DNA of 64,000 bases from Bacillota bacterium (GTDB lineage: Bacteria > Bacillota > Sulfobacillia > JAJZYS01 > JAJYTV01): assembly GCA_021793645.1 (NCBI GenBank), contig JAJYSJ010000012.1, forward strand, positions 1 to 64,000, read 5' to 3'. The first letter of the stretch is position 1. Each line of letters opens with the position of its first letter. The notes beneath the pieces were generated by a model that was given only the letters and a program-made list of their open reading frames with translations, ran no database searches and had not been told where the DNA came from. The translations under genes and the position numbers were made by a program. Below, one piece after another: positions 1 to 64,000 of the stretch.

Positions 1-130
1 GTGTCTGCCTGTGGAGGGGACGGCTCTGGCAGTGGCTATCTGCCCACTGTGAAACCGGCCCCTGCGAAGCAGGAAGTTAGCGCCAAAGCTACTCTTGGGT
101 AGTTTTGGGTAGGTCTAACGGAACGGTCGA

Positions 131-769
131 TCAGTTGGTTGGAGAAGGCGACGTGGGCGCAGCATTGGTCGATGCCGACGTCGTCGCACGGGTAAGCAGC
201 TTTCCGATGACGGTCCCGACGCGCTGGGTGACTGCTTGCTGGCGCTGCGCTGAGAGCTTGGGATGCTTCGCCGCACGGCCCTGCAGCCATGTCTGTACGG
301 CGGTCTGTGCTGTACCCTGGAGGCTTTGCACGCTGGTTCCGGACGGCAGCGTCAGGTTGCGCTGGCGGATCGCCGTGGACAGCGCCTGCGGCGTCATCTG
401 CAACTGTCCCGCTACGGCCTTTAGGCCGACTGCGACGCCGGCGCGTCCGATCCTCCGCTCCATGGAGATCCTGATATCCTTGCCCGGCGCGAGGCTCTTC
501 AGCTTCTCCTTGACCTGCGCCGTCGTCATGTGGGATACGCTCGCAAGTTCCTTCAGGGCTCCCTCACGGATGGCGGTGCGCACCTGCTGCGGCGTGATGC
601 TCAGCGCCTTGGCGATGGCGTCAATACGCACCCGATGCGCCCCGGACACTCGCGTCGACCCTGCGGACTGCGTAAGACTGGTCGGCGAGGCTGCGGAGGC
701 GACCGTCGGCGCCACCACCGCGAGACCAAGCCCCAGAACCAGCCCCGCCTTGATCAAGGCTCCCTTCAA
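131..769 (-). CDS. Secreted alpha-helical protein of unknown function
   Basis: The predicted protein of about 212 residues begins with a clear signal peptide: a lysine-containing start, a hydrophobic stretch rich in L, G, V and A, and an ASA-type cleavage site near residue 27. The mature part is basic and helical. It contains two related segments, ITPQQVRTAIREG and MTPQALSTAIRQR, which suggest a duplicated helical unit, and ends in a Ser/Thr/Ala/Pro-rich tail. The TTG at 769 is preferred because GAAGGGAG lies about nine bases upstream; the ATG at 778 is directly against that site. I do not recognise a family. Export through the Sec pathway is the only inference I would make. Confidence 0.6.
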   Translation of the reverse strand: MKGALIKAGLVLGLGLAVVAPTVASAASPTSLTQSAGSTRVSGAHRVRIDAIAKALSITPQQVRTAIREGALKELASVSHMTTAQVKEKLKSLAPGKDIRISMERRIGRAGVAVGLKAVAGQLQMTPQALSTAIRQRNLTLPSGTSVQSLQGTAQTAVQTWLQGRAAKHPKLSAQRQQAVTQRVGTVIGKLLTRATTSASTNAAPTSPSPTN

Positions 770-853
770 CGAACCCATCTCCCTTCGCCCGAATCCATCA
801 TCGGGCAGGTATCAGTCTCTTCGCTCACACTGAGATCCGGCTGAGGGGCAGCC

Positions 854-1513
854 TCAACCTGCCTGAGAATGTTCCTCCGCACGCGCGAGCAGATCCGGCA
901 CACGCCAGATCTCGACCGCAATCTGCCCGCCCTTGCGTCCGGCCGCCTCCGCTGCGTCCGGTTCGATGCTGCCCAGCACGACAAGCAGCAGGTCTCGCGC
1001 GTCCTCCATCGCGGCCCGTCCCAGTGCGAGCGCCAGGTCATCGCGCGTCAGAGGGCCGTCGCGCACGATCCGCACGACCAGCCGTCCTTTGCCGCGGGTA
1101 CCGATGACAGCGAAGAATGCCTCATCAGCCTCGACCCAGTGCGGCACGTAGTCGATGCGGGCACCGTCCAAGCGCAGCAGGAGAGCCACCCGGTCTGAGA
1201 GTTCCCACATCGACTCTTCTTGCCAGGCCTTCTCCGTGCGCATGGCCTGCAGTTGACCAATGCGAAGATGCAGCTCGCGGTCCCAGATCTGACGCTCCAG
1301 CATGGCGAGTGCGAGGAACGGCAGTGCTATTGCGAGCGCGAGCAGGATGGCGAGCGGCACGCGCGATGCGCCCTCGCCCGCGACGAGCGCTGCGGCGGCT
1401 GCGCCCGCGGCCAGCAGCGACGCGGGCAACGCGGCGGCGCTCGAGCCGGGCGGTGTCACGAGCAGCGGCGACCACTTTCGGTAGAGCAGCCTGATTCCCC
1501 CCAGCCATAGCAT
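854..1513 (-). CDS. Membrane protein of unknown function with cytosolic C-terminal domain
   Basis: The 219-residue product has two adjacent hydrophobic segments near residues 27-45 and 54-70, followed by a soluble region rich in charged residues. That arrangement places about 145 residues on one side of the membrane. The C-terminal part reads like an alpha/beta domain (RLVVRIVRDGP, LLLVVLGSIEP), but I do not recognise a family. No convincing ribosome binding site decides the start. It lies between the secreted-protein gene and the decayed two-component genes on the same strand, so a former envelope-sensing locus is possible but unproven. Confidence 0.5.
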   Translation of the reverse strand: MLWLGGIRLLYRKWSPLLVTPPGSSAAALPASLLAAGAAAAALVAGEGASRVPLAILLALAIALPFLALAMLERQIWDRELHLRIGQLQAMRTEKAWQEESMWELSDRVALLLRLDGARIDYVPHWVEADEAFFAVIGTRGKGRLVVRIVRDGPLTRDDLALALGRAAMEDARDLLLVVLGSIEPDAAEAAGRKGGQIAVEIWRVPDLLARAEEHSQAG

Positions 1514-1580
1514 GCGCCGCTCTGCGCGGGCGATGCGTCAACGCGCCTGGGGGACTTCGGGGGTGACCGTATGAAGGAGC

Positions 1581-1895
1581 CTAGTTCGGATGCAATGTGC
1601 ATCTGACCGCCATGCGCCAAGGCGACGGCGCGCGCGATGGCAAGGCCGAGGCCGCTCCCATCGCCGCCTGCTTCGCCGCGGTAGAAGCGGCCAAAAACAT
1701 GTTACAGGTGCTCCTTGGCCGATGCCCGGTCCGCGATCCTGGACCGTCAGGCTAGCAGGCCGCGGTCGACGACGAGGCTGACGCCCACCGCTGCATCCGG
1801 TGAAGGGTACTCGAACGCGCTGCCCACAGCGCCCTCGACCATGCCGAAGAGCGCTGCGCGGCGACTCCCCGCGCGCGAGCGTCGAGCCCGCGCAC
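1581..1895 (-). pseudogene. Histidine kinase ATPase-domain remnant
   Basis: In shifting minus-strand frames the region reads as the end of a sensor histidine kinase. An N-box-like VEGAVGSAFEY lies near 1830, a G1-box-like VQDRGPGI near 1735, then HVFGRFYRGE (F box) and GDGSGLGLAIARAVALAHGG (G2 box) near 1600-1700. These pieces are in different frames, and the sensor, HAMP and phosphoacceptor-His regions are absent. It directly follows a receiver-domain remnant, so most of the kinase and all of the regulator's output domain appear deleted. This is a relic of a two-component system. Confidence 0.65.
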
Positions 1896-2151
1896 GCGGT
1901 CCTCCACCGCCTCGGCAGCGGTCAGCAAAAGAATCGCACCTTCCTGGGTCGAGCGTCGGTGTCCGCAGAGCGTGACACCATCCTCTCCCGGCTTGCGCAC
2001 ATCCACCACGAACAGGTCGTAGCGGCCCTGCGGCGCCATATCCCACACCTTCGCGGCATGGAAGGCGGTATCCACCTCGTGGCCGTCGATTCAAAGGCCC
2101 GCGCCACGGCGCGCGCCAACGGCTCGTCGTCGACCACGAGAATGCGCCTGC
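1896..2151 (-). pseudogene. Response regulator receiver-domain remnant (frameshifted)
   Basis: Just after the tyrosine phenol-lyase stop, the minus strand reads RRILVVDDEPLARAVARAFE, a normal receiver start with its acidic pair. One indel near 2090 moves the reading to DGHEVDTAFHAAKVW and then to RYDLFVVDVRKPGEDG, which holds the phospho-acceptor Asp, and LLLTA with the conserved Thr. The receiver breaks off around DRVRGLDARA, before the usual Lys-containing KPF motif, and no DNA-binding domain follows. Once the single frameshift is allowed for, the family call is secure; the gene cannot make a working regulator. Confidence 0.7.
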
Positions 2152-3858
<1,707 letters not shown>

Positions 3859-6222
3859 TCACTGCAGTTCCACGACCGTCGCACCGACGCCCCCCTCCCC
3901 CTGTGCCCCAAGGCGGTGCCCTGCGACACGCCGATCGCCCTGCAAGAACTCATGGACCGCCTTTCGCAAGGCGCCCGTCCCCTTGCCGTGAATGATCCTG
4001 ACCGTCTTGAGCCCCGCCACCTCTGCATCGTCGAGGTAGCGGTCCAGCGTGATCAGGGCCTCCTCCGCGCGCATGCCGATCAACGTGATCTCGGTAGAGA
4101 TGTCCCGTGCCTTCTCCTGTGCGATGGCCGACCAACCCGAGGACGGTGCAGGCTTCTCCTTCTCCTTGCGGCGGGAACGCCGCGGCACGCGCAGTTCCTC
4201 GAGCGCCACACGCAGGCGCAGCGCACCGACGGCCACCCAGAGCCTGCCTTCGGCGTCCGGCACCGTCAGGACGACGCCCTCTTGCCCCACCTGCGGTACG
4301 AGGACGTGTTCGCCGGGGGCGACGCTCTCCACCGCATCACCCGGATCCGGCGCCGGCGGCCCCTCTTCGTTCAGGGACTGCTCCAGCGCCTCGAGGCGAG
4401 AGCGCGCATCGCGCAGCGCATCCTCGCGCCGCTCGTGCAGCCGCTCCCGACGCAGTTCCTCGCGTGCCGCTCGAATCTCCCGCTTGGCGCTTGCGAGGTC
4501 CTCTGAGATGCGCGCGCGAAGCTGCACGCGCTGCTCGTCGCGGTCTCGTGCGGCAGCTTCGCGCGCGGCACGTAGCTGCTCTTCCTCGGCTTGGGCCAAG
4601 CGCGCGCTGGCTTCGGCCTGCGCGAGTTCCCGCTCGAGCTTCTGCCGCAGCCGATCGACGCGCTGCAGCACGTCCTCAAGGGCCAGCCGCTGGGCCCCCA
4701 TCAGTTCGCGCGCCCGCGCCCCGAGCTCCGGATCGAGGCCAAGGCGCTCGGCAATGACAAAGGCATACGAGCTTCCCGGGGCACCCTGCACGAGTCGGTA
4801 GGTCGGCTGCAAGGACTCGGGGTCGAAGGCCATGGAGGCGTTCTCCACGCCGTCCGCGGCGTACGCGAACGCCTTCAATTCTCCGTAGTGCGTCGTGACC
4901 ATGCCGAGGCCCCCCGCAGCGGCGATGCGCTCGAGGATTGCCTGCGCGAGTGCCGCTCCCTCCTGCGGGTCCGTTCCTGCCCCCAGCTCGTCCAACAGCA
5001 CGAGGCTCCCTGGACCCAGATGCTGCAGGATGCGAATGATCGCCGTGAGGTGCGAGCTGAATGTGGAGAGCGACTGCTCGATGCTCTGCTCATCGCCGAC
5101 GTCGCAGAGCACCTCCCGGCAAACGGCCAGCGTGCTGCCTTCCGCCGCAGGCACGTGCATGCCGCATTGGGCCATCAACTGGAGAAGCCCGACCGTCTTC
5201 AGGGAGACGGTCTTGCCGCCGGTGTTGGGCCCCGTGATCACGAGGAGGCGACGCGCGCGGGAGAGCTCCACCGTGATCGGCACAGGATCTGCGAGGAGAG
5301 GATGGCGGGCTTGCTTCAGGTGCAGTCCGGGCTCTTCCAGGATCTCCGGGCGAACGGCGCGCATCTCCTCGGCAAGACGTCCGAGCCCGAGCGCAAGGTC
5401 TACCTGGGCCGCTGCCTCGATCCCCGCTCCCAGTGCGTCGGCCGTCTGCGCGACGAGATCGGACAGTTCTCGCAGGATGCGCTCCTCTTCCATCAGCGCC
5501 TGGCGCAGCACTGCCTGCGCCTCGTTGCCGAGTTCGAGCGCGAACATCGGCTCGATGAACAGCGTCTGTCCCGTCTGCGACGCGTCGTGCACGACGCCAG
5601 GAATGCGGGACTGGTGTTCGCGCAGTACGGGTACGCAGAAGCGGCCGGCCCGCACGGTAACGAGCGGCTCCTGCAGGTAGCGGCCGAGGTCCGGGTTGCG
5701 CAGCAGGGCATCGAGGCGGGAACGCACCGTCTGCTCGAGGCGACGGCGTTCACGGCGAAGGCGCGCCAGTTCCGCGCTCGCGTCATCGAGCACCCCCTCC
5801 GGGCCGATGGAACGCGCGAGGCGCTCCTCCAAGGCCGGAAGATCGCAAAGGAGTTCGGCGTCCTCCGCAAGTGCAGGCCAATCTTCGCGGCCGGCGAGAA
5901 GCGCGATCCGGGTCCGCCGCATCGCGGAGAGACTCTGCTCCACCTGGGCGAGTTCTGCCGCCAGGAGGCTGCCGCCGCGCTCGACGCGATCAAGGATCTG
6001 ACGCAGGTCGCGCACCCCTCCGATCGGCACGCCGCCGAGGCGCGACAGGAGCCGCCTCGCCTCATCGGTGCGCAAAAGGCGCCAAGTAACCCGCAGGGCA
6101 TCCTCTTCAGGCGCGAGTTCCAGCGCTCGCTCCTTGCCGAGCGCCGTATCGCAGCGCCCTGCCAGGCGCTCCAGCACAGCGGACAATTCAAGAAGCCTGA
6201 GGCTGCGCGCGTCCATCGGCAC
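3859..6222 (-). CDS. mutS2: Endonuclease MutS2 (ATPase with Smr nuclease domain)
   Basis: MutS2 is a MutS homologue without the mismatch-recognition domain; in Bacillota it acts on recombination intermediates and on collided ribosomes. The 787-residue product has the helical lever and clamp region, an ATPase with Walker A GPNTGGKT and Walker B LLDELGAGTDP, a long charged coiled coil around residues 510-610, and a C-terminal Smr domain with the HGKGTG motif. The usual Smr entry motif LDLRG reads ITLIG here, a modest departure. Length is as expected (about 785). It lies on the same strand as the DUF421 gene 18 bases upstream. Confidence 0.95.
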   Translation of the reverse strand: MPMDARSLRLLELSAVLERLAGRCDTALGKERALELAPEEDALRVTWRLLRTDEARRLLSRLGGVPIGGVRDLRQILDRVERGGSLLAAELAQVEQSLSAMRRTRIALLAGREDWPALAEDAELLCDLPALEERLARSIGPEGVLDDASAELARLRRERRRLEQTVRSRLDALLRNPDLGRYLQEPLVTVRAGRFCVPVLREHQSRIPGVVHDASQTGQTLFIEPMFALELGNEAQAVLRQALMEEERILRELSDLVAQTADALGAGIEAAAQVDLALGLGRLAEEMRAVRPEILEEPGLHLKQARHPLLADPVPITVELSRARRLLVITGPNTGGKTVSLKTVGLLQLMAQCGMHVPAAEGSTLAVCREVLCDVGDEQSIEQSLSTFSSHLTAIIRILQHLGPGSLVLLDELGAGTDPQEGAALAQAILERIAAAGGLGMVTTHYGELKAFAYAADGVENASMAFDPESLQPTYRLVQGAPGSSYAFVIAERLGLDPELGARARELMGAQRLALEDVLQRVDRLRQKLERELAQAEASARLAQAEEEQLRAAREAAARDRDEQRVQLRARISEDLASAKREIRAAREELRRERLHERREDALRDARSRLEALEQSLNEEGPPAPDPGDAVESVAPGEHVLVPQVGQEGVVLTVPDAEGRLWVAVGALRLRVALEELRVPRRSRRKEKEKPAPSSGWSAIAQEKARDISTEITLIGMRAEEALITLDRYLDDAEVAGLKTVRIIHGKGTGALRKAVHEFLQGDRRVAGHRLGAQGEGGVGATVVELQ

Positions 6223-6240
6223 TCCCCCCTCCGCGGGGGA

Positions 6241-6804
6241 CTACGTCGTGCCACCCCGCGCCTCCCGCAACCTGCGGTCGATATACGATTTCAACGTTTC
6301 TCCTGCCGGCAGCCCGAGATCTCCCATCGTCACGGGCTTCATCTGAGCGACCGGCAGCACCGATAGGTGCCCTGTGGGCTCCAGACGTGCGACCCGCACG
6401 TCCTCAAACTTCTCATAGCCCTGCTCGCGCAAGGCGATCGTCAAGTCTGCCTTGGACATATGCTCCTTGGCCATCGCCTTCATCTGCATCTTGCCACCGC
6501 GAATCAGTACCGTGGCAATGCCCTGGGACACCTTCTCGCCCGTTCGCCACTTGGTGTTCAGCCATGTGAGCCCGAACTGCAGGGCGCCCAGCGTGATGAT
6601 CGCCGCAATGGAGTTCCAGATCGGCTTGCTCACTTCCTCGATGCCGATCGCAACCGCCTCGCCGATGATGATCACGACAGCGATGTCGAAGGGGGCGAGG
6701 TGGCTCACAGAGCGCTTGCCCATCAGCCGGAAGACCACAAAGGCCAGCACGTACAGGAGCGCAGTGCGCCAAAGTTCAGACAGGATGTCGGGCCACTCCA
6801 GCAT
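6241..6804 (-). CDS. DUF421 (YetF/YcaP family) membrane protein
   Basis: The roughly 187-residue product has three N-terminal membrane segments with the family signature GKRSVSHLAPFD after the first helix and IGEAVAIG in the second. A C-terminal cytosolic domain of about 100 residues ends with a motif resembling the family's LxxAL. In Bacillus, YetF-type proteins are spore or envelope membrane proteins of unclear function. I prefer the ATG at 6804 over 6828, because the earlier one lies inside a strong hairpin. It is followed closely by mutS2, but a functional link is not evident. Confidence 0.85.
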   Translation of the reverse strand: MLEWPDILSELWRTALLYVLAFVVFRLMGKRSVSHLAPFDIAVVIIIGEAVAIGIEEVSKPIWNSIAAIITLGALQFGLTWLNTKWRTGEKVSQGIATVLIRGGKMQMKAMAKEHMSKADLTIALREQGYEKFEDVRVARLEPTGHLSVLPVAQMKPVTMGDLGLPAGETLKSYIDRRLREARGGTT

Positions 6805-6806
6805 CA

Positions 6807-6848
6807 CGACATGCCCCCCGGGACTCATGCTTCCCAGGGGGCATGTCG
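6807..6848. terminator. Long hairpin downstream of glutamate dehydrogenase
   Basis: Arms cgacatgccccc (6807-6818) and gggggcatgtcg (6837-6848) pair perfectly. An inner ggga/tccc pairing extends the stem to about 16 bp around an 8-base loop. It lies 24 bases after the gdh stop and immediately before the DUF421 start. No U-tract follows, so it may act as a strong transcription barrier, as an RNA 3' end stabiliser, or as a structure masking the DUF421 ribosome binding site. Confidence 0.55.
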
Positions 6849-6871
6849 CGCTTACGCCGGAAATGGTCTTC

Positions 6872-8176
6872 TTAGTCGGCCAGTGGGCCCCGCAGCACGG
6901 CGCCCGGCACCTCGTGCTGGAAGTTGACGCGCAGCCAGCCGCGGGCGTTGGCGGCCTCCGCGACGCGATGCACCGCGACGAGATAGGCGGCCTCGCGCAT
7001 CGTCACGCGATGTTCCTGCTGCATCTGGTAGACCGTAGAGAATGCGTCCACCATCATCCGGCTGAGCTTGTCGTTGACCTCTTGCTCAGGCCAGTAATAG
7101 CCCATCGTGTTCTGCACCCACTCGAAGTAGGAGACGGTCACGCCACCGGCGTTGCAGAGGATGTCGGGGATGACGAAGATGCCACGCTCGGCGAGCAGTT
7201 CGTCCCCTTCCGGCGTCGTCGGGCCGTTCGCGGCCTCCGCGACGATCCGCGCGCGCACTTGTTCCGCACGCTCTCCGTCGATCTGGTTCTCCAGCGCCGC
7301 GGGAACGATCACGTCGACGTCAAGCGAGAACAGTTCGTCGGTCGAGATCATGCGGCTGCCCGGAAAGCCCTTCGTCGTCTTGTGCTCGGACGCGTACGTG
7401 AGCAGCTTCGGCACGTCGAGCCCGCTTGCGTCGTAGGCGCTGCCGCGCACGTCGGAGACGGCGACGACCTTGATGCCTGCCTCATGCAGCAGTCGCGCGG
7501 TGTGCGAGCCGACGTTCCCGAAGCCCTGGATGACAGCGGTCGCCTTCTTCGGGTCGATGCCCAGGCGATCCATCGCCTGCAGCACGACGAAGAGCACGCC
7601 GCGTCCCGTCGCCGCATCGCGGCCCAGGGAGCCTCCCAGGACAAGCGGCTTGCCCGTGATGAATCCCGGAGAGTGGTGGCCGCGGACGCGGTCAAACTCG
7701 TCGAGCATCCAGCCCATGATTTTGGGATTGGTGTTCACGTCTGGGGCGGGGATGTCCACCTCCGGGCCCATGACCGGCGAAAGCAGGCGGATATAGCCGC
7801 GTGAGAGCTCCTCGAGTTCGCGCTCGCTGAGTTGACCGGGGTCGCAGATCACGCCGCCCTTGGCGCCGCCGTACGGCAGCCCCATGACAGCGGTCTTGAA
7901 CGTCATCCACATCGACAGGCCCTTGACCTCGTCTTCGTTCACGTCGGGGTGGAAGCGGATGCCGCCCTTGGTCGGTCCGGTCACGTCAGTATGTTGAGCA
8001 CGGTACCCGAGGAAGGTCTGCACCCGACCGTCGTCCATGCGAACGGGCACCGCAACGCGTGAGATGCGCATCGGCTCCTTGAAAAGCTCGTACACATCTT
8101 CTGAGAGGCCGAGGTTCTGGACCGCGCGATGCAGCTGGCCCTGGACGATAAGGAAGGGGTTCGTCTGATCCGACAC
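6872..8176 (-). CDS. gdhA: Glutamate dehydrogenase
   Basis: The enzyme interconverts glutamate with 2-oxoglutarate and ammonia. The product of 434 residues carries the conserved glutamate-binding segment (GGIRFHPDV, PYGGAKGGV with the catalytic lysine), PAPDVNT, and a dinucleotide-binding Rossmann motif (GFGNVGS) near residue 230. Length fits the hexameric NAD-type RocG/GudB class; the cofactor is inferred. The GTG start at 8176 is favoured by AGGAGG eight bases upstream. The gene stands alone between pheT and a strong hairpin. With tyrosine phenol-lyase nearby it is consistent with amino acid use as carbon or nitrogen source, but no shared operon is visible. Confidence 0.93.
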   Translation of the reverse strand: MSDQTNPFLIVQGQLHRAVQNLGLSEDVYELFKEPMRISRVAVPVRMDDGRVQTFLGYRAQHTDVTGPTKGGIRFHPDVNEDEVKGLSMWMTFKTAVMGLPYGGAKGGVICDPGQLSERELEELSRGYIRLLSPVMGPEVDIPAPDVNTNPKIMGWMLDEFDRVRGHHSPGFITGKPLVLGGSLGRDAATGRGVLFVVLQAMDRLGIDPKKATAVIQGFGNVGSHTARLLHEAGIKVVAVSDVRGSAYDASGLDVPKLLTYASEHKTTKGFPGSRMISTDELFSLDVDVIVPAALENQIDGERAEQVRARIVAEAANGPTTPEGDELLAERGIFVIPDILCNAGGVTVSYFEWVQNTMGYYWPEQEVNDKLSRMMVDAFSTVYQMQQEHRVTMREAAYLVAVHRVAEAANARGWLRVNFQHEVPGAVLRGPLAD

Positions 8177-8222
8177 CGGTATCTCCTCCTGGTCGCAACC
8201 TTTCCCGGTCACGGATCGCACG

Positions 8223-10574
8223 CTAGCGCAGGTGCGCTCCGAACCGGTCGGCTAGCCTTCGGAGCAGGCGGCTGAGCGCCTCCTCGGCGTCCGCTTCGGT
8301 GAGGGTCCGATCTGGACTCTGCAACGTCAGACGGAGCGCCAGGCTCTTCTTCCCCGGCGGCACCGGCGTACCCGCAAAGACGTCAAACAGTGCGTCGGCG
8401 GCCAACAGGCCACCAAGCACCTCGCGTACCTCCTGCCGTACCGCAGTGTAGGGGACAGCATCGTCCACGACAACCGCCACGTCCCGCAAAAGGGCCGGGT
8501 AGCGCGGCAATGGCCTGGCGACGAGATCGCCGTGTGCGGCAAGCACCGCGCCGAGGGAGATCTCGCCGATCAGCGTGCGCACCTCGATCCCGAGCTGCTC
8601 CGCGATCTTCGGGTGCACTTCCCCAATCGCACCGAGACGCCGCTCGTCTGCCCAGACTTCCGCCTGGCGCCCCGGATGGAGCGCCGTGTCGGTGCCTGGC
8701 CGGAAGGTCACGTCCGAGATGCGCAGCGCCGCCAGACCCGCCTCCAGGTCCCCCTTCAGATCGAAGAAGTCGACCGGTTGGCGCGGAAAGCGGCTGATCG
8801 GGGCACGGTCCCCGCAGAGAATGAAGGCGAGCGACTCGTCCTCGAGGATCCCTGTGCGGCTACGGTGGAATACGCGGCCAGCCTCCACCAGGGCGATCTC
8901 ACCGACGCCACGCGCCAAGTTGCGCGCAACCGCCTGCAAGAGTCCCGCCCGCAGTGTCGTGCGCAGTGCGCCCAGATCGACGCTGAGCGCATTGGCAATC
9001 TCTACCTCGGCCGGCTGACCGAGCATCGCGAGTAGCGACGGGTCGACCAGAGAATAACTCACCGCAGCACGGTATCCAAGGGCCATGAATACCTGCAAGG
9101 CATCACGGCGCAGATCGTAGAGGGGCGGTTCGTCCACGGCGGGCGCCGGCGGGGGCAGTTCCTGCCCCAAAGAATCGATGCCGACGCCGCGCAGCACCTC
9201 TTCCGCTACATCACAGGCTTCCCGGACGTCGATCCGGTCACGCGGCGGCCGTACGGACAGTGCATCGCCGTCAGCCTCCACGGCAAATCCATAGCGGCCC
9301 AGCACCGCGACCTGCTGTTGCGCAGTCAGCGGCATCCCCAGCAGCGTCCGCACGCTGCCGGCGTCCACCGCAATCGCGGCAGGCGGGGGGGCAACCTCTC
9401 CACAGAGCAACGCTCCAGGCAGCACCTCCCAACCGACCGCGGGAGCCAGTTCCCTCAATCGCGAAATGGCGCGCAGCGGCAGATCCGCGGCCAGGCCGTG
9501 CGCGAAGCGCTGGGCCGCCTCGCTGCGCAGCCCCAGACGGCGCATCGTACGGGCGACCATGCTCGGTGCGAAGAGCGCGGCCTCCAGGAACACACGCTCC
9601 GTTTCCGCGTCAACCTCTGCGCGGGCCGATCCCATCACGCCCGCAAGTGCGACCGGGCCGCTCGCGTCGGCAATCACGATGTCGTCCTTCTCGAGACGGC
9701 GGCGCACGCCGTCGAGCGTCTCGATCTCTTCGCCCGTGGCCGCCCGCCGCACGCTAATGGCACCTTGGACCTTCGACTCGGCGAACGGATGCAGGGGCTG
9801 GCCGATCTCCAGCATGATGTAGTTCGTCAGGTCCACGACCGGCGACACCGGCCTCATGCCAGACGCCCAGAGCCGACGCCGCATCCAGAGCGGCGTCTGC
9901 AACAGTGCGCTGCGCCTGAGCCACACCCCCGCGTAGAGCGGGCACGCGCGGGCATCCTCCACCTCTACGCGCGGTGCAGCCTGGGCAGGAGACGCCAGCT
10001 GCTCCGCCTGGACGTTCGGGAGAGGGCGTAAGAGGAACGCGGCCAACTCTCGGGCTACGCCGTGGGCGCTCTGGCAGTGTTGCGCGAAGCTCGGCGTGAG
10101 GCCGATTTCGTAGACGGTCTCCGGCAGGTCCAGGTACGAAGCCACGTCCGCTCCAAGCGGCGCGTCCTCAGGAAGTATGAGGATCCCGTCATGGTCCGCG
10201 CCGATGCCGATTTCATCCGCAGAGAGCAGCATGCCGTGCGAGGCCACGCCATGGAAGTCGGTTGTCTCGAGCGTACGCCCGTCCGGCAGCCTGGTGCCGG
10301 GCGGTGCGTACGGGACCCGATCCCCTTGAGCGAGATTGGAAGCTCCCGTGACGCAGATCGCCTCGCCCTGTGCAGTGTGCAGTACGACGCGCGTAAGCCG
10401 CGGTGTCACAGCTGAAAGTTCCATGACCTGCGCCACCACGGCGCCTGCGAGCCCTTCGCCGAGGCGCTCCAGCGCCTCCACCTCCAGGCCCTGCTGCGTG
10501 AGGATCTGCGCCACTTCGTTCGGTGCGGGCAGGGGCCCAAGCAGTTCCGAAAGCCAGGCATGCGAAATGCGCAA
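8223..10574 (-). CDS. pheT: Phenylalanyl-tRNA synthetase beta subunit
   Basis: The beta subunit of the (alpha beta)2 enzyme that charges tRNA-Phe; it carries the editing site and tRNA-binding modules. The 783-residue protein shows, in order, the N-terminal domain with a B3/EMAP-like tRNA-binding fold (about 40-150), the B3/B4 editing region, the B5 domain, a catalytically inactive class II core, and a C-terminal ferredoxin-fold anticodon-binding domain (ending LADRFGAHLR). Length is slightly below the usual 795-805. Translation starts at TTG (10574) with GGGAGGTGA six bases upstream, 12 bases after the pheS stop, so it is the second gene of the T-box controlled pheST operon. Confidence 0.95.
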   Translation of the reverse strand: MRISHAWLSELLGPLPAPNEVAQILTQQGLEVEALERLGEGLAGAVVAQVMELSAVTPRLTRVVLHTAQGEAICVTGASNLAQGDRVPYAPPGTRLPDGRTLETTDFHGVASHGMLLSADEIGIGADHDGILILPEDAPLGADVASYLDLPETVYEIGLTPSFAQHCQSAHGVARELAAFLLRPLPNVQAEQLASPAQAAPRVEVEDARACPLYAGVWLRRSALLQTPLWMRRRLWASGMRPVSPVVDLTNYIMLEIGQPLHPFAESKVQGAISVRRAATGEEIETLDGVRRRLEKDDIVIADASGPVALAGVMGSARAEVDAETERVFLEAALFAPSMVARTMRRLGLRSEAAQRFAHGLAADLPLRAISRLRELAPAVGWEVLPGALLCGEVAPPPAAIAVDAGSVRTLLGMPLTAQQQVAVLGRYGFAVEADGDALSVRPPRDRIDVREACDVAEEVLRGVGIDSLGQELPPPAPAVDEPPLYDLRRDALQVFMALGYRAAVSYSLVDPSLLAMLGQPAEVEIANALSVDLGALRTTLRAGLLQAVARNLARGVGEIALVEAGRVFHRSRTGILEDESLAFILCGDRAPISRFPRQPVDFFDLKGDLEAGLAALRISDVTFRPGTDTALHPGRQAEVWADERRLGAIGEVHPKIAEQLGIEVRTLIGEISLGAVLAAHGDLVARPLPRYPALLRDVAVVVDDAVPYTAVRQEVREVLGGLLAADALFDVFAGTPVPPGKKSLALRLTLQSPDRTLTEADAEEALSRLLRRLADRFGAHLR

Positions 10575-10586
10575 CCCGTCACCTCC

Positions 10587-11609
10587 CTAAAATTGGCGCA
10601 GGAGCCGCAGATCGTTCTGGAACAGGAGGCGCACGTCATCGATGCCATAGCGCAGCATCGCGATTCGCTCCACACCGACGCCGAATGCGAAGCCTGTTTG
10701 GATCTGCGGATCGTAGCCGCCCTCGCGCAGCACATGCGGGTGGACCATCCCCGAACCGAGGATCTCGATGAATCCGGTGCCCTTGCAGATGCGGCAGCCG
10801 TTGCCGCCACAAAATACGCAGCCGATGTCTACCTCCGCGGATGGCTCCGTGAAGGGGAAGTAGCTCGGACGCAGGCGGATGCGCACGTCCCGACCGAAGA
10901 TTGCGCGGCAGAACTCGTACAGGGTCGCCTTCAGATGCTGCATGCCGATGCCCTCGCCGATCGCGAGACCCTCCATCTGGTGGAAGACGGGCGAATGGGT
11001 CACGTCGTCGTCGCGGCGGTAGACGCGGCCGACCGTGATGATGCGCACGGGAGCGGGCGCATGCGCCCGCATCGACCGTATCTGGACGGGCGACGTATGG
11101 GTGCGCAGCACGTAGCCGGGCAGGTCGGCGACGAAGAACGTGTCGTGCATTTCGCGCGCCGGGTGGTCCTTCGGGATATTGAGTGCCTCGAAGTTGAGCT
11201 CCTCGCTCTCCACCTCCGGTCCTTCAGCGAGACGGAAGCCAAGCTGGCGCAAGGCGCGCACGAGCGCGTCTTCGGCGAGCTGCAAAGGGTGCGGGCCGCC
11301 CAGCGCCCTTGGCCGCCCGGGCAGTGTCACATCGAGCGTTTCGGCCTGCATGCGTACAGCCAGCGCGGTCTCGCGCAGTTCGGCCTGACGCGCCGCCATC
11401 GCTGCTTCGAGCTCATCGCGCAGCCTGTTCAGCGCGAGACCGAGATCGCGCCGCTCCGCAGCTGGTGCATCCTTGATGCCGCGCAGCGCGTCCATGAGCG
11501 GCCCCTTGCGGCCCAGCCACTCGACGCGTGCCCGCTCCAGCGTCGCCTCGTCCAATGCCGCTGCGATACCGGCGAGCGCCTCGCTGCGCAGTGCCTCGAC
11601 GTCCTTCAC
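10587..11609 (-). CDS. pheS: Phenylalanyl-tRNA synthetase alpha subunit
   Basis: The catalytic subunit forms phenylalanyl-adenylate and transfers it to tRNA-Phe. The 340-residue product has the N-terminal coiled-coil arm (to about residue 85) and the class II core, with motif 2 (RVYRRDDDVTHSPVFHQMEG) and motif 3 (GFAFGVGVERIAML). The GTG at 11609 is chosen because AAGGGA lies nine bases upstream and the length matches the Bacillus protein (344). The longer reading to 11744 runs back through the T-box terminator. It is the first gene of pheS-pheT, under T-box control. Confidence 0.95.
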   Translation of the reverse strand: MKDVEALRSEALAGIAAALDEATLERARVEWLGRKGPLMDALRGIKDAPAAERRDLGLALNRLRDELEAAMAARQAELRETALAVRMQAETLDVTLPGRPRALGGPHPLQLAEDALVRALRQLGFRLAEGPEVESEELNFEALNIPKDHPAREMHDTFFVADLPGYVLRTHTSPVQIRSMRAHAPAPVRIITVGRVYRRDDDVTHSPVFHQMEGLAIGEGIGMQHLKATLYEFCRAIFGRDVRIRLRPSYFPFTEPSAEVDIGCVFCGGNGCRICKGTGFIEILGSGMVHPHVLREGGYDPQIQTGFAFGVGVERIAMLRYGIDDVRLLFQNDLRLLRQF

Positions 11610-11626
11610 CGCCACCCATCCCTTCC

Positions 11627-11891
11627 GCAGCAAAAAACTAGACCCCGCCCCCATCGGGGACGAAGTCGCAAAGACTCCGCGGTACCACCGCCGTTTGGGC
11701 AAAGCCCCTCTCTCTCCGGGCGAGCACCCGGGCGCCCCGTTCACGGTGGGCTTCCGCCGCCCCTACTGCTGCTTCAGGGCGGAACTCCGGAGCGAACTTC
11801 CCTGTCCTGGCCAGCCGCGAGCGCTTGCAGTCCCGGCGCCCGTCCCTGCACGGCGGCCCTTGGGCGGTACTCTCTCCATCATCGTCGCTTT
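11627..11891 (-). promoter_or_regulatory. T-box leader of pheST
   Basis: The antiterminator T-box sequence GGTGGTACCGCGG (11677-11690, minus strand) matches the consensus that pairs with the uncharged tRNA acceptor end. It is followed by a terminator hairpin (11641-11667) and TAGTTTTTTG. About 110 bases upstream a GAAGTTCGC segment offers a TTC (Phe) specifier at 11794-11796; this assignment is tentative because I did not fold Stem I. Uncharged tRNA-Phe should favour read-through into pheS. Confidence 0.92.
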
Positions 11892-11897
11892 GCCGGG

Positions 11898-11926
11898 ATT
11901 ATACGAGGTCGCTGTCGGCTTGTAAA
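11898..11926 (-). promoter_or_regulatory. Promoter of the pheST T-box transcript
   Basis: On the minus strand TTTACA (11926-11921) and TATAAT (11903-11898) are separated by 17 bases, an excellent vegetative promoter. It sits inside the last codons of the upstream methyltransferase gene, whose TAA stop is part of the -10 box. Confidence 0.85.
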
Positions 11927-12678
11927 GCCGACCGGACACGCCACAGCAGAACCGCAGCCGCCTGTGCGACGTTCAGTGATTCGCTGCCCTCGCGCATCGG
12001 GATCGACACCGTGCGTCCGATACCCACGGAGCTCCCCTGCCCTTCGCTGCCCAAAACGAGGGCGGCGCGTCCCGCTGGCGGCCACGCGCCGTCCATCGCT
12101 TCGCCGTGTGCCGAAGCAACCCAGACCGGCCACTCGAGTGCTGCGAGTGCGGCGTCCAGATCGTCGACCGCCGCGATGGGCAGACGCAGGAAGGCCCCTG
12201 CAGCAGCCCGGTAGGCCCTCGGGTTGTCCGGCCGCGCACCGCCTCTCCTGTACCAGATCCCGGCGGCGCCAAAGGCGAGCGCAGCGCGCGCGATGCCGCC
12301 GAGGTTCGCCGCGTCTTGCACGCCATCCAGCACGACAAGCCAGCCCGCGCCAGTGAGGCAGTCCTCAGGAGTCCAGCGGGGCAGTGCGACCACGGCCAGC
12401 GTGCCTTGGTGCGAGGATCCGCCGCTCAGCCGCTCGAGTTCCTGATCGGTCAGGAACTGCGCCGCCGGGTGGGCCTCGATGCTCCCGAGCGCCTCCGCGG
12501 GGATCGGCCTTGTGCGCAAGCGCGGAGAGACGACGAGAAGGTCGAGCCGCGCGCCCTGGGCGACCGCCTCTGCGACGAGGCGTGCTCCTTCGACGACGAC
12601 CCGACCTTCTGCCTCGCCGCGGCGAACCGCGCGCACCTGCGCGCGCAGCGCCTTCTGGCCGAGGGGGCTAGCGCACAA
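11899..12678 (-). CDS. TrmH/SpoU-family RNA 2'-O-methyltransferase
   Basis: A SAM-dependent methyltransferase of the SPOUT superfamily, probably acting on rRNA or tRNA ribose. The C-terminal trefoil-knot domain shows the three family motifs: [17 protein letters not shown] (motif 1), VLGSEGQG (motif 2) and [20 protein letters not shown] (motif 3). An N-terminal L30e-like substrate-binding domain occupies about residues 5-95. The likely TTG start at 12678 overlaps the rplT stop region; readings beginning further upstream lie wholly within rplT. The position between rplT and pheS is common in Bacillota (ysgA/rlmB-like). Which RNA site it modifies cannot be read from the sequence. Confidence 0.85.
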
Positions 12679-13027
12679 GCGACGACTTTGCGGTCTCGAC
12701 AAGGGCCGCGAATGCGGCTGCGTCCCGCGCCGCAAGATCGGCGAGCAGCTTGCGGTTGATCTCCACGCCGGCGCGGCGCAGACCGCTCATGAAGCGGCTG
12801 TAGGAAAGTCCCTGTGCGCGGGAAGCGGCGTTGATGCGCGCGATCCACAAGCGGCGGAACTCGCCCTTGCGCTGGCGCCGATGCTGGTAGGCGTACCACA
12901 GCGCCTTCATCACGGCTTCGTTCGCCGGACGGTACAGGCGGTGCCGGGCGCCCCAGTAGCCACGGGCCAGCTTCAGGATCTTCTTGTGGCGGCGGTGGGC
13001 GGTGACGCCCTTCTTGATGCGTGCCAT
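12668..13027 (-). CDS. rplT: Ribosomal protein bL20
   Basis: A 119-residue, highly basic protein of the large subunit, needed early in 50S assembly. It begins [20 protein letters not shown] and contains [20 protein letters not shown] and WIARINAA, all characteristic of bL20. It is the third gene of infC-rpmI-rplT, 15 bases after rpmI. In Bacillus, L20 represses its own operon by acting on the infC leader, and the attenuator seen upstream of infC here is compatible with that scheme. Confidence 0.98.
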
Positions 13028-13042
13028 CGGCGACGGTCCCCC

Positions 13043-13240
13043 TTAGTTGTACGGCAGAAGGCGCTCAACGCGCTTCTGGTCGGACTTCGAGACGTAGGCG
13101 TACCGGTGCAGGTCGGACATTCGCTTCTGCGACTTCTTGGTCAGGATGTGGCGAGCGTGGCTCTTGGAGCGCTTGAACTTGCCGCTGCCGGTGCGCCGGA
13201 AGCGCTTCGCGGCGGCGCGGTTCGTCTTCATCTTCGGCAT
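13043..13240 (-). CDS. rpmI: Ribosomal protein bL35
   Basis: A 65-residue basic protein starting [20 protein letters not shown], followed by the typical [15 protein letters not shown] segment. It is located between infC and rplT in the standard order, with the start three bases after the infC stop, so it is translationally close to infC. Length is as expected. Confidence 0.98.
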
Positions 13241-13243
13241 CCG

Positions 13244-13774
13244 TTACACACCCTTCGGCGTGGAGTGGTCCTTCGGTACGAGGAACATGGTCATGTTGCG
13301 GCCCTCGACGCGTGCCGGGCGTTCGACGATCGCGACATCTTGAACGAAGGTCACGAGGCGATCGAGCACTTCGCGGCCCAGATCGGAGTGAACGATCTCG
13401 CGCCCGCGGAACATGATCGTTGCCTTGACGCGGTCCCCATCCTTCAGGAAGCGCTCCGCGTTGCGCGCCTTGACCTCGAAGTCGTGTTCTTCGATGCGTG
13501 GACGCAGCTTGACTTCCTTGATCGTCACCTGGTGCTGCTTCTTGCGCGCGTCCCGGTCCTTTTTGGCCTGTTCGTAGCGGAAACGTCCGTAATCCATGAT
13601 CCGGCAGACCGGTGGTTTGGCGGACGGGGCCACTTCGACGAGATCCAGGTTACGCTCGGCTGCGAGACGCAAGGCGTCCCGAATGGGGAAGATGCCGAGC
13701 TGCTCCCCCTCCTGGGTAACCACGCGCACCTCGCGCACACGAATCTCCTCGTTGACCCGCAAGTCCTTGCTGAT
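13244..13774 (-). CDS. infC: Translation initiation factor IF-3, ATC start codon
   Basis: IF-3 binds the 30S subunit and checks the start codon and initiator tRNA. The 176-residue product has the N-domain (LRVNEEIRVREVRVV), a linker, and the C-domain (KEVKLRPRIEEHDFEVK). The sequence places GGAGGTGA (13788-13781) six bases upstream of an ATC codon (13774-13772) that begins ISKDLRVNEEI, the usual IF-3 N-terminus. The next possible start, TTG at 13762, is 18 bases from that site and would cut the conserved N-terminus. Non-AUG starts (AUU or AUC) on infC are known from other bacteria and allow IF-3 to repress itself by start-codon discrimination; I infer the same here. Confidence 0.93.
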   Translation of the reverse strand: MSKDLRVNEEIRVREVRVVTQEGEQLGIFPIRDALRLAAERNLDLVEVAPSAKPPVCRIMDYGRFRYEQAKKDRDARKKQHQVTIKEVKLRPRIEEHDFEVKARNAERFLKDGDRVKATIMFRGREIVHSDLGREVLDRLVTFVQDVAIVERPARVEGRNMTMFLVPKDHSTPKGV

Positions 13775-13795
13775 TCGACGTCACCTCCGCACAAT

Positions 13796-13935
13796 CGTAG
13801 AAAACAAGAAAACGAGAAGGGCATGGCCCCTCCCGCACATATCTCTCCCTGGCGGACCCTGGATTCACAGCCAAATGGCGCGCCAGGGTGAGAAGCGATG
13901 GGGCTTCTGCTTGTGGTGACAGCGTACCATGGCGC
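13796..13935 (-). promoter_or_regulatory. infC leader with transcription attenuator
   Basis: Between the likely transcription start and the infC ribosome binding site, the minus strand forms a ten-base-pair hairpin (13835-13813, cgggaggggc/gcccttctcg, loop of three) followed by TTTTCTTGTTTT. That is a textbook Rho-independent terminator. Just upstream, ccctggcg and cgccaggg (within 13849-13892) can form a second long stem. This resembles the L20-controlled leaders of Bacillota infC operons. Confidence 0.8.
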
Positions 13936-14013
13936 TCGGGTGCGGTCAACCGCGCTGGCCGTACTCCGGCGATTCAGGTACATTGATCGTAATGGTGCAA
14001 AGGGGGATGCGTG

Positions 14014-14838
14014 ATGGCTCTTCGTCAGGTCGTTTCGACACTCAGTGATGACGGCAAGGAGGTCATGGGGACAGATGTCCTCCTGTTCCACTACCCGGAC
14101 TCGAACATTTTGAACGGCTCATTGCTCACCGTCGAATCGAACCACTTCGCAGTGCTCAAGGCGCGCGGCGCCATCCTTAACGTCTATGAGACGGGCCAGT
14201 ATCCTATCCAGACGCCGGATAAGCCGATCGTCGGCTCGATCCAGCAGGCGTTCTTCGGGGGGCAGTCGCCCTGGCAGTACGAGGTGCTCTACATCAGTCG
14301 CGCCAAGCTGGTTCTGAAGGCTTCCGGCACCGCGTTGTCGCGTGAGATGGCCGAACTCGCCTACGATGTGGACTACTACGTGCACGTTGAATCGCCGGAA
14401 GACGCCTTGAAGCTCGTACAGCACATGCCGTACAACGGCCACTTCCTGCGCGGCGAGGACGTCAACCGCTACGCAGGGCCAGTTGTCGAACAGGCGATCA
14501 ACCAGATCGTCCAAGTGACACCGCTTGAACAGGTCAATGAGCACATCCACGACCTCACAGCCCTCGTCAAGGAGCACTTGAACGGGTTCCTTTCCGCCTA
14601 CGGCATCACGCTGAACGACGTCAAGGTGCTGATCTTCCCCAAGGACGAGCGGATGAAGTCCCTGATCTCGCTCAAGGCGTTCGGCCTCTCCGAGCTCGAC
14701 GCCGTGCGCTACTACGTGGCAATGATGATGGCAGAGCACGGCCTCGTCTCAGCCCCGAACGTGGCGGTCGGGGAACCGTTTCATGTCGGCTTTTCGCCAC
14801 TCGGGATGGGCATGCCGGGCCTCGGTTCCAAGGGCTGA
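14014..14838 (+). CDS. SPFH/Band-7 domain protein (virion-core-like family)
   Basis: The 274-residue product matches the SPFH-domain family often annotated as virion core protein (YdjI-like). It shows HYPDSNILNGSLLTVESNHFAVL, the ILNVYETGQYPIQTP segment, and FFGGQSPWQYEVLYISRAK. There is no membrane helix; the end is glycine- and methionine-rich. In Bacillus, YdjI works with membrane-stress and phage-shock-type proteins; transfer of that role here is inference. The ATG at 14014 has AGGGGG seven bases upstream. The next gene starts on its stop codon (TGATG), so the two are translationally coupled. Confidence 0.85.
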   Translation: MALRQVVSTLSDDGKEVMGTDVLLFHYPDSNILNGSLLTVESNHFAVLKARGAILNVYETGQYPIQTPDKPIVGSIQQAFFGGQSPWQYEVLYISRAKLVLKASGTALSREMAELAYDVDYYVHVESPEDALKLVQHMPYNGHFLRGEDVNRYAGPVVEQAINQIVQVTPLEQVNEHIHDLTALVKEHLNGFLSAYGITLNDVKVLIFPKDERMKSLISLKAFGLSELDAVRYYVAMMMAEHGLVSAPNVAVGEPFHVGFSPLGMGMPGLGSKG

Positions 14839-15374
14839 TGCAAAACGAGACGCTACGGCGCCTCGCGGGCCTGCTCGGCGTCGACGGCGTCGCCATTTAC
14901 GGCGCACGCGTACGCCTGCGGCAGGATGACCTCCTGGTGCGCTCCCACGCGTCGGACGCGTTGACTCGTGCGGCGACTTTACTGCGCGACCTCGCGGCCC
15001 GCTACCACCAGGAGCGGATCCCGCCCTCCAGTCGGGAGCAGCCGTTTCCGCCCCAGCTTGCCCTCCAAACGCTGCGCTCCATCGAACAACGCCAGCGCGC
15101 CGTGCAGGAAGTCGAGTTGCAACTGCGCTCGGCGCCCTTCCCGCCGGAAGACGCCGTCTGGGAACGCCTGCGCAGCGCGCGCCTGCAGCTCGACCTGCTA
15201 CTCAGCCTCGACATCGCCCTGATCGAGCGCGCACAGGCGGTCGAAGCACTCTGCGCCGCGCTCACGCCCGATGCGGTCGAAGGCCCACAGTCAGGGCAGC
15301 CGATCGAGGAGGCGCTCCTTGCGCTCCGTACGGCCCTGCACGAGCGCACCGAGCTCCTGGCCCCGCCTCACTAG
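14838..15374 (+). CDS. Unknown helical protein coupled to the SPFH gene
   Basis: The 178-residue product starts within the stop of the SPFH gene (one-base overlap) and ends 12 bases before a strong terminator hairpin. It has no signal peptide or membrane segment. After a short N-terminal alpha/beta segment (VDGVAIYGARVRLRQDDL), most of the protein is predicted helical with many Arg, Gln, Glu and Leu residues and probable coiled-coil stretches. I do not recognise a family. Tight coupling suggests it works with, or regulates, the SPFH protein. Confidence 0.65.
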   Translation: MQNETLRRLAGLLGVDGVAIYGARVRLRQDDLLVRSHASDALTRAATLLRDLAARYHQERIPPSSREQPFPPQLALQTLRSIEQRQRAVQEVELQLRSAPFPPEDAVWERLRSARLQLDLLLSLDIALIERAQAVEALCAALTPDAVEGPQSGQPIEEALLALRTALHERTELLAPPH

Positions 15375-15386
15375 GCAACATACCGA

Positions 15387-15412
15387 GAGGCCGCAGCCCC
15401 TGCTGCGGCCTC
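15387..15412. terminator. Bidirectional terminator hairpin
   Basis: A perfect 11-bp inverted repeat (gaggccgcagc / gctgcggcctc) with a four-base loop lies between the convergent SPFH-pair and chemoreceptor genes. The downstream sequence on the plus strand is tctgcttggttc, only moderately U-rich. Placement and symmetry support shared use. Confidence 0.8.
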
Positions 15413-15425
15413 TGCTTGGTTCGTC

Positions 15426-17306
15426 TCAGCCCAGGTGGAAGCGCGCAACCGACGTCTCCAGTTCGCCGCCAACGGCCAGGAGCTGCTGCGCCGCGGCGAC
15501 CATCGCTTGCAAAGAACGCTGCAGGTCCCCTTGCGATGTCGACACCTGTTCCGCCAGAGAGACGGTCTCCACCGATGAGGAGGCGACCTGCGAGATCACG
15601 CCGTCGACCGAATCGGACGAGGCAGCCATCTGCTCCGTCGCAGCGCTGTTCTCCTCGGTGATTGCGGAAATGCTGGCCATCATCCGCGCGACGTCCGCAG
15701 TCAGAGTGTCCGCTTGCTGCGCCGCCGCAAGGGCGGGCGCGATCTCCTGCGCCGCAATTCCGATCGCCCGGTCGACGCGCTCGAAGGCGGACCGCACTCC
15801 CTCTCCGGTCTCGGCCAGCGACGCCACGCCGCGCGCTCCCGCCTCGGCCGCCTGACGGGCCGCAGAGGCAGACGCCTGAACGGCGCCCAAAAGAGACCCG
15901 ATCTCTTTCACTGCCTCCTGGGTACGGCCAGCCAGTTCGCGCACGCTGTCCGCCACCACCGCGAAGCCTCGCCCGCTTTCGCCCGCCCGGGCAGCCTCGA
16001 TTGCGGCATTCAGAGCGAGGAGGTTCGTCTGCTCGGCGATCTCGCCGACGATACCGGTAATCTCGTCGATGCGGCGCGTCTGCTCGTCCAGTTCCTGCAT
16101 GCGGTCCCGCGCAGCGAGCACCGCACCACCGACCGCATCCTGCACGGAGTTCGCGCGAGCGACCGTCTGCTTGCCGTCGCCGACGGCTGCGAGCGACTCC
16201 TTCGCCGTGTCGTTGACCGTCGCCAACACCTTGGCCATCTGGGCTACACTGCGCGCAGTGTCGTCCATTGCGCCCGCCGCAAGGGCCGCCTGAGATGCCT
16301 GCTCCTGTGCACCGCGAGCTACCTGGGAGATCGCGACCTGCAGTTCGTGCATGGTGCGCGCCGCCTCCGTCGTCCCCTGCCGCTGTGTGAGGGCCGCGCT
16401 GGCCACCCCCTGCATCGAGGCGCCGACGTTGGCCACCGTCACCTCCGATGCCTCGGCAACGGCCTGCAGTTCAATGCCCGACTGCGCGACGCGGCTCGCC
16501 GACTTCGCGGTCTCGCTGATCAGTGCGCGCAGCCCCGCCACCATGCGTTGTGCCGACCCCGCAAGGGCTGCCAGTTCGTCCCGGCCGTGCAGATCGGGCG
16601 CCTGCACGGAGAGGTCTCCCCGCGCAAGCGTTTCCAGAAACCGAACCATGCGAGATAGCGGCTGAGAGATCCGCCGGCCGAGCAAAAGTCCCAGCGGCAA
16701 GGCGAACGCGACAATCACGACTGTTAGGACCGCAAGCAGGATCGACATCCAGTTCGCCTGTCCGAGTAGCCGCGCTACCGATGCACCGACGAAGTTATTG
16801 CCTGTCGCGTCCGCAGTGGCGACGTCCAGCAGATGATCCGCCTTGGCTGCGGAAGGGGCGCCGGTGATCAGGATGGCCGAGCGACCTTGACTTGCGTTTC
16901 CGGCCTGAATTTGGTCGATGCCCCGGTTTGCGTCAATGACAAACTGCGACTCTTGAATATTGACCGCTCGCACATCGGCGGTAACCTTGGGCAGGCCAAG
17001 CGCGCGGGCTGCGTGCACATCCTGCTTGAACGTCTGGATGTCCGCCCGGTAGAGTGCGAGCTGGGCGGTCTTGTCGATGCCAGCCGCGTACAGTTTGACG
17101 GCTCCACGCAGTTCGTAGAAGTTTGCGCGCATGTCTGCGACGATCGCCGAGGCGCGGTTGTACTGACTGATCAACTGGATCTTCGAAGCGAAGTACCGGG
17201 TCGCAAGTATCTCCCCGCCACCCAGCACGACGAACAGGGCGGAGGCCAGCACCGCGATGCCTACGAGCTTGGCACGGATGGTGGCGAACATCTGCGTGAC
17301 CTGCAA
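15426..17306 (-). CDS. Methyl-accepting chemotaxis protein
   Basis: A transmembrane chemoreceptor of about 626 residues. It has an N-terminal membrane helix (about 10-32), a periplasmic-side helical sensor region to about residue 185, a second membrane helix ([19 protein letters not shown]), a HAMP domain ([20 protein letters not shown]), and a long signalling coiled coil. The kinase-contact hairpin reads [21 protein letters not shown], virtually invariant in the family. The TTG start at 17306 is eight bases after GGGGAG, which is formed by the end of the globin-sensor gene, so the two overlap functionally. No che genes are in the window. Confidence 0.92.
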
Positions 17307-17311
17307 GGGAT

Positions 17312-18550
17312 TCACTCCCCAAGATGAGTGTTCGAGTCGTCAGAGCCGTGCATCAGTTCGCCGAGGCTGACCGTCAACTGCGCCAACTGCGTGGCCGAGG
17401 AGGCGGTCTCCGCAGACGCTAGGCGCACCTGGTCTCCGGAGTTCGCAACCTGTTCGGCCATGGCCCCGACTGCATCCGTTGCCACCTTGGCCGCCAGAGC
17501 GCGGTCTGATATGTCATTCAATCGCTTGGCTAACTGCTGCAATAGACCGGAATTGCGCGCCACGGCCTGTGTCGCCTCTGCGACCGAGGCAGTGAGCGCA
17601 GTCGTCGCGATGACCGACTGTTCGAGCTGCCGCTGCGCATCCGTCGCCGACGACTTGGAGCGATCGGCGAGGCGACGCACTTCTTCCGAGACGACCGCAA
17701 AGCCCCGTCCGGCTTCCCCCGCACGCGCAGCCTCGATCGCGGCGTTGAGGGAGAGAAGGTTTGTCTGGGCAGCGATCTCACGGATCACCGCGACTGCGCT
17801 TGTCACCAGCCGCGACTGCTCTGCCATCTGCAGCGCAGCCTGCTCGACGCTGCGGATCGCCCGCATCGCTCCTGCCGTCTCGGCGTGGACCCCCTCCACT
17901 TCCGCCATGCCTTCGGCCGTTGCCGCGGCAACCATCTCCATCTCTTGCATCACCCGCGCGCTCTCCCCGGAAAGCTGCTGGAGGACGCTCGCCGACTCCG
18001 TTGCCGCAGCGCTCGTCTCCTCCGACATGGCGGACAGGCTTTCCGCCAGTTGCTGCAACGTACCCTGCAGCGTACGGATCCGCGCGGATGTTTCACGTTC
18101 GTAGACCATCGAGACGAGAACCATGTCCAGCGTCAGCCGCTTGGCGACAGCCTGACGCACGCGGTCTCGCTCCTCCAGATCCGCGTACGACCCGTCGACC
18201 AGTCGCATGGCATGCTCCCAGAACAGCCGATAGGCGCCTAGGTACCACTCCGTAGAGAGTCCGATGCGCGCGTGCATCCTGCCGATGCGCGAGATGCGCT
18301 CGTACGAGGCTTCATTGCGCGGATCCTCCCGCAATTGCCTTGCGTACTGGGCAAGCGTGCCGTGCAGTTTTTCGTAGCTCGTGTGACGGCGAACCATACT
18401 GTCGAGTTCGGGCACCTGCTGCACGCGCGTGTAAAAGGGCGCCGGAACGTCTTCCGCCAACTGCGCCCAATTCAGGCCTGCACAGACAGCCTGGTCCTCG
18501 TCACGCCAGTCCACGAAGCGGATGGTGCGATTCCAACTGGCTGGGTCCAA
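17312..18550 (-). CDS. hemAT: Globin-coupled chemotaxis sensor (HemAT type)
   Basis: A soluble aerotaxis transducer of about 412 residues. The N-terminal protoglobin domain contains the proximal histidine in [16 protein letters not shown] (His93 from the chosen start), matching the HemAT pattern. The C-terminal half is an MCP signalling domain with the tip [21 protein letters not shown]. Haem with bound oxygen should modulate a CheA kinase. The TTG at 18550 is chosen because AAGGAG lies nine bases upstream; a GTG at 18595 without a good site is the alternative. It is the middle gene of three on the minus strand: c-di-GMP protein, oxygen sensor, chemoreceptor. Confidence 0.92.
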
Positions 18551-18621
18551 TTTCGCAATCTCCTTCCAGTGCGTGGGCTGCCATGGCTGCCGCACTTTGG
18601 CGACATAGAGGCCGCCCGCTC

Positions 18622-20709
18622 TCAGTCCGCGTCACCCGCTCGTACGGACAGCCAGTTCCCTTGGCGCCGTATGTCGCCCAAGAGTGTCACGACCGTTGGA
18701 TCGAACTGTGATCCGGCGTTCTCGACCAGATACTCGAACGCTTCCTCTTCGCGCCAGGGCTGCTTATATGGACGCGCGGACTGCAATGCGTCGTACACAT
18801 CGACGACGGAGAACAGACGCGCGGAAATGGGAATCTGGTCACCGCGAGCCCCGTGCGGGTATCCGCTGCCGTCCACCCGTTCATGGTGGAACAGCGCGAT
18901 TTCCATCCCGCAGCGCAGCAGCATGCGCGTGTAGTCGGATCCCGGTCCCGTACACCAGCGAGAACACAGCCGTGCGAGGTATTCGTAGCCGTGTTCCGGG
19001 TGACGGTTTACGATCCGGCGTTCCTCGGGCGTCAATGCTCCCGGCTTGGCCAGGATCTCTGCCGGAAGCGCGATTTTGCCGATGTCGTGCATCGTAGCGG
19101 CAATCAGGTACTCTTCGGGGTTTAACGGGAGTGCACTCCGACCAGCGCGCTCCTGGAACGCACCCGCTAGAATTTCCATATATCGGCCAGTGCGGCGCAG
19201 GTGATCGCCGATGGAAGGGTCGTGCTTCTCGGACAGAATGCCGACGGCTTCCGCCAATAGCTGCGCGTTGTGCCGGTGGGCGCCTGTCACGTCGCGCACA
19301 ATCCCCAGGTATCCGAGCCTGCGGCCCCTCACTTCCAAATTGCGCATCGACCAGTCCGCCCACCAGATCTCTCCTGAAGGTCGACGGTTGACGAGTTCCC
19401 CTCTCCAGACTCCGTACCGCGCGATACTGGTCACAATCTCCGTTTGATGCTCGAAATCCGTAAAGTCCGTGCCGATCTGCGCGTGCGGCTTCTGTCCTAC
19501 GACTTCAGCGGCAGGTAGGCCCGAGAGTGCCTCAAAGCCACGCGAGACGGCCACGATTCGCCGCGTCGGTCCGAGGATGGCCACACCCTCGGACAGTCCG
19601 AACAGCAAGTCGCGAGCGAACCGCGTGACACGCAGAAGCTGCTCCTCGTGCGAATCATGGTTGCTTCCCTGCCCGTAGACGCACGTCCGCGCCTTCCCCT
19701 CGGCCTTAGCCTTGAGCAGCGCAATGTCCGCGTGGTCCAGCAGTTCCGATATCTCACCAGTCGCGATACCAAAGCTGGCGTGCAGCTGTATATGGCCCGA
19801 GGGCAGCACCACATCGTCCTGTTCCAACGAGCGGCGCATCCGTTCGGTGATCTCCACCGCTCCATCCGCCGTCACCTCGGAAACGGCGGCGACGAACTCG
19901 TCCCCGCCCACTCGCGCTAATGCATCCACCGAGCGCATCGCGCTCTGCAACCGGCGCGCCGCCTCCTGTAGGACGAGGTCCCCAGTGGTATGGCCGTAGA
20001 GTTCGTTGATCGGTTTGAAGTCGTCGAGGTCGATCGCGATCACCGACGCCGCTCCGACCCTGCCCAAATGTCTGGCCAGCCCATTGCGGTTGAGCAGTCC
20101 CGTCAAGGGGTCCGTGGCTGCCTGAGCCCTAGCCCGGAAGAGTTCCGCACGGCGGTGGTCCACCTCACGAACATAGAGCCCGAACGCCACAGCGCCCAGC
20201 AGTGAGATGGCCCCGTCCGCCACTGGGTCGAGGCCCCGCCCCCGCAAGAACGCCTGCAGGACCTTCTGTCCCGCGATCCAGCCCCATGCAGGCACAAGTG
20301 CCCACAATGGAGACCTGCGATAGTAGGCGAGGACGGCAGCGATTCCAGCCGTGGCAAGGGTCAAGACCGCATACCCCGGAACTGCGACGGCAATCGCGGC
20401 CCCGCCAAGTACGCCTCCTTCCACACCGGCCAGGAGGACCACAAAAGGCGTCATCAGCATCAGTTCCTTCAGGTCCATCCCGCCCGGCAGCAGACTGAGG
20501 CCACCGATCAGCAGGGCGGTTCCGAAGCCAAAAAGCGCTGCCTGCTGCCAACGGCCCTGCAGCGCGGCCAGCCGGTTCTGCACGAATCGCAGGAGTTCCA
20601 CAAAGCCAATCGTGCCAGCGACAAACCACGCCATCCGTACTGCGTCGTACAAGGTCTCGGCCTGAGTGGGATCACGCACCCTTTCGGTGTAAACGACAAG
20701 GTCCCACAA
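18622..20709 (-). CDS. Membrane GGDEF-PAS-HD-GYP c-di-GMP turnover protein
   Basis: The 695-residue product joins both halves of c-di-GMP metabolism. About six hydrophobic segments occupy residues 20-190. A GGDEF diguanylate cyclase domain follows ([10 protein letters not shown], intact GGDEF), with an RSVD inhibitory-site motif exactly five residues before it. Then come a PAS domain (about 375-480) and an HD-GYP phosphodiesterase ([21 protein letters not shown]). All catalytic signatures look intact, so either activity, or switching between them, is possible. The start is uncertain because no strong ribosome binding site is seen at the TTG. It leads the operon with the globin sensor and chemoreceptor, 71 bases upstream of the former. 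Confidence 0.92.
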
Positions 20710-20984
20710 CGCACTTTACAAACACTGAAACAGCGCGATATTCCGATGTAATTATTAGCTGCACACTCGGCTATCTCTCATATTCTCACAGCGCTGGATG
20801 TTGCTTTCACAAGTGTAAGATAAAAAATACGTCTATACCGCCACATTTGTTCGAGTCAGACGGTCCTAACCCCTTCGACGCTAGTCCGTCCAAATGGCCC
20901 CATTCTCTTCGCCGAATGGCCATATGTATTACTATACTGCTGCAATAGCCAATAGCAGACTTCCCTTCGACATACGGTGGCTCA
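20710..20984. other. AT-rich intergenic region without a recognised gene
   Basis: This 275-bp stretch is much richer in A and T than its surroundings (for example taattattag and aagataaaaaatacg). It presumably holds the promoter of the GGDEF/HD-GYP operon. I could not pick one promoter with confidence and see no coding sequence. Confidence 0.4.
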
Positions 20985-21025
20985 CGACGAAGGGCCGCGG
21001 CACATATCGCCGCGGCCCCTCGTCG
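20985..21025 (-). terminator. Terminator-like hairpin after thrS
   Basis: Arms cgacga-a-gggccgcggc and gccgcggccc-c-tcgtcg pair over 16 bp with one mismatch around a seven-base loop, ten bases beyond the thrS stop. No clear U-tract follows, but stability and position fit transcription termination. Confidence 0.7.
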
Positions 21026-21034
21026 CCGAGATCC

Positions 21035-22945
21035 CTAGCTTTGGTGCGCTGTCAACTGCAGGCGACGCCCCTGCACCTCTTCCGCAAGTTTCCGTACGAA
21101 CACTTCGTGCGACATCTCTGCACTGCCCGCCTCTCCACGGGCGCGTACGGACACTGTTCCGTCCTCTGCCTCCCGGTCCCCGACCACCAGGAAGTACGGA
21201 ACTTTGTCGGCTTGGGCCGCCCGGATCTTGTAGCCGAGCTTCTCGTCCCGCAGGTCTGCCTCGGCGCGCAGGCCCTGCGCGCGAAGTTCGGCGGTGACCG
21301 CTTCGGCATACTCCCGGTGGCGGTCCGACACCGGGAGTACGCGCGCTTGGAGCGGTGCGAGCCAGCTCGGGAAGGCACCGGCAAAGTGCTCCAGCAGGAT
21401 GCCGATGAACCGCTCGATGCTGCCGAAGATCGCGCGGTGCACCATCACCGGGGTCTGCGCCTTGCCCTCCTGGTCGCGGTACTCGAGGTGGAAGCGCAGC
21501 GGGAACTGGAAGTCGAGCTGCACCGTAGCGCATTGCCACTGGCGACCGAGCGCGTCGATCACGTGCACGTCGATCTTCGGTCCGTAGAAGGCGCCGTCGC
21601 CTTTGTTGATGCGGAAGGGCAGCCCCGCGCGCTCGAGCGACGACGCGAGTTCGCCCTCTGCCCTCTCCCAGAGCGCCAGTTCGCCCAGGTACTCCTCTGG
21701 GCGCGTCGAGAGTTCGACGCGGTACTGCAGACCGAAGGTGCCATAGATGATCCGCAGGATCTCCAGCACTTCCTCGATGCCAGAACCGATCTGGTCCTCG
21801 CGCAGGAAGATGTGCGCGTCGTCCTGGTGGAAGCCGCGCACGCGCAGGAGCCCGTGCAGGGTCCCGGAGCGCTCGAAGCGCGACAGCGGTCCGTACTCCG
21901 CGAGGCGCAGGGGCAGATCACGATACGAGCGCACCGTCTCCGCGAACATGAGACAGTGCCCAGGGCAGTTCATTGGCTTCAACGCGACCGTTTCGTCCTC
22001 CGATTCCACGATGAACATGTTCTGCTGATAGTGGCCCCAGTGACCGCTCGTCTGCCACAGGTCCGGGCGGAATATCCACGGTGTCATGACCTCTCGGTAT
22101 CCATATCGCGCCTGCACCTCGCGCGAGAAGGCCTCCAACTCGTGGTACACGGTGGTACCGGCCGGCTGCCAGAAGGCGAAGCCCGGTGCGACGTCGTGGA
22201 AGGTGAAGAGGTCGAGCTCCCGGCCGAGACGCCGATGGTCGCGCCGCTTCGCCTCTTCCACCAGGCGAAGGTGTTCCTCGAGTCCCTCCTCCGTGGGGAA
22301 GGAGGTGCCGTACAGTCGCTGCAGCATGGGCCGCGATTCATCGCCCGCGAAGTAGGCTCCGGCCACCGACAGCACCTTCGGTGCTCGCACTAGGCCAGTG
22401 CGGCTGAGGTGCGGGCCGCGGCAGAGATCGACGAACTCCCCTTGCCGGTAGATGGAAATTTCGGCGTCCTCCGGGAGCCGCGCCACAATCTCCAGCTTGT
22501 AAGTCTCGCCCATCTCCCGGAAGAGCGCCTCTGCCTCCCTTCGCGGCAGGACCTCGCGCGTTACAGCGTAGTCGCTCTCGGCGATGCGGCGCATCTCGGC
22601 TTCGATTGCGGGGAAATCGTCCGGTCCGAGTTGGTGCGGGAGCTGCATGTCATAGAAGAAGCCCTCCGCGTTCGCCGGCCCAATCGCGAACTGGGCGTCC
22701 GGGAACAGGCGGCGCACGGCCTGCGCCATCATGTGGGTCGAGGTATGGTGGAAGACCATGGCCCCGTCCGGGTCCTCGAAGCGCAAGAGCTCCACCGCAC
22801 CCTCCGCCGCGATCGGGCGGAAGAGTTCATAGATCCGGCCGTCCTGGCGCGCGGCCAGTGCATCCACACCCACCGCCTGTGCGAGGTCTCCGTAGGTCGC
22901 CCCTGCATCCAGCGCCAACAGCTTGCCATCTACCGACACCTGCAT
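21035..22945 (-). CDS. thrS: Threonyl-tRNA synthetase
   Basis: A class II synthetase of 636 residues that charges tRNA-Thr and edits seryl-tRNA-Thr. Domains in order are an N-terminal TGS domain (to about 62), the editing domain with HTSTHMMAQAVRRLFP and its zinc or catalytic histidines, the catalytic core (MNCPGHCLMF, RVRGFHQDDAHIF, motif 3 HRAIFGSIERF), and the anticodon-binding domain. The ATG at 22945 has GGAGAGGGTGG upstream; readings starting earlier enter the T-box terminator. Length agrees with Bacillus ThrS (643). Expression should be controlled by the T-box leader and promoter upstream. Confidence 0.97.
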   Translation of the reverse strand: MQVSVDGKLLALDAGATYGDLAQAVGVDALAARQDGRIYELFRPIAAEGAVELLRFEDPDGAMVFHHTSTHMMAQAVRRLFPDAQFAIGPANAEGFFYDMQLPHQLGPDDFPAIEAEMRRIAESDYAVTREVLPRREAEALFREMGETYKLEIVARLPEDAEISIYRQGEFVDLCRGPHLSRTGLVRAPKVLSVAGAYFAGDESRPMLQRLYGTSFPTEEGLEEHLRLVEEAKRRDHRRLGRELDLFTFHDVAPGFAFWQPAGTTVYHELEAFSREVQARYGYREVMTPWIFRPDLWQTSGHWGHYQQNMFIVESEDETVALKPMNCPGHCLMFAETVRSYRDLPLRLAEYGPLSRFERSGTLHGLLRVRGFHQDDAHIFLREDQIGSGIEEVLEILRIIYGTFGLQYRVELSTRPEEYLGELALWERAEGELASSLERAGLPFRINKGDGAFYGPKIDVHVIDALGRQWQCATVQLDFQFPLRFHLEYRDQEGKAQTPVMVHRAIFGSIERFIGILLEHFAGAFPSWLAPLQARVLPVSDRHREYAEAVTAELRAQGLRAEADLRDEKLGYKIRAAQADKVPYFLVVGDREAEDGTVSVRARGEAGSAEMSHEVFVRKLAEEVQGRRLQLTAHQS

Positions 22946-22980
22946 CGTGTCCACCCTCTCCGACAATGTCCGCATAGCAA

Positions 22981-23183
22981 CAAAAAACCCGCCCCTCATC
23001 GGGGCAGGCAGGACGCCCGCGGTTCCACCCCACGTCGCTCATCGGCGCTGTATCGCGCGCCCCGCGCCGACTCATCGCCGGTCCTCGGGAGTGGTCTTCG
23101 GTCGTCTGGCGGAGCGCCTTGCACCTGCCGGCGCCTCTCTTGGCCGCCCGTTCGACCTACTCGTCTCCGTCCTCGGATGATTG
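22981..23183 (-). promoter_or_regulatory. T-box leader of thrS
   Basis: The minus strand carries GGGTGGAACCGCGGGC (23030-23015), a near-consensus T-box antiterminator. A hairpin (gcccc/ggggc, 23005-22991) and GGGTTTTTTG follow. A GAAGACCAC segment in the 5' half may supply an ACC threonine specifier, but I have not folded Stem I. Uncharged tRNA-Thr should allow read-through into thrS. Confidence 0.92.
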
Positions 23184-23189
23184 CGACTA

Positions 23190-23218
23190 AGTGTACGCAA
23201 GGCCCGTCGGCGCGTCAA
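23190..23218 (-). promoter_or_regulatory. Promoter of the thrS T-box transcript
   Basis: On the minus strand TTGACG (23218-23213) and TACACT (23195-23190) lie 17 bases apart just upstream of the T-box leader. No other promoter of that quality is seen nearby. Confidence 0.75.
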
Positions 23219-23521
23219 GCATGGCTCTTGCTGCCCCTGCTTCGACCGCCATGACCCAGCCGCTTGCGGCGCGGTGCCTGGCGCATAAGGGGCTCTTCCT
23301 GGTCGTGGCCCGAGACTGGCATCTTGGCGCGTCGAGGGTGCCTCGGGCGGCGCAGCCTCCAAGAACGCAGGGAAGGTGCGGGATTTGCGTCGCAACGGAA
23401 GCACGGGCCCACAAGAGGACACAAACGCTGCAAAGCCCGCTCCCCGCCGTCGCCCAGTCCTATGGCGGGGTTTGCGGTTGCCCGTGCATTCTGTCAACTT
23501 TGGTCACATCCCAGGTTGCCT

Positions 23522-24775
23522 GTGGAGGTGTCCGCCCTGTCCCCGCAGCGCAGCCTCGCAGCCTTCGCGCTGGTCGCCCTCATCGCTCTCCTGGGCGCCG
23601 CAGGCGCCAGACTGCCGACCCACCATCCCTCCCTCAAAAAGGCCGCCGCGCGCGCAGGGACCACTCCCAGAGTGGTGCCGCCAGACGGCATGCACGGTGT
23701 GGCCGCTCCCGCTCCTTCGAAGGTCGACAAGCACCAGGGTGCCGCCGATGCACCGGCGGCACCAGCACCTCCCGTAGGGGGGCCCGCGTCCAGCAGCGCC
23801 AGCAGCTCCACACCTGCGCCGCATGGGTCTCCCTCTCCGACACCGCCGCCTGCCCACAGCGGGCCTTTCGTGCTCGGCTACTACGTCGAGTGGGCCGGCC
23901 GCGGCTCCGCAAGCGACTTCGCAGCACACTCCAGCCAGCTGAGCGGCATCGCTCCGCTTTGGTTTTCGCTCCACAAGGATGCATCGCTGCACCTGCGCGG
24001 GCCCGGCGACATCGCAACGGTCAGCGCTACTGCCCATGCGCTGGGCAAGAAGGTGCTAGCGCTCGTGACGAATGACGGACAAGGCGCGATCCTCGTCCAT
24101 CCCAGCCTGCGGGCGCTGGCTGTCCAGCACCTTGTGGACGCCGTCCTGGCTGATCAGCTGGACGGCGTGAACATCGACTTCGAATCGATCGACGGCACGG
24201 ATGCCCAAGGCTTGGATGCCTTCGTCGCCGATGTCTCGGCGCAGCTGCGGCCCCGCGGTCTGCTCACAACAGTCGCCGTCGGTCCACGCGCATCCTCGAA
24301 CATCCCAGTCGGTGACCAGTCCGCGGCTTACGACTACGCGTCGCTCGGTCGTAGCGCCGACTACCTGGTGCTGATGACCTACGACGAGCACGGGCCGGGA
24401 ACCGCTCCGGGGCCCGTGGCGGGCATCGGCTTCGTCCGTGCGGTGGTCGACTACGCGCTGCAGGAGATGCCCGCCCAGAAGATCCTTCTCGGAATCGCTG
24501 CGTACGGCTACGACTGGGGGCAGCCGGGCACACCGACCGTCACGGCGAAGTCCGCACTGCTCGATCCGCCTGGACCCCTTACCTGGGACCAGGCGGCCGA
24601 GGAAACCCACATCGTCTCACCGGACCACGACATCTGGCTCGAAGACCCCCGCAGCGAATACGTCCGGTTCCTGCTGGCGAAGCAGGACGACCTGGGCGGT
24701 CTCGCGCTTTGGTACCTCGGAGCGGAGGACAACGGCTTGTGGCAACAGCTCTCGACGGTCTACGGATCGCCCTAG
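23522..24775 (+). CDS. Secreted family 18 glycoside hydrolase
   Basis: The product has a signal peptide or anchor (LAAFALVALIALLGAAGA), a linker of about 95 residues rich in Ala, Pro and Ser, and a GH18 TIM-barrel domain of about 300 residues beginning FVLGYYVEWAG. The catalytic motif DGxxxDxE is intact as DGVNIDFES, with MTYDEHGPG and LGIAAYGYDW further on. Family members include chitinases and spore-cortex-lytic YaaH-type hydrolases; without LysM domains the substrate is open. The GTG at 23522 is tentative because no strong ribosome binding site is visible; an ATG lies at 23462. It converges on ytxC with a four-base overlap. Confidence 0.88.
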   Translation: MEVSALSPQRSLAAFALVALIALLGAAGARLPTHHPSLKKAAARAGTTPRVVPPDGMHGVAAPAPSKVDKHQGAADAPAAPAPPVGGPASSSASSSTPAPHGSPSPTPPPAHSGPFVLGYYVEWAGRGSASDFAAHSSQLSGIAPLWFSLHKDASLHLRGPGDIATVSATAHALGKKVLALVTNDGQGAILVHPSLRALAVQHLVDAVLADQLDGVNIDFESIDGTDAQGLDAFVADVSAQLRPRGLLTTVAVGPRASSNIPVGDQSAAYDYASLGRSADYLVLMTYDEHGPGTAPGPVAGIGFVRAVVDYALQEMPAQKILLGIAAYGYDWGQPGTPTVTAKSALLDPPGPLTWDQAAEETHIVSPDHDIWLEDPRSEYVRFLLAKQDDLGGLALWYLGAEDNGLWQQLSTVYGSP

Positions 24776-25632
24776 AGGTTCGTGTTGTGCGCCGCCGCAC
24801 AGGCGGGACATCCTGGACACGTGCGGACGCGGTCCCCGAACACCTGGCGAACCGTGCGCACCGACGGCAGGTCGAATGCCGCCTGCGGCCCGTGGATAAC
24901 GACTTGCGCTGGGGCTGCAGTGATCAAGGACGACACCAGCAGGTCGTCTAGGTTGATCTCCCCCTCCTCCGACTCGAACCGGAAATCGGCCGCAAACTCC
25001 CCGCGCAGGGGCTGCATCTGCTCGTCGCACAGTTCGAAGCGGCCGCTCTCCCGCAGCAGGACGTGTGCCACGGAGAGCTTCGGCGACTGCACGTCGACGA
25101 AGTAGCGCAAAAGACGCACGAACTCCCGGTACTCGCGATCCAGCATGAACTCGTCGACTGCAGCGTCCAGGGAGCGTTCGAGGTCTGCAACGTAATCCTT
25201 CAGTCGAAAGGTGACAAAGCCCTCGAGGTTCAGGGCAGAATTTTGCTCAAGGTACTCCGCAAGACGGCGCGCAAGACCGCGCACGACTCCGGGGCGGGGC
25301 GCTTCCGTACGTGCGTAGTCCAGGATCTGGGCACGTTCGTCTTGATCGAAGTACCCGTAGTTGCGACGCAGGATCCGACCCATCAGGTCAGGCCCGATGT
25401 GCGCGACGATGTGCTCGGCGAGCACCGCTGCGACCTCCGCCCGCAGCGAGGTCTCCTGCGAGGCGTCGACGCTCTGCAATTCAAGCGCGACGCGCGTCGC
25501 GGCGCCCGCGGGTTCTTCGCGCATCGCCACCTCGGCCTGCGGCGCGAGCCGTCGTACGCCCTGGCGCAGGACTTCACGAAGTTCCTCGATCCGTCGCTGC
25601 GCTTCAATCGAGAGATCGCCCACCGAGTTCAC
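24772..25632 (-). CDS. ytxC: YtxC-family sporulation-associated protein
   Basis: The product of about 286 residues contains the YtxC core (LEGFVTFRLKDYVADLERSLD), then DEFMLDREYREFVRLLRYFV. It ends with a CPGCPAC cysteine cluster that may bind a metal. In spore-forming Bacillota, ytxC commonly lies next to thrS, as here across the GH18 gene. Its function is unknown; the link to sporulation is from gene conservation only. The GTG at 25632 follows GGGGGGAG closely, and the GTG at 25623 is nearly as good. The gene suggests, but does not prove, a spore-forming ancestry. Confidence 0.85.
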   Translation of the reverse strand: MNSVGDLSIEAQRRIEELREVLRQGVRRLAPQAEVAMREEPAGAATRVALELQSVDASQETSLRAEVAAVLAEHIVAHIGPDLMGRILRRNYGYFDQDERAQILDYARTEAPRPGVVRGLARRLAEYLEQNSALNLEGFVTFRLKDYVADLERSLDAAVDEFMLDREYREFVRLLRYFVDVQSPKLSVAHVLLRESGRFELCDEQMQPLRGEFAADFRFESEEGEINLDDLLVSSLITAAPAQVVIHGPQAAFDLPSVRTVRQVFGDRVRTCPGCPACAAAHNTNL

Positions 25633-26216
25633 GCTCCCCCCGGGACCGAGATCGCCCACAGTATATGAGCGGAGCTAGGGGTGCATACAGCGCGCTCTTG
25701 CCTAGGTTGGTAGTGGCTCGAAGCGGACATGGCCAAATCAAGCATGTTCCGGCCCAACGGTAGAGCCAAGCCCACCCAAACGGACGTGAGAATGGCAAAT
25801 ATCCCACGTTTCGCGCGGCATTTGTGCCGATGTCGCCCGCGCTTCGCATACGGGCGAGGCGATGTCCGGGTACGACAGACCGGTTACTTCACTCGATTGC
25901 GAAAAGGCTTTCCTCTATCTGCGCAAACCTCCTCTGAACGCGTCGATGGTGATGGCTGCGGCCGCCAGGGTGGGCTGTGGCTGCCAGGGGCAACGTGAGA
26001 CTGCTCCCGCCCTCCTTGAAGCGTACGCAGCGAGCTCTCGCGACGCGCACCGTCCGAAGCGTCCTTCGAACATTTCATTCGGCATGCGCGTGTGCAGCCA
26101 AGTCTTCACACAACCGCAAAGCGGCGTCCTGCGATCGCGGCAGGAGGATTCTTCAACGGCGCGGAACTGTCACCGATCGTGAGATGTCCCCTCGATATCC
26201 CTTGGAGGTGTCCTTC
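25633..26216. other. Intergenic region without a supported gene
   Basis: In this 584-bp region open frames of up to about 106 codons exist on the plus strand (for example from 25862), but they lack convincing starts and protein-like composition. It must contain the start regions of ytxC and of the ferritin-VIT1 gene. I see no clear promoter, terminator or RNA gene. Confidence 0.4.
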
Positions 26217-27356
26217 TTGGCCGACCAACGCGTCATCGACGCTATGCTGCGCAACTGGCGCGACGAGGTGGAAGGTGCCTTCACCTACCGCGAGCTTGCC
26301 GCCAGTGAACCCGATACCCACCGCAAGAGCATCCTCGTGAGACTCGCGGAGGCGGAAGAGCGCCACGCTGAACAGTGGGAAACGCACATTCGCGAGTTGG
26401 GCGCGGAGATCCCCGACCGGTCCGAGGTCCAGAGCAAGTTGAAAGGCGCCAGCCGCACGATGGGACGCGACGCCTGGCTGCGCAAGCTGGAAGCTGATGA
26501 GCAGCAGGACGTTGGCAAGTACCGCGATCTGCTGTCATGGCTCCCACAGGGAAACGTGAGACAATCCGTCGCGATGATGGCGCAGGAGGAGGCCGGCCAC
26601 GCGGAGAGCCTCTCTGCGCTCGTCGGTGCCCACGATCCCGGCTCCGCGCTGAATCGCCTGCTCGGTCGGGAGCGCTGGCACGTGACCAGTTCCAGCGGCT
26701 GGATCGGGGACGCGATCTACGGCGCGAACGACGGGCTGGGTGCGATCTTCGGCATCGTCTCTGGCGTCGCAGGCTACACCAACGGCTCCGGTCACTTGGT
26801 CGCGATCTCCGGCCTCGCGGGGATGATCGCATCTGCGCTCTCGATGGGCAGCGGCGCCTACCTCGCTGCGAAGTCGGAGGGCGAGGTGCACCAGGCCGAA
26901 ATCGCCCGCGAGAAACGCGAGCTCGAGGAGTCGCCTGAGGAAGAGAGCGAGGAGCTCGCCCTCTTTTACCAACTCAAGGGACTCTCGGAACAAGAATCCC
27001 ATGAACTTGTGGCGCGGCTCGCGGAAAAGCCGGACGTGATGCTGCAAACCCTGGTGCAGGAGGAGCTGGGCCTCTCGGCAGACAGCGCGCCGAACCCCTT
27101 GGTGTCCGCGCTGAGCTCCTCGGTTGCAACAGCGGTCGGCGCGATCATTCCGGTCATCCCCTTCTTCTTCATGCACGGGCTCGCAGCGGTGCTGGTCGCG
27201 GCCGTCATCTCGCTGGTCGCCCACTTCGTCGTGGGTGCGCTAAAGACGATCGTGACAGCGCGCAGCTGGCTTGCCAGCGGACTTGAGATGACGATGGTCG
27301 GTGCGATCGAGGGTCTCATCACGTTCGGACTCGGCCGGCTGCTCGCAGGTGCCTAA
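26217..27356 (+). CDS. mbfA: Ferritin-like/VIT1 fusion iron transporter (MbfA type)
   Basis: A membrane-bound ferritin of 379 residues. Residues 1-150 form a rubrerythrin-like four-helix domain with iron ligands in DEVEGAFTYRELAASE, EAEERH and QEEAGH. The rest is a VIT1/CCC1 transporter domain (GWIGDAIYGANDGLGAIFGIVSG, five hydrophobic helices). Characterised MbfA proteins export iron and protect against peroxide stress; that role is inferred here. Translation likely starts at TTG 26217, since GGAGGTG lies six bases upstream; an in-frame ATG at 26184 lacks such a site. The next gene begins inside its last codons. Confidence 0.9.
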   Translation: MADQRVIDAMLRNWRDEVEGAFTYRELAASEPDTHRKSILVRLAEAEERHAEQWETHIRELGAEIPDRSEVQSKLKGASRTMGRDAWLRKLEADEQQDVGKYRDLLSWLPQGNVRQSVAMMAQEEAGHAESLSALVGAHDPGSALNRLLGRERWHVTSSSGWIGDAIYGANDGLGAIFGIVSGVAGYTNGSGHLVAISGLAGMIASALSMGSGAYLAAKSEGEVHQAEIAREKRELEESPEEESEELALFYQLKGLSEQESHELVARLAEKPDVMLQTLVQEELGLSADSAPNPLVSALSSSVATAVGAIIPVIPFFFMHGLAAVLVAAVISLVAHFVVGALKTIVTARSWLASGLEMTMVGAIEGLITFGLGRLLAGA

Positions 27357-28302
27357 GGAATTGGGCTACGCCGACGGTCTCGGCTGCAGCATCGAGGGCG
27401 GCGCCCTCGATGTGCCGTCCGTCTCGATAGGCTGCGTGACGCATGATGACGTCAAGACCGGTGTGACGCTGATCCTCTTTCCTCCAGGATCCTGCGGGGC
27501 CGTCGATGTCGCCGGCGGTGCACCGGCGACCCGTGAGACCGAGGTGCTGCGCCCAGAAAACCTCGTGCCCGGCCCGGACGCGGTGCTGCTCACCGGAGGC
27601 AGCGCCTACGGGCTGCGCGCGGCGGACGGGGCGATGCAGGTCCTCGCGCAAGCCGGACGCGGCGTCTCGGTCGGTGCCGTGCGCGTCCCCATTGTCCCGG
27701 CGGCTGCCATCTTCGACCTCGGTGTCGGCGCAGCCGTTGCCCCGTCTGCCGAAGACGGGGCAACGGCTGCCCGTTTCGCACTGGAGGGAAGCTGCGCGCT
27801 GCCGGAGGGTAGATTCGGCGCAGGGTGCGGCGCAACGGTCGGCAAAGCGCTCGGGGCGGAACACGCGATGCACGGTGGGCAGGGGGCTGTGACGCTCGTC
27901 GCGCCCGATGGCCTGCGCGTAGGCGCCGTGGCCGTCGTCAACGCGCTCGGCAGCGTTGTCGCGAAGGATGGGACCGTACTCGCGGGGCCGCTCGGCGCGG
28001 GCGGAGCAGCGCTCCGGACAACGCCTTTGCTCGCGATCGGCGAGGCCTCTCCCGGCCAGCCGGGCGAGGCCACGACCATCGCCTGCGTCGCGACCAATGC
28101 GCGTCTGCAGAAGTCAGAACTCCAGCGCGTCGCACGGATGGCCCACGACGGCCTCGGCCAGGCCGTCGAGCCGGCGCACACGCTTTTTGACGGCGACACG
28201 ATCTTCTGTATCTCCTGCGGCGATCTGCCTGCAGATCCCTCTCGCGTCGGCGCGCTTGCGGCCGCTGCCGTCGCTGAAGCGATCCGGCGCGCAGTCCTCT
28301 AG
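27349..28302 (+). CDS. P1 (DmpA-like) family peptidase with Cys at the cleavage position
   Basis: A product of about 317 residues of the self-cleaving DmpA/BapA aminopeptidase family (MEROPS S58). Family features include DVAGGAPATRETEVL, LLTGGSAYGLRAADGAM, PIVPAAAIFDLG and GRFGAGCGATVGKALG. In relatives the last motif holds a Thr or Ser that becomes the N-terminal nucleophile after autocleavage; here it is Cys. The C-terminal half shows NALGSVV and VATNARLQKSELQRVARMAHDG. It probably starts at GTG 27349, overlapping the iron transporter by eight bases, so the genes are likely co-transcribed though no functional link is known. Substrate unknown. Confidence 0.85.
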   Translation: MPKELGYADGLGCSIEGGALDVPSVSIGCVTHDDVKTGVTLILFPPGSCGAVDVAGGAPATRETEVLRPENLVPGPDAVLLTGGSAYGLRAADGAMQVLAQAGRGVSVGAVRVPIVPAAAIFDLGVGAAVAPSAEDGATAARFALEGSCALPEGRFGAGCGATVGKALGAEHAMHGGQGAVTLVAPDGLRVGAVAVVNALGSVVAKDGTVLAGPLGAGGAALRTTPLLAIGEASPGQPGEATTIACVATNARLQKSELQRVARMAHDGLGQAVEPAHTLFDGDTIFCISCGDLPADPSRVGALAAAAVAEAIRRAVL

Positions 28303-28439
28303 GCCGTCGGACGCGGGAGAAGACCCGCACTGGTCATCCGACCCATCGGGATTTCCTCTGGCCGCCATTCACGGCAGCCGCTGTTCCCACCGCGCGGGAA
28401 ACCCTACGCTGAGAACAAAGGATGCAGGAGGCGATCGCG

Positions 28440-29204
28440 TTGGATCAGCGGGACAAGGTGCAGCAGCAGTTCGGAAAGCAAGCCGCCAAGTACACGCACA
28501 GTCCCAGCCATGCCTTCGGCCATGACCTTGGCAGACTCTTGGAACTCCTGCCTCTGCAGCCGGAGATGAGGGCGCTCGACGTGGCGACCGGCACGGGGCA
28601 CACGGCGCTCGCGCTCGCCGCACTGGTGCGCGAGGTAGTCGCGGTCGACATCACACCGGAAATGCTTGCAGAGGCCCGCCAGCTCGCAAAGGAGCGCCGG
28701 GTGGAGAACGTGGTCTTCCAAGAAGGCGACGCGGAGGCCCTGCCCTTTCCCGATCAGGTCTTCGACGCAGTGACGTGCCGTCGCGCTCCGCACCACTTCC
28801 CCAACATTCCCGGGTTCCTCGCGGAGGTTTCGCGCGTGCTTCGTTCCGGCGGCAGCTTCGGCTTGGCCGATCAGACGACGCCCGAGTTCGACAGCGGGCG
28901 AGACTTCATCGAGACGTTCGAGAAGCTGCGCGACCCGAGCCACGTCCACGCACTGTCGCCGTCCGACTGGCGGGCGGCGATCGAGGGGGCCGGCTTGCAT
29001 GTCGCCCACTTGGAGGTGCAGACAGAGGACCGCGATGTCGAGGAGTATCTGGATGTCGCAGGTGTACCTGCGGAGCGGCGTGCGGAAATCTATCGGCGCA
29101 TCGCCGCCTCCCCCCGAGAGGCAGCCGAGATGAACGGCTTCCACGAGGTGAACGGCCGCCTGCGCTTCGAGCGCCGACGGGTCATCACCGTAGCGCGCCG
29201 CTAG
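28440..29204 (+). CDS. Class I SAM-dependent methyltransferase
   Basis: A methyltransferase of about 254 residues of the UbiE/Methyltransf_11 type. The SAM-binding motif I reads ALDVATGTGHTALALA, motif II EGDAEALPFPDQVFDAV, and FLAEVSRVLRSGGSFGLAD follows. The N-terminus KVQQQFGKQAAKYTHSPSH is typical of small-molecule methyltransferases. TTG at 28440 is favoured because AGGAGG (28426-28431) is eight bases upstream; the ATG at 28422 overlaps that site. The substrate cannot be told, and menaquinone methylation is not indicated by its neighbours. Confidence 0.85.
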   Translation: MDQRDKVQQQFGKQAAKYTHSPSHAFGHDLGRLLELLPLQPEMRALDVATGTGHTALALAALVREVVAVDITPEMLAEARQLAKERRVENVVFQEGDAEALPFPDQVFDAVTCRRAPHHFPNIPGFLAEVSRVLRSGGSFGLADQTTPEFDSGRDFIETFEKLRDPSHVHALSPSDWRAAIEGAGLHVAHLEVQTEDRDVEEYLDVAGVPAERRAEIYRRIAASPREAAEMNGFHEVNGRLRFERRRVITVARR

Positions 29205-29251
29205 ACGCAGGGACCGCTGCGCCGTGGTCGAAACCCGAGGGCATGACGAAC

Positions 29252-29653
29252 ATGCGTTACGAGCACACCTTGCCGCCGGTCGAGGAGTTCTACCCACTAT
29301 TTCTCTCCACCGGATGGAACGAGAGGCTGAAACTGACGCAGGACCAGTTGGCGGCTGCTCTGCATGCCAGCTGGTTCGGCGTCAGCGTCTACAGCGGCAG
29401 CTCGCTCGTCGGCACCGGGCGACTGCTCTCCGACGGTGTCTACCAATGCATCATCTGCGACGTGATCGTGCGGCCAGACCACCAGGGTCTGGGAATCGGC
29501 CGCGAGATCATCCGGCTACTGCTGGAGCATGGTCGCACTTGCGGAATCCGCTGGATGCAACTCACCTCGGCGCGCGGCAAACGCGGCTTCTACGAGAAGC
29601 TCGGGTTTTCCGCTCGTCCGGACGACGCGCCGGGCATGGATATCTGGCTGTAG
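29252..29653 (+). CDS. GNAT-family N-acetyltransferase
   Basis: A small acyl-CoA-dependent transferase of 133 residues. The acetyl-CoA binding motif A reads VRPDHQGLGIGREIIRLLLEHG, followed by QLTSARGKRGFYEKLGF, typical of GNAT enzymes. The ATG at 29252 has GAGGG about ten bases upstream; an ATG at 29243 is in frame but too close to that site. It is downstream of the methyltransferase by about 48 bases and converges on the nitrilase gene. Confidence 0.85.
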   Translation: MRYEHTLPPVEEFYPLFLSTGWNERLKLTQDQLAAALHASWFGVSVYSGSSLVGTGRLLSDGVYQCIICDVIVRPDHQGLGIGREIIRLLLEHGRTCGIRWMQLTSARGKRGFYEKLGFSARPDDAPGMDIWL

Positions 29654-29665
29654 CCAGCCCTTACC

Positions 29666-31243
29666 CTATTGCGGTGTCCAGAGCGGTCGGTAGTGCTCTG
29701 GACGCCGCCTTCGCAGATGCGGCTTAAGCCGTACATCCGGAAGGCCGCGCAGGGTGGGCCGCGTATCCACAATCCCTTCGGCGCCCTGCAAGGACGCCTC
29801 CCCGCGCCCCTTGGCGGCGCTGAAGACAGCACAAGGCAGTTCCGCAGAGGCATAAGCGACAAACAGGTCGTCACTTGCGGCGCGCACCCGCGGGATGAAG
29901 TAATAGCAGTCATCCGCCGGTGCAGGTCCACGTTCGCTTCGCACAGTGCTCCCCGCAAACCGCCCAGGGGCGAAGCCGAGGCCGCGGTCTGGCGTGAGCA
30001 GCAGGTCGACGCCCTCCATCGCGAACAGGCGTGAGGTCTCCGGCCAGGCGAGTTCTTCGCCCCGACAGAGCCCCACACGCACCCCGGGGAGGTTTACGAT
30101 CGCTCGCTCGGTCCCCCTGTCTTGCGGTCGGCGCAATGCGAGCAGGCCTTCAGGGCCCACAAGGGCAAGGTCTCCCGTGCTGGCACTGCCGAAGGCGAGA
30201 TAGATTCCCTGTGCACGGCAAACTCGTACTGCCTCGTTGGTGCTCTCGGCATCCCATGCACCTTCCAGTGCATCGGCGGGCAAAACGACGACCTGATCGC
30301 GCACACCGCGCAAGTTCCGCACCAGACCGCGCAGACTGCCGCGCAGCGGCAGGGCGGAAACGCGCAGTTCGCCGCCCTGCGGCAGGCTGGGATGCGCATA
30401 GAGATTAAAGAAGGCCTCTGGATTGAAGCGATGGGTGTCGCGCGCTAGCGGAATGCAGTCCCGTGGCGGCAATGGTGCTTTGCGGGTGCCTGGACTCCCC
30501 TTTTCAATCTCCGCCAGCACAATGCCCTCGCCATCGTCGCGCGTCGCAAGGACTGTTCCGTCCGCGGCGAAGATCGTGCTGCCTCCAGAGAAGGCAACGC
30601 CCCGCTCGGTTCCGATGCGGTCCGCGGCAATCAGCGGCAGCCCGAGTTCCCACGCCCGGGCCCACCAGTAGTAGCTGGGGGCAGGGCCGCCGCACCAATT
30701 GGTCGGGAATGCGATCAGGTCAGCGCCAAGAATCTGCAGCACTCTTGCGCCTTCGAACAATTCGATGTCTGCACAGTCCAACAGGCCGATGGCTCCATGC
30801 GGGGTCTGCACGACGACGTGGCCGAGGTCTCCGTCCATCGCCCAGCGCGGCTCCGCTATGAAGCTGTGTACCTTGCGGTACTTCCCGATCAGCCCCTGCG
30901 GACCGACGACCGCGATGCTGTTGTAGTAGATCCCGGTCGCGGCATCGACCTCAGGCAAACCAAGCACCGCAACGCTGTCGTGGACTGCGCAGACCGCCTG
31001 CACCAGCCCGGTCGTCGGACCTGGCAGCGTTTCCACGAGCCCGGAGACGTCCGCCCGGTCGTAAAAGCAGTAACCGGTTGTCGCCATCTCAGGTGCGACC
31101 GCGATGCGAGCACCCGCAGAGAACGCCTGCGACAAGAGGTCTAGGAGACGCCGGGTGTTGCCTTCCTTGTCGTAGAGCGTTGGCAGAAACTGCAGTGCGG
31201 CCACCTTCAATGCAGGCGTCGTGGGACGTGGTGACGCGCTCAT
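29666..31243 (-). CDS. Two-domain carbon-nitrogen hydrolase, second domain degenerate
   Basis: A nitrilase-superfamily protein of 525 residues formed by two hydrolase units. The first (about 12-260) keeps the catalytic triad: Glu in APEMATTGY, Lys in YRKVHSF and Cys in LLDCADIELF. The second (about 285-515) retains a cysteine in VGLCRGEELAWPETSRL, but the Glu and Lys positions are not recognisable, so it is probably inactive or regulatory. Such enzymes hydrolyse amides or nitriles; the substrate is unknown. The start overlaps the marR stop (ATGA), with GAGGG upstream, so regulator and enzyme form one operon. Confidence 0.85.
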   Translation of the reverse strand: MSASPRPTTPALKVAALQFLPTLYDKEGNTRRLLDLLSQAFSAGARIAVAPEMATTGYCFYDRADVSGLVETLPGPTTGLVQAVCAVHDSVAVLGLPEVDAATGIYYNSIAVVGPQGLIGKYRKVHSFIAEPRWAMDGDLGHVVVQTPHGAIGLLDCADIELFEGARVLQILGADLIAFPTNWCGGPAPSYYWWARAWELGLPLIAADRIGTERGVAFSGGSTIFAADGTVLATRDDGEGIVLAEIEKGSPGTRKAPLPPRDCIPLARDTHRFNPEAFFNLYAHPSLPQGGELRVSALPLRGSLRGLVRNLRGVRDQVVVLPADALEGAWDAESTNEAVRVCRAQGIYLAFGSASTGDLALVGPEGLLALRRPQDRGTERAIVNLPGVRVGLCRGEELAWPETSRLFAMEGVDLLLTPDRGLGFAPGRFAGSTVRSERGPAPADDCYYFIPRVRAASDDLFVAYASAELPCAVFSAAKGRGEASLQGAEGIVDTRPTLRGLPDVRLKPHLRRRRPEHYRPLWTPQ

Positions 31244-31704
31244 GATCCCTCGGCCTCGGCCGGCAACGCACCGCGGATGATCTCCGAAAGGGTGCTCCAC
31301 ACTCCAGTTAGGCGGACGAGCTCCTCCTTGTGGACGATCGTCAGGCCTCGCAGGATCTGCTTGCCCTCCGTTGTCAGCGCCACGTCTACCACGCGGTGGT
31401 CCAGGGCGGATTGCCGCCTGAAAACAAGATTGGCGCTCTCCATCCGATCCACCAGCCCCACGACCGTATGGTGGCGCACTTGCAGGTGTTCGGCGATCTC
31501 CTTGATCGTTGCGAACTCGCGGCCTGGCATGCCCTGAATCGTCAGCAGCAGCTGGTGCTGCTGCGGACTGAGGCCAGCACGTCGGGCAGCCTCCTCGCTG
31601 AAGCGCAGAAAGCGCCGCAACTCGCCGCGAAACGCGGAAAGCTTCTCGTACTCGCGTTTGGTGACAAGAGCGCCGTCTGCGGCCGACCGCGGCGAATCTG
31701 ACAT
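31240..31704 (-). CDS. MarR-family transcriptional regulator
   Basis: A winged-helix regulator of 154 residues: SPQQHQLLLTIQGMPG, then IKEIAEHLQVRHHTVVGLVDRME (recognition helix) and the wing LVFRRQSALDHRVVDVALTTEG. Effector unknown. It precedes and overlaps the two-domain nitrilase gene, and is divergent from the ClC channel gene. A palindrome in the shared intergenic region overlaps a promoter and could be its operator. AGGAGGAG upstream of the ATG supports this start. Confidence 0.92.
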   Translation of the reverse strand: MSDSPRSAADGALVTKREYEKLSAFRGELRRFLRFSEEAARRAGLSPQQHQLLLTIQGMPGREFATIKEIAEHLQVRHHTVVGLVDRMESANLVFRRQSALDHRVVDVALTTEGKQILRGLTIVHKEELVRLTGVWSTLSEIIRGALPAEAEGS

Positions 31705-31753
31705 GTCTCTCCTCCTGAAACCATCATACCTTGATCCTCCCGCCGTTGGCGGG

Positions 31754-31783
31754 TTCGCAAATTATATCGTCATCCGATATACT
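31754..31783 (+). promoter_or_regulatory. Candidate operator and promoter between marR and ClC gene
   Basis: A six-base inverted repeat atatcg-tcatc-cgatat (31764-31780) lies in the short AT-rich region between the divergent genes. TATACT (31778-31783) with TTCGCA 18 bases upstream could be the ClC promoter, with the palindrome in the spacer. MarR proteins usually bind such sites next to their own gene. Both calls are inferences. Confidence 0.5.
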
Positions 31784-31817
31784 ATACCGTGTCCAAAGAA
31801 AGGTTGCGGTAGATCGG

Positions 31818-33662
31818 ATGAACGGTGCGCGGATCCTTCACGGGGCACGTCGGCTGCGGGGCGACTATCGCACGGACGCAGGCCGACTTCTCTACCTGTC
31901 GCTATGGTCCATCGTGGTCGGGGCTGGCGCCGGCATTGTGGCCGTTGTGCTCCTGCATCTGATCGGACTCGTTACCCATCTCTCCTATGACGGAACCTTC
32001 GCCTGGTCGCTTGTGGTGCCGAACCCGGCGCACTGGGGATGGCCTTCCGTCTTCGTGCCGGTCGTCGGCGGTCTTCTCGTCGGGCTGATGGCGCGCTACG
32101 GCAGTGACAAGATCCGGGGACACGGCATACCGGAGGCCATCCAGACGATCCTCGAGGACCGCAGTGTGATGGAACCCAAGGTCGCGGTGATCAAGCCGCT
32201 GGCGTCTGCGATCACGATCGGCACCGGAGGGCCCTTCGGAGCGGAGGGTCCGATCATTATGACGGGCGGGGCGTTCGGATCGCTGCTCGCGCAGTGGCTT
32301 CCGGTCACCACGCGCGAGCGCCGCACGCTGCTCGTCGCCGGTGCCGCGGCCGGCATGGCCGCCACATTCGGATCTCCGATCTCCGCCTCGCTGCTCGCTG
32401 TGGAACTGCTCTTGTTCGAATGGTCTCCGCGAAGCTTCGTGCCGGTGACGATTGCGAGCGTCGTCGCCTACTCGCTGCGCACACTCTTCTACGGTACGGC
32501 TCCGGTCTTCGGAAACGGCATGATGCTCCCCTGGCCGCACCTCAGTTGGCTGTGGGCAGCGGCGGCACTCGGCGTCGCGGCAGGCATCGCCTCGGGGCTC
32601 TTGACCAAGGCTGTGTACTTCGTCGAGGACGCCTACCGCCGCCTGCCGATCCACTGGATGTGGTGGCCCGCGATCGGCGGGGTCTTCGTCGGGCTTGCGG
32701 GCCTCGCGGTTCCACAGGTGCTCGGCGTTGGCTACCCGGTCATCCGTTCACTCGACGCGGGCGAGATCCTGCCACTGGCGGCGCTCGCGCTGCTCGTGGC
32801 GAAGGCTGTCGTCTGGATCCTTGCCTTGAGTTCCGGTACGTCGGGCGGCGTACTTGCGCCATTGCTCATGATCGGTGGAGCGCTCGGTGCCCTGGCGAGC
32901 CCGCTCCTGCCAGGCCATCTGCCGGCCCTCTGGGCGACCGTCGGCATGGCGGCGCTGCTCGGCGGGACCATGCGCGCGCCGTTCACTGCGACGATCTTCG
33001 CCCTCGAGACGACGCACGACTGGACGGTCGCATTCCCCGTCTTTCTTGCGAGCGTCATCAGCACCGCAGTTACGGTCATCTGGATCCCGCGCTCGATCCT
33101 CACGGAAAAGGTGGCGCGCCGCGGCGTTCATGTCGCACGAGAGTACGAGGTGGCACCGTTCGAGCGCTTTAGCGTCGGCCAGGCCATGCTCGCGTGGCCG
33201 CCAGCCGGTCTGCTGCGCACGGCGCATCAACCCGCTGCCGCAGACACGTCCAGCGATGGCGACGCTTCACCCAGTCTGCCTGACATCTTGCCGGTTGTAG
33301 ACGATGCAGGCCACGTGCTTGGCGCCGCTCGGCGCGCGGATGTCTTAGGCATCTGTGCACCAGCCGACCTAAGGCAATTGGTCCGACCCGTCCCCAGCGT
33401 CTCGCCCACTGCACGCCTGGCGGATGCTGTTGCTGCGATGGCCCAGTCCGAGGTCGAGGCAGCGCTCGTCGTGGGGCCGAACGGCGAGCCGGTCGGATGG
33501 CTGCCCCTCGCGGCGACTCTGGCGGCCTGGCGCAGTACATGGACGGATGAGCACGTCGCCCAGCGCATTTTCAAGCGCGTGCGCAGAGTCGGAGACAACA
33601 CCGCCGAGCAGGATTCCCCCGACGTCCTTACTCGTGATCGCGCCGGACAAGAGCCAAGCTAG
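31818..33662 (+). CDS. ClC-family chloride channel or transporter with CBS domains
   Basis: A 614-residue ClC protein with about ten to twelve membrane helices and a C-terminal pair of CBS domains (from about 445). Selectivity-filter motifs are present as GHGIPEAI, GTGGPFGAEGP and SGTSGGVLAPLL. The gating position is occupied by Glu in GAEGP, which in characterised proteins marks the external gate. Whether it is a channel or a proton-coupled exchanger cannot be settled. The ATG at 31818 agrees with the usual start but has a poor ribosome binding site. It is divergent from marR and may be controlled by it. Confidence 0.92.
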   Translation: MNGARILHGARRLRGDYRTDAGRLLYLSLWSIVVGAGAGIVAVVLLHLIGLVTHLSYDGTFAWSLVVPNPAHWGWPSVFVPVVGGLLVGLMARYGSDKIRGHGIPEAIQTILEDRSVMEPKVAVIKPLASAITIGTGGPFGAEGPIIMTGGAFGSLLAQWLPVTTRERRTLLVAGAAAGMAATFGSPISASLLAVELLLFEWSPRSFVPVTIASVVAYSLRTLFYGTAPVFGNGMMLPWPHLSWLWAAAALGVAAGIASGLLTKAVYFVEDAYRRLPIHWMWWPAIGGVFVGLAGLAVPQVLGVGYPVIRSLDAGEILPLAALALLVAKAVVWILALSSGTSGGVLAPLLMIGGALGALASPLLPGHLPALWATVGMAALLGGTMRAPFTATIFALETTHDWTVAFPVFLASVISTAVTVIWIPRSILTEKVARRGVHVAREYEVAPFERFSVGQAMLAWPPAGLLRTAHQPAAADTSSDGDASPSLPDILPVVDDAGHVLGAARRADVLGICAPADLRQLVRPVPSVSPTARLADAVAAMAQSEVEAALVVGPNGEPVGWLPLAATLAAWRSTWTDEHVAQRIFKRVRRVGDNTAEQDSPDVLTRDRAGQEPS

Positions 33663-33822
33663 GGAAGCGCACCGCCTGCCCTCGGCTGCCGCCGCGCCAG
33701 GCTTGCGGGGAGACGACTTCGCCTCCACTAGATTTCGGAAGGTTCGGCGCGCCTTGGGGCGAAGTGAAAACTCGAGCTGCTTGTGCACTATCAGCGCTAC
33801 AGCCTGAACGGAGGAACGACGC

Positions 33823-34713
33823 TTGCGACTTCTTTCGTTGTTCAAGCCAGAGTACGTCTACCGCCCTCGGCAAGTCCTGCGACGCATCCGCCTGACGTCT
33901 CGGCGCGTGGCGCAAGACGAATGCGTCGTCGACCTCCCCTGGGGATTGACGCTCTCCGTCAACCCGCACGAACTGATCGGGAACTGCGTCGCCCGTCTAG
34001 GCGTCTACGACCTCACTGTCAGCGAGGCGCTTTGGCGCCTTCTGGATCCCGGGGAAACCGCAGTCGACGTCGGCAGCAACGTCGGCTACACCGCGAGCAT
34101 CCTGGCACAGCGGACGGGGCCGACGGGCCAGGTCTATTGCTTTGAACCCCACCCGGACATCTTCCGGCGGCTGCAGCGCAACGTGTCCCGCTGGGATCTC
34201 CCCGTCAGCGCAAGAAACGTCGCGGTCTCCGACGATGACGGAGAGGCCGAACTGCGTGTACCGCGGTACTTCCCAGGTAACCAGGGAACAGCATCGCTGG
34301 CGATGACGCCGACCGAAGGCACCGGGCAGGGCATCAAGGTCCACACGCTCACCTTGGACGGCCTCGACGACCTGGTGGGACCGATCGGCGTGATGAAGGT
34401 AGACGTGGAGGGGCACGAACCGGCAGTCTTTCACGGTGCCCAAGGTCGCCTGCAGCGGGGTGAGATTCGCGACATCGTATTTGAGGATCACGGAGCGTTC
34501 CCGACGCCTGCGATGCGCCTTCTCGCGGACTACGGCTATCGGCTGTACGCTTTGCGCCACCGCTTTCGGGGACCGTACCTCACGGCGCCCCGCGCGGGGA
34601 AAGGCGGCGCTGATCCGCCGAACTACCTTGCCACGCTAGACCCGGAGCGCGCAGAGCAGCGCTTCGCGCAAGCCGGCTGGAGCCTCCTGACCCGGCGCAG
34701 CGTGCGCGGCTAG
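33823..34713 (+). CDS. FkbM-family methyltransferase
   Basis: A 296-residue SAM-dependent methyltransferase of the FkbM type, usually acting on hydroxyls of sugars or secondary metabolites. Seen motifs are AVDVGSNVGYTASILAQ (motif I), VYCFEPHPDIFRRLQRNV, and the family-typical GVMKVDVEGHEPAVFHGA. The TTG start at 33823 is eight bases after GGAGG. It stands alone, with no glycosyltransferases or polyketide genes nearby, so the substrate remains open. Confidence 0.88.
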   Translation: MRLLSLFKPEYVYRPRQVLRRIRLTSRRVAQDECVVDLPWGLTLSVNPHELIGNCVARLGVYDLTVSEALWRLLDPGETAVDVGSNVGYTASILAQRTGPTGQVYCFEPHPDIFRRLQRNVSRWDLPVSARNVAVSDDDGEAELRVPRYFPGNQGTASLAMTPTEGTGQGIKVHTLTLDGLDDLVGPIGVMKVDVEGHEPAVFHGAQGRLQRGEIRDIVFEDHGAFPTPAMRLLADYGYRLYALRHRFRGPYLTAPRAGKGGADPPNYLATLDPERAEQRFAQAGWSLLTRRSVRG

Positions 34714-34733
34714 CCGGCTCTGCCCTTCCCTTC

Positions 34734-35651
34734 TTAAACGAACTTGATCCGCGGATCGGCAACTGCGTAGAGCAGGTCTGCCACAAGGCTCCCGCAGATC
34801 GTGACCGCGCCGATGACCAAGACGAGGTCGACGGCGACGCCGTAATTAAAGGCGACCAGTGCGTAGACGAGCGCGCTTCCCAGACCCTGCATCGCGAAGA
34901 TCCATTCGATCACGATCACGTTGTTGAAGAGGCTCGGGAGCGAAAGGCCAGCGATCGTGATAGCGGGCAATAGCGCATTGCGCAGGACGTGAACGACGAT
35001 GACGCGGTCTTCCGGCAGTCCCTTGGCGCGGGCGGTGCGAATATAGTCCGAACGCAGCGCCTCGTCGATCGCCCCACGGAAATAGGTGGTCCAAGTCGCA
35101 ATGGTAGTGATCGCGAGCGTAACCACCGGCAGGATCATCTCCACGATCCAGTTGCTGAACCCCTGCGACGAGGGATCCAGGTTCGGACCGACTGCGGGCA
35201 GCCACAGAAGTTGAAGGCCGAAGACGAAGATCAGCACGAAGCCCACCCAAAAGGATGGGAGTGTGAACAATATAAAGGTAATCAGAGACGCGGCCCGGTC
35301 AAACAGCGTTCGGGGACGCTTCGCCTGCACGTAGGCGATCCAGAAGGCGCAGAACGCAGCCAAGGCGCTCCCGAGGAACAGCAGTTCGAGGCTGGGTGGA
35401 GCGTACTGCCAAGCCAACGCAGCCCCGCCAGAAGCGAGCTGGTGCAGCCACAAGAGGAACTGGATCGGCAGTGGCTGGTCCAGGCCCATCCCCTGGGCGA
35501 TCTGCGCCACGGTACCGGGTGACGCCCGGGGCCCCGCCATGATCGCAGCCAGGTTGAACGGCATCAACTTCAACAGAACAAAGGCGGCGACGCTCACGAC
35601 AAAGAGCGTGAAGACCGCTTCCCCGACCCTGCGGGCGACATAGCGTGCCAT
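34734..35651 (-). CDS. ABC transporter permease, DppB/OppB type
   Basis: A membrane protein of 305 residues with six hydrophobic segments. The cytoplasmic coupling loop of the peptide/nickel class is present (DYIRTARAKGLPEDRVIVVH), followed by RNALLPAITIAGLSLPSLFNN. It would form a heterodimeric import channel with the DppC-type protein encoded just upstream, separated by two bases. GGAGG lies ten bases before the ATG. No substrate-binding protein or ATPase gene is in the neighbourhood, so the substrate is unknown and the system must borrow partners from elsewhere if active. Confidence 0.9.
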   Translation of the reverse strand: MARYVARRVGEAVFTLFVVSVAAFVLLKLMPFNLAAIMAGPRASPGTVAQIAQGMGLDQPLPIQFLLWLHQLASGGAALAWQYAPPSLELLFLGSALAAFCAFWIAYVQAKRPRTLFDRAASLITFILFTLPSFWVGFVLIFVFGLQLLWLPAVGPNLDPSSQGFSNWIVEMILPVVTLAITTIATWTTYFRGAIDEALRSDYIRTARAKGLPEDRVIVVHVLRNALLPAITIAGLSLPSLFNNVIVIEWIFAMQGLGSALVYALVAFNYGVAVDLVLVIGAVTICGSLVADLLYAVADPRIKFV

Positions 35652-35653
35652 GC

Positions 35654-36547
35654 CTATTGCGCCTCCATGCTTTCCTGCGGATTGAGCGCGCTCCGGACGG
35701 CTTCTCCGAGGAAGTAAACGGAGACAAGCAGGACCGAGAAGGCCAAGCCCGGGGGGTATACAACCCACCATTGCCCACCGACGATATTGTCCATGTTGCC
35801 GGCGAACATGCTCGCCCAGTTCCAGGGCGGTGGCAGCCCAAGTCCGATGAACGTGGTGATCGCCATGACGAGCACCACGTTCGCGAACAGGTTGGTGGAT
35901 GCGACCACGATGTCGTCGAGGAGGTTGGGCAGCACGTGGTGTACGAGAATGCGGGCATGCGAGTCACCACAGGCGATGGCCGCTTCGATGAACGGCTGAC
36001 GCCGCACGATCAGGGTGCGGGCGCGAATGATGCGCGCCGCGGCTGGCCATGCGGTCAGTGCCACGACGATGATCAGAGACTTCGTGCTCGCCCCAAGCAG
36101 GGACTCGATCAGGAGGATTGGGACAACCTGCGGGATGCTCAGGAACATGTCGGTGATGCGCATCAGCACGCTGTCGAAGACCGAACCGCTGTATCCGGCG
36201 ACGAGTCCCGTGGCGATACCGATGATCGCTGCAGCGATCGCGGTCGCGAACCCCGCGAGAATCGGACGCTGGCCGCCGACCATCAACTGGGCGAGCTCAT
36301 CCTGGCCTAGCACATTGGTTCCTAGTGGGTGCGCAAAGCTCGGCCCGAACAGTTGAGTGGCCATGTCGTAGTGCTCACCGGCTGCCTTGTCAAAGACGGG
36401 GCCGAGAAAGGAAAAGAGGAGCAGCAGCGCCAGCATGCTGCCGCCGATCCAGAATAGGGGATGGCGGAACAACCTGCGCCACTTCCGGGGCAGGCGTATG
36501 GCAACATCCTGGCGGTCAATGCCTGGCGTTAGCGGATGAGTGGTCAT
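35654..36547 (-). CDS. ABC transporter permease, DppC/OppC type
   Basis: The second permease, 297 residues. It has a short cytosolic N-terminus, a first helix (WIGGSMLALLLLFSFLG), then HPLGTNVLGQDELAQLM, the hallmark of the DppC N-terminal region (usually HxLGTDxxGRD). Five further helices follow, with the coupling loop EAAIACGDSHARILVHHVLPN. The usual TDxxGRD reads TNVLGQD, a mild departure. It is the first gene of the pair and a GAAAGGCG ribosome binding site precedes the ATG. Confidence 0.9.
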   Translation of the reverse strand: MTTHPLTPGIDRQDVAIRLPRKWRRLFRHPLFWIGGSMLALLLLFSFLGPVFDKAAGEHYDMATQLFGPSFAHPLGTNVLGQDELAQLMVGGQRPILAGFATAIAAAIIGIATGLVAGYSGSVFDSVLMRITDMFLSIPQVVPILLIESLLGASTKSLIIVVALTAWPAAARIIRARTLIVRRQPFIEAAIACGDSHARILVHHVLPNLLDDIVVASTNLFANVVLVMAITTFIGLGLPPPWNWASMFAGNMDNIVGGQWWVVYPPGLAFSVLLVSVYFLGEAVRSALNPQESMEAQ

Positions 36548-36644
36548 TATGCGCCTTTCTTGCCGCGGCTGATTCTTCCAAAGTAAGGTTAATAGTTACT
36601 TCTCCCGCTTCGGAAATACTCCTGTCGGCTTCCGCTCGCCCCGG

Positions 36645-37148
36645 CTAGCTCCTCCACTGGAAGTGCGGAGCCTCAAGTTCAGTCACCAGTCCTGTCCGAG
36701 GGTGAACGGAGATGCGGCTCGCAAAGATCTCACCTCGCGCGGATTGGTAGATCACCGAGAAGTGTGCGGGATTCGGCATCGGGCCCGCTTCGTTTCCCAA
36801 CGTGAGTTCCACACGCACATCCTCACCTGGAGCAAGCACCCTTCCAAGCACACCAGCCGTCTGAGTGCGGCTGATCCCGTCTTCGCCTTCATGGGAGATG
36901 CCCTTGAGCAGGCCCGCTCCTTGCCCCACGTTCCGGATGCGGTAGGAGTAGAGGCCCGACACCACTGCATCATCCTCCGCCAGCTCTACGTGGGGCGGAT
37001 CAGCACGATCCACGAGCATCACCGGCGTGACCGCGAGACGGCGTAGCTTGGCCGCCTCGCGCACGCCAAATCCCGTGGCGAATGCGGAGACTGCGGCGGC
37101 CGCAGCCGCCACGAGGCTAGCCCAGTCTGCTGCCATTGCCGACGCCAT
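36645..37148 (-). CDS. Membrane-anchored protein of unknown function
   Basis: The 167-residue product has one N-terminal hydrophobic segment (about 8-28), a basic stretch, and a C-terminal domain of about 120 residues that looks like an all-beta fold (VSGLYSYRIRNVGQGAGLLKG, VLAPGEDVRVELTLGN). No family was recognised. The ATG at 37148 follows AGGAGGAGAAGAAG; an ATG at 37172 overlaps that site. A protein with similar design (short anchor, beta domain with an RNxG segment) is encoded in the island at 52.5-53.7 kb, but I would not claim homology. Confidence 0.6.
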   Translation of the reverse strand: MASAMAADWASLVAAAAAAVSAFATGFGVREAAKLRRLAVTPVMLVDRADPPHVELAEDDAVVSGLYSYRIRNVGQGAGLLKGISHEGEDGISRTQTAGVLGRVLAPGEDVRVELTLGNEAGPMPNPAHFSVIYQSARGEIFASRISVHPRTGLVTELEAPHFQWRS

Positions 37149-37344
37149 TCTTCTTCTCCTCCTGCTGCACAAGGCCGCTCCAACCTGTGTTCATTGTTGG
37201 GTTCGCGCCGGTTCTCCATGAGGGCTGAACAGAGGCACCCCCGCCCCCCGCACGGCCGCACTCGAATGGCACCGCAGATGGCTCTTCCACAATCATCCGC
37301 AACAGCGGCCTTGGAAATGAAGTGTCTGCGGCACAGCCAAGAGA

Positions 37345-38244
37345 ATGTCAATGTGGGCGCGTATATGCGCCAAGGCCATCTGCGGATACTACGCCCATGA
37401 GGAGTGGTGCCAAATATTCACTTGGAAAGGCATTGTCCCCGTTCTGGCTCCAGTGCTTGGCATTTCTCTTCTTCTATCGGGGTGTGATGTCCGCAACCCA
37501 CTCAGCGAGCCTGCGAAGCGCTTGACGCGCACCGTGGCCTTAGACCCAAGTGTGCAGTCCTCCTTCGTCAAAGGCCGCCAACGGGCCATGAACACTCCTG
37601 TCCGCGACCAGATATTGCGCCAGAATCTCGCGGAGCAGACAAAGATGTGGGACAACCCCGTCACTTGGCCCGGCATGGCCGGGCTCTTGGTGCATGGGAG
37701 AGATGTAGCGATGAGTGACCCACAAACGCGATCCAGCACCTTGAAACAGAACCTGCGAGACCAACGTCTCATGTGGGCGGATTCCGCTACCAGTCGCAAG
37801 ATGACCATGTTCGCCGTGGATGGGCGGAAGGCAGCGATCAAGGATCCCGTCACCACCAAACCGATCGTTCAGCAGAACCTCAATGAACAGCGGGCTGCGT
37901 TGGCCACTCCAGAGGTCGCGACTGGGATGTCGGACGTCTCACTGCGCTTGACGCAGCATGCGCTGACGAACCCCGGGCAGGCGAAGACCCTGCGCCACAC
38001 TACGATGTCGGTCATGGAGGGAATCTCCAAAGACCCGACAGAGCGGCAGCGCCTGCTGTCCATCATGTCATCGCTCATGGAGGATCCCTCGATGAAGGCC
38101 AAGTTGCTCTCCATGATGAAGTCGATGATGGCGAGCGGCTCTTCCGGCGGGTCGGGTGGAAGCTCCACCTCCAAAAGCCCAGGGACGCCGGGTTCTTCCG
38201 GCTCCAGTTCTACAACCGGTGCGATAGGCAGCTCGCGGGATTGA
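37345..38244 (+). CDS. Lipoprotein with three tandem ~47-residue repeats (possibly GerD-like)
   Basis: A 299-residue protein with a lipobox (ISLLLSGC) at about residues 40-47, so the mature form should be lipid-anchored at its cysteine. Three repeats follow, each with a QNLxEQ or QNLxDQ core: RQNLAEQTKMWDNP, KQNLRDQRLMWADS and QQNLNEQRAALATP, spaced about 47 residues. Then comes a methionine-rich helical stretch (SSLMEDPSMKAKLLSMMKSMM) and a Ser/Gly-rich tail. The late segment recalls the spore germination lipoprotein GerD, but similarity is weak. The assigned ATG gives a long signal peptide, so the true start may be further in. Confidence 0.65.
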   Translation: MSMWARICAKAICGYYAHEEWCQIFTWKGIVPVLAPVLGISLLLSGCDVRNPLSEPAKRLTRTVALDPSVQSSFVKGRQRAMNTPVRDQILRQNLAEQTKMWDNPVTWPGMAGLLVHGRDVAMSDPQTRSSTLKQNLRDQRLMWADSATSRKMTMFAVDGRKAAIKDPVTTKPIVQQNLNEQRAALATPEVATGMSDVSLRLTQHALTNPGQAKTLRHTTMSVMEGISKDPTERQRLLSIMSSLMEDPSMKAKLLSMMKSMMASGSSGGSGGSSTSKSPGTPGSSGSSSTTGAIGSSRD

Positions 38245-38394
38245 GTCGGCATACCCCTGCCTCGCTAACCGAGCGCTTCAAGGCATGACCGATCGTATCA
38301 ATGACGAGCACCTGCCAAACTCTCGCGAGTGCATCTCCTTCGTCGATCGGGCCTGGTTGCTTGCGAGATCCTCGGACGGGGAGCTTCCGTCCGA

Positions 38395-38896
38395 GGCATT
38401 CTCGCGGAAGACACCCGGCCCGCGCAGCATGGCGGCGGCGCCCGTCCGCGCGACCTCCAGTACCCAAAATTCGTGCATCACCTCACCTCGACGAGCGCGT
38501 TCACCTTGCCGCTGTCGCCAGTCGTCTCGAGGACGACCGAACTCGGGCTCTCGTCGATCACGGTGGCGCGGAAGGTCTGGGCGATCTGCATCACCTCGAC
38601 GCGGCGGCTGGTGTCGGTGCGTAATTTGATCAGTATGAGCTCTCGGTCGACAGAGATGCCCTCCGCCATGTGGTAGACCCAGACCGCCTCGACAAGCTTG
38701 CCGAGCTGGCGCTGCATCTGGACGCGGACCGCGTCCTTCCCCCTCCGACCGCAGCGTGATCCAGGACGTGCCCGAATCGTCGGTCGGTCCGACGGCGAGG
38801 ATTTGGATGCTGTAGCCGCGCCGGCTGAAGAGGCCTTGCGACGCGCGCCAGGACGCCGGCCTCGTTGTCGACCAGGATGCCAAGGGTGAACTCCAT
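38395..38896 (-). pseudogene. ilvN: Acetolactate synthase small subunit (ilvN/ilvH), three frameshifts
   Basis: The minus strand encodes, in three successive frames, a nearly complete small regulatory subunit of acetolactate synthase. The pieces are MEFTLGILVDNEAGVLARV (start 38896), FSRRGYSIQILAVGPTD, and VRVQMQRQLGKLVEAVWVYH through the end ETTGDSGKVNALVEV, with a last piece EFWVLEVARTGAAAMLRG. The breaks are an extra base near 38840, an extra base near 38745, and a tandem 5-bp duplication (cacctcacct, 38479-38488). The large subunit gene ilvB, normally upstream, is absent. Sequencing error could explain one base but hardly all three, especially the duplication. Confidence 0.85.
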
Positions 38897-38899
38897 CGC

Positions 38900-39080
38900 C
38901 CTCGCCCCCTAGGGCAGGCTGATGTCGCGGTACCACCTTGTTCGCCTCCCGGGCCCGCATGCAGCGGTTGCACGGGAAGCCTCGACCAACGCGCGGGCGA
39001 GCGCGGAAAGCGGGCGGCACAAAGGGCAAGCACCTGCTGCCAAGAGCCTGCGCGCAGATCCGCCTGCAGGGACCGTAGGG
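38900..39080 (-). promoter_or_regulatory. T-box-like leader upstream of the broken ilvN
   Basis: AAGGTGGTACCGCGAC (38942-38924, minus strand) matches the T-box antiterminator. Instead of a terminator with U-tract, the following RNA can fold cctgccc/gggc(g)agg (38918-38900), which buries the GGGCGAGGG ribosome binding site of ilvN. That resembles translational T-boxes, or a leader truncated by deletion of ilvB. The 5' boundary and the specifier codon are not determined. Confidence 0.7.
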
Positions 39081-39133
39081 CTACTGTGGAAAGAAGGGGC
39101 AAGTCGACATTGGTCCGGGGGGAACTTGAAGGC

Positions 39134-39499
39134 ATGCACGGCGTGTTGTTCATCGGCCATGCAAAGCTGCCGCTCGGCTCGGCAGCCCGCAACGTGTCTG
39201 AGATCCTGGCGCTGTCCTGTGTCGCCGACCCGCAGTACGGCGTGATCCTCGATGTCAGCGACACGCTCGTCACGGACTCGGCCCATAGCATCATCAAGGA
39301 CATCCTGATCGGTCAGAGCCTCTTGGACGGGCTCGACAGCGCGATCGTCGAGTTGCACGAACGCTATCACGGTGCCGCCCTACCGGCCGTGGAGGCGGCC
39401 CTCAAGGACACGCAGGCGCAGTGGCAGCGCTGGCACGACAGCGCTCAGCGCAATCGAACAAATGACATTAGTGCAAAGAAGGACTATGGCCCACGTTGA
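39134..39499 (+). CDS. DUF3870 domain protein
   Basis: A protein of about 121 residues of the DUF3870 family: HGVLFIGHAKLPLGSAARNV, then YGVILDVSDTLVTDSAHSIIKDILIG and ERYHGAALPAVEAALKDTQAQW. No biochemical function is established. In other genomes, as here, such genes occur beside catabolic operons for organic acids, so a regulatory or accessory role is a guess. The ATG at 39134 is chosen because conserved sequence starts there; a GGGGGG stretch lies 11 bases upstream. It begins within the T-box region of the opposite strand. Confidence 0.75.
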   Translation: MHGVLFIGHAKLPLGSAARNVSEILALSCVADPQYGVILDVSDTLVTDSAHSIIKDILIGQSLLDGLDSAIVELHERYHGAALPAVEAALKDTQAQWQRWHDSAQRNRTNDISAKKDYGPR

Positions 39500-39643
39500 C
39501 GAACGACCTGACAAGGATACGCGGTCAGGGTGACCAGCCTGGAACGGGAGACGCTTCGCAAGACTCGTCTGCCCCGTTTCGCTGAAATTATGTCGAGGCA
39601 CTGAGCTTGCCGCTTTGGGGTGCACGCAGCCCCCCGGTGCGCG

Positions 39644-39687
39644 GAAGGTCGCCAGTGGAGCCCTATAGGGCTCCACTGGCGGCCTTC
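39644..39687. terminator. Very long hairpin upstream of prpF
   Basis: A 20-base arm (39644-39663) pairs with 39668-39687 over its whole length with one G-U pair, leaving a TATA loop. It lies between the DUF3870 gene and prpF, ending about six bases before the prpF ribosome binding site region (GGAGGG). There is no U-tract. It may terminate or attenuate transcription, or protect the prpF mRNA 5' end. Confidence 0.65.
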
Positions 39688-39707
39688 GTGCGTTTGGAGG
39701 GCTGGCG

Positions 39708-40838
39708 TTGATCAGCAAGGTTCACGTCGCGCTGATGCGCGGCGGCACGAGCAAGTGCGTGGTGCTCCGCGCCGAGGATGTTCCCCCACCCGGCGCAGAA
39801 CGCGACCGCTCCCTCCTGCGCCTGCTCGGCAGTCCGGATCCGCGCCAGATCGACGGGTTAGGCGGTGCCACGTCCACCACCAGCAAGGTGGTGCTGGTCG
39901 AGCCTTCCCGTCGCACGCAGGCCGACGTCGACTACACGTTTGCGCAAGTGTCGGTTCTGGATGCCACAGTCGATTACAGGGGCAACTGCGGCAACTGCGC
40001 CTCCACGGTCGGCCCGTTCGCGATCAGTGAAGGTCTGGTTCCTTGTAGCACGCCCTTGACCGAGGTGCGCATCTACAACACCAACACCGGAAAGCTGATG
40101 CTCGCCGAGGTGCCGACCTCACGATGCGGCGTCCTGGAGGAGGGAGACCTCGCGGTCGCCGGCGTGCCTGGGACCGGCGCGCAGCAGACCATCTGGTTCG
40201 TGCAGCCCGAAAACACCAGCGGCCGGGGCCTGCTGCCCACAGGCCACCAACTGGACGTCGTCGCAACCTGTCTCGGCCCCGTGCGCGCCACCGTTGTCGA
40301 CGCGGCAAATCCTGTCGTCTTCGCCGCGGCTGAGGATCTGGGGATCCAAGGTACTGAAGTGGAGCCGCTGGATCGCTGGCCCAACGAGGTCCGCCGTGCG
40401 CTCGAGCAGGTGCGCGGCTACGCCGCCGTCGCCCTGGGGCTGGTCGAAGACCCCAGTCAAGCCGCCAGCGTTTCGCGCAACATCCCGAAGGTCGGCATCG
40501 TGCGCAGCCCGATCGACTACGTTGACATCTACGGCAACCTGGTACCCGGCAGTGCGCAGGATGTCACCGCCCGCATCCTCTCGATGGGCACCCTGCATCA
40601 AGCCTTCGCCCTGACCGGGGCCATGGCCCTCGCGGCCGCAACGATCGTGCACGGCTCCGTTGCCGATATGGCAGTTGGAGGCGGTGAACACACTCGCCTG
40701 CGCATCGGGCATCCCTCCGGGGTCCTCGAGATCACGATACGGCGTGATGCGGACGGCAGTCTGAGCGCGCTTGGCGTCGTGCGGACGGCCCGGCGTCTCT
40801 TGGTCGGGGACGCGTTCCTTCCCCAACCCGATCCGTGA
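39708..40838 (+). CDS. prpF: PrpF-family aconitate/methylaconitate isomerase
   Basis: A 376-residue protein of the PrpF (AcnD-accessory) family, with the fold of diaminopimelate epimerase. Family signatures are MRGGTSKCVVL near the start, IDGLGGATSTTSKV, and YRGNCGNCASTVGPFAI. Known members isomerise 2-methylaconitate or trans-aconitate by proton abstraction. The neighbouring TcuAB-type genes make cis/trans-aconitate the likelier substrate here. Translation begins at TTG 39708, six bases after GGAGGG. The very long hairpin upstream may influence expression. Confidence 0.9.
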   Translation: MISKVHVALMRGGTSKCVVLRAEDVPPPGAERDRSLLRLLGSPDPRQIDGLGGATSTTSKVVLVEPSRRTQADVDYTFAQVSVLDATVDYRGNCGNCASTVGPFAISEGLVPCSTPLTEVRIYNTNTGKLMLAEVPTSRCGVLEEGDLAVAGVPGTGAQQTIWFVQPENTSGRGLLPTGHQLDVVATCLGPVRATVVDAANPVVFAAAEDLGIQGTEVEPLDRWPNEVRRALEQVRGYAAVALGLVEDPSQAASVSRNIPKVGIVRSPIDYVDIYGNLVPGSAQDVTARILSMGTLHQAFALTGAMALAAATIVHGSVADMAVGGGEHTRLRIGHPSGVLEITIRRDADGSLSALGVVRTARRLLVGDAFLPQPDP

Positions 40839-41055
40839 TGTACTGCCGCGACCGCGAAGCGACGCCTCGCCCGCCACCGCGCGTTGACGGCCGCCCGCGG
40901 ACAGCCGCTGCCAGAGGCGTGGCACGTGGCCCCTGGGTCCGCCTCGGTGGCGCCAGACGGCTAAAGTCCAGAGAGGAGGTGGGTGTCCGGCAGCACCGAA
41001 CGCATGCCTTCGGGTGACACCGCTCCACGGATAAGGATGGATGGAGGGACACGTT

Positions 41056-42420
41056 GTGGCTTCATCCCTGACCACCGTCAATGCAGGCAACCGTCTGGAC
41101 CGTCTGCCCGTCTCGCATGTCCACAAGGCCGTACTCCTCGCATTGGCCTTCGCCTACTTCTTCGAGCTTGGGGATCTGAACACGTTCGCCTACACCGCCC
41201 CGGCCCTGATCACGGCCTGGGGCCTCCAGGTCAGCACAATCGGTCTGATCACGTCGGCCTCGTTCCTGGGTATGTTCATCGGCGCAACGCTTGGCGGTTG
41301 GATCGCCGATCGCATCGGTCGGCGCACCTCTCTCCTCTGGATGGTCGCTTGGTTCTCGGTCTTCTCTCTACTGAATGCCGTCGCATGGGACCCAGTCTCC
41401 CTTGGCATCTTCCGCTTCCTGACCGGCATGGGTCTGTCCGCGATGACCATCGTTGCCAACACCTACATCAGCGAGTTCTTCCCGCCCACGGTGCGCGGCC
41501 GCTACCAGGGCTGGGCGATGACCTTCGGCCTGCTGGGCATTCCGGCCACGGCATGGGTCGCCCGCTTCATCATTCCTCTCACCACCTGGTCCTGGCGCCT
41601 CGTCTTCGTTTGGGGCGCCCTCGGCGTCGTCTTCCTTATCTTCGCGCTGCGGATGCAAGAGTCGCCGCGCTGGCTTGAGAAGCACGGGCTGAACGATCGC
41701 GCCGATGCCGCCTTGCAGCGACTCGAGGACGAGGTAACCCGCGAGAAGGGTGCCTTGCCCAAGCCCGATGCGCAGACCGGGGAGGTCGTCGTCTCACGCG
41801 TACCCCTCGGCGAGCTCTTCAGCGGCACCTATCTCTCCCGCACCGTTATCCTGCTGGTGGCCTGGATCTTCCAGACCCTAGGCTTCTACGGCTTCGTCTC
41901 GTGGGTGCCGACCCTGCTGGTCGCCCACGGCTTCTCCCTCGTGAGTTCGCTGACCTACAGCTCGATCATCGCGCTGGGAGCGCCGATCGGGGCACTGGTG
42001 GCAACCCAGATCTCCGAACGCCTCGACCGCAAGTGGCTGATCGTCATCGTCGCGCTGACGACCGTCGTGTTCGGCCTCTCCTACGGGCTCACGTTCCAGC
42101 CCGCCCTGATCGTCATCGCCGGATTCCTCGTCACCGTCTCCATTCAGTGCTTTGCGCCCCTCCTCTACGCCTATACGCCGGAACTCTACCCCACCGAGGC
42201 GCGTGCACTCGGCACGGGCCTCACCTACGGCGTCGGGCGCCTAGCCAACATCGTCGGGCCGCTGATCGTCAGCGCGCTCTACGCATCGGCAGGCTACAGC
42301 AGTGTGTTCGTCTACGTGGCGGCAACATGGGTCGTCGTGGCCGTGGTTGTCGGCATCTGGGGCCCGCTCACGCACTTCAAGCCTCTGCAGAAGCTTAGCC
42401 AGACGCAACTCAGGGCCTGA
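41056..42420 (+). CDS. MFS transporter, probable tricarboxylate uptake
   Basis: A 454-residue permease of the major facilitator superfamily with twelve hydrophobic helices. Seen are the loop 2-3 motif GGWIADRIGRRTS, ESPRWLEKHG before the central loop, and LYPTEARALGTGLTYGVGRLANI in the C-half, patterns of the sugar/organic-acid branch. It lies between prpF and tcuA, so it probably brings in the same substrate; in Salmonella an MFS protein (TcuC) has that place. GTG at 41056 is preferred because GGAGGG is seven bases upstream, overlapping the ATG at 41041. Confidence 0.85.
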   Translation: MASSLTTVNAGNRLDRLPVSHVHKAVLLALAFAYFFELGDLNTFAYTAPALITAWGLQVSTIGLITSASFLGMFIGATLGGWIADRIGRRTSLLWMVAWFSVFSLLNAVAWDPVSLGIFRFLTGMGLSAMTIVANTYISEFFPPTVRGRYQGWAMTFGLLGIPATAWVARFIIPLTTWSWRLVFVWGALGVVFLIFALRMQESPRWLEKHGLNDRADAALQRLEDEVTREKGALPKPDAQTGEVVVSRVPLGELFSGTYLSRTVILLVAWIFQTLGFYGFVSWVPTLLVAHGFSLVSSLTYSSIIALGAPIGALVATQISERLDRKWLIVIVALTTVVFGLSYGLTFQPALIVIAGFLVTVSIQCFAPLLYAYTPELYPTEARALGTGLTYGVGRLANIVGPLIVSALYASAGYSSVFVYVAATWVVVAVVVGIWGPLTHFKPLQKLSQTQLRA

Positions 42421-42669
42421 GCGCAGCCCAGAGCCGCCCTCCTGCACAGGCGGGCGGCTCGCCACGCCCCGCCGCCTCGGTCGGGCAAACGCAGCCCGGT
42501 GCCTTGCGGTGGCCCGCCAGCCCCATTGCAGGGCAGGGGCGGGTCGACGGCGGGCATACCAGCAACTCCAGGGGGGGGCCATTGTGCCACAAGGTTTGAA
42601 CCTGCTGTCGCCCTGCAGACGGCGCATGCATCGTTCCATGCGCTTTTCGGCCCCGTCAAGGTGCCCGTC

Positions 42670-44115
42670 GTGATCGGGGCCTTACCTCCGGCTGATCGCA
42701 CGAGCCGCGCCGACGCCTTGCCGGAGCGCCTGTCCTGCGACGTGCTGGTGGTCGGCGGCGGCCACGCCGCACTGTGCGCAGCGCTGTCCGCAAGCGCCCG
42801 CGGCGCGGACGTGCTCATCGCGGAGCGAGCCCCCGCATTCTTTCGCGGAGGCAACAGCAGGCATACGCGCGACGTCCGCTGCTTGCACGATGCAGCCAGC
42901 CCGTACACCTCCGGAGCGTACGGTGAGGAGGAGTTTCTCGGCGATCTCGCGCGGGTGAGCGGCCAGGGGATCAACGAGAGGCTGGCTCGCCTGACGATCG
43001 CTGCGTCCGCGCAGTTGCCGGGTTGGATGGCGGCACACGGCGTGATCTGGCAGAAACCGCTGCGCGGCACGCTGCACCTGTCGCAGACCAACGTGTTCAT
43101 GCTGGGCGGCGGACGCGCGATGCTCAACGCGTACTACGCTGGGGCGCAGGCAGCCGGCGTGCGGACCCTCTACGAGGCGAACGTGCATGACTTCTCGATC
43201 ACTCCGGAAGGTCGCTTCGGCGGCGCCACGGTGACCGTCGCAGGCGTGGACCACAGGGTGGAGGCCAAGGCGGCTGTCGTATCCTCCGGGGGCTTCGAGG
43301 CCAACCTCCGTTGGCTGGGCCAATACTGGGGAGACGCGGTCGAGCGATTCGTGGTTCGCGGATCTCCCTACAACACCGGCGAGCTGCTCGCCGAGCTATT
43401 GGAGCAGGGGGCAAGGCCGATCGGCGATCCGCGGCAGTTCCATGCAGTGGCTGTCGACGGACGCGCCCCCACGTTCGACGGCGGCATCGTGACGCGGCTC
43501 GACAGCGTGCCCTTCGGCATCGTGGTGAACACCGACGGAGAACGCTTCTACGACGAGGGAGAAGACTTCTGGCCCAAGAGATACGCGATCTGGGGCGGAT
43601 TGATCGCTCGCCAGAAAGGCCAGACCGCATATTCAATCATCGACAGCAAGGCGCTCGTGCACTTCCTGCCGTCCGTGTTCCCACCCATCCAAGCGCCTTC
43701 CGTCCAGGAGCTCGCACAACGCCTCGGCGTGGATCCCGCAGCGGTCGCCTCGACGGTGGCTCGCTTCAACGCGTCCGTCCGCAAGGGTGCGTTCGACCCC
43801 GCGGCGTTGGACGACTGTTGCACGGCAGGCCTCGCGCCGCCCAAGAGCCACTGGGCGAGGCCCATCGATACGCCGCCTTACTATGGTTATCCGCTCCGGC
43901 CAGGCATCACCTTCACCTACATGGGCGTGGAGGTCGACCAGTCCGCCCGCGTGCAGTTGGCGAGTGGCAGATCGGCGGAGAACATCTTCGCCGCGGGCGA
44001 GATCATGAGTGGGAATATCCTCAAGGAGGGTTATCTCGCCGGCTTCGGGCTGACCATCGGCGGGGTGTTCGGACGCATCGCCGGAGAAGGAGCAGCGGAC
44101 TATGCCCTCGCTTGA
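42670..44115 (+). CDS. tcuA: FAD-dependent tricarballylate dehydrogenase, TcuA type
   Basis: A flavoprotein of about 481 residues related to fumarate reductase subunits. The FAD-binding motif CDVLVVGGGHAALCAALSA is at the N-terminus and AAGEIMSGNILKEGYLAGFG near the C-terminus, the latter typical of TcuA. In Salmonella TcuA oxidises tricarballylate to cis-aconitate and passes electrons to TcuB. The start is uncertain: GTG at 42670 has AAGG eight bases upstream, and GTG 42661 is the alternative; the frame is open to 42499 but without protein-like sequence. The stop overlaps tcuB by 14 bases, so they are coupled. Confidence 0.9.
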   Translation: MIGALPPADRTSRADALPERLSCDVLVVGGGHAALCAALSASARGADVLIAERAPAFFRGGNSRHTRDVRCLHDAASPYTSGAYGEEEFLGDLARVSGQGINERLARLTIAASAQLPGWMAAHGVIWQKPLRGTLHLSQTNVFMLGGGRAMLNAYYAGAQAAGVRTLYEANVHDFSITPEGRFGGATVTVAGVDHRVEAKAAVVSSGGFEANLRWLGQYWGDAVERFVVRGSPYNTGELLAELLEQGARPIGDPRQFHAVAVDGRAPTFDGGIVTRLDSVPFGIVVNTDGERFYDEGEDFWPKRYAIWGGLIARQKGQTAYSIIDSKALVHFLPSVFPPIQAPSVQELAQRLGVDPAAVASTVARFNASVRKGAFDPAALDDCCTAGLAPPKSHWARPIDTPPYYGYPLRPGITFTYMGVEVDQSARVQLASGRSAENIFAAGEIMSGNILKEGYLAGFGLTIGGVFGRIAGEGAADYALA

Positions 44116-45196
44116 CCTGTTCGAGGATACCGCACGGCAGTTGACCGTCTGCAACGCCTGCCGTTACTGCGAAGGGTACTGCGCCGTGTTTCCCGCGATC
44201 GAGTCACGGCGCACCTTCGAACCGTCGGACATCCAGTACATCGCGAACCTTTGCCACGACTGCCGGGACTGCTTGTACGCGTGCCAGTACGCGCCCCCAC
44301 ACGAGTTCGCGATCAATATTCCCAGCACCTTAGCGCAGGTTCGTGAGGCCACCTACGAGCAGCATCGATGGCCGCAGCAACTCGGCCCATTGGCAGGTGG
44401 CGTGCGCCCCCTGCTCCTCCTCTCTGCCGGTGCGCTGATGCTCGGGATGGCAGCGGTGGCGGCGCTCGAGGGAGTGCATGCCCTGGTGTCGGCGCACACG
44501 GCGCCGGGCGCCTTCTACAGCGTCATTCCGGCGGCCCTCATGGAGCTTCTGTTCATCGCGCTGGGCCTGCTCTGGATAGCGGCCTGGGGCCGCTCGGCCA
44601 CGAGCTTTTGGCGCTCTACCGCGGCCCGCTCGGCGCGCGCCTCGCTGCCCGCCGTACTGCGGGCGGCCGGCGACGCGCTGACGCTCACCTATCTGGGCGG
44701 CGGCGGGCAGGGCTGCACATACCCCGAGGAGTCCTTCTCCAAGACCCGACGCTGGCTGCACCATCTGGTCTTCTACGGCTTCCTCCTGGACCTCGCATCG
44801 ACATCCCTGGCAGCGGTCTACGACCATCTGCTCAACCTGCCCGCGCCATATCCGCTCTGGAGCCCCGTCGTCGTGCTCGGCACCATCGGCGGCATTGGGA
44901 TAGTCATCGGTGCCACGGGGCTGCTTGTGCAGAAGGCACGCTCCGACCGCAGCGCGGCTCACCTCACGATGCTTCGCATGGACGTGGCATTCCTTGCCGC
45001 GCTGCTACTGGTAGCCACGTCAGGCATCCTGCTGCTAGGTCTGCGCGGCACCGCAGCCATGGGAGCCCTCCTCGTGCTACACCTCAGCACGGTGCTGGCC
45101 TTCTTCCTGACTGCACCGTATGGGAAATTCGTTCACCTCGTCTACCGCTACACGGCCTTGGTGCGCTTCGCGGCGGAACAGAGGAACCAGTCCTAA
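44102..45196 (+). CDS. tcuB: TcuB-type iron-sulfur/membrane electron transfer protein
   Basis: The 364-residue partner of TcuA. An N-terminal ferredoxin-like part has two cysteine clusters, CNACRYCEGYC and CHDCRDCLYACQYAPPH, fitting two 4Fe-4S centres. The rest is a membrane domain with about six hydrophobic segments related to CitB/TcuB, with HHLVFYGFLLDL and LHLSTVLAFFLTAPYGKFVH supplying histidines that could bind haem. It should reoxidise the TcuA flavin and send electrons to the quinone pool. It is the last gene of the cluster; sequence beyond it turns abruptly into transposon debris. Confidence 0.92.
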   Translation: MPSLDLFEDTARQLTVCNACRYCEGYCAVFPAIESRRTFEPSDIQYIANLCHDCRDCLYACQYAPPHEFAINIPSTLAQVREATYEQHRWPQQLGPLAGGVRPLLLLSAGALMLGMAAVAALEGVHALVSAHTAPGAFYSVIPAALMELLFIALGLLWIAAWGRSATSFWRSTAARSARASLPAVLRAAGDALTLTYLGGGGQGCTYPEESFSKTRRWLHHLVFYGFLLDLASTSLAAVYDHLLNLPAPYPLWSPVVVLGTIGGIGIVIGATGLLVQKARSDRSAAHLTMLRMDVAFLAALLLVATSGILLLGLRGTAAMGALLVLHLSTVLAFFLTAPYGKFVHLVYRYTALVRFAAEQRNQS

Positions 45197-45665
45197 GCAG
45201 TGCCCCTGAGAGGGCGACGCAACGCTCTAGGTTGATTCTCTAGCCATACGCCAAACACGACAGCACGGTTAGGTGGCAGCCGTGGTGTACCGGGATGGCG
45301 CGAGCTACGTTGCCTGGGAGGCGGCATCGGGCGAGTAGTGGTCGTGGGACCACGAGGAAGATGAAGATGGCTCTACTCGCGGCTACCCCGCGCAGTTGTC
45401 TTTACTGGTCAGGCTGTCCTGGACTCCCTGGCTCGTCCACCGCGCAGTGGTCGGTATGCGTCCCATGGTTGGCCGTTGTACTCGCTCGTGAAACACAGAT
45501 GGGGCAACGACTCTGATGCTCGGCGGAATGATGAGATTACCTACATGGCGCAGGGAGTTATCCTCCGCGCCTTGTCAATCAAGGAACTGGGAGAGACCTT
45601 CTCGACCTTGCCAGTGTCTACCCAGACGGTTGTGGCAATCTCCATGAAGATGTCACGCTTGGGCG
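45197..45665. other. Gene-free stretch before the transposase remnant
   Basis: This 469-bp region after tcuB has only short, broken reading frames. A few segments (for example VVYRDGASYVAWEAASGE near 45285) look as if they were once coding, but stops interrupt them. It probably belongs to the same decayed mobile DNA as the following remnant. No promoter or RNA gene recognised. Confidence 0.4.
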
Positions 45666-46193
45666 GTGGAAGAGGCCGAAGCCATCAACGCAGAGATCCT
45701 CGCGCTGCTGAAAGACGACAACTCGTTCCAGACCCTGCTCAGCCTTCAAGGCGTGGGTCCGCTCACTGCGGGACCATCTGGTCCTCCATCGGTGACCCCA
45801 TCGCTTCTCGACGAGGAAGCAGATCTTAGATACGCCGGCTTCGACGCTACAGTCTTTTAGTCCGGTCAGAAGAACCAAAACGGTCATATCAGCCGGCATC
45901 GCCCCCCGCTCCTGCGAAAGTGTCTCGTGGAGGCAGTCGGTTCAGCAATCCGCTCCGGCAAGGGGCCCTCATTCGAGTACTACCAGCGACACAGGCCGCT
46001 TTGTGGCCATAGAGGCGGTCGTAGCTACCGCTCGCAAGCTGCTCATCACCGCGTGGGTGCTCTCATGAAGGAAAAGCGGCCGGCCAAGGAAGTCGATCAG
46101 AAGAAGTATCGTGACAAGCGTAAGCGTGTAGACCGCCAGGCAAGATCGTACCCCAGGGCGATGGAGTGGGGTCAGCTTACGGCAGCTGCTTGA
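45666..46193 (+). pseudogene. IS110-family transposase remnant
   Basis: The C-terminal half of an IS110/IS902-type transposase is readable with frameshifts and an in-frame stop. Seen are EAINAEILALLKDDNSFQTL, LLSLQGVGPLTAG, then (other frame) TIWSSIGDP, then EEADLRYAGFDATVF, LLRKCLVEAVGSAIRSGKG and MKEKRPAKEVDQKKYRD. These correspond to the helix-hairpin-helix and C-terminal part of Transposase_20. The N-terminal RuvC-like (DEDD) domain is not recognisable. No terminal repeats were found, as is usual for IS110. Confidence 0.7.
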
Positions 46194-46297
46194 CACGCCG
46201 AAGGATGCCGCTTAGAGGTGCCCCTTCTACCAAGGCTTGACCGCCGCCACCATAAGTGGCTGCCTTAGCAGAAACTGACAGCCATCGACTAAGGCTC

Positions 46298-47566
46298 TTA
46301 CGTTGCACTGCTCTCGTCGAATGATATCGCGCCCAGTTCCTTAGGCATTCCAAACCCGATGGTAATACTGGCCATGCAAAGCGCCCCACTGACCAGGAAG
46401 ACCCAAGACAACGGCATTATACTGGCAACGATGCCTGCTAGTAACGCGCCCAAGGGCATCAACATATAGTTAAGAGCGACAACCGGAGCTATGACACGAC
46501 CCAAATGGCTCTCAGGTACGGTACTCTGCAACATTGTGGCCCCTATCGTGTTTAGTACAGAGAACACAACCCCAAGGCAGGCCATGACCAGCAAGTCCGG
46601 TACCAACGCATGCAACACTGACAACGCCATTAAGAGAATGCCCTCAAGTGCGATCCCAAGAAGGAAACTGCTCCGATGAGGTACCTTGGAGGCAACTGCA
46701 GCAGCCACGATGCCCCCTACCATCGAGCCGATCACCAACGCGACCCCGAACAACCCATAGGCGAAAGCGCCCAGGTGCAAGACCTGCCTAACCCATGCCA
46801 CCTGAAGAACAGACAAAGGTTGGAGAAAGAAGTTTGCAACCGCCCCGACCGCGATGACCCGTTTTAGGAATCCACTGCGGAATATTAGTCTATATCCACT
46901 CATAAGATCATCCCACAATCCATGGACGAGTTCTCTTGTGTTCTTCTTCGACTCAGCGGAGGTTTCACCCCCGACCTTCTTGGATCGTGGGAGGAACAAC
47001 AGGCTTATCACGGATACGCCAAAACTCAGCCCATTCGCTACAAACAACAGCACGGGTCCGATGAACCCGAGAATCGCGCCACCCAACCCCTGCCCAATCA
47101 ACTGCGCAGCAGACGAAATACTAGTATTGACCCCATTCACTTCACCTAATTGATCCCTGCCCACAAGCCCAGGCAGCAGGCCGAGTTCAGCAGGCATAAA
47201 AAAGGCGCCCACGGCTTCGATGCACAAGACAATGCCCAAGACGGCTCCTAACGGCAGTCCCCGCAAGATGGCAAGTAGGGCCAACAGGAGCGCGAGCACG
47301 GCTCGAATCAAGTCCGATACAATCATGGTGTTCCTTCGATCCCAACGGTCGACAAATACGCCGGAAACGAGCCCAGCAGCCATGGCGAGGCTAGTCGCCA
47401 TCCCGACAAGTCCCAAGGCAACTCGGCTATGTGTAGCGGACAAAACGTACCAATATAATGCGATACTAAAAACATTATCGCCGATCGTTGAAACAAACTG
47501 TCCGGTCAGTAGGATTGCAATGTATCGATTACGCAGCACATTTAGCACCCGCACGCTTGTTGCCAC
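46298..47566 (-). CDS. MFS efflux-type transporter
   Basis: A 422-residue major facilitator protein of the DHA3-like branch that includes macrolide and enterobactin exporters. Start features are RNRYIAILLTGQFVSTIGDNVFS, the loop motif SGVFVDRWDRRNTM, then ten to twelve hydrophobic helices. The substrate is unknown; export of a small hydrophobic compound is an inference. The GTG at 47566 is six bases after AGGAAG. Base composition is visibly lower in GC than the core genes, and it lies between IS debris and the tRNA island, so it is probably acquired. Confidence 0.85.
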   Translation of the reverse strand: MATSVRVLNVLRNRYIAILLTGQFVSTIGDNVFSIALYWYVLSATHSRVALGLVGMATSLAMAAGLVSGVFVDRWDRRNTMIVSDLIRAVLALLLALLAILRGLPLGAVLGIVLCIEAVGAFFMPAELGLLPGLVGRDQLGEVNGVNTSISSAAQLIGQGLGGAILGFIGPVLLFVANGLSFGVSVISLLFLPRSKKVGGETSAESKKNTRELVHGLWDDLMSGYRLIFRSGFLKRVIAVGAVANFFLQPLSVLQVAWVRQVLHLGAFAYGLFGVALVIGSMVGGIVAAAVASKVPHRSSFLLGIALEGILLMALSVLHALVPDLLVMACLGVVFSVLNTIGATMLQSTVPESHLGRVIAPVVALNYMLMPLGALLAGIVASIMPLSWVFLVSGALCMASITIGFGMPKELGAISFDESSAT

Positions 47567-48007
47567 CACTTTCTTCCTCAATCAACCGTCTATTCGACGG
47601 CAGGCGCTGAGGGAGCAGGGGATACAGGGGATACAGGGGACTCCCTGCCCCCTCAGCGACCTTTGCTCTCGCATAACTCGGAATCTATGTTTGGCTATTT
47701 TGTCAGTTTTGTCCACTCCATCTGGTATTCCTTCTTGTCACATGAACCTTTCATGGTGGACACGCGTGTCGGGCCCACCGTAAGACGCGGCCAATGGTCT
47801 ATCATCCTGGAGCCACACGTGGCGACTGGTGCAACCACTGAGATGTCTGCCACCATGCTCGGCAGATCAATGTCGTCATCTCTACGAAGCGTAGCGATAC
47901 CCGATAGCCGATTGCCTACAGAGCCGCCTACTTAGGCTTAGCCGACACATCCCAACACGCAAACTCTATCTCTTCCCGCGGTCCGGCCCTTAAACGGCCC
48001 CAAAAAC
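47567..48007. other. Intergenic region with a hairpin and a short direct repeat
   Basis: The 441-bp stretch between the MFS gene and the tRNA terminator holds a hairpin (47605-47658: cgctgagg.gagcaggg / ccctgcc.cctcagcg) whose loop contains the repeat ggatacagg twice. A frame of 90 codons at 47663-47935 has no ribosome binding site or family and is left uncalled. The promoter of the MFS gene is probably here. Confidence 0.45.
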
Positions 48008-48042
48008 GCCTCAACCCCCGGATACCCTCCGGGGGTTGAGGC
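48008..48042 (-). terminator. Rho-independent terminator of the tRNA operon
   Basis: A perfect 12-bp stem gcctcaaccccc/gggggttgaggc with an 11-base loop is followed on the minus strand by GTTTTTG. It closes the tRNA-Cys/tRNA-Val end of the tRNA array. Confidence 0.92.
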
Positions 48043-48076
48043 TCGGCTTGAAAAGCGCTCTGAAACCGAGAATTTA

Positions 48077-48153
48077 TGGTGGGCGATGAGGGACTCGAAC
48101 CCCCGACCTCATGCATGTCAAGCATGCGCTCTAACCAACTGAGCTAACCGCCC
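48077..48153 (-). tRNA. tRNA-Val (anticodon GAC)
   Basis: A 77-nt cloverleaf with encoded CCA: acceptor GGGCGGT/ATCGCCC, D stem GCTC/GAGC, anticodon stem CATGC/GCATG around TTGACAT (anticodon GAC), and T arm GGGGG-TTCGAGT-CCCTC. It is the last gene of the array on the minus strand, nine bases after tRNA-Cys. Confidence 0.95.
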
Positions 48154-48161
48154 GAAACCTG

Positions 48162-48235
48162 TGGAGGCGACGCCCGGATTCGAACCGGGGGTAAAGGATT
48201 TGCAGTCCTCTGCCTTACCACTTGGCTACGTCGCC
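48162..48235 (-). tRNA. tRNA-Cys (anticodon GCA), complete copy at island end
   Basis: A 74-nt cloverleaf with CCA: acceptor GGCGACG/CGTCGCC, anticodon stem AGGA/TCCT around CTGCAAA (anticodon GCA), T arm CCCGG-TTCGAAT-CCGGG. Its 5' half and anticodon loop (48199-48235) are repeated exactly at 57428-57464, next to the remaining tRNA array. The complete gene therefore seems to be regenerated by an element that inserted at the anticodon loop. That separates it from the array's promoter at 57.8 kb, so it must now be expressed from island sequence. Confidence 0.95.
48193..48235. repeat. Left attachment repeat within intact tRNA-Cys
   Basis: The sequence matches 57422-57464 in the same orientation, with 37 exact bases at its right and one mismatch before a further run of matches. 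It covers the anticodon loop and 5' half of the tRNA, a normal crossover site for tyrosine integrases. Confidence 0.8.
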
Positions 48236-49397
48236 AAAACTCGTCTAAAATCCGAACGTCATCGCCGAAAAGCTGCACAACGTTCGCATTTCGACCCGAA
48301 ACACTCTTGCCCTGCGATCCACTGGAACTCTCGCCGCAACGCGGTGAGGGTTCCTTTGTCGTTTAAGTCCGCGCTCTCGTCCCGACGGCGAAATGTTCGC
48401 GTTTCGGCGGGCAGGACGGACGCCAAACTCACCCGCGTCGCCAAAACATAGTACCTTGAGCCGCACTGCCTCGTCAAGTCGCGTTCAGCGCAGGCTCGAC
48501 CAACGAACTCAACGGTAAACGAGTGTCCATCACGTCCACAGCATCCACTCACGTCCATCCTGTCTATGTCAGTCCAGGGGCTCGTGCATGCAAACTTGCA
48601 TGCAAATCCGTTGCGCATGCTCGGCACGCCGGTGGAAAAGGGCTATGCAGCCACGTTTCATCCGCTTGCTTCTGAAGAGGGGGAAAGGACAATGTGTCCT
48701 CTGCCCATTTGTGGGCGGGTGACCGTCTCTTGACCACGACTTCATCGACGCGACACCCGGCGCAGCGGCGGTACGTCGCCGGTCTGCGCAAGACAACGCC
48801 GGGCGTGCGCGACGTCCTCCTACCTGCTCAGTCCGCGCCGACTACGCCTCATCCGCCGACAGACGTACACAGCACACCGCCGACACCCACAAGTGGACCC
48901 TTAGGGCGCGCAAAGTCCACAACATCGGAAGTCGGTCTTATCTCTTGAACGCCTGAGGGCAGGACAACAGGGCTGGTATTGTAATCCTCGTAGACCGACC
49001 GAAACTGGGCGCCAAGAAATTAGGCGTCCCGCGACGCAAGACGCGCTCGTAGAGCGTCATTTTGCACTTGCTGCTGCCAAAGTGCGAATGGCGTTGTCCT
49101 GCCACTACCGCTGACCACGTCGACTACAGGGGCGCAGATTCCTCTGAAGGCGTACTTGTCGCCCCCCAACATGGTCGTCACCCGGACGGCGGCGTTGCGT
49201 CGAAATAGTTGTACTGCCCGAATCCATGCCGCGGGTACATGAAGTTTAGCGCCGCAGAGTGCCTGACTTTGATGGGTGTACGGCTTCGGTTCATCCTTTG
49301 TCGGTGTCCCGCGCAAGTTGGACAGCAGTCAGAGCGCCAGCGACGCTGACGAAAGAAGACAAATGCCCGCACCGGTTGTTCTCCGCCGCGCATCGCA
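48236..49397. other. Island end without a supported gene
   Basis: 1.16 kb with only short frames. It contains cgtcgccaaaac twice (48229-48240 at the tRNA edge and 48436-48447), related segments gaacgttcgcatttcg-like and aaatgttcgcgtttcg, and the TGCATGCA repeat at 48571-48609. It may be the former integrase or control region, now decayed. A promoter for the reconstituted tRNA-Cys should lie just right of 48235, but I could not identify one. Confidence 0.45.
48571..48609. repeat. TGCATGCA-type repeat, left copy
   Basis: The 39-nt segment contains gcatgcaa-ac-ttgcatgc, a near-perfect palindrome, and matches 57309-57347 at 35 of 39 positions in the same orientation (28 of the last 30). Such paired sites at both ends of an element could be integrase or excisionase arm sites. 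Confidence 0.65.
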
Positions 49398-50354
49398 TTA
49401 GAGCTGATATACCCTCACAAAGAATGCCATAGTGTCGCTAATGAAAGAACAACACACAAATACGTACTCTAGACCAGTCGATGGTCGTATAGACCAGCTG
49501 TGACGAATTACCGGATCGGTCCCATGGTCGGCACCGTTTCGGACATGGCCCAAATAGCGACCGATTGCATCGATTTTTGGCGGCAAGCCCGAAGTAGAGG
49601 CTTTGAATTTGTCGAGTAACGCATTTATACCAGTAGCACCTGTTATAGTCACTCCATGTGCAACGGCAAGCCACTGCAGATAGGATTCCAGAGCATTACC
49701 CGCATCAGTAACAGCTCCGCCGCCGTCACTCCTCACCGCCTTCAAGAAGGCATGGGCTAAGGGCAGGATCACAGAGGTCCGGGGAACCGAACGGGCATAG
49801 TCGTATCCGATCTGATCGGTCACTCTTCGCTCAGCAGTGACAAGGTTCGAAACCGACGCAGCCAATGCCGCCAAAGCGTTATCTGCTGGTTCACCTGGAT
49901 CGTACTCTCCGGCGCCCCGTGTCACGAGCGCCTGGCTGTACAAGCCTAAGCTCAGCAGAGTGTCCTTCACCTCGTCGGGGTGATAGGACAGCCTGAGCCA
50001 AGCCTTGACTTGGGAAGCCGCCAAGGTAGCATCCTGAGTTGCAAGAAGGCGACTGCAAAAGAGATAGTAAGGTTCGTAGAGTTCCAGTAGAATCCGGAGG
50101 ACTGTAGCTTTTACTTGTTGTTGCGGCGTACTGAGAAATCGGCATAGTGGGCTCGCAGCCTTATATTGAGATGGTGCCACTTTCGCTAGAAAGCCGAGGT
50201 CGGCAGCCAACTCCAAAGCCTTTTGCGCTCGTCTTCGCGGCAGGTTCGTAAAACGAGTAACAAACTCATCGGTCGCAGGTGCAGTTTGGCTATGTGCAAT
50301 TACAGCTTCGATAACAGATATGACCTGTTCGGCTGTTGCAGGGGAAAACGCCAC
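49398..50354 (-). CDS. HEPN-motif protein with N-terminal winged-helix region, putative effector
   Basis: A 318-residue protein with no recognised family. Residues 1-75 look like a winged-helix fold (TNLPRRRAQKALELAADLGFLAKV). The C-terminal third is helical and contains HVRNGADHG, an Rx4H pattern (Arg272-His277) typical of HEPN ribonucleases, in a sequence environment like ageing Abi-type HEPN proteins (IDAIGRYLGHVRNGADH). No signal peptide or membrane segment. It starts at GTG 50354, 11 bases after the upstream winged-helix gene, so they form one operon. Role as an RNA-cutting effector controlled by the partner is inference. An alternative is a DNA-binding regulator with a HEPN dimer module. 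Confidence 0.6.
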   Translation of the reverse strand: MAFSPATAEQVISVIEAVIAHSQTAPATDEFVTRFTNLPRRRAQKALELAADLGFLAKVAPSQYKAASPLCRFLSTPQQQVKATVLRILLELYEPYYLFCSRLLATQDATLAASQVKAWLRLSYHPDEVKDTLLSLGLYSQALVTRGAGEYDPGEPADNALAALAASVSNLVTAERRVTDQIGYDYARSVPRTSVILPLAHAFLKAVRSDGGGAVTDAGNALESYLQWLAVAHGVTITGATGINALLDKFKASTSGLPPKIDAIGRYLGHVRNGADHGTDPVIRHSWSIRPSTGLEYVFVCCSFISDTMAFFVRVYQL

Positions 50355-50365
50355 AGTCCCTTCAC

Positions 50366-51070
50366 CTACTCCGCATTCGAAGAGGAAGCGCGCAACGAAG
50401 ACATGAGCGATTTTAGCGCTGGACCTAGATCCTTAAGCTCTTGGACGGTGCACGTGACCTGAACCTGAACGATAAGTCCGAGTCCTTCTTGCAATCCCGT
50501 ACCCAGCCTCGCTCCGACTACTGAGTGTTTCACAGCCAGGGGTTCAACGCTTGCAGATGGACCAGGTTGGGGCATTTCCGACGCAACCACGTACTTACCG
50601 TCAGCATCAGTGAGCAGGTGTGCAGCGAGCATGATGTCGATCACTGTCCCGGCGCCCGTGACTACGACTGCAGTCTTCGACTGACCTGCCGTATAGGCTA
50701 CATGTGACAGAAGAGTGGAATGATCCATGCCATTTCGAATCCGAACAGCAGACAACAGTTTAGAAATGAAGTCGTTTTCCCTAAGGATCTCCTGCCAGCT
50801 GCTCGCTATCTCATCCACCAAGTTGTGCTCAAGAGCCATCGACAGGCTCCTACCGCTTGGAGTGATCTGCTTCTTCTTTCCGCTTTGAATTATCCCCGCT
50901 TCCACCAGGAAGCCGTTGTTGCGACTTACGGCTGTTGGGTGCATTCCGGTTCTCTTCGCGATGTCGTCTGGGCTCAGAGGATCGGATGATGTCCCATAAG
51001 CCCTTACGACTTTTACCAATTCGGAATACGACGATCCTGGCAGGTGATACTTCTCGTCAGACATTGACAC
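50366..51070 (-). CDS. Winged-helix protein, partner of the HEPN gene
   Basis: A 234-residue protein with an N-terminal helix-turn-helix of about 75 residues: SPDDIAKRTGMHPTAVSRNNGFLVEAGIIQ, then KKKQITPSGRSLSMAL. The middle has a hydrophobic segment with VVVTGAGTVIDIMLAAHLL, and the end is helical and Ser-rich. I do not recognise a family. AGGAGGG precedes the GTG (51070) and the ATG (51064), either of which could start it. It is the first gene of a two-gene unit whose second gene also begins with a winged helix, so it may sense a signal and regulate or restrain the second protein. Confidence 0.6.
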   Translation of the reverse strand: MSMSDEKYHLPGSSYSELVKVVRAYGTSSDPLSPDDIAKRTGMHPTAVSRNNGFLVEAGIIQSGKKKQITPSGRSLSMALEHNLVDEIASSWQEILRENDFISKLLSAVRIRNGMDHSTLLSHVAYTAGQSKTAVVVTGAGTVIDIMLAAHLLTDADGKYVVASEMPQPGPSASVEPLAVKHSVVGARLGTGLQEGLGLIVQVQVTCTVQELKDLGPALKSLMSSLRASSSNAE

Positions 51071-51435
51071 CGCGCCCTCCTATCGCCCAGCGCTGGTATA
51101 TTTCGCCCTTATCTGCCAAGGACCTCTTCCCTCGGCATGTGCTCGTGTGTCAAGCAAACTTCGTCTTTCTTGCTCCACAAGCTCCCATGGGCGAGCAGAA
51201 GCGAGTTCGGTCAAATGCCGGATCTCCCGAAAGTTCAGAGCGATGCACTTCGACAATCCTTGCGATTGTCCGATCTGTTTGTGCGACCCTGACTATCGAA
51301 GAGGGGCACACCGTGTCACTGCACCGGGCGTAAAGAAAGCGCCTCAGAAGAGACCTTTCCCCGACGAGGTGAGATCCTCTAAGACGACCCACGTCAGCCT
51401 TCCGCACGTGGATTGGCGGGAACTCCATGGCGGCA
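51071..51435. other. Intergenic region in the island
   Basis: 365 bp between the winged-helix gene and the AbiJ-like gene. I see no complete gene, strong hairpin or clear promoter. The start region of the two-gene unit lies at its left end. Confidence 0.4.
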
Positions 51436-52293
51436 CTAGTCCGCGTGCGCGCTCGCGTTTAGATTGATGCCCACTTTCGCTGCCTTGACCCTTAGATAGT
51501 TCACGAATGCGGAACACGCGACCAGCATAAACATTGCGTCCTCCTGGTCGATGTTCGGGTCATCCATTATCGAGTGCCGAACGCCGTCCTCGTCACCTGT
51601 GTAGCCATAGATCTTTCTAAAGCCATCCGATAGCGCCTTATGAAGTTGGATCTTCCCAGATTCCTGGAGACGTTTCAAAGCCGTTTCCAGCGTTGCACCG
51701 CTGCCATCGATCCGTCGGCAGATTGCCTCTACCGCCGACACCGACTCTTTAATGGAGTTGCGATAGTCGGGATCCTTTCGATCGGCTAGCTTTGCCAGAG
51801 CGTCCTGCAGGTGCGTGGTTACGGCATCCGGAGATTCGGCGATCGCGGTCTCAATCTCCTGGACTTCTTCGTCGTTCGTCAACTCGACGAAGTTTCCATT
51901 CAGTAGGCGATAGGCGCCCATTTCTCGTTTCATAGCCAAGTTGACGTACACCTCGAGTACCTCGCCTTTCACGAGGCGAGCGACTGCTTCAAGAACATCG
52001 TAAATTTCGTTATACGCGGCGTTGAAGAAGGCTGTCCTCATTATTCCGTACACGTCATTGAGTTTTGGGGGGAAGGTGTCACGAGGCTGCTTGTAATGGT
52101 ACTCCCACAAGTTCATAAGTGCGTCGCGTTGCCACCCAGGGCGAATGAAGCCATACAGATCGGTCGTAACGGTATCCCAGAACGCCTTGCTCCAGGCGTT
52201 CCATAGTGCCACTCGGAGAGCGTCGTCCATGGAATCTTTTTGCAGTGCCTGGCGCACACTCTTTAGACCCTTTCGCTCAGAAAAATGACTCAA
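51436..52293 (-). CDS. AbiJ N-terminal-domain-4/HEPN protein
   Basis: A 285-residue protein that matches proteins with an AbiJ_NTD4 domain and a C-terminal HEPN region. The start HFSERKGLKSVRQALQKDSMDDALRVALWNAW is typical. The C-terminal part shows KIYGYTGDEDGVRHSIMDDP and EDAMFMLVACSAFVNYLRVKA, which is the HEPN segment of this group (Arg239-His240). Relatives are linked with abortive infection; here function is inferred. TTG at 52293 is chosen because GGGAGGGA lies just upstream and the conserved start follows; the frame extends to 52341 without support. Base composition is lower in GC than the core. Confidence 0.8.
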   Translation of the reverse strand: MSHFSERKGLKSVRQALQKDSMDDALRVALWNAWSKAFWDTVTTDLYGFIRPGWQRDALMNLWEYHYKQPRDTFPPKLNDVYGIMRTAFFNAAYNEIYDVLEAVARLVKGEVLEVYVNLAMKREMGAYRLLNGNFVELTNDEEVQEIETAIAESPDAVTTHLQDALAKLADRKDPDYRNSIKESVSAVEAICRRIDGSGATLETALKRLQESGKIQLHKALSDGFRKIYGYTGDEDGVRHSIMDDPNIDQEDAMFMLVACSAFVNYLRVKAAKVGINLNASAHAD

Positions 52294-52482
52294 GCGATCC
52301 CTCCCTCTGTTCCTTCGAATGATACATGACCCTGAGCACACTCGTCATAGCTTTCACTGCGGACATGGAGTGGTCAGGGTTTGGTTGGGGTCACTGCGCG
52401 CTCATTCTCATCTTTGAATTGACCGCGTTTTTCATCGCCCGCAAGCCATCCATCTTCGCGTATGCCTAGCTCCCCTGAGCCG

Positions 52483-53667
52483 CTAGACATTGGCTTCCAA
52501 CAACTCCTCTGTTTGCGAGAACACTAGCGAATAGAGGTCACGCACTTCATCGTCCGCACGCTCAGAGGCATGCAACCCATACATCGCCAACTTTGAGTGG
52601 GGTACATCGGTGGGAGGAGGCGTATTCTCCCGAGTAACTTGAACGGATATCCACTGCTGGCTTTCTACAAAATGCTTCTTGCGCTCACTAAACGCGCCTA
52701 GAACGAATGGCTGGAAGTCGGCGATACGCAAAGTGAAAACCGGATCGCCTTCTGGAAGCCAGAATCCAACATCGAGCACAGTAACTGGCTCGCCGTGAGT
52801 AATAGCACTGCCCGGCAACTGTCGTCCCCTAATACCTTGGATTGCCTTCAGAGAATACCACTTTGCCGATCTAGTGGAGCGCGACAGAATCGCCTTTCCT
52901 AGCTCGTATCCGCGCACATAAGTAGACGGCTCAAGATTGCTAAGAGAACCGAAGGACGCGACAATAGGCTCGACTCCGGTGAAGAACTCCGAATTGAGAA
53001 CTTTATTACGCGGTTGTTGATCTGGGGATCCGATGTGAAGATAGTCGATTACGATTCGAGTCCGATACCAGCGTCCGTATATGTCCTCATACCACACTGA
53101 CCACGAACTTGTAACGCTATCATTCCCGCGCATCAAATCATTCTTGCTATTTGCAGATAGCTGGTCCGCAACTTGTTCTGTCGGTTGGACTATCGCCGTC
53201 CTTAGATGGCTTTCGGCAAGGCTTGACAAGTTGACGTCATCCCGCACCGTTATATCCCTCACAAAGGCTGGTCCGGTGCCTTTGTTTACTAACGTAAGAG
53301 TAAACTCCTCATGCTTTGCGTTTTGCCTGTCAAGCGACACTCGAAGATCCAGGACGGGCATGTGAGCATTCTTCATAAGTTCAACAGTCTGTCGCTGTGC
53401 CTTCAAGACATCAATTTCGTTGTCCAGTGCCTTCTGCGTCAATTTATTTGACGTATTAGACGCACCAGCCATCTTTCGCGTGCTGTACGCCATCCATGCG
53501 GTAAAGCCAGCAAGCACCACATTTACGCCCACCGTCACGACCGTCAACCAGAACTTCGCAACTTCCTTCAGACCGTGACACCCCGCTCTGACTAGTTCCA
53601 AGCAACGGTTCACGCGTCCACAGTTAGTGCGCCGCTCCGCGCTGAGAATTGTGAAATCGATGGACAA
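52483..53667 (-). CDS. Membrane-anchored island protein of unknown function
   Basis: The 394-residue product has one hydrophobic segment near residues 38-62 (FWLTVVTVGVNVVLAGFTAWM), followed by a helical stretch, then a domain with beta-sandwich character (EEFTLTLVNKGTGPAFVRDITV). No family recognised. With the membrane anchor and a large cytosolic part it could be a sensor or effector of a defence system, but nothing in the sequence proves that. Start is uncertain. It is 189 bases upstream of the AbiJ-like gene on the same strand, and may or may not share its transcript. Confidence 0.6.
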   Translation of the reverse strand: MSIDFTILSAERRTNCGRVNRCLELVRAGCHGLKEVAKFWLTVVTVGVNVVLAGFTAWMAYSTRKMAGASNTSNKLTQKALDNEIDVLKAQRQTVELMKNAHMPVLDLRVSLDRQNAKHEEFTLTLVNKGTGPAFVRDITVRDDVNLSSLAESHLRTAIVQPTEQVADQLSANSKNDLMRGNDSVTSSWSVWYEDIYGRWYRTRIVIDYLHIGSPDQQPRNKVLNSEFFTGVEPIVASFGSLSNLEPSTYVRGYELGKAILSRSTRSAKWYSLKAIQGIRGRQLPGSAITHGEPVTVLDVGFWLPEGDPVFTLRIADFQPFVLGAFSERKKHFVESQQWISVQVTRENTPPPTDVPHSKLAMYGLHASERADDEVRDLYSLVFSQTEELLEANV

Positions 53668-55085
53668 GTCGTCCGTCTGGGGCAGTCGCCCTCCCAGTGA
53701 CCGCAGTACAGTGTGATCGACTGCCGCATTATTCGTACATACGAAGCGACTGAGAAAGCAGGCGGGTGTCCACGGTGAGTTTCTGACTCGACGTCAAGTT
53801 CCTCACGAAGTTGGCGTTCTTCCTGTATACGGTCGCCATTGCAAAATTGGACAACACTTCCTTAGTTCCTTCTTGACCCCTAGGCAATTGTCATACGGAT
53901 CCAACTGAAATGGCGGCTGTAGCCGGCGTTGGGCTTTGACACGGTCGGAACCTGACCTCGAGGAGTCTCCGCACAGCCTCCGAAAAGCCATACAAGGAAC
54001 AAACCCAGTGTTTGGAGTCTTCGCATTTTAAGCCTCCGGGTGAGACGTCTGCTGAGTTTTGGACGCCCGTAACGCCCGGTGGGCGACCGCGTCGTGTGAA
54101 GCTGGGAGCCACTTGGGCATTGCCGAAGCCAGCCTCAGGGGTAGCATGGGTAATCATCGATCGGACTCTGAAGGCTCCGGCTCGGTGACCGGTCAGAGAA
54201 ACGTCAACGGCGATGTCCTCGTCGATCGCCTCCCAGTAAATGGTTGTCCTCCCCACTCGAGCTCAAACTCTTCGCGTTCCTCGGTCGATGCACGGCGAAG
54301 GCGTGCGGTCAGGGGAATGACCAACTCACCATCATTGGACAGTTTCATGATCATCTCCCTATCGGAGAACTCAATGCACACGCAAGCCATCGACGTAAAC
54401 GGGCTCGCGCCAACCTTGCCCGGCGGCTTCAGCCCACAGAGAAGTGCGCGGTGGTCGAGCGTATGACCGGCAGCCCACTGCACGCCTGCGGGCGTCAGCT
54501 TGGTCCATCGATTTAAGCGTAGGAATAGAGGATAGCGGCAGACGCAGCGTCGCGGCGGTCAAGAGACCGAACGCAATCGCGTTTGCGCTAAACAGTGACG
54601 CATCGAATCCGTGCTACCGGCTCTGCAAACTCTGGAGAGTCCTGTCGCGTTTCCCCCACTCCTTCATCGCCTTCCCGACTCGAACCGTTAATGGGCGGTG
54701 CTCTGGTGAGTTGGGCGTACCGGTCATGCCGGCGGGCGTCACTGGTCACCCGCGTCCACCTGCGGCACTCCCCATCCCAGCCAAAGAATGTGCACCCCGA
54801 ACAAGTGCAGCCTGGGTGCTCCGTCAGTCGTAGGGCATCAGGACGGTGGGATGACCACATCTGCGTCCCGTTACAACACTGGAGCCTTCGCTTTTGAGAT
54901 CTTCCTGTGAACTCAGGGCGTTGGGAGAGTGGACATCCGACCCTTCGGCTTGGGTCAGGTCGTTGTTTGGTAAGGGCAATGGTATCGAAGAAGCAGCGAT
55001 CCCCACGATCTCGAGGGATGACGAACCGAGAGCCCGCAGGTCCGATCAGGACCTACGGGCTTTATATCGACGGTCGCCGGCGCCT
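53668..55085. other. Mostly gene-free island segment
   Basis: About 1.4 kb with one short plausible ORF (54193-54348). The remaining open frames are short, lack ribosome binding sites and show no family resemblance. Probably decayed DNA. Confidence 0.4.
54193..54348 (-). CDS. Small ORF, possible AbrB/MazE-like start
   Basis: A 51-codon ORF starting MKLSNDGELVIPLTARLRRA with AGGGAG six bases upstream of the ATG. The opening resembles SpoVT/AbrB-type swapped-hairpin domains (xGxxxIPxxxR), but the rest does not follow the pattern. It may be a true small gene or a relic of an antitoxin. No toxin gene is seen beside it. Confidence 0.3.
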   Translation of the reverse strand: MKLSNDGELVIPLTARLRRASTEEREEFELEWGGQPFTGRRSTRTSPLTFL

Positions 55086-55466
55086 CTACTGGGAGGTGGG
55101 GTCCGGGTCGTCCTGCACTCCCTCGATCAGGAGGCGGTCGAGTTCCTCTTGAGGGACACGCAACGCATTCGCGACGCGGAGCGTCTTGATCTTCCCCCGG
55201 GACCTCAACGCGTAGACGGTGGCGCGACTCACGTTCAGCGCTGTAGCCACTTCGTTCATCTTGAGCAAGCGACCCTGCGGTGCCTTTCGGGCATCCGCCG
55301 ACGCGAAACCTGGTTGATCTGTCCGCGCCAAGGCGGAGCCCTTCGTCAAGTCAGCGACTCGATTCAGCAGCACCGCCACGACGACCCCAAAGGTCATCGC
55401 ATTCTTTAGCGTCTCCGCATCTAGTCCCGAAACCAAACTGTCGGGCACGTCGAAGTTGATCTTCAT
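55086..55466 (-). CDS. Excisionase-like helix-turn-helix protein
   Basis: A 126-residue protein whose C-terminal half is a MerR/Xis-type HTH (HTH_17): RLLKMNEVATALNVSRATVYALRSRGKIKTLRVANALRVPQEELDRLL (residues about 66-113). The N-terminal part has a short hydrophobic stretch (TFGVVVAVLLNRV). Proteins like this act as excisionases or regulators of mobile elements, fitting the island. No integrase neighbour is found. Confidence 0.7.
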   Translation of the reverse strand: MKINFDVPDSLVSGLDAETLKNAMTFGVVVAVLLNRVADLTKGSALARTDQPGFASADARKAPQGRLLKMNEVATALNVSRATVYALRSRGKIKTLRVANALRVPQEELDRLLIEGVQDDPDPTSQ

Positions 55467-55782
55467 GAGGTTATCCGTTGCTGCCCCGAGCTCGGTCGGT
55501 GGAGCGGTCCGTTTTGGTTCCTCATTCCCTTCCTCCCAGCCAGTCTACACTGCAGAAGGGTGGAAAACCTCAAAATGTTACGCTTGCGTCCCAGTGAACA
55601 CCCCACACACCGGCGAAACCGCGAGAGCTCGCGTGCCGTACGCCCTAAACCGCGCCAAGTGTGTGTGCCTGCCACAGTGCAGGTTAAGCCCACACACCTT
55701 TTGTCTGACACGTGCCTCAAAGGTGCGCGGTGCAGCGGGTTTCACGGATGTGTGGGGGCACGAGGAGAGGTGCAGTGCCCTC

Positions 55783-56232
55783 CTACGTTCGCCCGTAGAC
55801 GTGTACAGCAAACAGCCGGCGCACAACGCGCGGTGTCAGGCGTTCAGACTCGATTGCCTCCTGGGGAATCAGCATGGCAGTCTCCGAGAACATCTCAAAG
55901 TTGCCACTCATCGCGTAGCTCTGCCTGATCGGCACGTTCCACAAGCGAAGGCGTTCTATGGCAATGATCCGCCGCCGGACCTCCAGCGGGATAGCGCTGG
56001 GTGGCAAGGTCCAGTCCCGCCACCACAGCGCGCGCTGGTCCACGAAGATCGGGACGTCGTCGGTCCCCCGCAGATCCGCGAAGAACGTCACCGTTTGGTT
56101 GCGGCAGACAAAGAGGTTGGGCTTGCTTCTCGCCTCACGATAGCCAAGTTCCTCGAGTTGTCTACCAATCCGCTGAATCTTGCGGAACACGTGGGGATAG
56201 AGTTCCCGACCAGAACTATCCTTGGCGATCAC
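55783..56232 (-). CDS. Unknown protein coupled to the CoiA-like gene
   Basis: A 149-residue soluble protein beginning at GTG 56232, which overlaps the CoiA-like stop by four bases (GTGA), so translation is coupled. It starts IAKDSSGRELYPHVFRKIQRIG and has a central LFVCRNQTVTFFADLRGTDD and WWRDWTLPPSAIPLEVRRRI. No family recognised and no catalytic motif obvious. The tight overlap suggests that it works with the CoiA-like protein as a pair. Confidence 0.6.
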   Translation of the reverse strand: MIAKDSSGRELYPHVFRKIQRIGRQLEELGYREARSKPNLFVCRNQTVTFFADLRGTDDVPIFVDQRALWWRDWTLPPSAIPLEVRRRIIAIERLRLWNVPIRQSYAMSGNFEMFSETAMLIPQEAIESERLTPRVVRRLFAVHVYGRT

Positions 56233-56972
56233 TCTAGCTTGCCCCCTAAACAAACGATAGACCGTCCGTCCGTCTCTGCGAAGTGCGGGCAAAAGGGGCA
56301 GTCATCTATGACGCTCGCCGCCTCACGCTCCGGAAGAGGACACTCGACGAACTTGCGCCCGGGAACGAGCAGTGGAAGATGGACACTGCGGCGAGCGATC
56401 TCGCGGCAACGCCGGCAGGTCCACGGCTTTAGGTGATCGCGTACTAAGGTCCACTGGTTGCCCGTCAGGATATCCTCCGCGCGCAGTTCCGCCCATGGCG
56501 TCGCGGCGATCGCCTTCGCCTTGTCATCGTCCACGGCGTGCAGATGCAAGACTTCGAAGATGGCGCGCAACGAGTCGTCTGGCGACATGAAGGCAACGTC
56601 TGCCCTGTGCCCGGAGGGAAGAACGAACTCTGTGGTCGCGACGCCAGCATCTCGCGGCAACGGTTGCGGCGCAACCTCATTGCATGCCTCGCAGCGTCTT
56701 AGTAGATGGGCTTCGGCACCTTCAGTCAGCACTTGCGCCAGACGAATCTTCGCTCGGTAGTGCTCCTCGCTTTCGTTTAGAAAGTTGCAACTGTCTACGC
56801 TCTGCGCAGCCTTATGCGCAAAATGCGTCCGCTTCTTCGTCCCCTGTCGCAGCACCAGGGCGGTGCGGCAGTCGGGACAAGTGTAGCCGCGCCTAGGCTG
56901 CGCACACTCCGGACGAACCTCGCACCCTGCACTATCGACGCCGAAGGGCACCTTCAGATCGTAGTCCTGCAT
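56229..56972 (-). CDS. CoiA-like nuclease-fold protein
   Basis: A 247-residue protein with the design of competence protein CoiA. There is an N-terminal zinc-finger-like part (YTCPDCRTALVLRQG, then KRTHFAHK), a helical segment (SEEHYRAKIRLAQVL), and a PD-(D/E)XK-like core with LPSGHRADVAF and AIFEVLHLHAVDDDKAKAI. A second cysteine pair CEACNE and a C-terminal CxxC group (CRRCRE, CPFCPH) may bind zinc. Classical CoiA helps process incoming DNA; island versions may be restriction-type enzymes, which is inference. It is the first gene of a two-gene unit. Confidence 0.7.
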   Translation of the reverse strand: MQDYDLKVPFGVDSAGCEVRPECAQPRRGYTCPDCRTALVLRQGTKKRTHFAHKAAQSVDSCNFLNESEEHYRAKIRLAQVLTEGAEAHLLRRCEACNEVAPQPLPRDAGVATTEFVLPSGHRADVAFMSPDDSLRAIFEVLHLHAVDDDKAKAIAATPWAELRAEDILTGNQWTLVRDHLKPWTCRRCREIARRSVHLPLLVPGRKFVECPLPEREAASVIDDCPFCPHFAETDGRSIVCLGGKLE

Positions 56973-57427
56973 GCCGCCTGCTTCGACAGCTTGCCGGTTG
57001 CCTCCTTGGTAATCTCTTCCAGATTAAGCGTCTGACCGGAAAAACATAGGTTTCATGAACAGCCCCGGGCTACGGGGCGGTGACGGATGGCGGGATCCGC
57101 GGGGTTGGGTCCCACCCGGAGCAGGACACTACCTCCTGTCCTTTGCCCTCCTACATCTCACCCCCGCACTTCCTCGAATATAGCCCGACAATCCGTAGGA
57201 AAAGGGGCAATGGTCAGGACCAACGCCCCCGTGCAAAGGAAACACCGGTCCTGACGACAATTCCATGAATGCCTACAGCGCACTTGGGCGTGCGAAACCC
57301 TCCATGGAAGTCCATGCGCTCGTGCATGCAAATCTGCATGCAAATCCAATTCACAACACAAACGAAAAACCCGCAACCCTTGCGGGAAGCGGGTTTCGAG
57401 CAGTGGCGACGTCTAAAGGGAAAAGGC
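56973..57427. other. Right island end without a supported gene
   Basis: The segment contains the TGCATGCA repeat (57309-57347) and a short inverted repeat aacccgc/gcgggtt near 57367-57395, followed by the partial tRNA-Cys. No ORF is credible. Confidence 0.45.
57309..57347. repeat. TGCATGCA-type repeat, right copy
   Basis: It matches 48571-48609 in the same orientation at 35 of 39 positions. It lies about 80 bases inside the right attachment repeat; the left copy is about 335 bases inside the left one. Confidence 0.65.
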
Positions 57428-57464
57428 TTTGCAGTCCTCTGCCTTACCACTTGGCTACGTCGCC
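57422..57464. repeat. Right attachment repeat: orphan 5' half of tRNA-Cys
   Basis: The 37 bases at 57428-57464 are identical to the 5' half and anticodon loop of the intact tRNA-Cys, but the 3' half is missing and replaced by island sequence. It lies four bases from tRNA-Gly, where the original tRNA-Cys would have stood in the array. Confidence 0.85.
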
Positions 57465-57468
57465 GAAT

Positions 57469-57543
57469 TGGAGCGGAAGACGGGATTCGAACCCGCGACC
57501 TTCGCCTTGGCAAGGCGATGCTCTACCACTGAGCCACTTCCGC
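57469..57543 (-). tRNA. tRNA-Gly (anticodon GCC)
   Basis: 75-nt cloverleaf with CCA: acceptor GCGGAAG/CTTCCGC, anticodon stem TCGCC/GGCGA around TTGCCAA (anticodon GCC), T arm CGGG-TTCGAAT-CCCG. Four bases separate it from the next tRNA. Confidence 0.95.
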
Positions 57544-57547
57544 AACA

Positions 57548-57623
<76 letters not shown>

Positions 57624-57632
57624 CTAACTTAC

Positions 57633-57708
57633 TGGCGGAGGCGACGGGAATCGAACCCGCGATCTTGTGCGTGACAGGCACATATGTTAACCACTACACC
57701 ACGCCTCC
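57633..57708 (-). tRNA. tRNA-Asp (anticodon GTC)
   Basis: 76-nt cloverleaf with CCA: acceptor GGAGGCG/CGCCTCC, anticodon stem TGTGC/GCACA around CTGTCAC (anticodon GTC), T arm GCGGG-TTCGATT-CCCGT. Confidence 0.95.
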
Positions 57709-57718
57709 GAAACTTCTC

Positions 57719-57793
57719 TGGTGGGCGAAACAAGGCTCGAACCTGTGACCCCCTCCTTGTAAGGGAGGTGCTCTACCACTGAGCTATTCGCCC
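57719..57793 (-). tRNA. tRNA-Val (anticodon TAC)
   Basis: 75-nt cloverleaf with CCA: acceptor GGGCGAA/TTCGCCC, anticodon stem CCTCC/GGAGG around CTTACAA (anticodon TAC). It is the first gene of the array after the promoter. Together with tRNA-Val(GAC) the array holds two valine isoacceptors. Confidence 0.95.
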
Positions 57794-57817
57794 AGGTGCC
57801 CACCGGAGCGCCAGCAC

Positions 57818-57846
57818 ATTATAGCACGGGGTCTTGGTCGCGTAAA
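57818..57846 (-). promoter_or_regulatory. Promoter of the tRNA array
   Basis: TTTACG (57846-57841) and TATAAT (57823-57818) are 17 bases apart on the minus strand, 24 bases upstream of tRNA-Val(TAC). It should drive Val-Asp-Phe-Gly and, before the island came in, Cys-Val too. Confidence 0.85.
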
Positions 57847-58077
57847 GCCGCTCAGCGGCGGGCTGCGAAGAGCCGCGGCAGGCTTCGAACGCGACTTGAA
57901 TACTAGAATACTACTCAACGTGCACCACTTGCTTTGGTTGTGCATAATAGAGCACACGTCCTGCCAGGAGAAACATCGCAGCCCAAGTCCCCTACTGGAC
58001 GGTGCTTTCGAACCGGCAGGAACTCAGTCGTTGGAAGGAAGTGGCTGGGTGGTCTCTATCCGCACCCGAGAGCCGGC

Positions 58078-58671
58078 ATGCTAAAATTAGGGCTTTTTGT
58101 CGATGGCGCGAATCTATTCTACGCTCAACGAAAGCTTGGCTGGCACATCGATTACCGACGGCTGTACGAATACCTTTCCCAGGACTACCACGTCTACAAT
58201 GCCTACTACTACACTTCCGTCCCGGTCCCCGTCGACCCAAGCCTGGAAGGCTTCCTCCGCGCGCTGACGGCGATGGGCTACACCGTCCGCCGCAAGATGC
58301 TGAAGGAGATCGTCGACCAGGAGACTGGCGAAACGTTTCGCAAGGCGAACCTCGACATCGAACTCGTCATCGACGTCTTCAATACGGTAGACCTCTACGA
58401 CGTGGCCATCCTCTGCACAGGCGACGGCGACTTCGAACGTGCAGTTGAACTGCTGCGCTCGCGCGGCAAGCGGATCATCGGCGTCGGATCTCGGGAGATG
58501 GCGGCCTACGACCTGATCAACGCCGTAGACCGCTACATCTTCTTGGAAGACCTCCGCGACATTGTGGGCAAGGCGCCGATCGCTCCGCCCGTCATCGTAG
58601 ATCGCCCTGCCGCGGAGCGTGAACTACCCAAACCGGTCGAACCCGAGCGCAGTTTGCCCATCCCCGATTGA
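58078..58671 (+). CDS. NYN-domain (LabA/DUF88-like) putative ribonuclease
   Basis: A 197-residue PIN-like NYN protein. Its acidic catalytic residues are in LGLFVDGANLFYAQ (first Asp), KANLDIELVIDVFN (second Asp) and LCTGDGDFERAVELLRSRGKRI (third). In other systems NYN domains cut RNA. The ATG at 58078 fits the conserved start; the ribosome binding site is weak. Its last 48 bases overlap the end of the convergent gene. It is outside the tRNA island and divergent from the tRNA array. Confidence 0.88.
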   Translation: MLKLGLFVDGANLFYAQRKLGWHIDYRRLYEYLSQDYHVYNAYYYTSVPVPVDPSLEGFLRALTAMGYTVRRKMLKEIVDQETGETFRKANLDIELVIDVFNTVDLYDVAILCTGDGDFERAVELLRSRGKRIIGVGSREMAAYDLINAVDRYIFLEDLRDIVGKAPIAPPVIVDRPAAERELPKPVEPERSLPIPD

Positions 58672-59796
58672 CCTCTCCCACGTTTGTGTCGTCCCGCCGA
58701 CGCGCACAACGAGGTATACCCTGCCGGATGCAAGTGAAGGCGCCACGTAGGGCTGGATTTCCGCTCCGCTCGGGAGCGTCAGCAGATCGCCGGCCTGACC
58801 CGCCCCTAGCCCCTTGACGCGCACAATATAGACGAGGATCTCCCTGTCGCGGCGCACGAGCATTGCGAGCCACTGGCCCTGCGCGGAAAAGCCCGCCGGC
58901 CCTAGCGCTGCACAGCCACTAGGCAGTCTCAAGAGCTTCGGCGTCCGCATGGTGCCGCTGAGCAGCCAAAACTTCGGCGCCGTGGCAGGTGCGGCTTGAA
59001 GCAGCAGCGCCTCTCCTCCCGGTCCGACGGCCAACGCGCCGGCGCCCGGCAGGCGAGCGCGCACTGCGTACGTCGTCGGATCGATCACCAGCAGGTCGCC
59101 GTGCGCATCCTCTGCCAGCACGCCTTCAGGACCGCTGCCGACGAGATCCGTGATGCCAATCCCGCCGAGCGTGCTCACCGGCGCGTTGCCCTGCGCGTTC
59201 AGCTGCCAGACCTCCACGCCGGGCTCGCCAAACTGCATGGCACGGTTCGTCAGGTACCAGATGGCTTGCCCGACAACGATCGGATCTGCCGCCCAAGTGA
59301 GCTGCCAGCGCTTTGAGAGCTTCCCTGTGGACTGCAGCGATCGCATCTGTGCCTTTAGCGCATCCCGGCTTTGCGGACCACTGCCGCCGCCGAGCAGCAG
59401 CGTTGCGCCGGATTGCGAGATCAGCCAGAGATTCTGGCGCCTGTCCGCCAGCAGAAATCCCTTGCCGTATGGCGGCAGAACGCTCTGCCCTTCGGTTGTC
59501 GACGCGACGGCCAACGCAGATGCTCCGGTAGCGTACACCGAGATGTTTGCACCACTGAACCGCGAACTCCACGTCGGACGGGCAGTTGCAGTGCCGGCTG
59601 CGGAGCGGCGCAGCACGGTGCCCGCACGAGCGGGCACGAGATAGCTTCCCTGCGCGGCCCGGTACGAGCCCTGTGCAACCTCTGTCCAGACATCGGGCGA
59701 AGCAGCCGGAAGCACCGGCCCGGTCTGCAGGCGGATCATCAGTTCCGCGACCAGGAACGCGGTGAGAAGCAGCGCCGTGATGCGTCGGCCGTTCAA
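58624..59796 (-). CDS. Secreted or anchored protein, possibly beta-propeller
   Basis: A 390-residue protein with an N-terminal hydrophobic helix (ITALLLTAFLVAELMI) as signal anchor. The remainder consists of repeated beta-strand patterns with Trp and Gly (WLISQSGATLLLGGG, VWQLNAQGNAPVSTLGGIG, LLVIDPTTYAVRARLPGAG), suggesting a propeller. No family recognised. The TTG at 59796 is nine bases after GGGAGGGGAGGGG, which lies within the right arm of a strong hairpin. The 3' end overlaps the NYN gene. Confidence 0.6.
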   Translation of the reverse strand: MNGRRITALLLTAFLVAELMIRLQTGPVLPAASPDVWTEVAQGSYRAAQGSYLVPARAGTVLRRSAAGTATARPTWSSRFSGANISVYATGASALAVASTTEGQSVLPPYGKGFLLADRRQNLWLISQSGATLLLGGGSGPQSRDALKAQMRSLQSTGKLSKRWQLTWAADPIVVGQAIWYLTNRAMQFGEPGVEVWQLNAQGNAPVSTLGGIGITDLVGSGPEGVLAEDAHGDLLVIDPTTYAVRARLPGAGALAVGPGGEALLLQAAPATAPKFWLLSGTMRTPKLLRLPSGCAALGPAGFSAQGQWLAMLVRRDREILVYIVRVKGLGAGQAGDLLTLPSGAEIQPYVAPSLASGRVYLVVRVGGTTQTWERSIGDGQTALGFDRFG

Positions 59797-59805
59797 AGGC
59801 GCAAT

Positions 59806-59839
59806 CCCCTCCCCTCCCGATGCTATGGGAGAGGAGGGG
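59806..59839 (-). terminator. Strong hairpin containing the ribosome binding site of the downstream gene
   Basis: Arms cccctcccctccc and gggagaggagggg pair with one mismatch around an eight-base loop, between the mini-ferredoxin stop and the TTG at 59796. It could end transcription of the ferredoxin gene, or hide the ribosome binding site that forms part of its 3' arm. Confidence 0.5.
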
Positions 59840-59889
59840 ACGTGCAGAACTGCTTTCGCCGATGCGGTGGGTGAGTCCCAGCGGACCCT

Positions 59890-60030
59890 TCAGTCGATGT
59901 TGTCGTACGGGCAACCGATGCGGCACGCGCCGCATTCGAGGCACCCCTCGTAGCGAACCGCGGGGCCCTCTTCGACGCCCTCCCACTCGTACACGTTGCA
60001 GGGCGGAACGTCAGGCAGCTCCGAACTCAT
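59890..60030 (-). CDS. FixX-like mini-ferredoxin or truncated remnant
   Basis: A 46-codon ORF. The product reads PPCNVYEWEGVEEGPAVRYE and then GCLECGACRIGCPYDNID at the end, with a complete CxxCxxCxxxCP 4Fe-4S motif. FixX proteins (about 95 residues, partners of FixABC or ETF-quinone oxidoreductase) show the same segments, but have an extra N-terminal half and a further C-terminal YPRGGFG stretch, both absent here. It is therefore either a short single-cluster ferredoxin or a relic. No fixABC genes are nearby. An ATG at 60045 would lengthen it by five residues. Confidence 0.55.
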   Translation of the reverse strand: MSSELPDVPPCNVYEWEGVEEGPAVRYEGCLECGACRIGCPYDNID

Positions 60031-60158
60031 CCCCGACACAAGCATAAGCCGCGCTGCTTCTTCAGATCAAAGGGTAACCGAACCAGCAGGAAAGTATGAG
60101 ACCCTGTTGGAACTATACTCGTCATGCGCTATGCACGGAAGGAAGGCGGTGTGGCCTC

Positions 60159-60260
60159 TTGATCTCGAACATGAAGCATCATGTAATTCGGTATGTGATC
60201 CTCGGCGTCGTCATCGTCGTCGTCATCGTTTGGTTGGCGATGCGTTCGCGCAAGAAGTAA
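60159..60260 (+). CDS. One-helix membrane microprotein
   Basis: A 33-codon ORF (29 codons if starting at ATG 60171). The product has a single 18-residue hydrophobic segment (VILGVVIVVVIVWLAM) and a basic tail RSRKK, giving an inside-positive orientation at the C-terminus. It is followed eight bases later by a strong terminator, and TATACT lies at 60114-60119, which supports a real transcript. No family can be assigned because of size. It resembles short regulatory subunits of membrane complexes only in design. Confidence 0.5.
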   Translation: MISNMKHHVIRYVILGVVIVVVIVWLAMRSRKK

Positions 60261-60267
60261 ATGACGC

Positions 60268-60303
60268 AAGCGGCGGGCCGTGCCAATGCACGTCCCGCCG
60301 CTT
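60268..60303 (+). terminator. Rho-independent terminator of the microprotein gene
   Basis: aagcggcggg (60268-60277) pairs perfectly with cccgccgctt (60294-60303), followed by TGTTGTTG. It lies between the microprotein stop and the selD stop, so it may serve both strands. Confidence 0.8.
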
Positions 60304-60311
60304 TGTTGTTG

Positions 60312-61343
60312 CTAGCGGACAATCAGGTGACGCGCGCCGAGGCTGCGAACCGTCCCGATTCGGCGCGGCCGCATCTCCGTTCGGGCCAGGTTTTCGAAGA
60401 GCCCAGCGCGCTGCGGGTCCAGCGCGACCAATAGGCCGCCGGAGGTGACTGCATCGGACAGCAGGAGGCGCTGCGCCATAGAGAGGTCTTCCCCGAACGC
60501 GACGTCTTCTTCGACGTACGCTAGGTTGTCCCGGCTGCCGCTGGGAACGCGGTCCTGCAACACCAGCTCGATCGCTCCAGGATGTACCGGGACAGAAGAG
60601 AAGTGGATCTCAAGTGTCACACCGCTTTGCAGCGCCATCTCTCGCGCATGCCCAAGGAGACCGAAGCCCGTCACGTCGGTGACGGCGTGGGCGCCGCCCG
60701 CCGCACGCACCGCATCCGCTGCAGCGCGATTGAGTTCCTTCATCGCGTCGATCGCGGATCTGGCGCTCTCGGGATCGCAGTTCCCATCCTTGATGGCCTT
60801 GACGATCACACCGGTGCCGATGGGCTTCGTCAGATAGAGCGCATCGCCCGGCTGCGCGCCGTCCTTGCGCCAGATCTCATCCGGCCTTGCCGTACCCGTC
60901 ACAGAGAGGCCGAACTTTGGCTCCTTGTCCTTCACCGTGTGTCCGCCGAGCAGCACGGCCCCGCTTTCGCGCACTTTGTCCAGTCCACCCGCGAGGATCG
61001 CTGCCAGGGTGTCCTCGCCATACAGTTCCGGGTCGAACGCCACGAGGTTCAGCACGGTGCGTGGCACTCCGCCCATGGCGTAGATATCGGATAGTGCATT
61101 CGCTGCCGCGACCTGACCGAAGGTGAACGCGTCATCGACGACAGGTGTGAAGAAGTCCACCGTCTGTAAAATAGCGAGATCCGGGGCGATCAGGTAGGCG
61201 CCTGCGTCATCGCGTGCTCCGAGCAGCAAGCGTTCGTCCGCAAAGTGGAGGTCGAGCTTGGAAAGCGCGTGATCCAGCTCCGCTGGACCCAGTTTGCAGC
61301 CTCAGCCAGAGGCAGAGGAAAGGGTCGTGAGACGCTCAAACAC
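60312..61343 (-). CDS. selD: Selenophosphate synthetase containing selenocysteine
   Basis: SelD makes selenophosphate from selenide and ATP, the donor for SelA. Reading from GTG 61343 (GGAGGG five bases upstream) gives the usual N-terminus with an in-frame TGA at 61304-61302: codons S-A-S-G-UGA-G-C-K-L-G-P-A-E-L, where the catalytic Sec or Cys sits in all SelD proteins. The reading then continues for 343 residues in total, including FTPVVDDAFTFGQVAAANALSDIYAMGG, LLGGHTV and TDVTGFGLLGHA. ORF callers that stop at UGA would report only the last 305 residues. A SECIS-like hairpin follows the UGA. It is downstream of selA by 67 bases. Confidence 0.93.
61272..61304 (-). promoter_or_regulatory. Bacterial SECIS-like element after the selD UGA
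   Basis: After the UGA (61304-61302) the mRNA forms GUCCAG-CGGAG-CUGGAU (61288-61272), six base pairs with a five-base loop containing G residues. The apical loop lies about 20 bases after the UGA, inside the normal window for SelB-dependent recoding elements. Confidence 0.75.
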
Positions 61344-61410
61344 GCTGCTCCCTCCTCTCCGCCCGTGCGCGGGCTACGAGGAACAATCTAGCACCGCCCG
61401 CGCAAGTGCG

Positions 61411-62796
61411 CTAGCCTTCCTCTGGCCGCGCGGCCCATGCGGTGGCGACGGCCCGCGCCAGCGCATCCTCTTGGTGCGCAAGCACCGTGCGCACATCCAG
61501 CACCAGTCGGTCCTCCTCGATGCGCCCGATCACCGGCGGGTCGCCGAGCCGCATGCGGTGATGCAGGTCGTCTGGCGAGTCGTGCGCAAGCGCCACTCCG
61601 TAGGAGGGGAGCGGCGACTCGGGGAGGGCACCGCCACCAGCTCGCCCGTAGAGTGGAACGAGCGCACTGTCAACTCCGAGCCCGCGCAGCCTGCGGCGCA
61701 GCGCCTGGGCGCGGCGGCGCAGTGCATGCGGCTGTGCCGCCAGCATCGCATAGACCGGCACCGCCATCTCCTCACCGCGCAGGTAGAGCCGCACGGTCTC
61801 CGCAAGTGCCGCTACCGTCATCTTGTCGGGCCGCAGCGCACGGTAGAGAGGCGCTTTGCGCAGGCGTTCGACGAGGTCGCGCCGTCCGAGGATGATGCCG
61901 GCCTGGGGCCCGCCCACGAGCTTGTCGCCGCTCATCGTCAACAGATCGGCACCGCTCTCGAGAACGCTTCCCACGGTCGGCTCGTCACCGACGGGCAAGA
62001 GCGCCCCGGAGCCCAGGTCTTCAAGGAAGAGCACGCCTGCTGCCCGCGCCGCCTTGGCGAGTTCGTCGCCGTTGACTCGCGCCGTAAAGCCGATCTGGCG
62101 GAAGTTCGACGGGTGCACGCGCAGGAGGGCTGCCGTCTCTGGACCCACCGCCTCCACATAGTCGCGCAGGTGGGTGCGGTTCGTAGTACCCACTTCGCGC
62201 AAGAGCGCCCCGCTCTCCGCCATGACATCGGGAATGCGAAAGGATCCGCCGATCTCTACGAGTTCGCCGCGCGACAGCACGACCTCCCGTCCTCGCGCCA
62301 GCGTCGCAAGGACGAGGAACACCGCGGCTGCGTTGTTGTTCACGACAAGCGCGCTCTCGGCCCCCGTCAGGCGGCATAGCAGCGGTTCCAGGTGGTCTTG
62401 GCGGCTGCCGCGCCGCCCTTCCTCCAGGTCGAACTCGAGGTCGACATAGCGCGCCGCGGCGTCCGCGGCCGCCTGCGCAGCCGTCCGCGCCAGCGGGGCG
62501 CGCCCAAGGTTCGTGTGTACGACGACCCCTGTAGCGTTGATCACGCCGCGCAACGCTGGTCGGCTGAGCCATCCAAGCCCTTCGCGTGCGCTCTTCGCCA
62601 GCGCAGAGGGGTCCGCCAGCTCCGCGGCCACCGCCTCACCCGCCTGCAGGCGTCGGCGCAGTCCCTCCAGCTCCGCCCGCAGCGCGTCGTGCACGAGGGC
62701 CTGCGGATATTCCGCAAGCAGGGCCTGCACCTCGGGGTGCTGCAGTACCCGATGCAGCGCAGGCAGGTCCCGCAATCGCAGTGAAGCCAACGTCAT
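61411..62796 (-). CDS. selA: L-seryl-tRNA(Sec) selenium transferase
   Basis: A PLP enzyme of 461 residues that converts Ser-tRNA(Sec) to Sec-tRNA(Sec) using selenophosphate. The protein shows RGVINATGVVVHTNLGRAPL, the active-site lysine in TMSGDKLVGGPQAG, and RLVLDVRTV near the end. GGGAGGAA precedes the ATG, which overlaps the deacetylase stop by four bases. Together with selD it forms the selenocysteine biosynthesis part; selB and selC are not in the window. Confidence 0.95.
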   Translation of the reverse strand: MTLASLRLRDLPALHRVLQHPEVQALLAEYPQALVHDALRAELEGLRRRLQAGEAVAAELADPSALAKSAREGLGWLSRPALRGVINATGVVVHTNLGRAPLARTAAQAAADAAARYVDLEFDLEEGRRGSRQDHLEPLLCRLTGAESALVVNNNAAAVFLVLATLARGREVVLSRGELVEIGGSFRIPDVMAESGALLREVGTTNRTHLRDYVEAVGPETAALLRVHPSNFRQIGFTARVNGDELAKAARAAGVLFLEDLGSGALLPVGDEPTVGSVLESGADLLTMSGDKLVGGPQAGIILGRRDLVERLRKAPLYRALRPDKMTVAALAETVRLYLRGEEMAVPVYAMLAAQPHALRRRAQALRRRLRGLGVDSALVPLYGRAGGGALPESPLPSYGVALAHDSPDDLHHRMRLGDPPVIGRIEEDRLVLDVRTVLAHQEDALARAVATAWAARPEEG

Positions 62797-64000
62797 TTCC
62801 TCCCGTCAACTTGGCTTGACGAGCCGTAACGCTGCAAGAGCGTATCCCGCGTGATGAAGACGCCCTTGGGCTCGAGCTGCTCGCGCCGATGGTTCAGCCG
62901 CTCCAGTCCCTGCGGATGGTAGACCGTCATCACCCAGCGAAGATAGGTTCCGGCAAGGAACTTGCGCAAGGGAGGGAAATCGAGGTCCACCACTTCGAAG
63001 CCGAACCGCCGCGTACCACGGAAGGCCACTGAAATTCCGAAGAACACGTCGATCTTCTGGTAGCGGGGGTTCTCCACCATCACCCTCGTAAGCTCGCGCA
63101 TCGCCTGGTCAACGAGCGGCAGCGCCCGCAGGGCGCCCAGCGCGGCAAGTTGGGGGTTGTTGAAATGAATCTCCCCCACCGCATCACCCGGCTTGACCAC
63201 CCGACCGTTCTTCAGGTGGGCCTCGATGCCGCGATAGGTGACCCTGCCGATGCGCAGGACGCTGCGCACGTCGCCCAGCCGTTCGATGTGGTTCATCTTC
63301 TCGAACGCGCTCTCCCAGAGCCCCCATACGGCCTGCAATGCACGGCGCCCGAAGGAGATCGGCATCTCATGGCGCAGGAGTTCTTCCAGCGTAACCGCCT
63401 TGTAGCCAAGCCGCCGCAGCTCCGGCAGTGCGATCTCAAGCGCCTTCGCCGTGTGCAGGCGGCCATCCTTGCCGCCCGCGTCATGCAGGAGGAAGATCTG
63501 GCCCGGCTGCAGCCGACTGATGATCCGCTGGGCCAACGCGGCCGGATCCTGTCCTTTGCGCCAGTCACCGGGGTCGTACGACCAAAGCGCGATGCGCTGG
63601 CGCTGCGCCGATGCCGCGATGGGTACAAAGAGATTGAACTGCCCCCAGGGCGGACGGAAGTGACGCACTTCCCCGCCCGACAGATGTGAAAGTTCGGCCC
63701 CAGCCGCGCTCACCTGCCTGAAACTGCCCCAAGGCGTCATCCACCAGGCGCTGCGGTGGCGCGCGCCGTGGCTCGCGACTTCGTGTCCTTCCCTGATCAT
63801 GCGCTGCACGAGTTCGGGGTGTCGACGCGCCTGCGTCCCAACAAGGAAGAAGGTCGCTTGGGATTCGTTCGCGGCGAGCACGGAGAGAACGCTCTCAGTT
63901 GCCTCTCCCGGCCCGTCGTCGAAGGTGAAGCACACGAAGTCCCCGACGACGCGCGGCGTCGCGACGAGACCAACGTGCAGATAGTGCCAGATGATCTCCG
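62793..64000 (-). CDS. Polysaccharide deacetylase with C-terminal YkoP-like domain (5' end outside window)
   Basis: The gene runs off the right edge; the frame is open at 64000 (reading EIIWHYLHVGLVATP before FVCFTFDDGPGEATES). The NodB domain has the metal and catalytic motifs TFDDGP, HEVASHGARH, RPPWG, DPGDW and LLHD. A second domain of about 170 residues at the C-terminus (from WGLWESAFEKMNHIE, through HFNNPQLAALG) resembles the YkoP family. The NodB part probably acts on peptidoglycan or another N-acetylated glycan at the cell surface. Any signal peptide or anchor would lie outside the window. It overlaps selA by four bases and likely leads that operon. Confidence 0.9.
   Translation of the reverse strand, partial: EIIWHYLHVGLVATPRVVGDFVCFTFDDGPGEATESVLSVLAANESQATFFLVGTQARRHPELVQRMIREGHEVASHGARHRSAWWMTPWGSFRQVSAAGAELSHLSGGEVRHFRPPWGQFNLFVPIAASAQRQRIALWSYDPGDWRKGQDPAALAQRIISRLQPGQIFLLHDAGGKDGRLHTAKALEIALPELRRLGYKAVTLEELLRHEMPISFGRRALQAVWGLWESAFEKMNHIERLGDVRSVLRIGRVTYRGIEAHLKNGRVVKPGDAVGEIHFNNPQLAALGALRALPLVDQAMRELTRVMVENPRYQKIDVFFGISVAFRGTRRFGFEVVDLDFPPLRKFLAGTYLRWVMTVYHPQGLERLNHRREQLEPKGVFITRDTLLQRYGSSSQVDGRK

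Follow-up and report, generated by a model that had tools for sequence, protein, structure and literature searches.

Our combined findings indicate, with very high confidence, that the selD gene in the window (the whole 64,000-nucleotide stretch of Bacillota DNA analyzed here) encodes a selenocysteine-containing selenide, water dikinase (selenophosphate synthetase, Sec-SelD), likely within a selA-selD operon, and that its codon 14, a UGA, would be decoded as selenocysteine (Sec) with the help of SelB and a hairpin just downstream. This arrangement is well known and was found in most of the relatives sampled, and is thus real but ordinary. The coordinates of the features are collected in the table.

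Features of the selD region and of the second selenoprotein gene (positions are those of the window, except for the last line).
Feature	Position	Strand	Remarks
selD, selenide, water dikinase (selenophosphate synthetase)	60312..61343	minus	343 codons, GTG start, predicted Sec at codon 14
In-frame UGA at the catalytic position, almost certainly read as Sec	61302..61304	minus	selD codon 14
SECIS-like hairpin GGUCCAGC-GGA-GCUGGAUC	61271..61289	minus	8 bp
Ribosome-binding site GGAGGG	61350..61355	minus	6-nt spacer to GTG
selA, L-seryl-tRNA(Sec) selenium transferase	61411..62796	minus	TIGR00474, 535.8 bits (cut-off 267.9); PF03841
Formate dehydrogenase (FDH) region (L048, L095)	G000:C25:57610-63459		UGA at the Sec site of the catalytic subunit

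The UGA is the sole stop inside the selD frame, which is otherwise open to the terminal stop at 60312-60314, and we consider that it is almost certainly read as selenocysteine. Read through, the protein scored 356.8 bits against TIGR00476 (cut-off 125), with residues 4-312 lying on positions 1-310 of the 311 in the model, so that it exceeds the curated equivalog cut-off along its full length and is a member of this family. It could also be aligned over residues 6-320 to the SelD structures 2yye and 2zod. In this alignment the UGA residue falls opposite the cysteine of the catalytic loop, and the residues that follow it are GCKLGPAEL; the preliminary description, made from the sequence alone, had thus placed the codon and read its flank correctly. 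At the Sec/Cys position of the catalytic site, the gene therefore has a UGA in frame, as is characteristic of Sec-containing SelD. The viral contigs, when searched with SelD, yielded no relative.

The same description had pointed to a good ribosome-binding site and start ahead of the UGA, which we recognize in the GGAGGG motif and the GTG at 61343-61341, and had warned that automatic annotation would lose 38 residues. The table-11 open reading frame listing indeed begins selD at TTG 61229, 38 codons late. Translation from this codon, which would give a SelD-like protein that lacks Sec, is exceedingly improbable: TTG 61229 is the start given by purely mechanical calling, whereas it is GTG 61343 that is preceded by the good ribosome site, and the residues between the two codons are conserved in relatives. 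Moreover, the upstream start is itself retained in relatives: L051-L053 share the start region, which in L051 is identical to that of the window (GGAGGGAGCAGC-GTG) and in L052 has ATG as the start codon. A corrected annotation would restore the catalytic residue that is otherwise dropped. Directly upstream on the same strand, 67 bp away, lies selA, and the two genes are likely co-transcribed as an operon.

The UGA is conserved well beyond the window. TGA stands at the same selD codon in three assemblies of related Bacillota with 83-85% protein identity (L051-L053), in which the flanking protein sequence is also conserved, and in a genome of the same order (L018). In a 299-genome sample of the phylum, nearly all of the strong SelD matches listed had exactly one internal stop, a TGA, and the loci whose full sequence was read have it at the same motif position; one same-phylum copy (L046) has a cysteine codon instead. 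Judged from these sequences, a UGA that both coincides with the catalytic residue and is conserved is far beyond chance. These observations bear on a different explanation, that the codon is truly a cysteine codon (TGC or TGT) altered by a sequencing error or a recent mutation, or that selD is a pseudogene. In its favour, TGA differs from either cysteine codon by a single base, and the genome is a multi-contig assembly. Nonetheless, a sequencing error or a pseudogene is excluded in practice because the UGA recurs in relatives, including the three independent assemblies, the same-order genome and nearly all of the phylum matches listed, and decay of the gene is further opposed by a frame that is otherwise open; we regard this explanation as having next to no probability.

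Decoding of UGA as selenocysteine by the mechanism proposed here involves SelB and tRNA-Sec, and the absence of their genes, selB and selC, from a complete genome had been named in advance as the observation that would count against a Sec-SelD. Both were found, as had been predicted. SelB is encoded in the same genome (TIGR00475, 305.6 bits, cut-off 242.25) and has the SelB wing-3 and beta-barrel domains (PF09107, PF25461); the full SelB model was matched, although the wing-2 family PF09106 had no match in the genome. A tRNA-Sec of 92 bases was found as well (RF01852, 69.3 bits, gathering threshold 47), and ARAGORN calls it a tRNA-SeC with the anticodon TCA (UCA). SelA, SelB and a tRNA-Sec with a UCA anticodon, which make up the Sec-decoding trait, are thus each present, with selB, selC and the formate dehydrogenase gene on contigs other than that of selD in this 94-contig assembly. 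In a chosen set of genomes, 30 in number, SelB and tRNA-Sec accompanied SelD in all 16 that have it, including one (G108) whose best SelD copy has a cysteine codon, while both were missing from each of the 14 that lack a full SelD. SelB and SelC are described as signatures in the evolution of selenium traits (PMC1273633).

Other selenoproteins had also been anticipated, and a second one was identified in the catalytic subunit of a formate dehydrogenase of the same genome, in which a UGA lies in the context SCNRT-U-HAPSVAG. By the FdhF/FdhA motif, this is the selenocysteine site of the enzyme. The UGA is followed by a GCAGGUCUUGC hairpin (CGUCGCA-GGUCU-UGCGACG) with a GGUCU-type loop. This uncultured lineage therefore very probably decodes UGA as selenocysteine and has at least two selenoproteins. 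The subunit is without the usual N-terminal Fe4S4 domain, and the Molybdop_Fe4S4 domain (PF04879) was found as the C-terminus of a separate 283-residue NuoG/HoxU-like protein downstream. A HesB-like selenoprotein was considered as a further candidate and rejected, as the one HesB-like match in the genome has no internal stop.

We turn now to the hairpin, in which 61289-61282 pairs with 61278-61271 around a GGA loop (61281-61279). Counted from the UGA, the stem starts at 12 nt and the apical loop at 20 nt, about the distance that the preliminary description had given. A bacterial SECIS occurs in Sec-SelD genes (PMC4561486). The bacterial SECIS (bSECIS) model (PMC13188914) calls for an upper stem of 4-16 bp and an apical loop of 3-9 nt that has a G in its first two positions and lies 16-37 nt after the UGA; it has an energy constraint as well. 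The selD hairpin agrees with the four constraints compared (loop size, stem length, loop G and distance). Its minimum free energy (MFE) was not significant, either against shuffled sequences of the region (z = -1.06) or against synonymous recodings, a fraction of 0.55 of which fold as well, and the region had only chance matches below the cut-offs to miRNA, sRNA and snoRNA families in Rfam. A SECIS-specific stem test, chosen after the MFE tests came out non-significant, scored synonymous recodings for their best stem, the loop having to be G-led and to lie 16-37 nt from the UGA. It gave p = 0.0175 for the window and p = 0.0095-0.0205 for L018 and L051-L053. Median p was 0.024 in the UGA set, which includes the same-phylum cysteine-codon copy L046 and also L033, whose uncertain frame matches led us to omit it from pair counts, versus 0.45 in the Cys set; since the latter comes from other phyla, mostly of lower G+C, this comparison is supportive rather than clean. 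All 8 pairs are kept in four close species, L051-L053 each among those keeping them. The stem changes in the window's own group are one-sided only, with no two-sided compensatory change seen, which leaves the hairpin's role as the SelB-binding SECIS likely rather than demonstrated. The SECIS-like hairpin of the preliminary description is therefore present and fits the model, but is weaker than that account implied and unproven as a SECIS.

Relatives of this selD (L019-L045) have SECIS-like hairpins in two positions, with the loop either 17-20 or 33 nt after the UGA. The 33-nt hairpin, around GCAG-GUY-CUGC, keeps all of its pairs in 12 of 12 sequences and has several two-sided changes, while the 17-nt hairpin, GGUCC-GGM-GGACC, has a double change from G-C to A-U. 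As sequences were sorted into classes by their hairpins, the percentages of pairing are in part a product of the sorting, which does not apply to the double changes. Both positions are occupied in a few sequences, among them L023 and L026. The window's group is without the 33-nt hairpin and has a form of the 17-nt one displaced by one codon, so that its loop lies at 20 nt versus 17 or 33 nt in the other sampled relatives. Could selenocysteine be inserted under the direction of a structure other than the hairpin at 61271-61289? The non-significant MFE, the lack of two-sided covariation in the window's group and the strongly covarying 33-nt hairpin of many relatives, missing in this group, all speak for such an arrangement. 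We nevertheless find it rather unlikely, given that the hairpin fits the bSECIS model in the four constraints compared, is kept in the four close species, passes the synonymous test and resembles the 17-nt hairpin with its double change. The SECIS of selD may have moved in this lineage, a scenario that we consider possible but doubtful: the 33-nt covarying hairpin of many relatives, class-level ones included, would have been lost, and SelB would have to use the 20-nt GGA-loop hairpin. The formate dehydrogenase gene of this genome keeps the GCAGGUCUUGC-type loop, and one SelB would then recognize two different loop types.

In the mechanism that we propose, ribosomes would start at GTG 61343 and reach the UGA at codon 14, where SelB carrying Sec-tRNA(Sec), bound to the GGA-loop hairpin, would insert selenocysteine. 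Located on the flexible loop at the SelD N-terminus, this residue would handle selenide while the enzyme makes selenophosphate from ATP. Selenophosphate would feed SelA, and SelD would therefore be needed for its own full-length synthesis.

PMC1794560 names SelD as one of the two selenoproteins most widespread in bacteria and gives Symbiobacterium, Moorella and Carboxydothermus as examples. The Sec-SelD proteins of these bacteria (TIGR00476; Symbiobacterium thermophilum, Moorella and Carboxydothermus, PMC1794560) are like that of the window in the N-terminal UGA at the Sec/Cys position, the downstream bSECIS-type hairpin, the presence of selA, selB and tRNA-Sec in the genome, and FdhA as a second selenoprotein; beyond the species being a different one and the hairpin loop lying at 20 nt, there is no essential difference. 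Cys-SelD proteins (for example L063, L071-L090, Sulfurimonas and Bacteroidota loci) belong to the same enzyme family and have the motif C-G-C-K, but their genes carry a cysteine codon where the window has UGA, and all but a few lack a significant G-loop hairpin. Our findings thus introduce no new principle, SelD having long been known as a selenoprotein that depends on itself.

Elsewhere in the window, two clusters of tRNA genes (Val, Cys at 48077-48235; Gly, Phe, Asp, Val at 57404-57793) lie about 9 kb apart, and the stretch between them may be an inserted island. The match at 57404-57464 is weak, shortened and tRNA-like, and ARAGORN makes no call there. Closer to selD, the minus strand at 59893-60027 encodes a 45-residue cysteine-rich, ferredoxin-like protein, with weak Fer4 matches below the cut-off, that resembles the end of a FixX-type ferredoxin.
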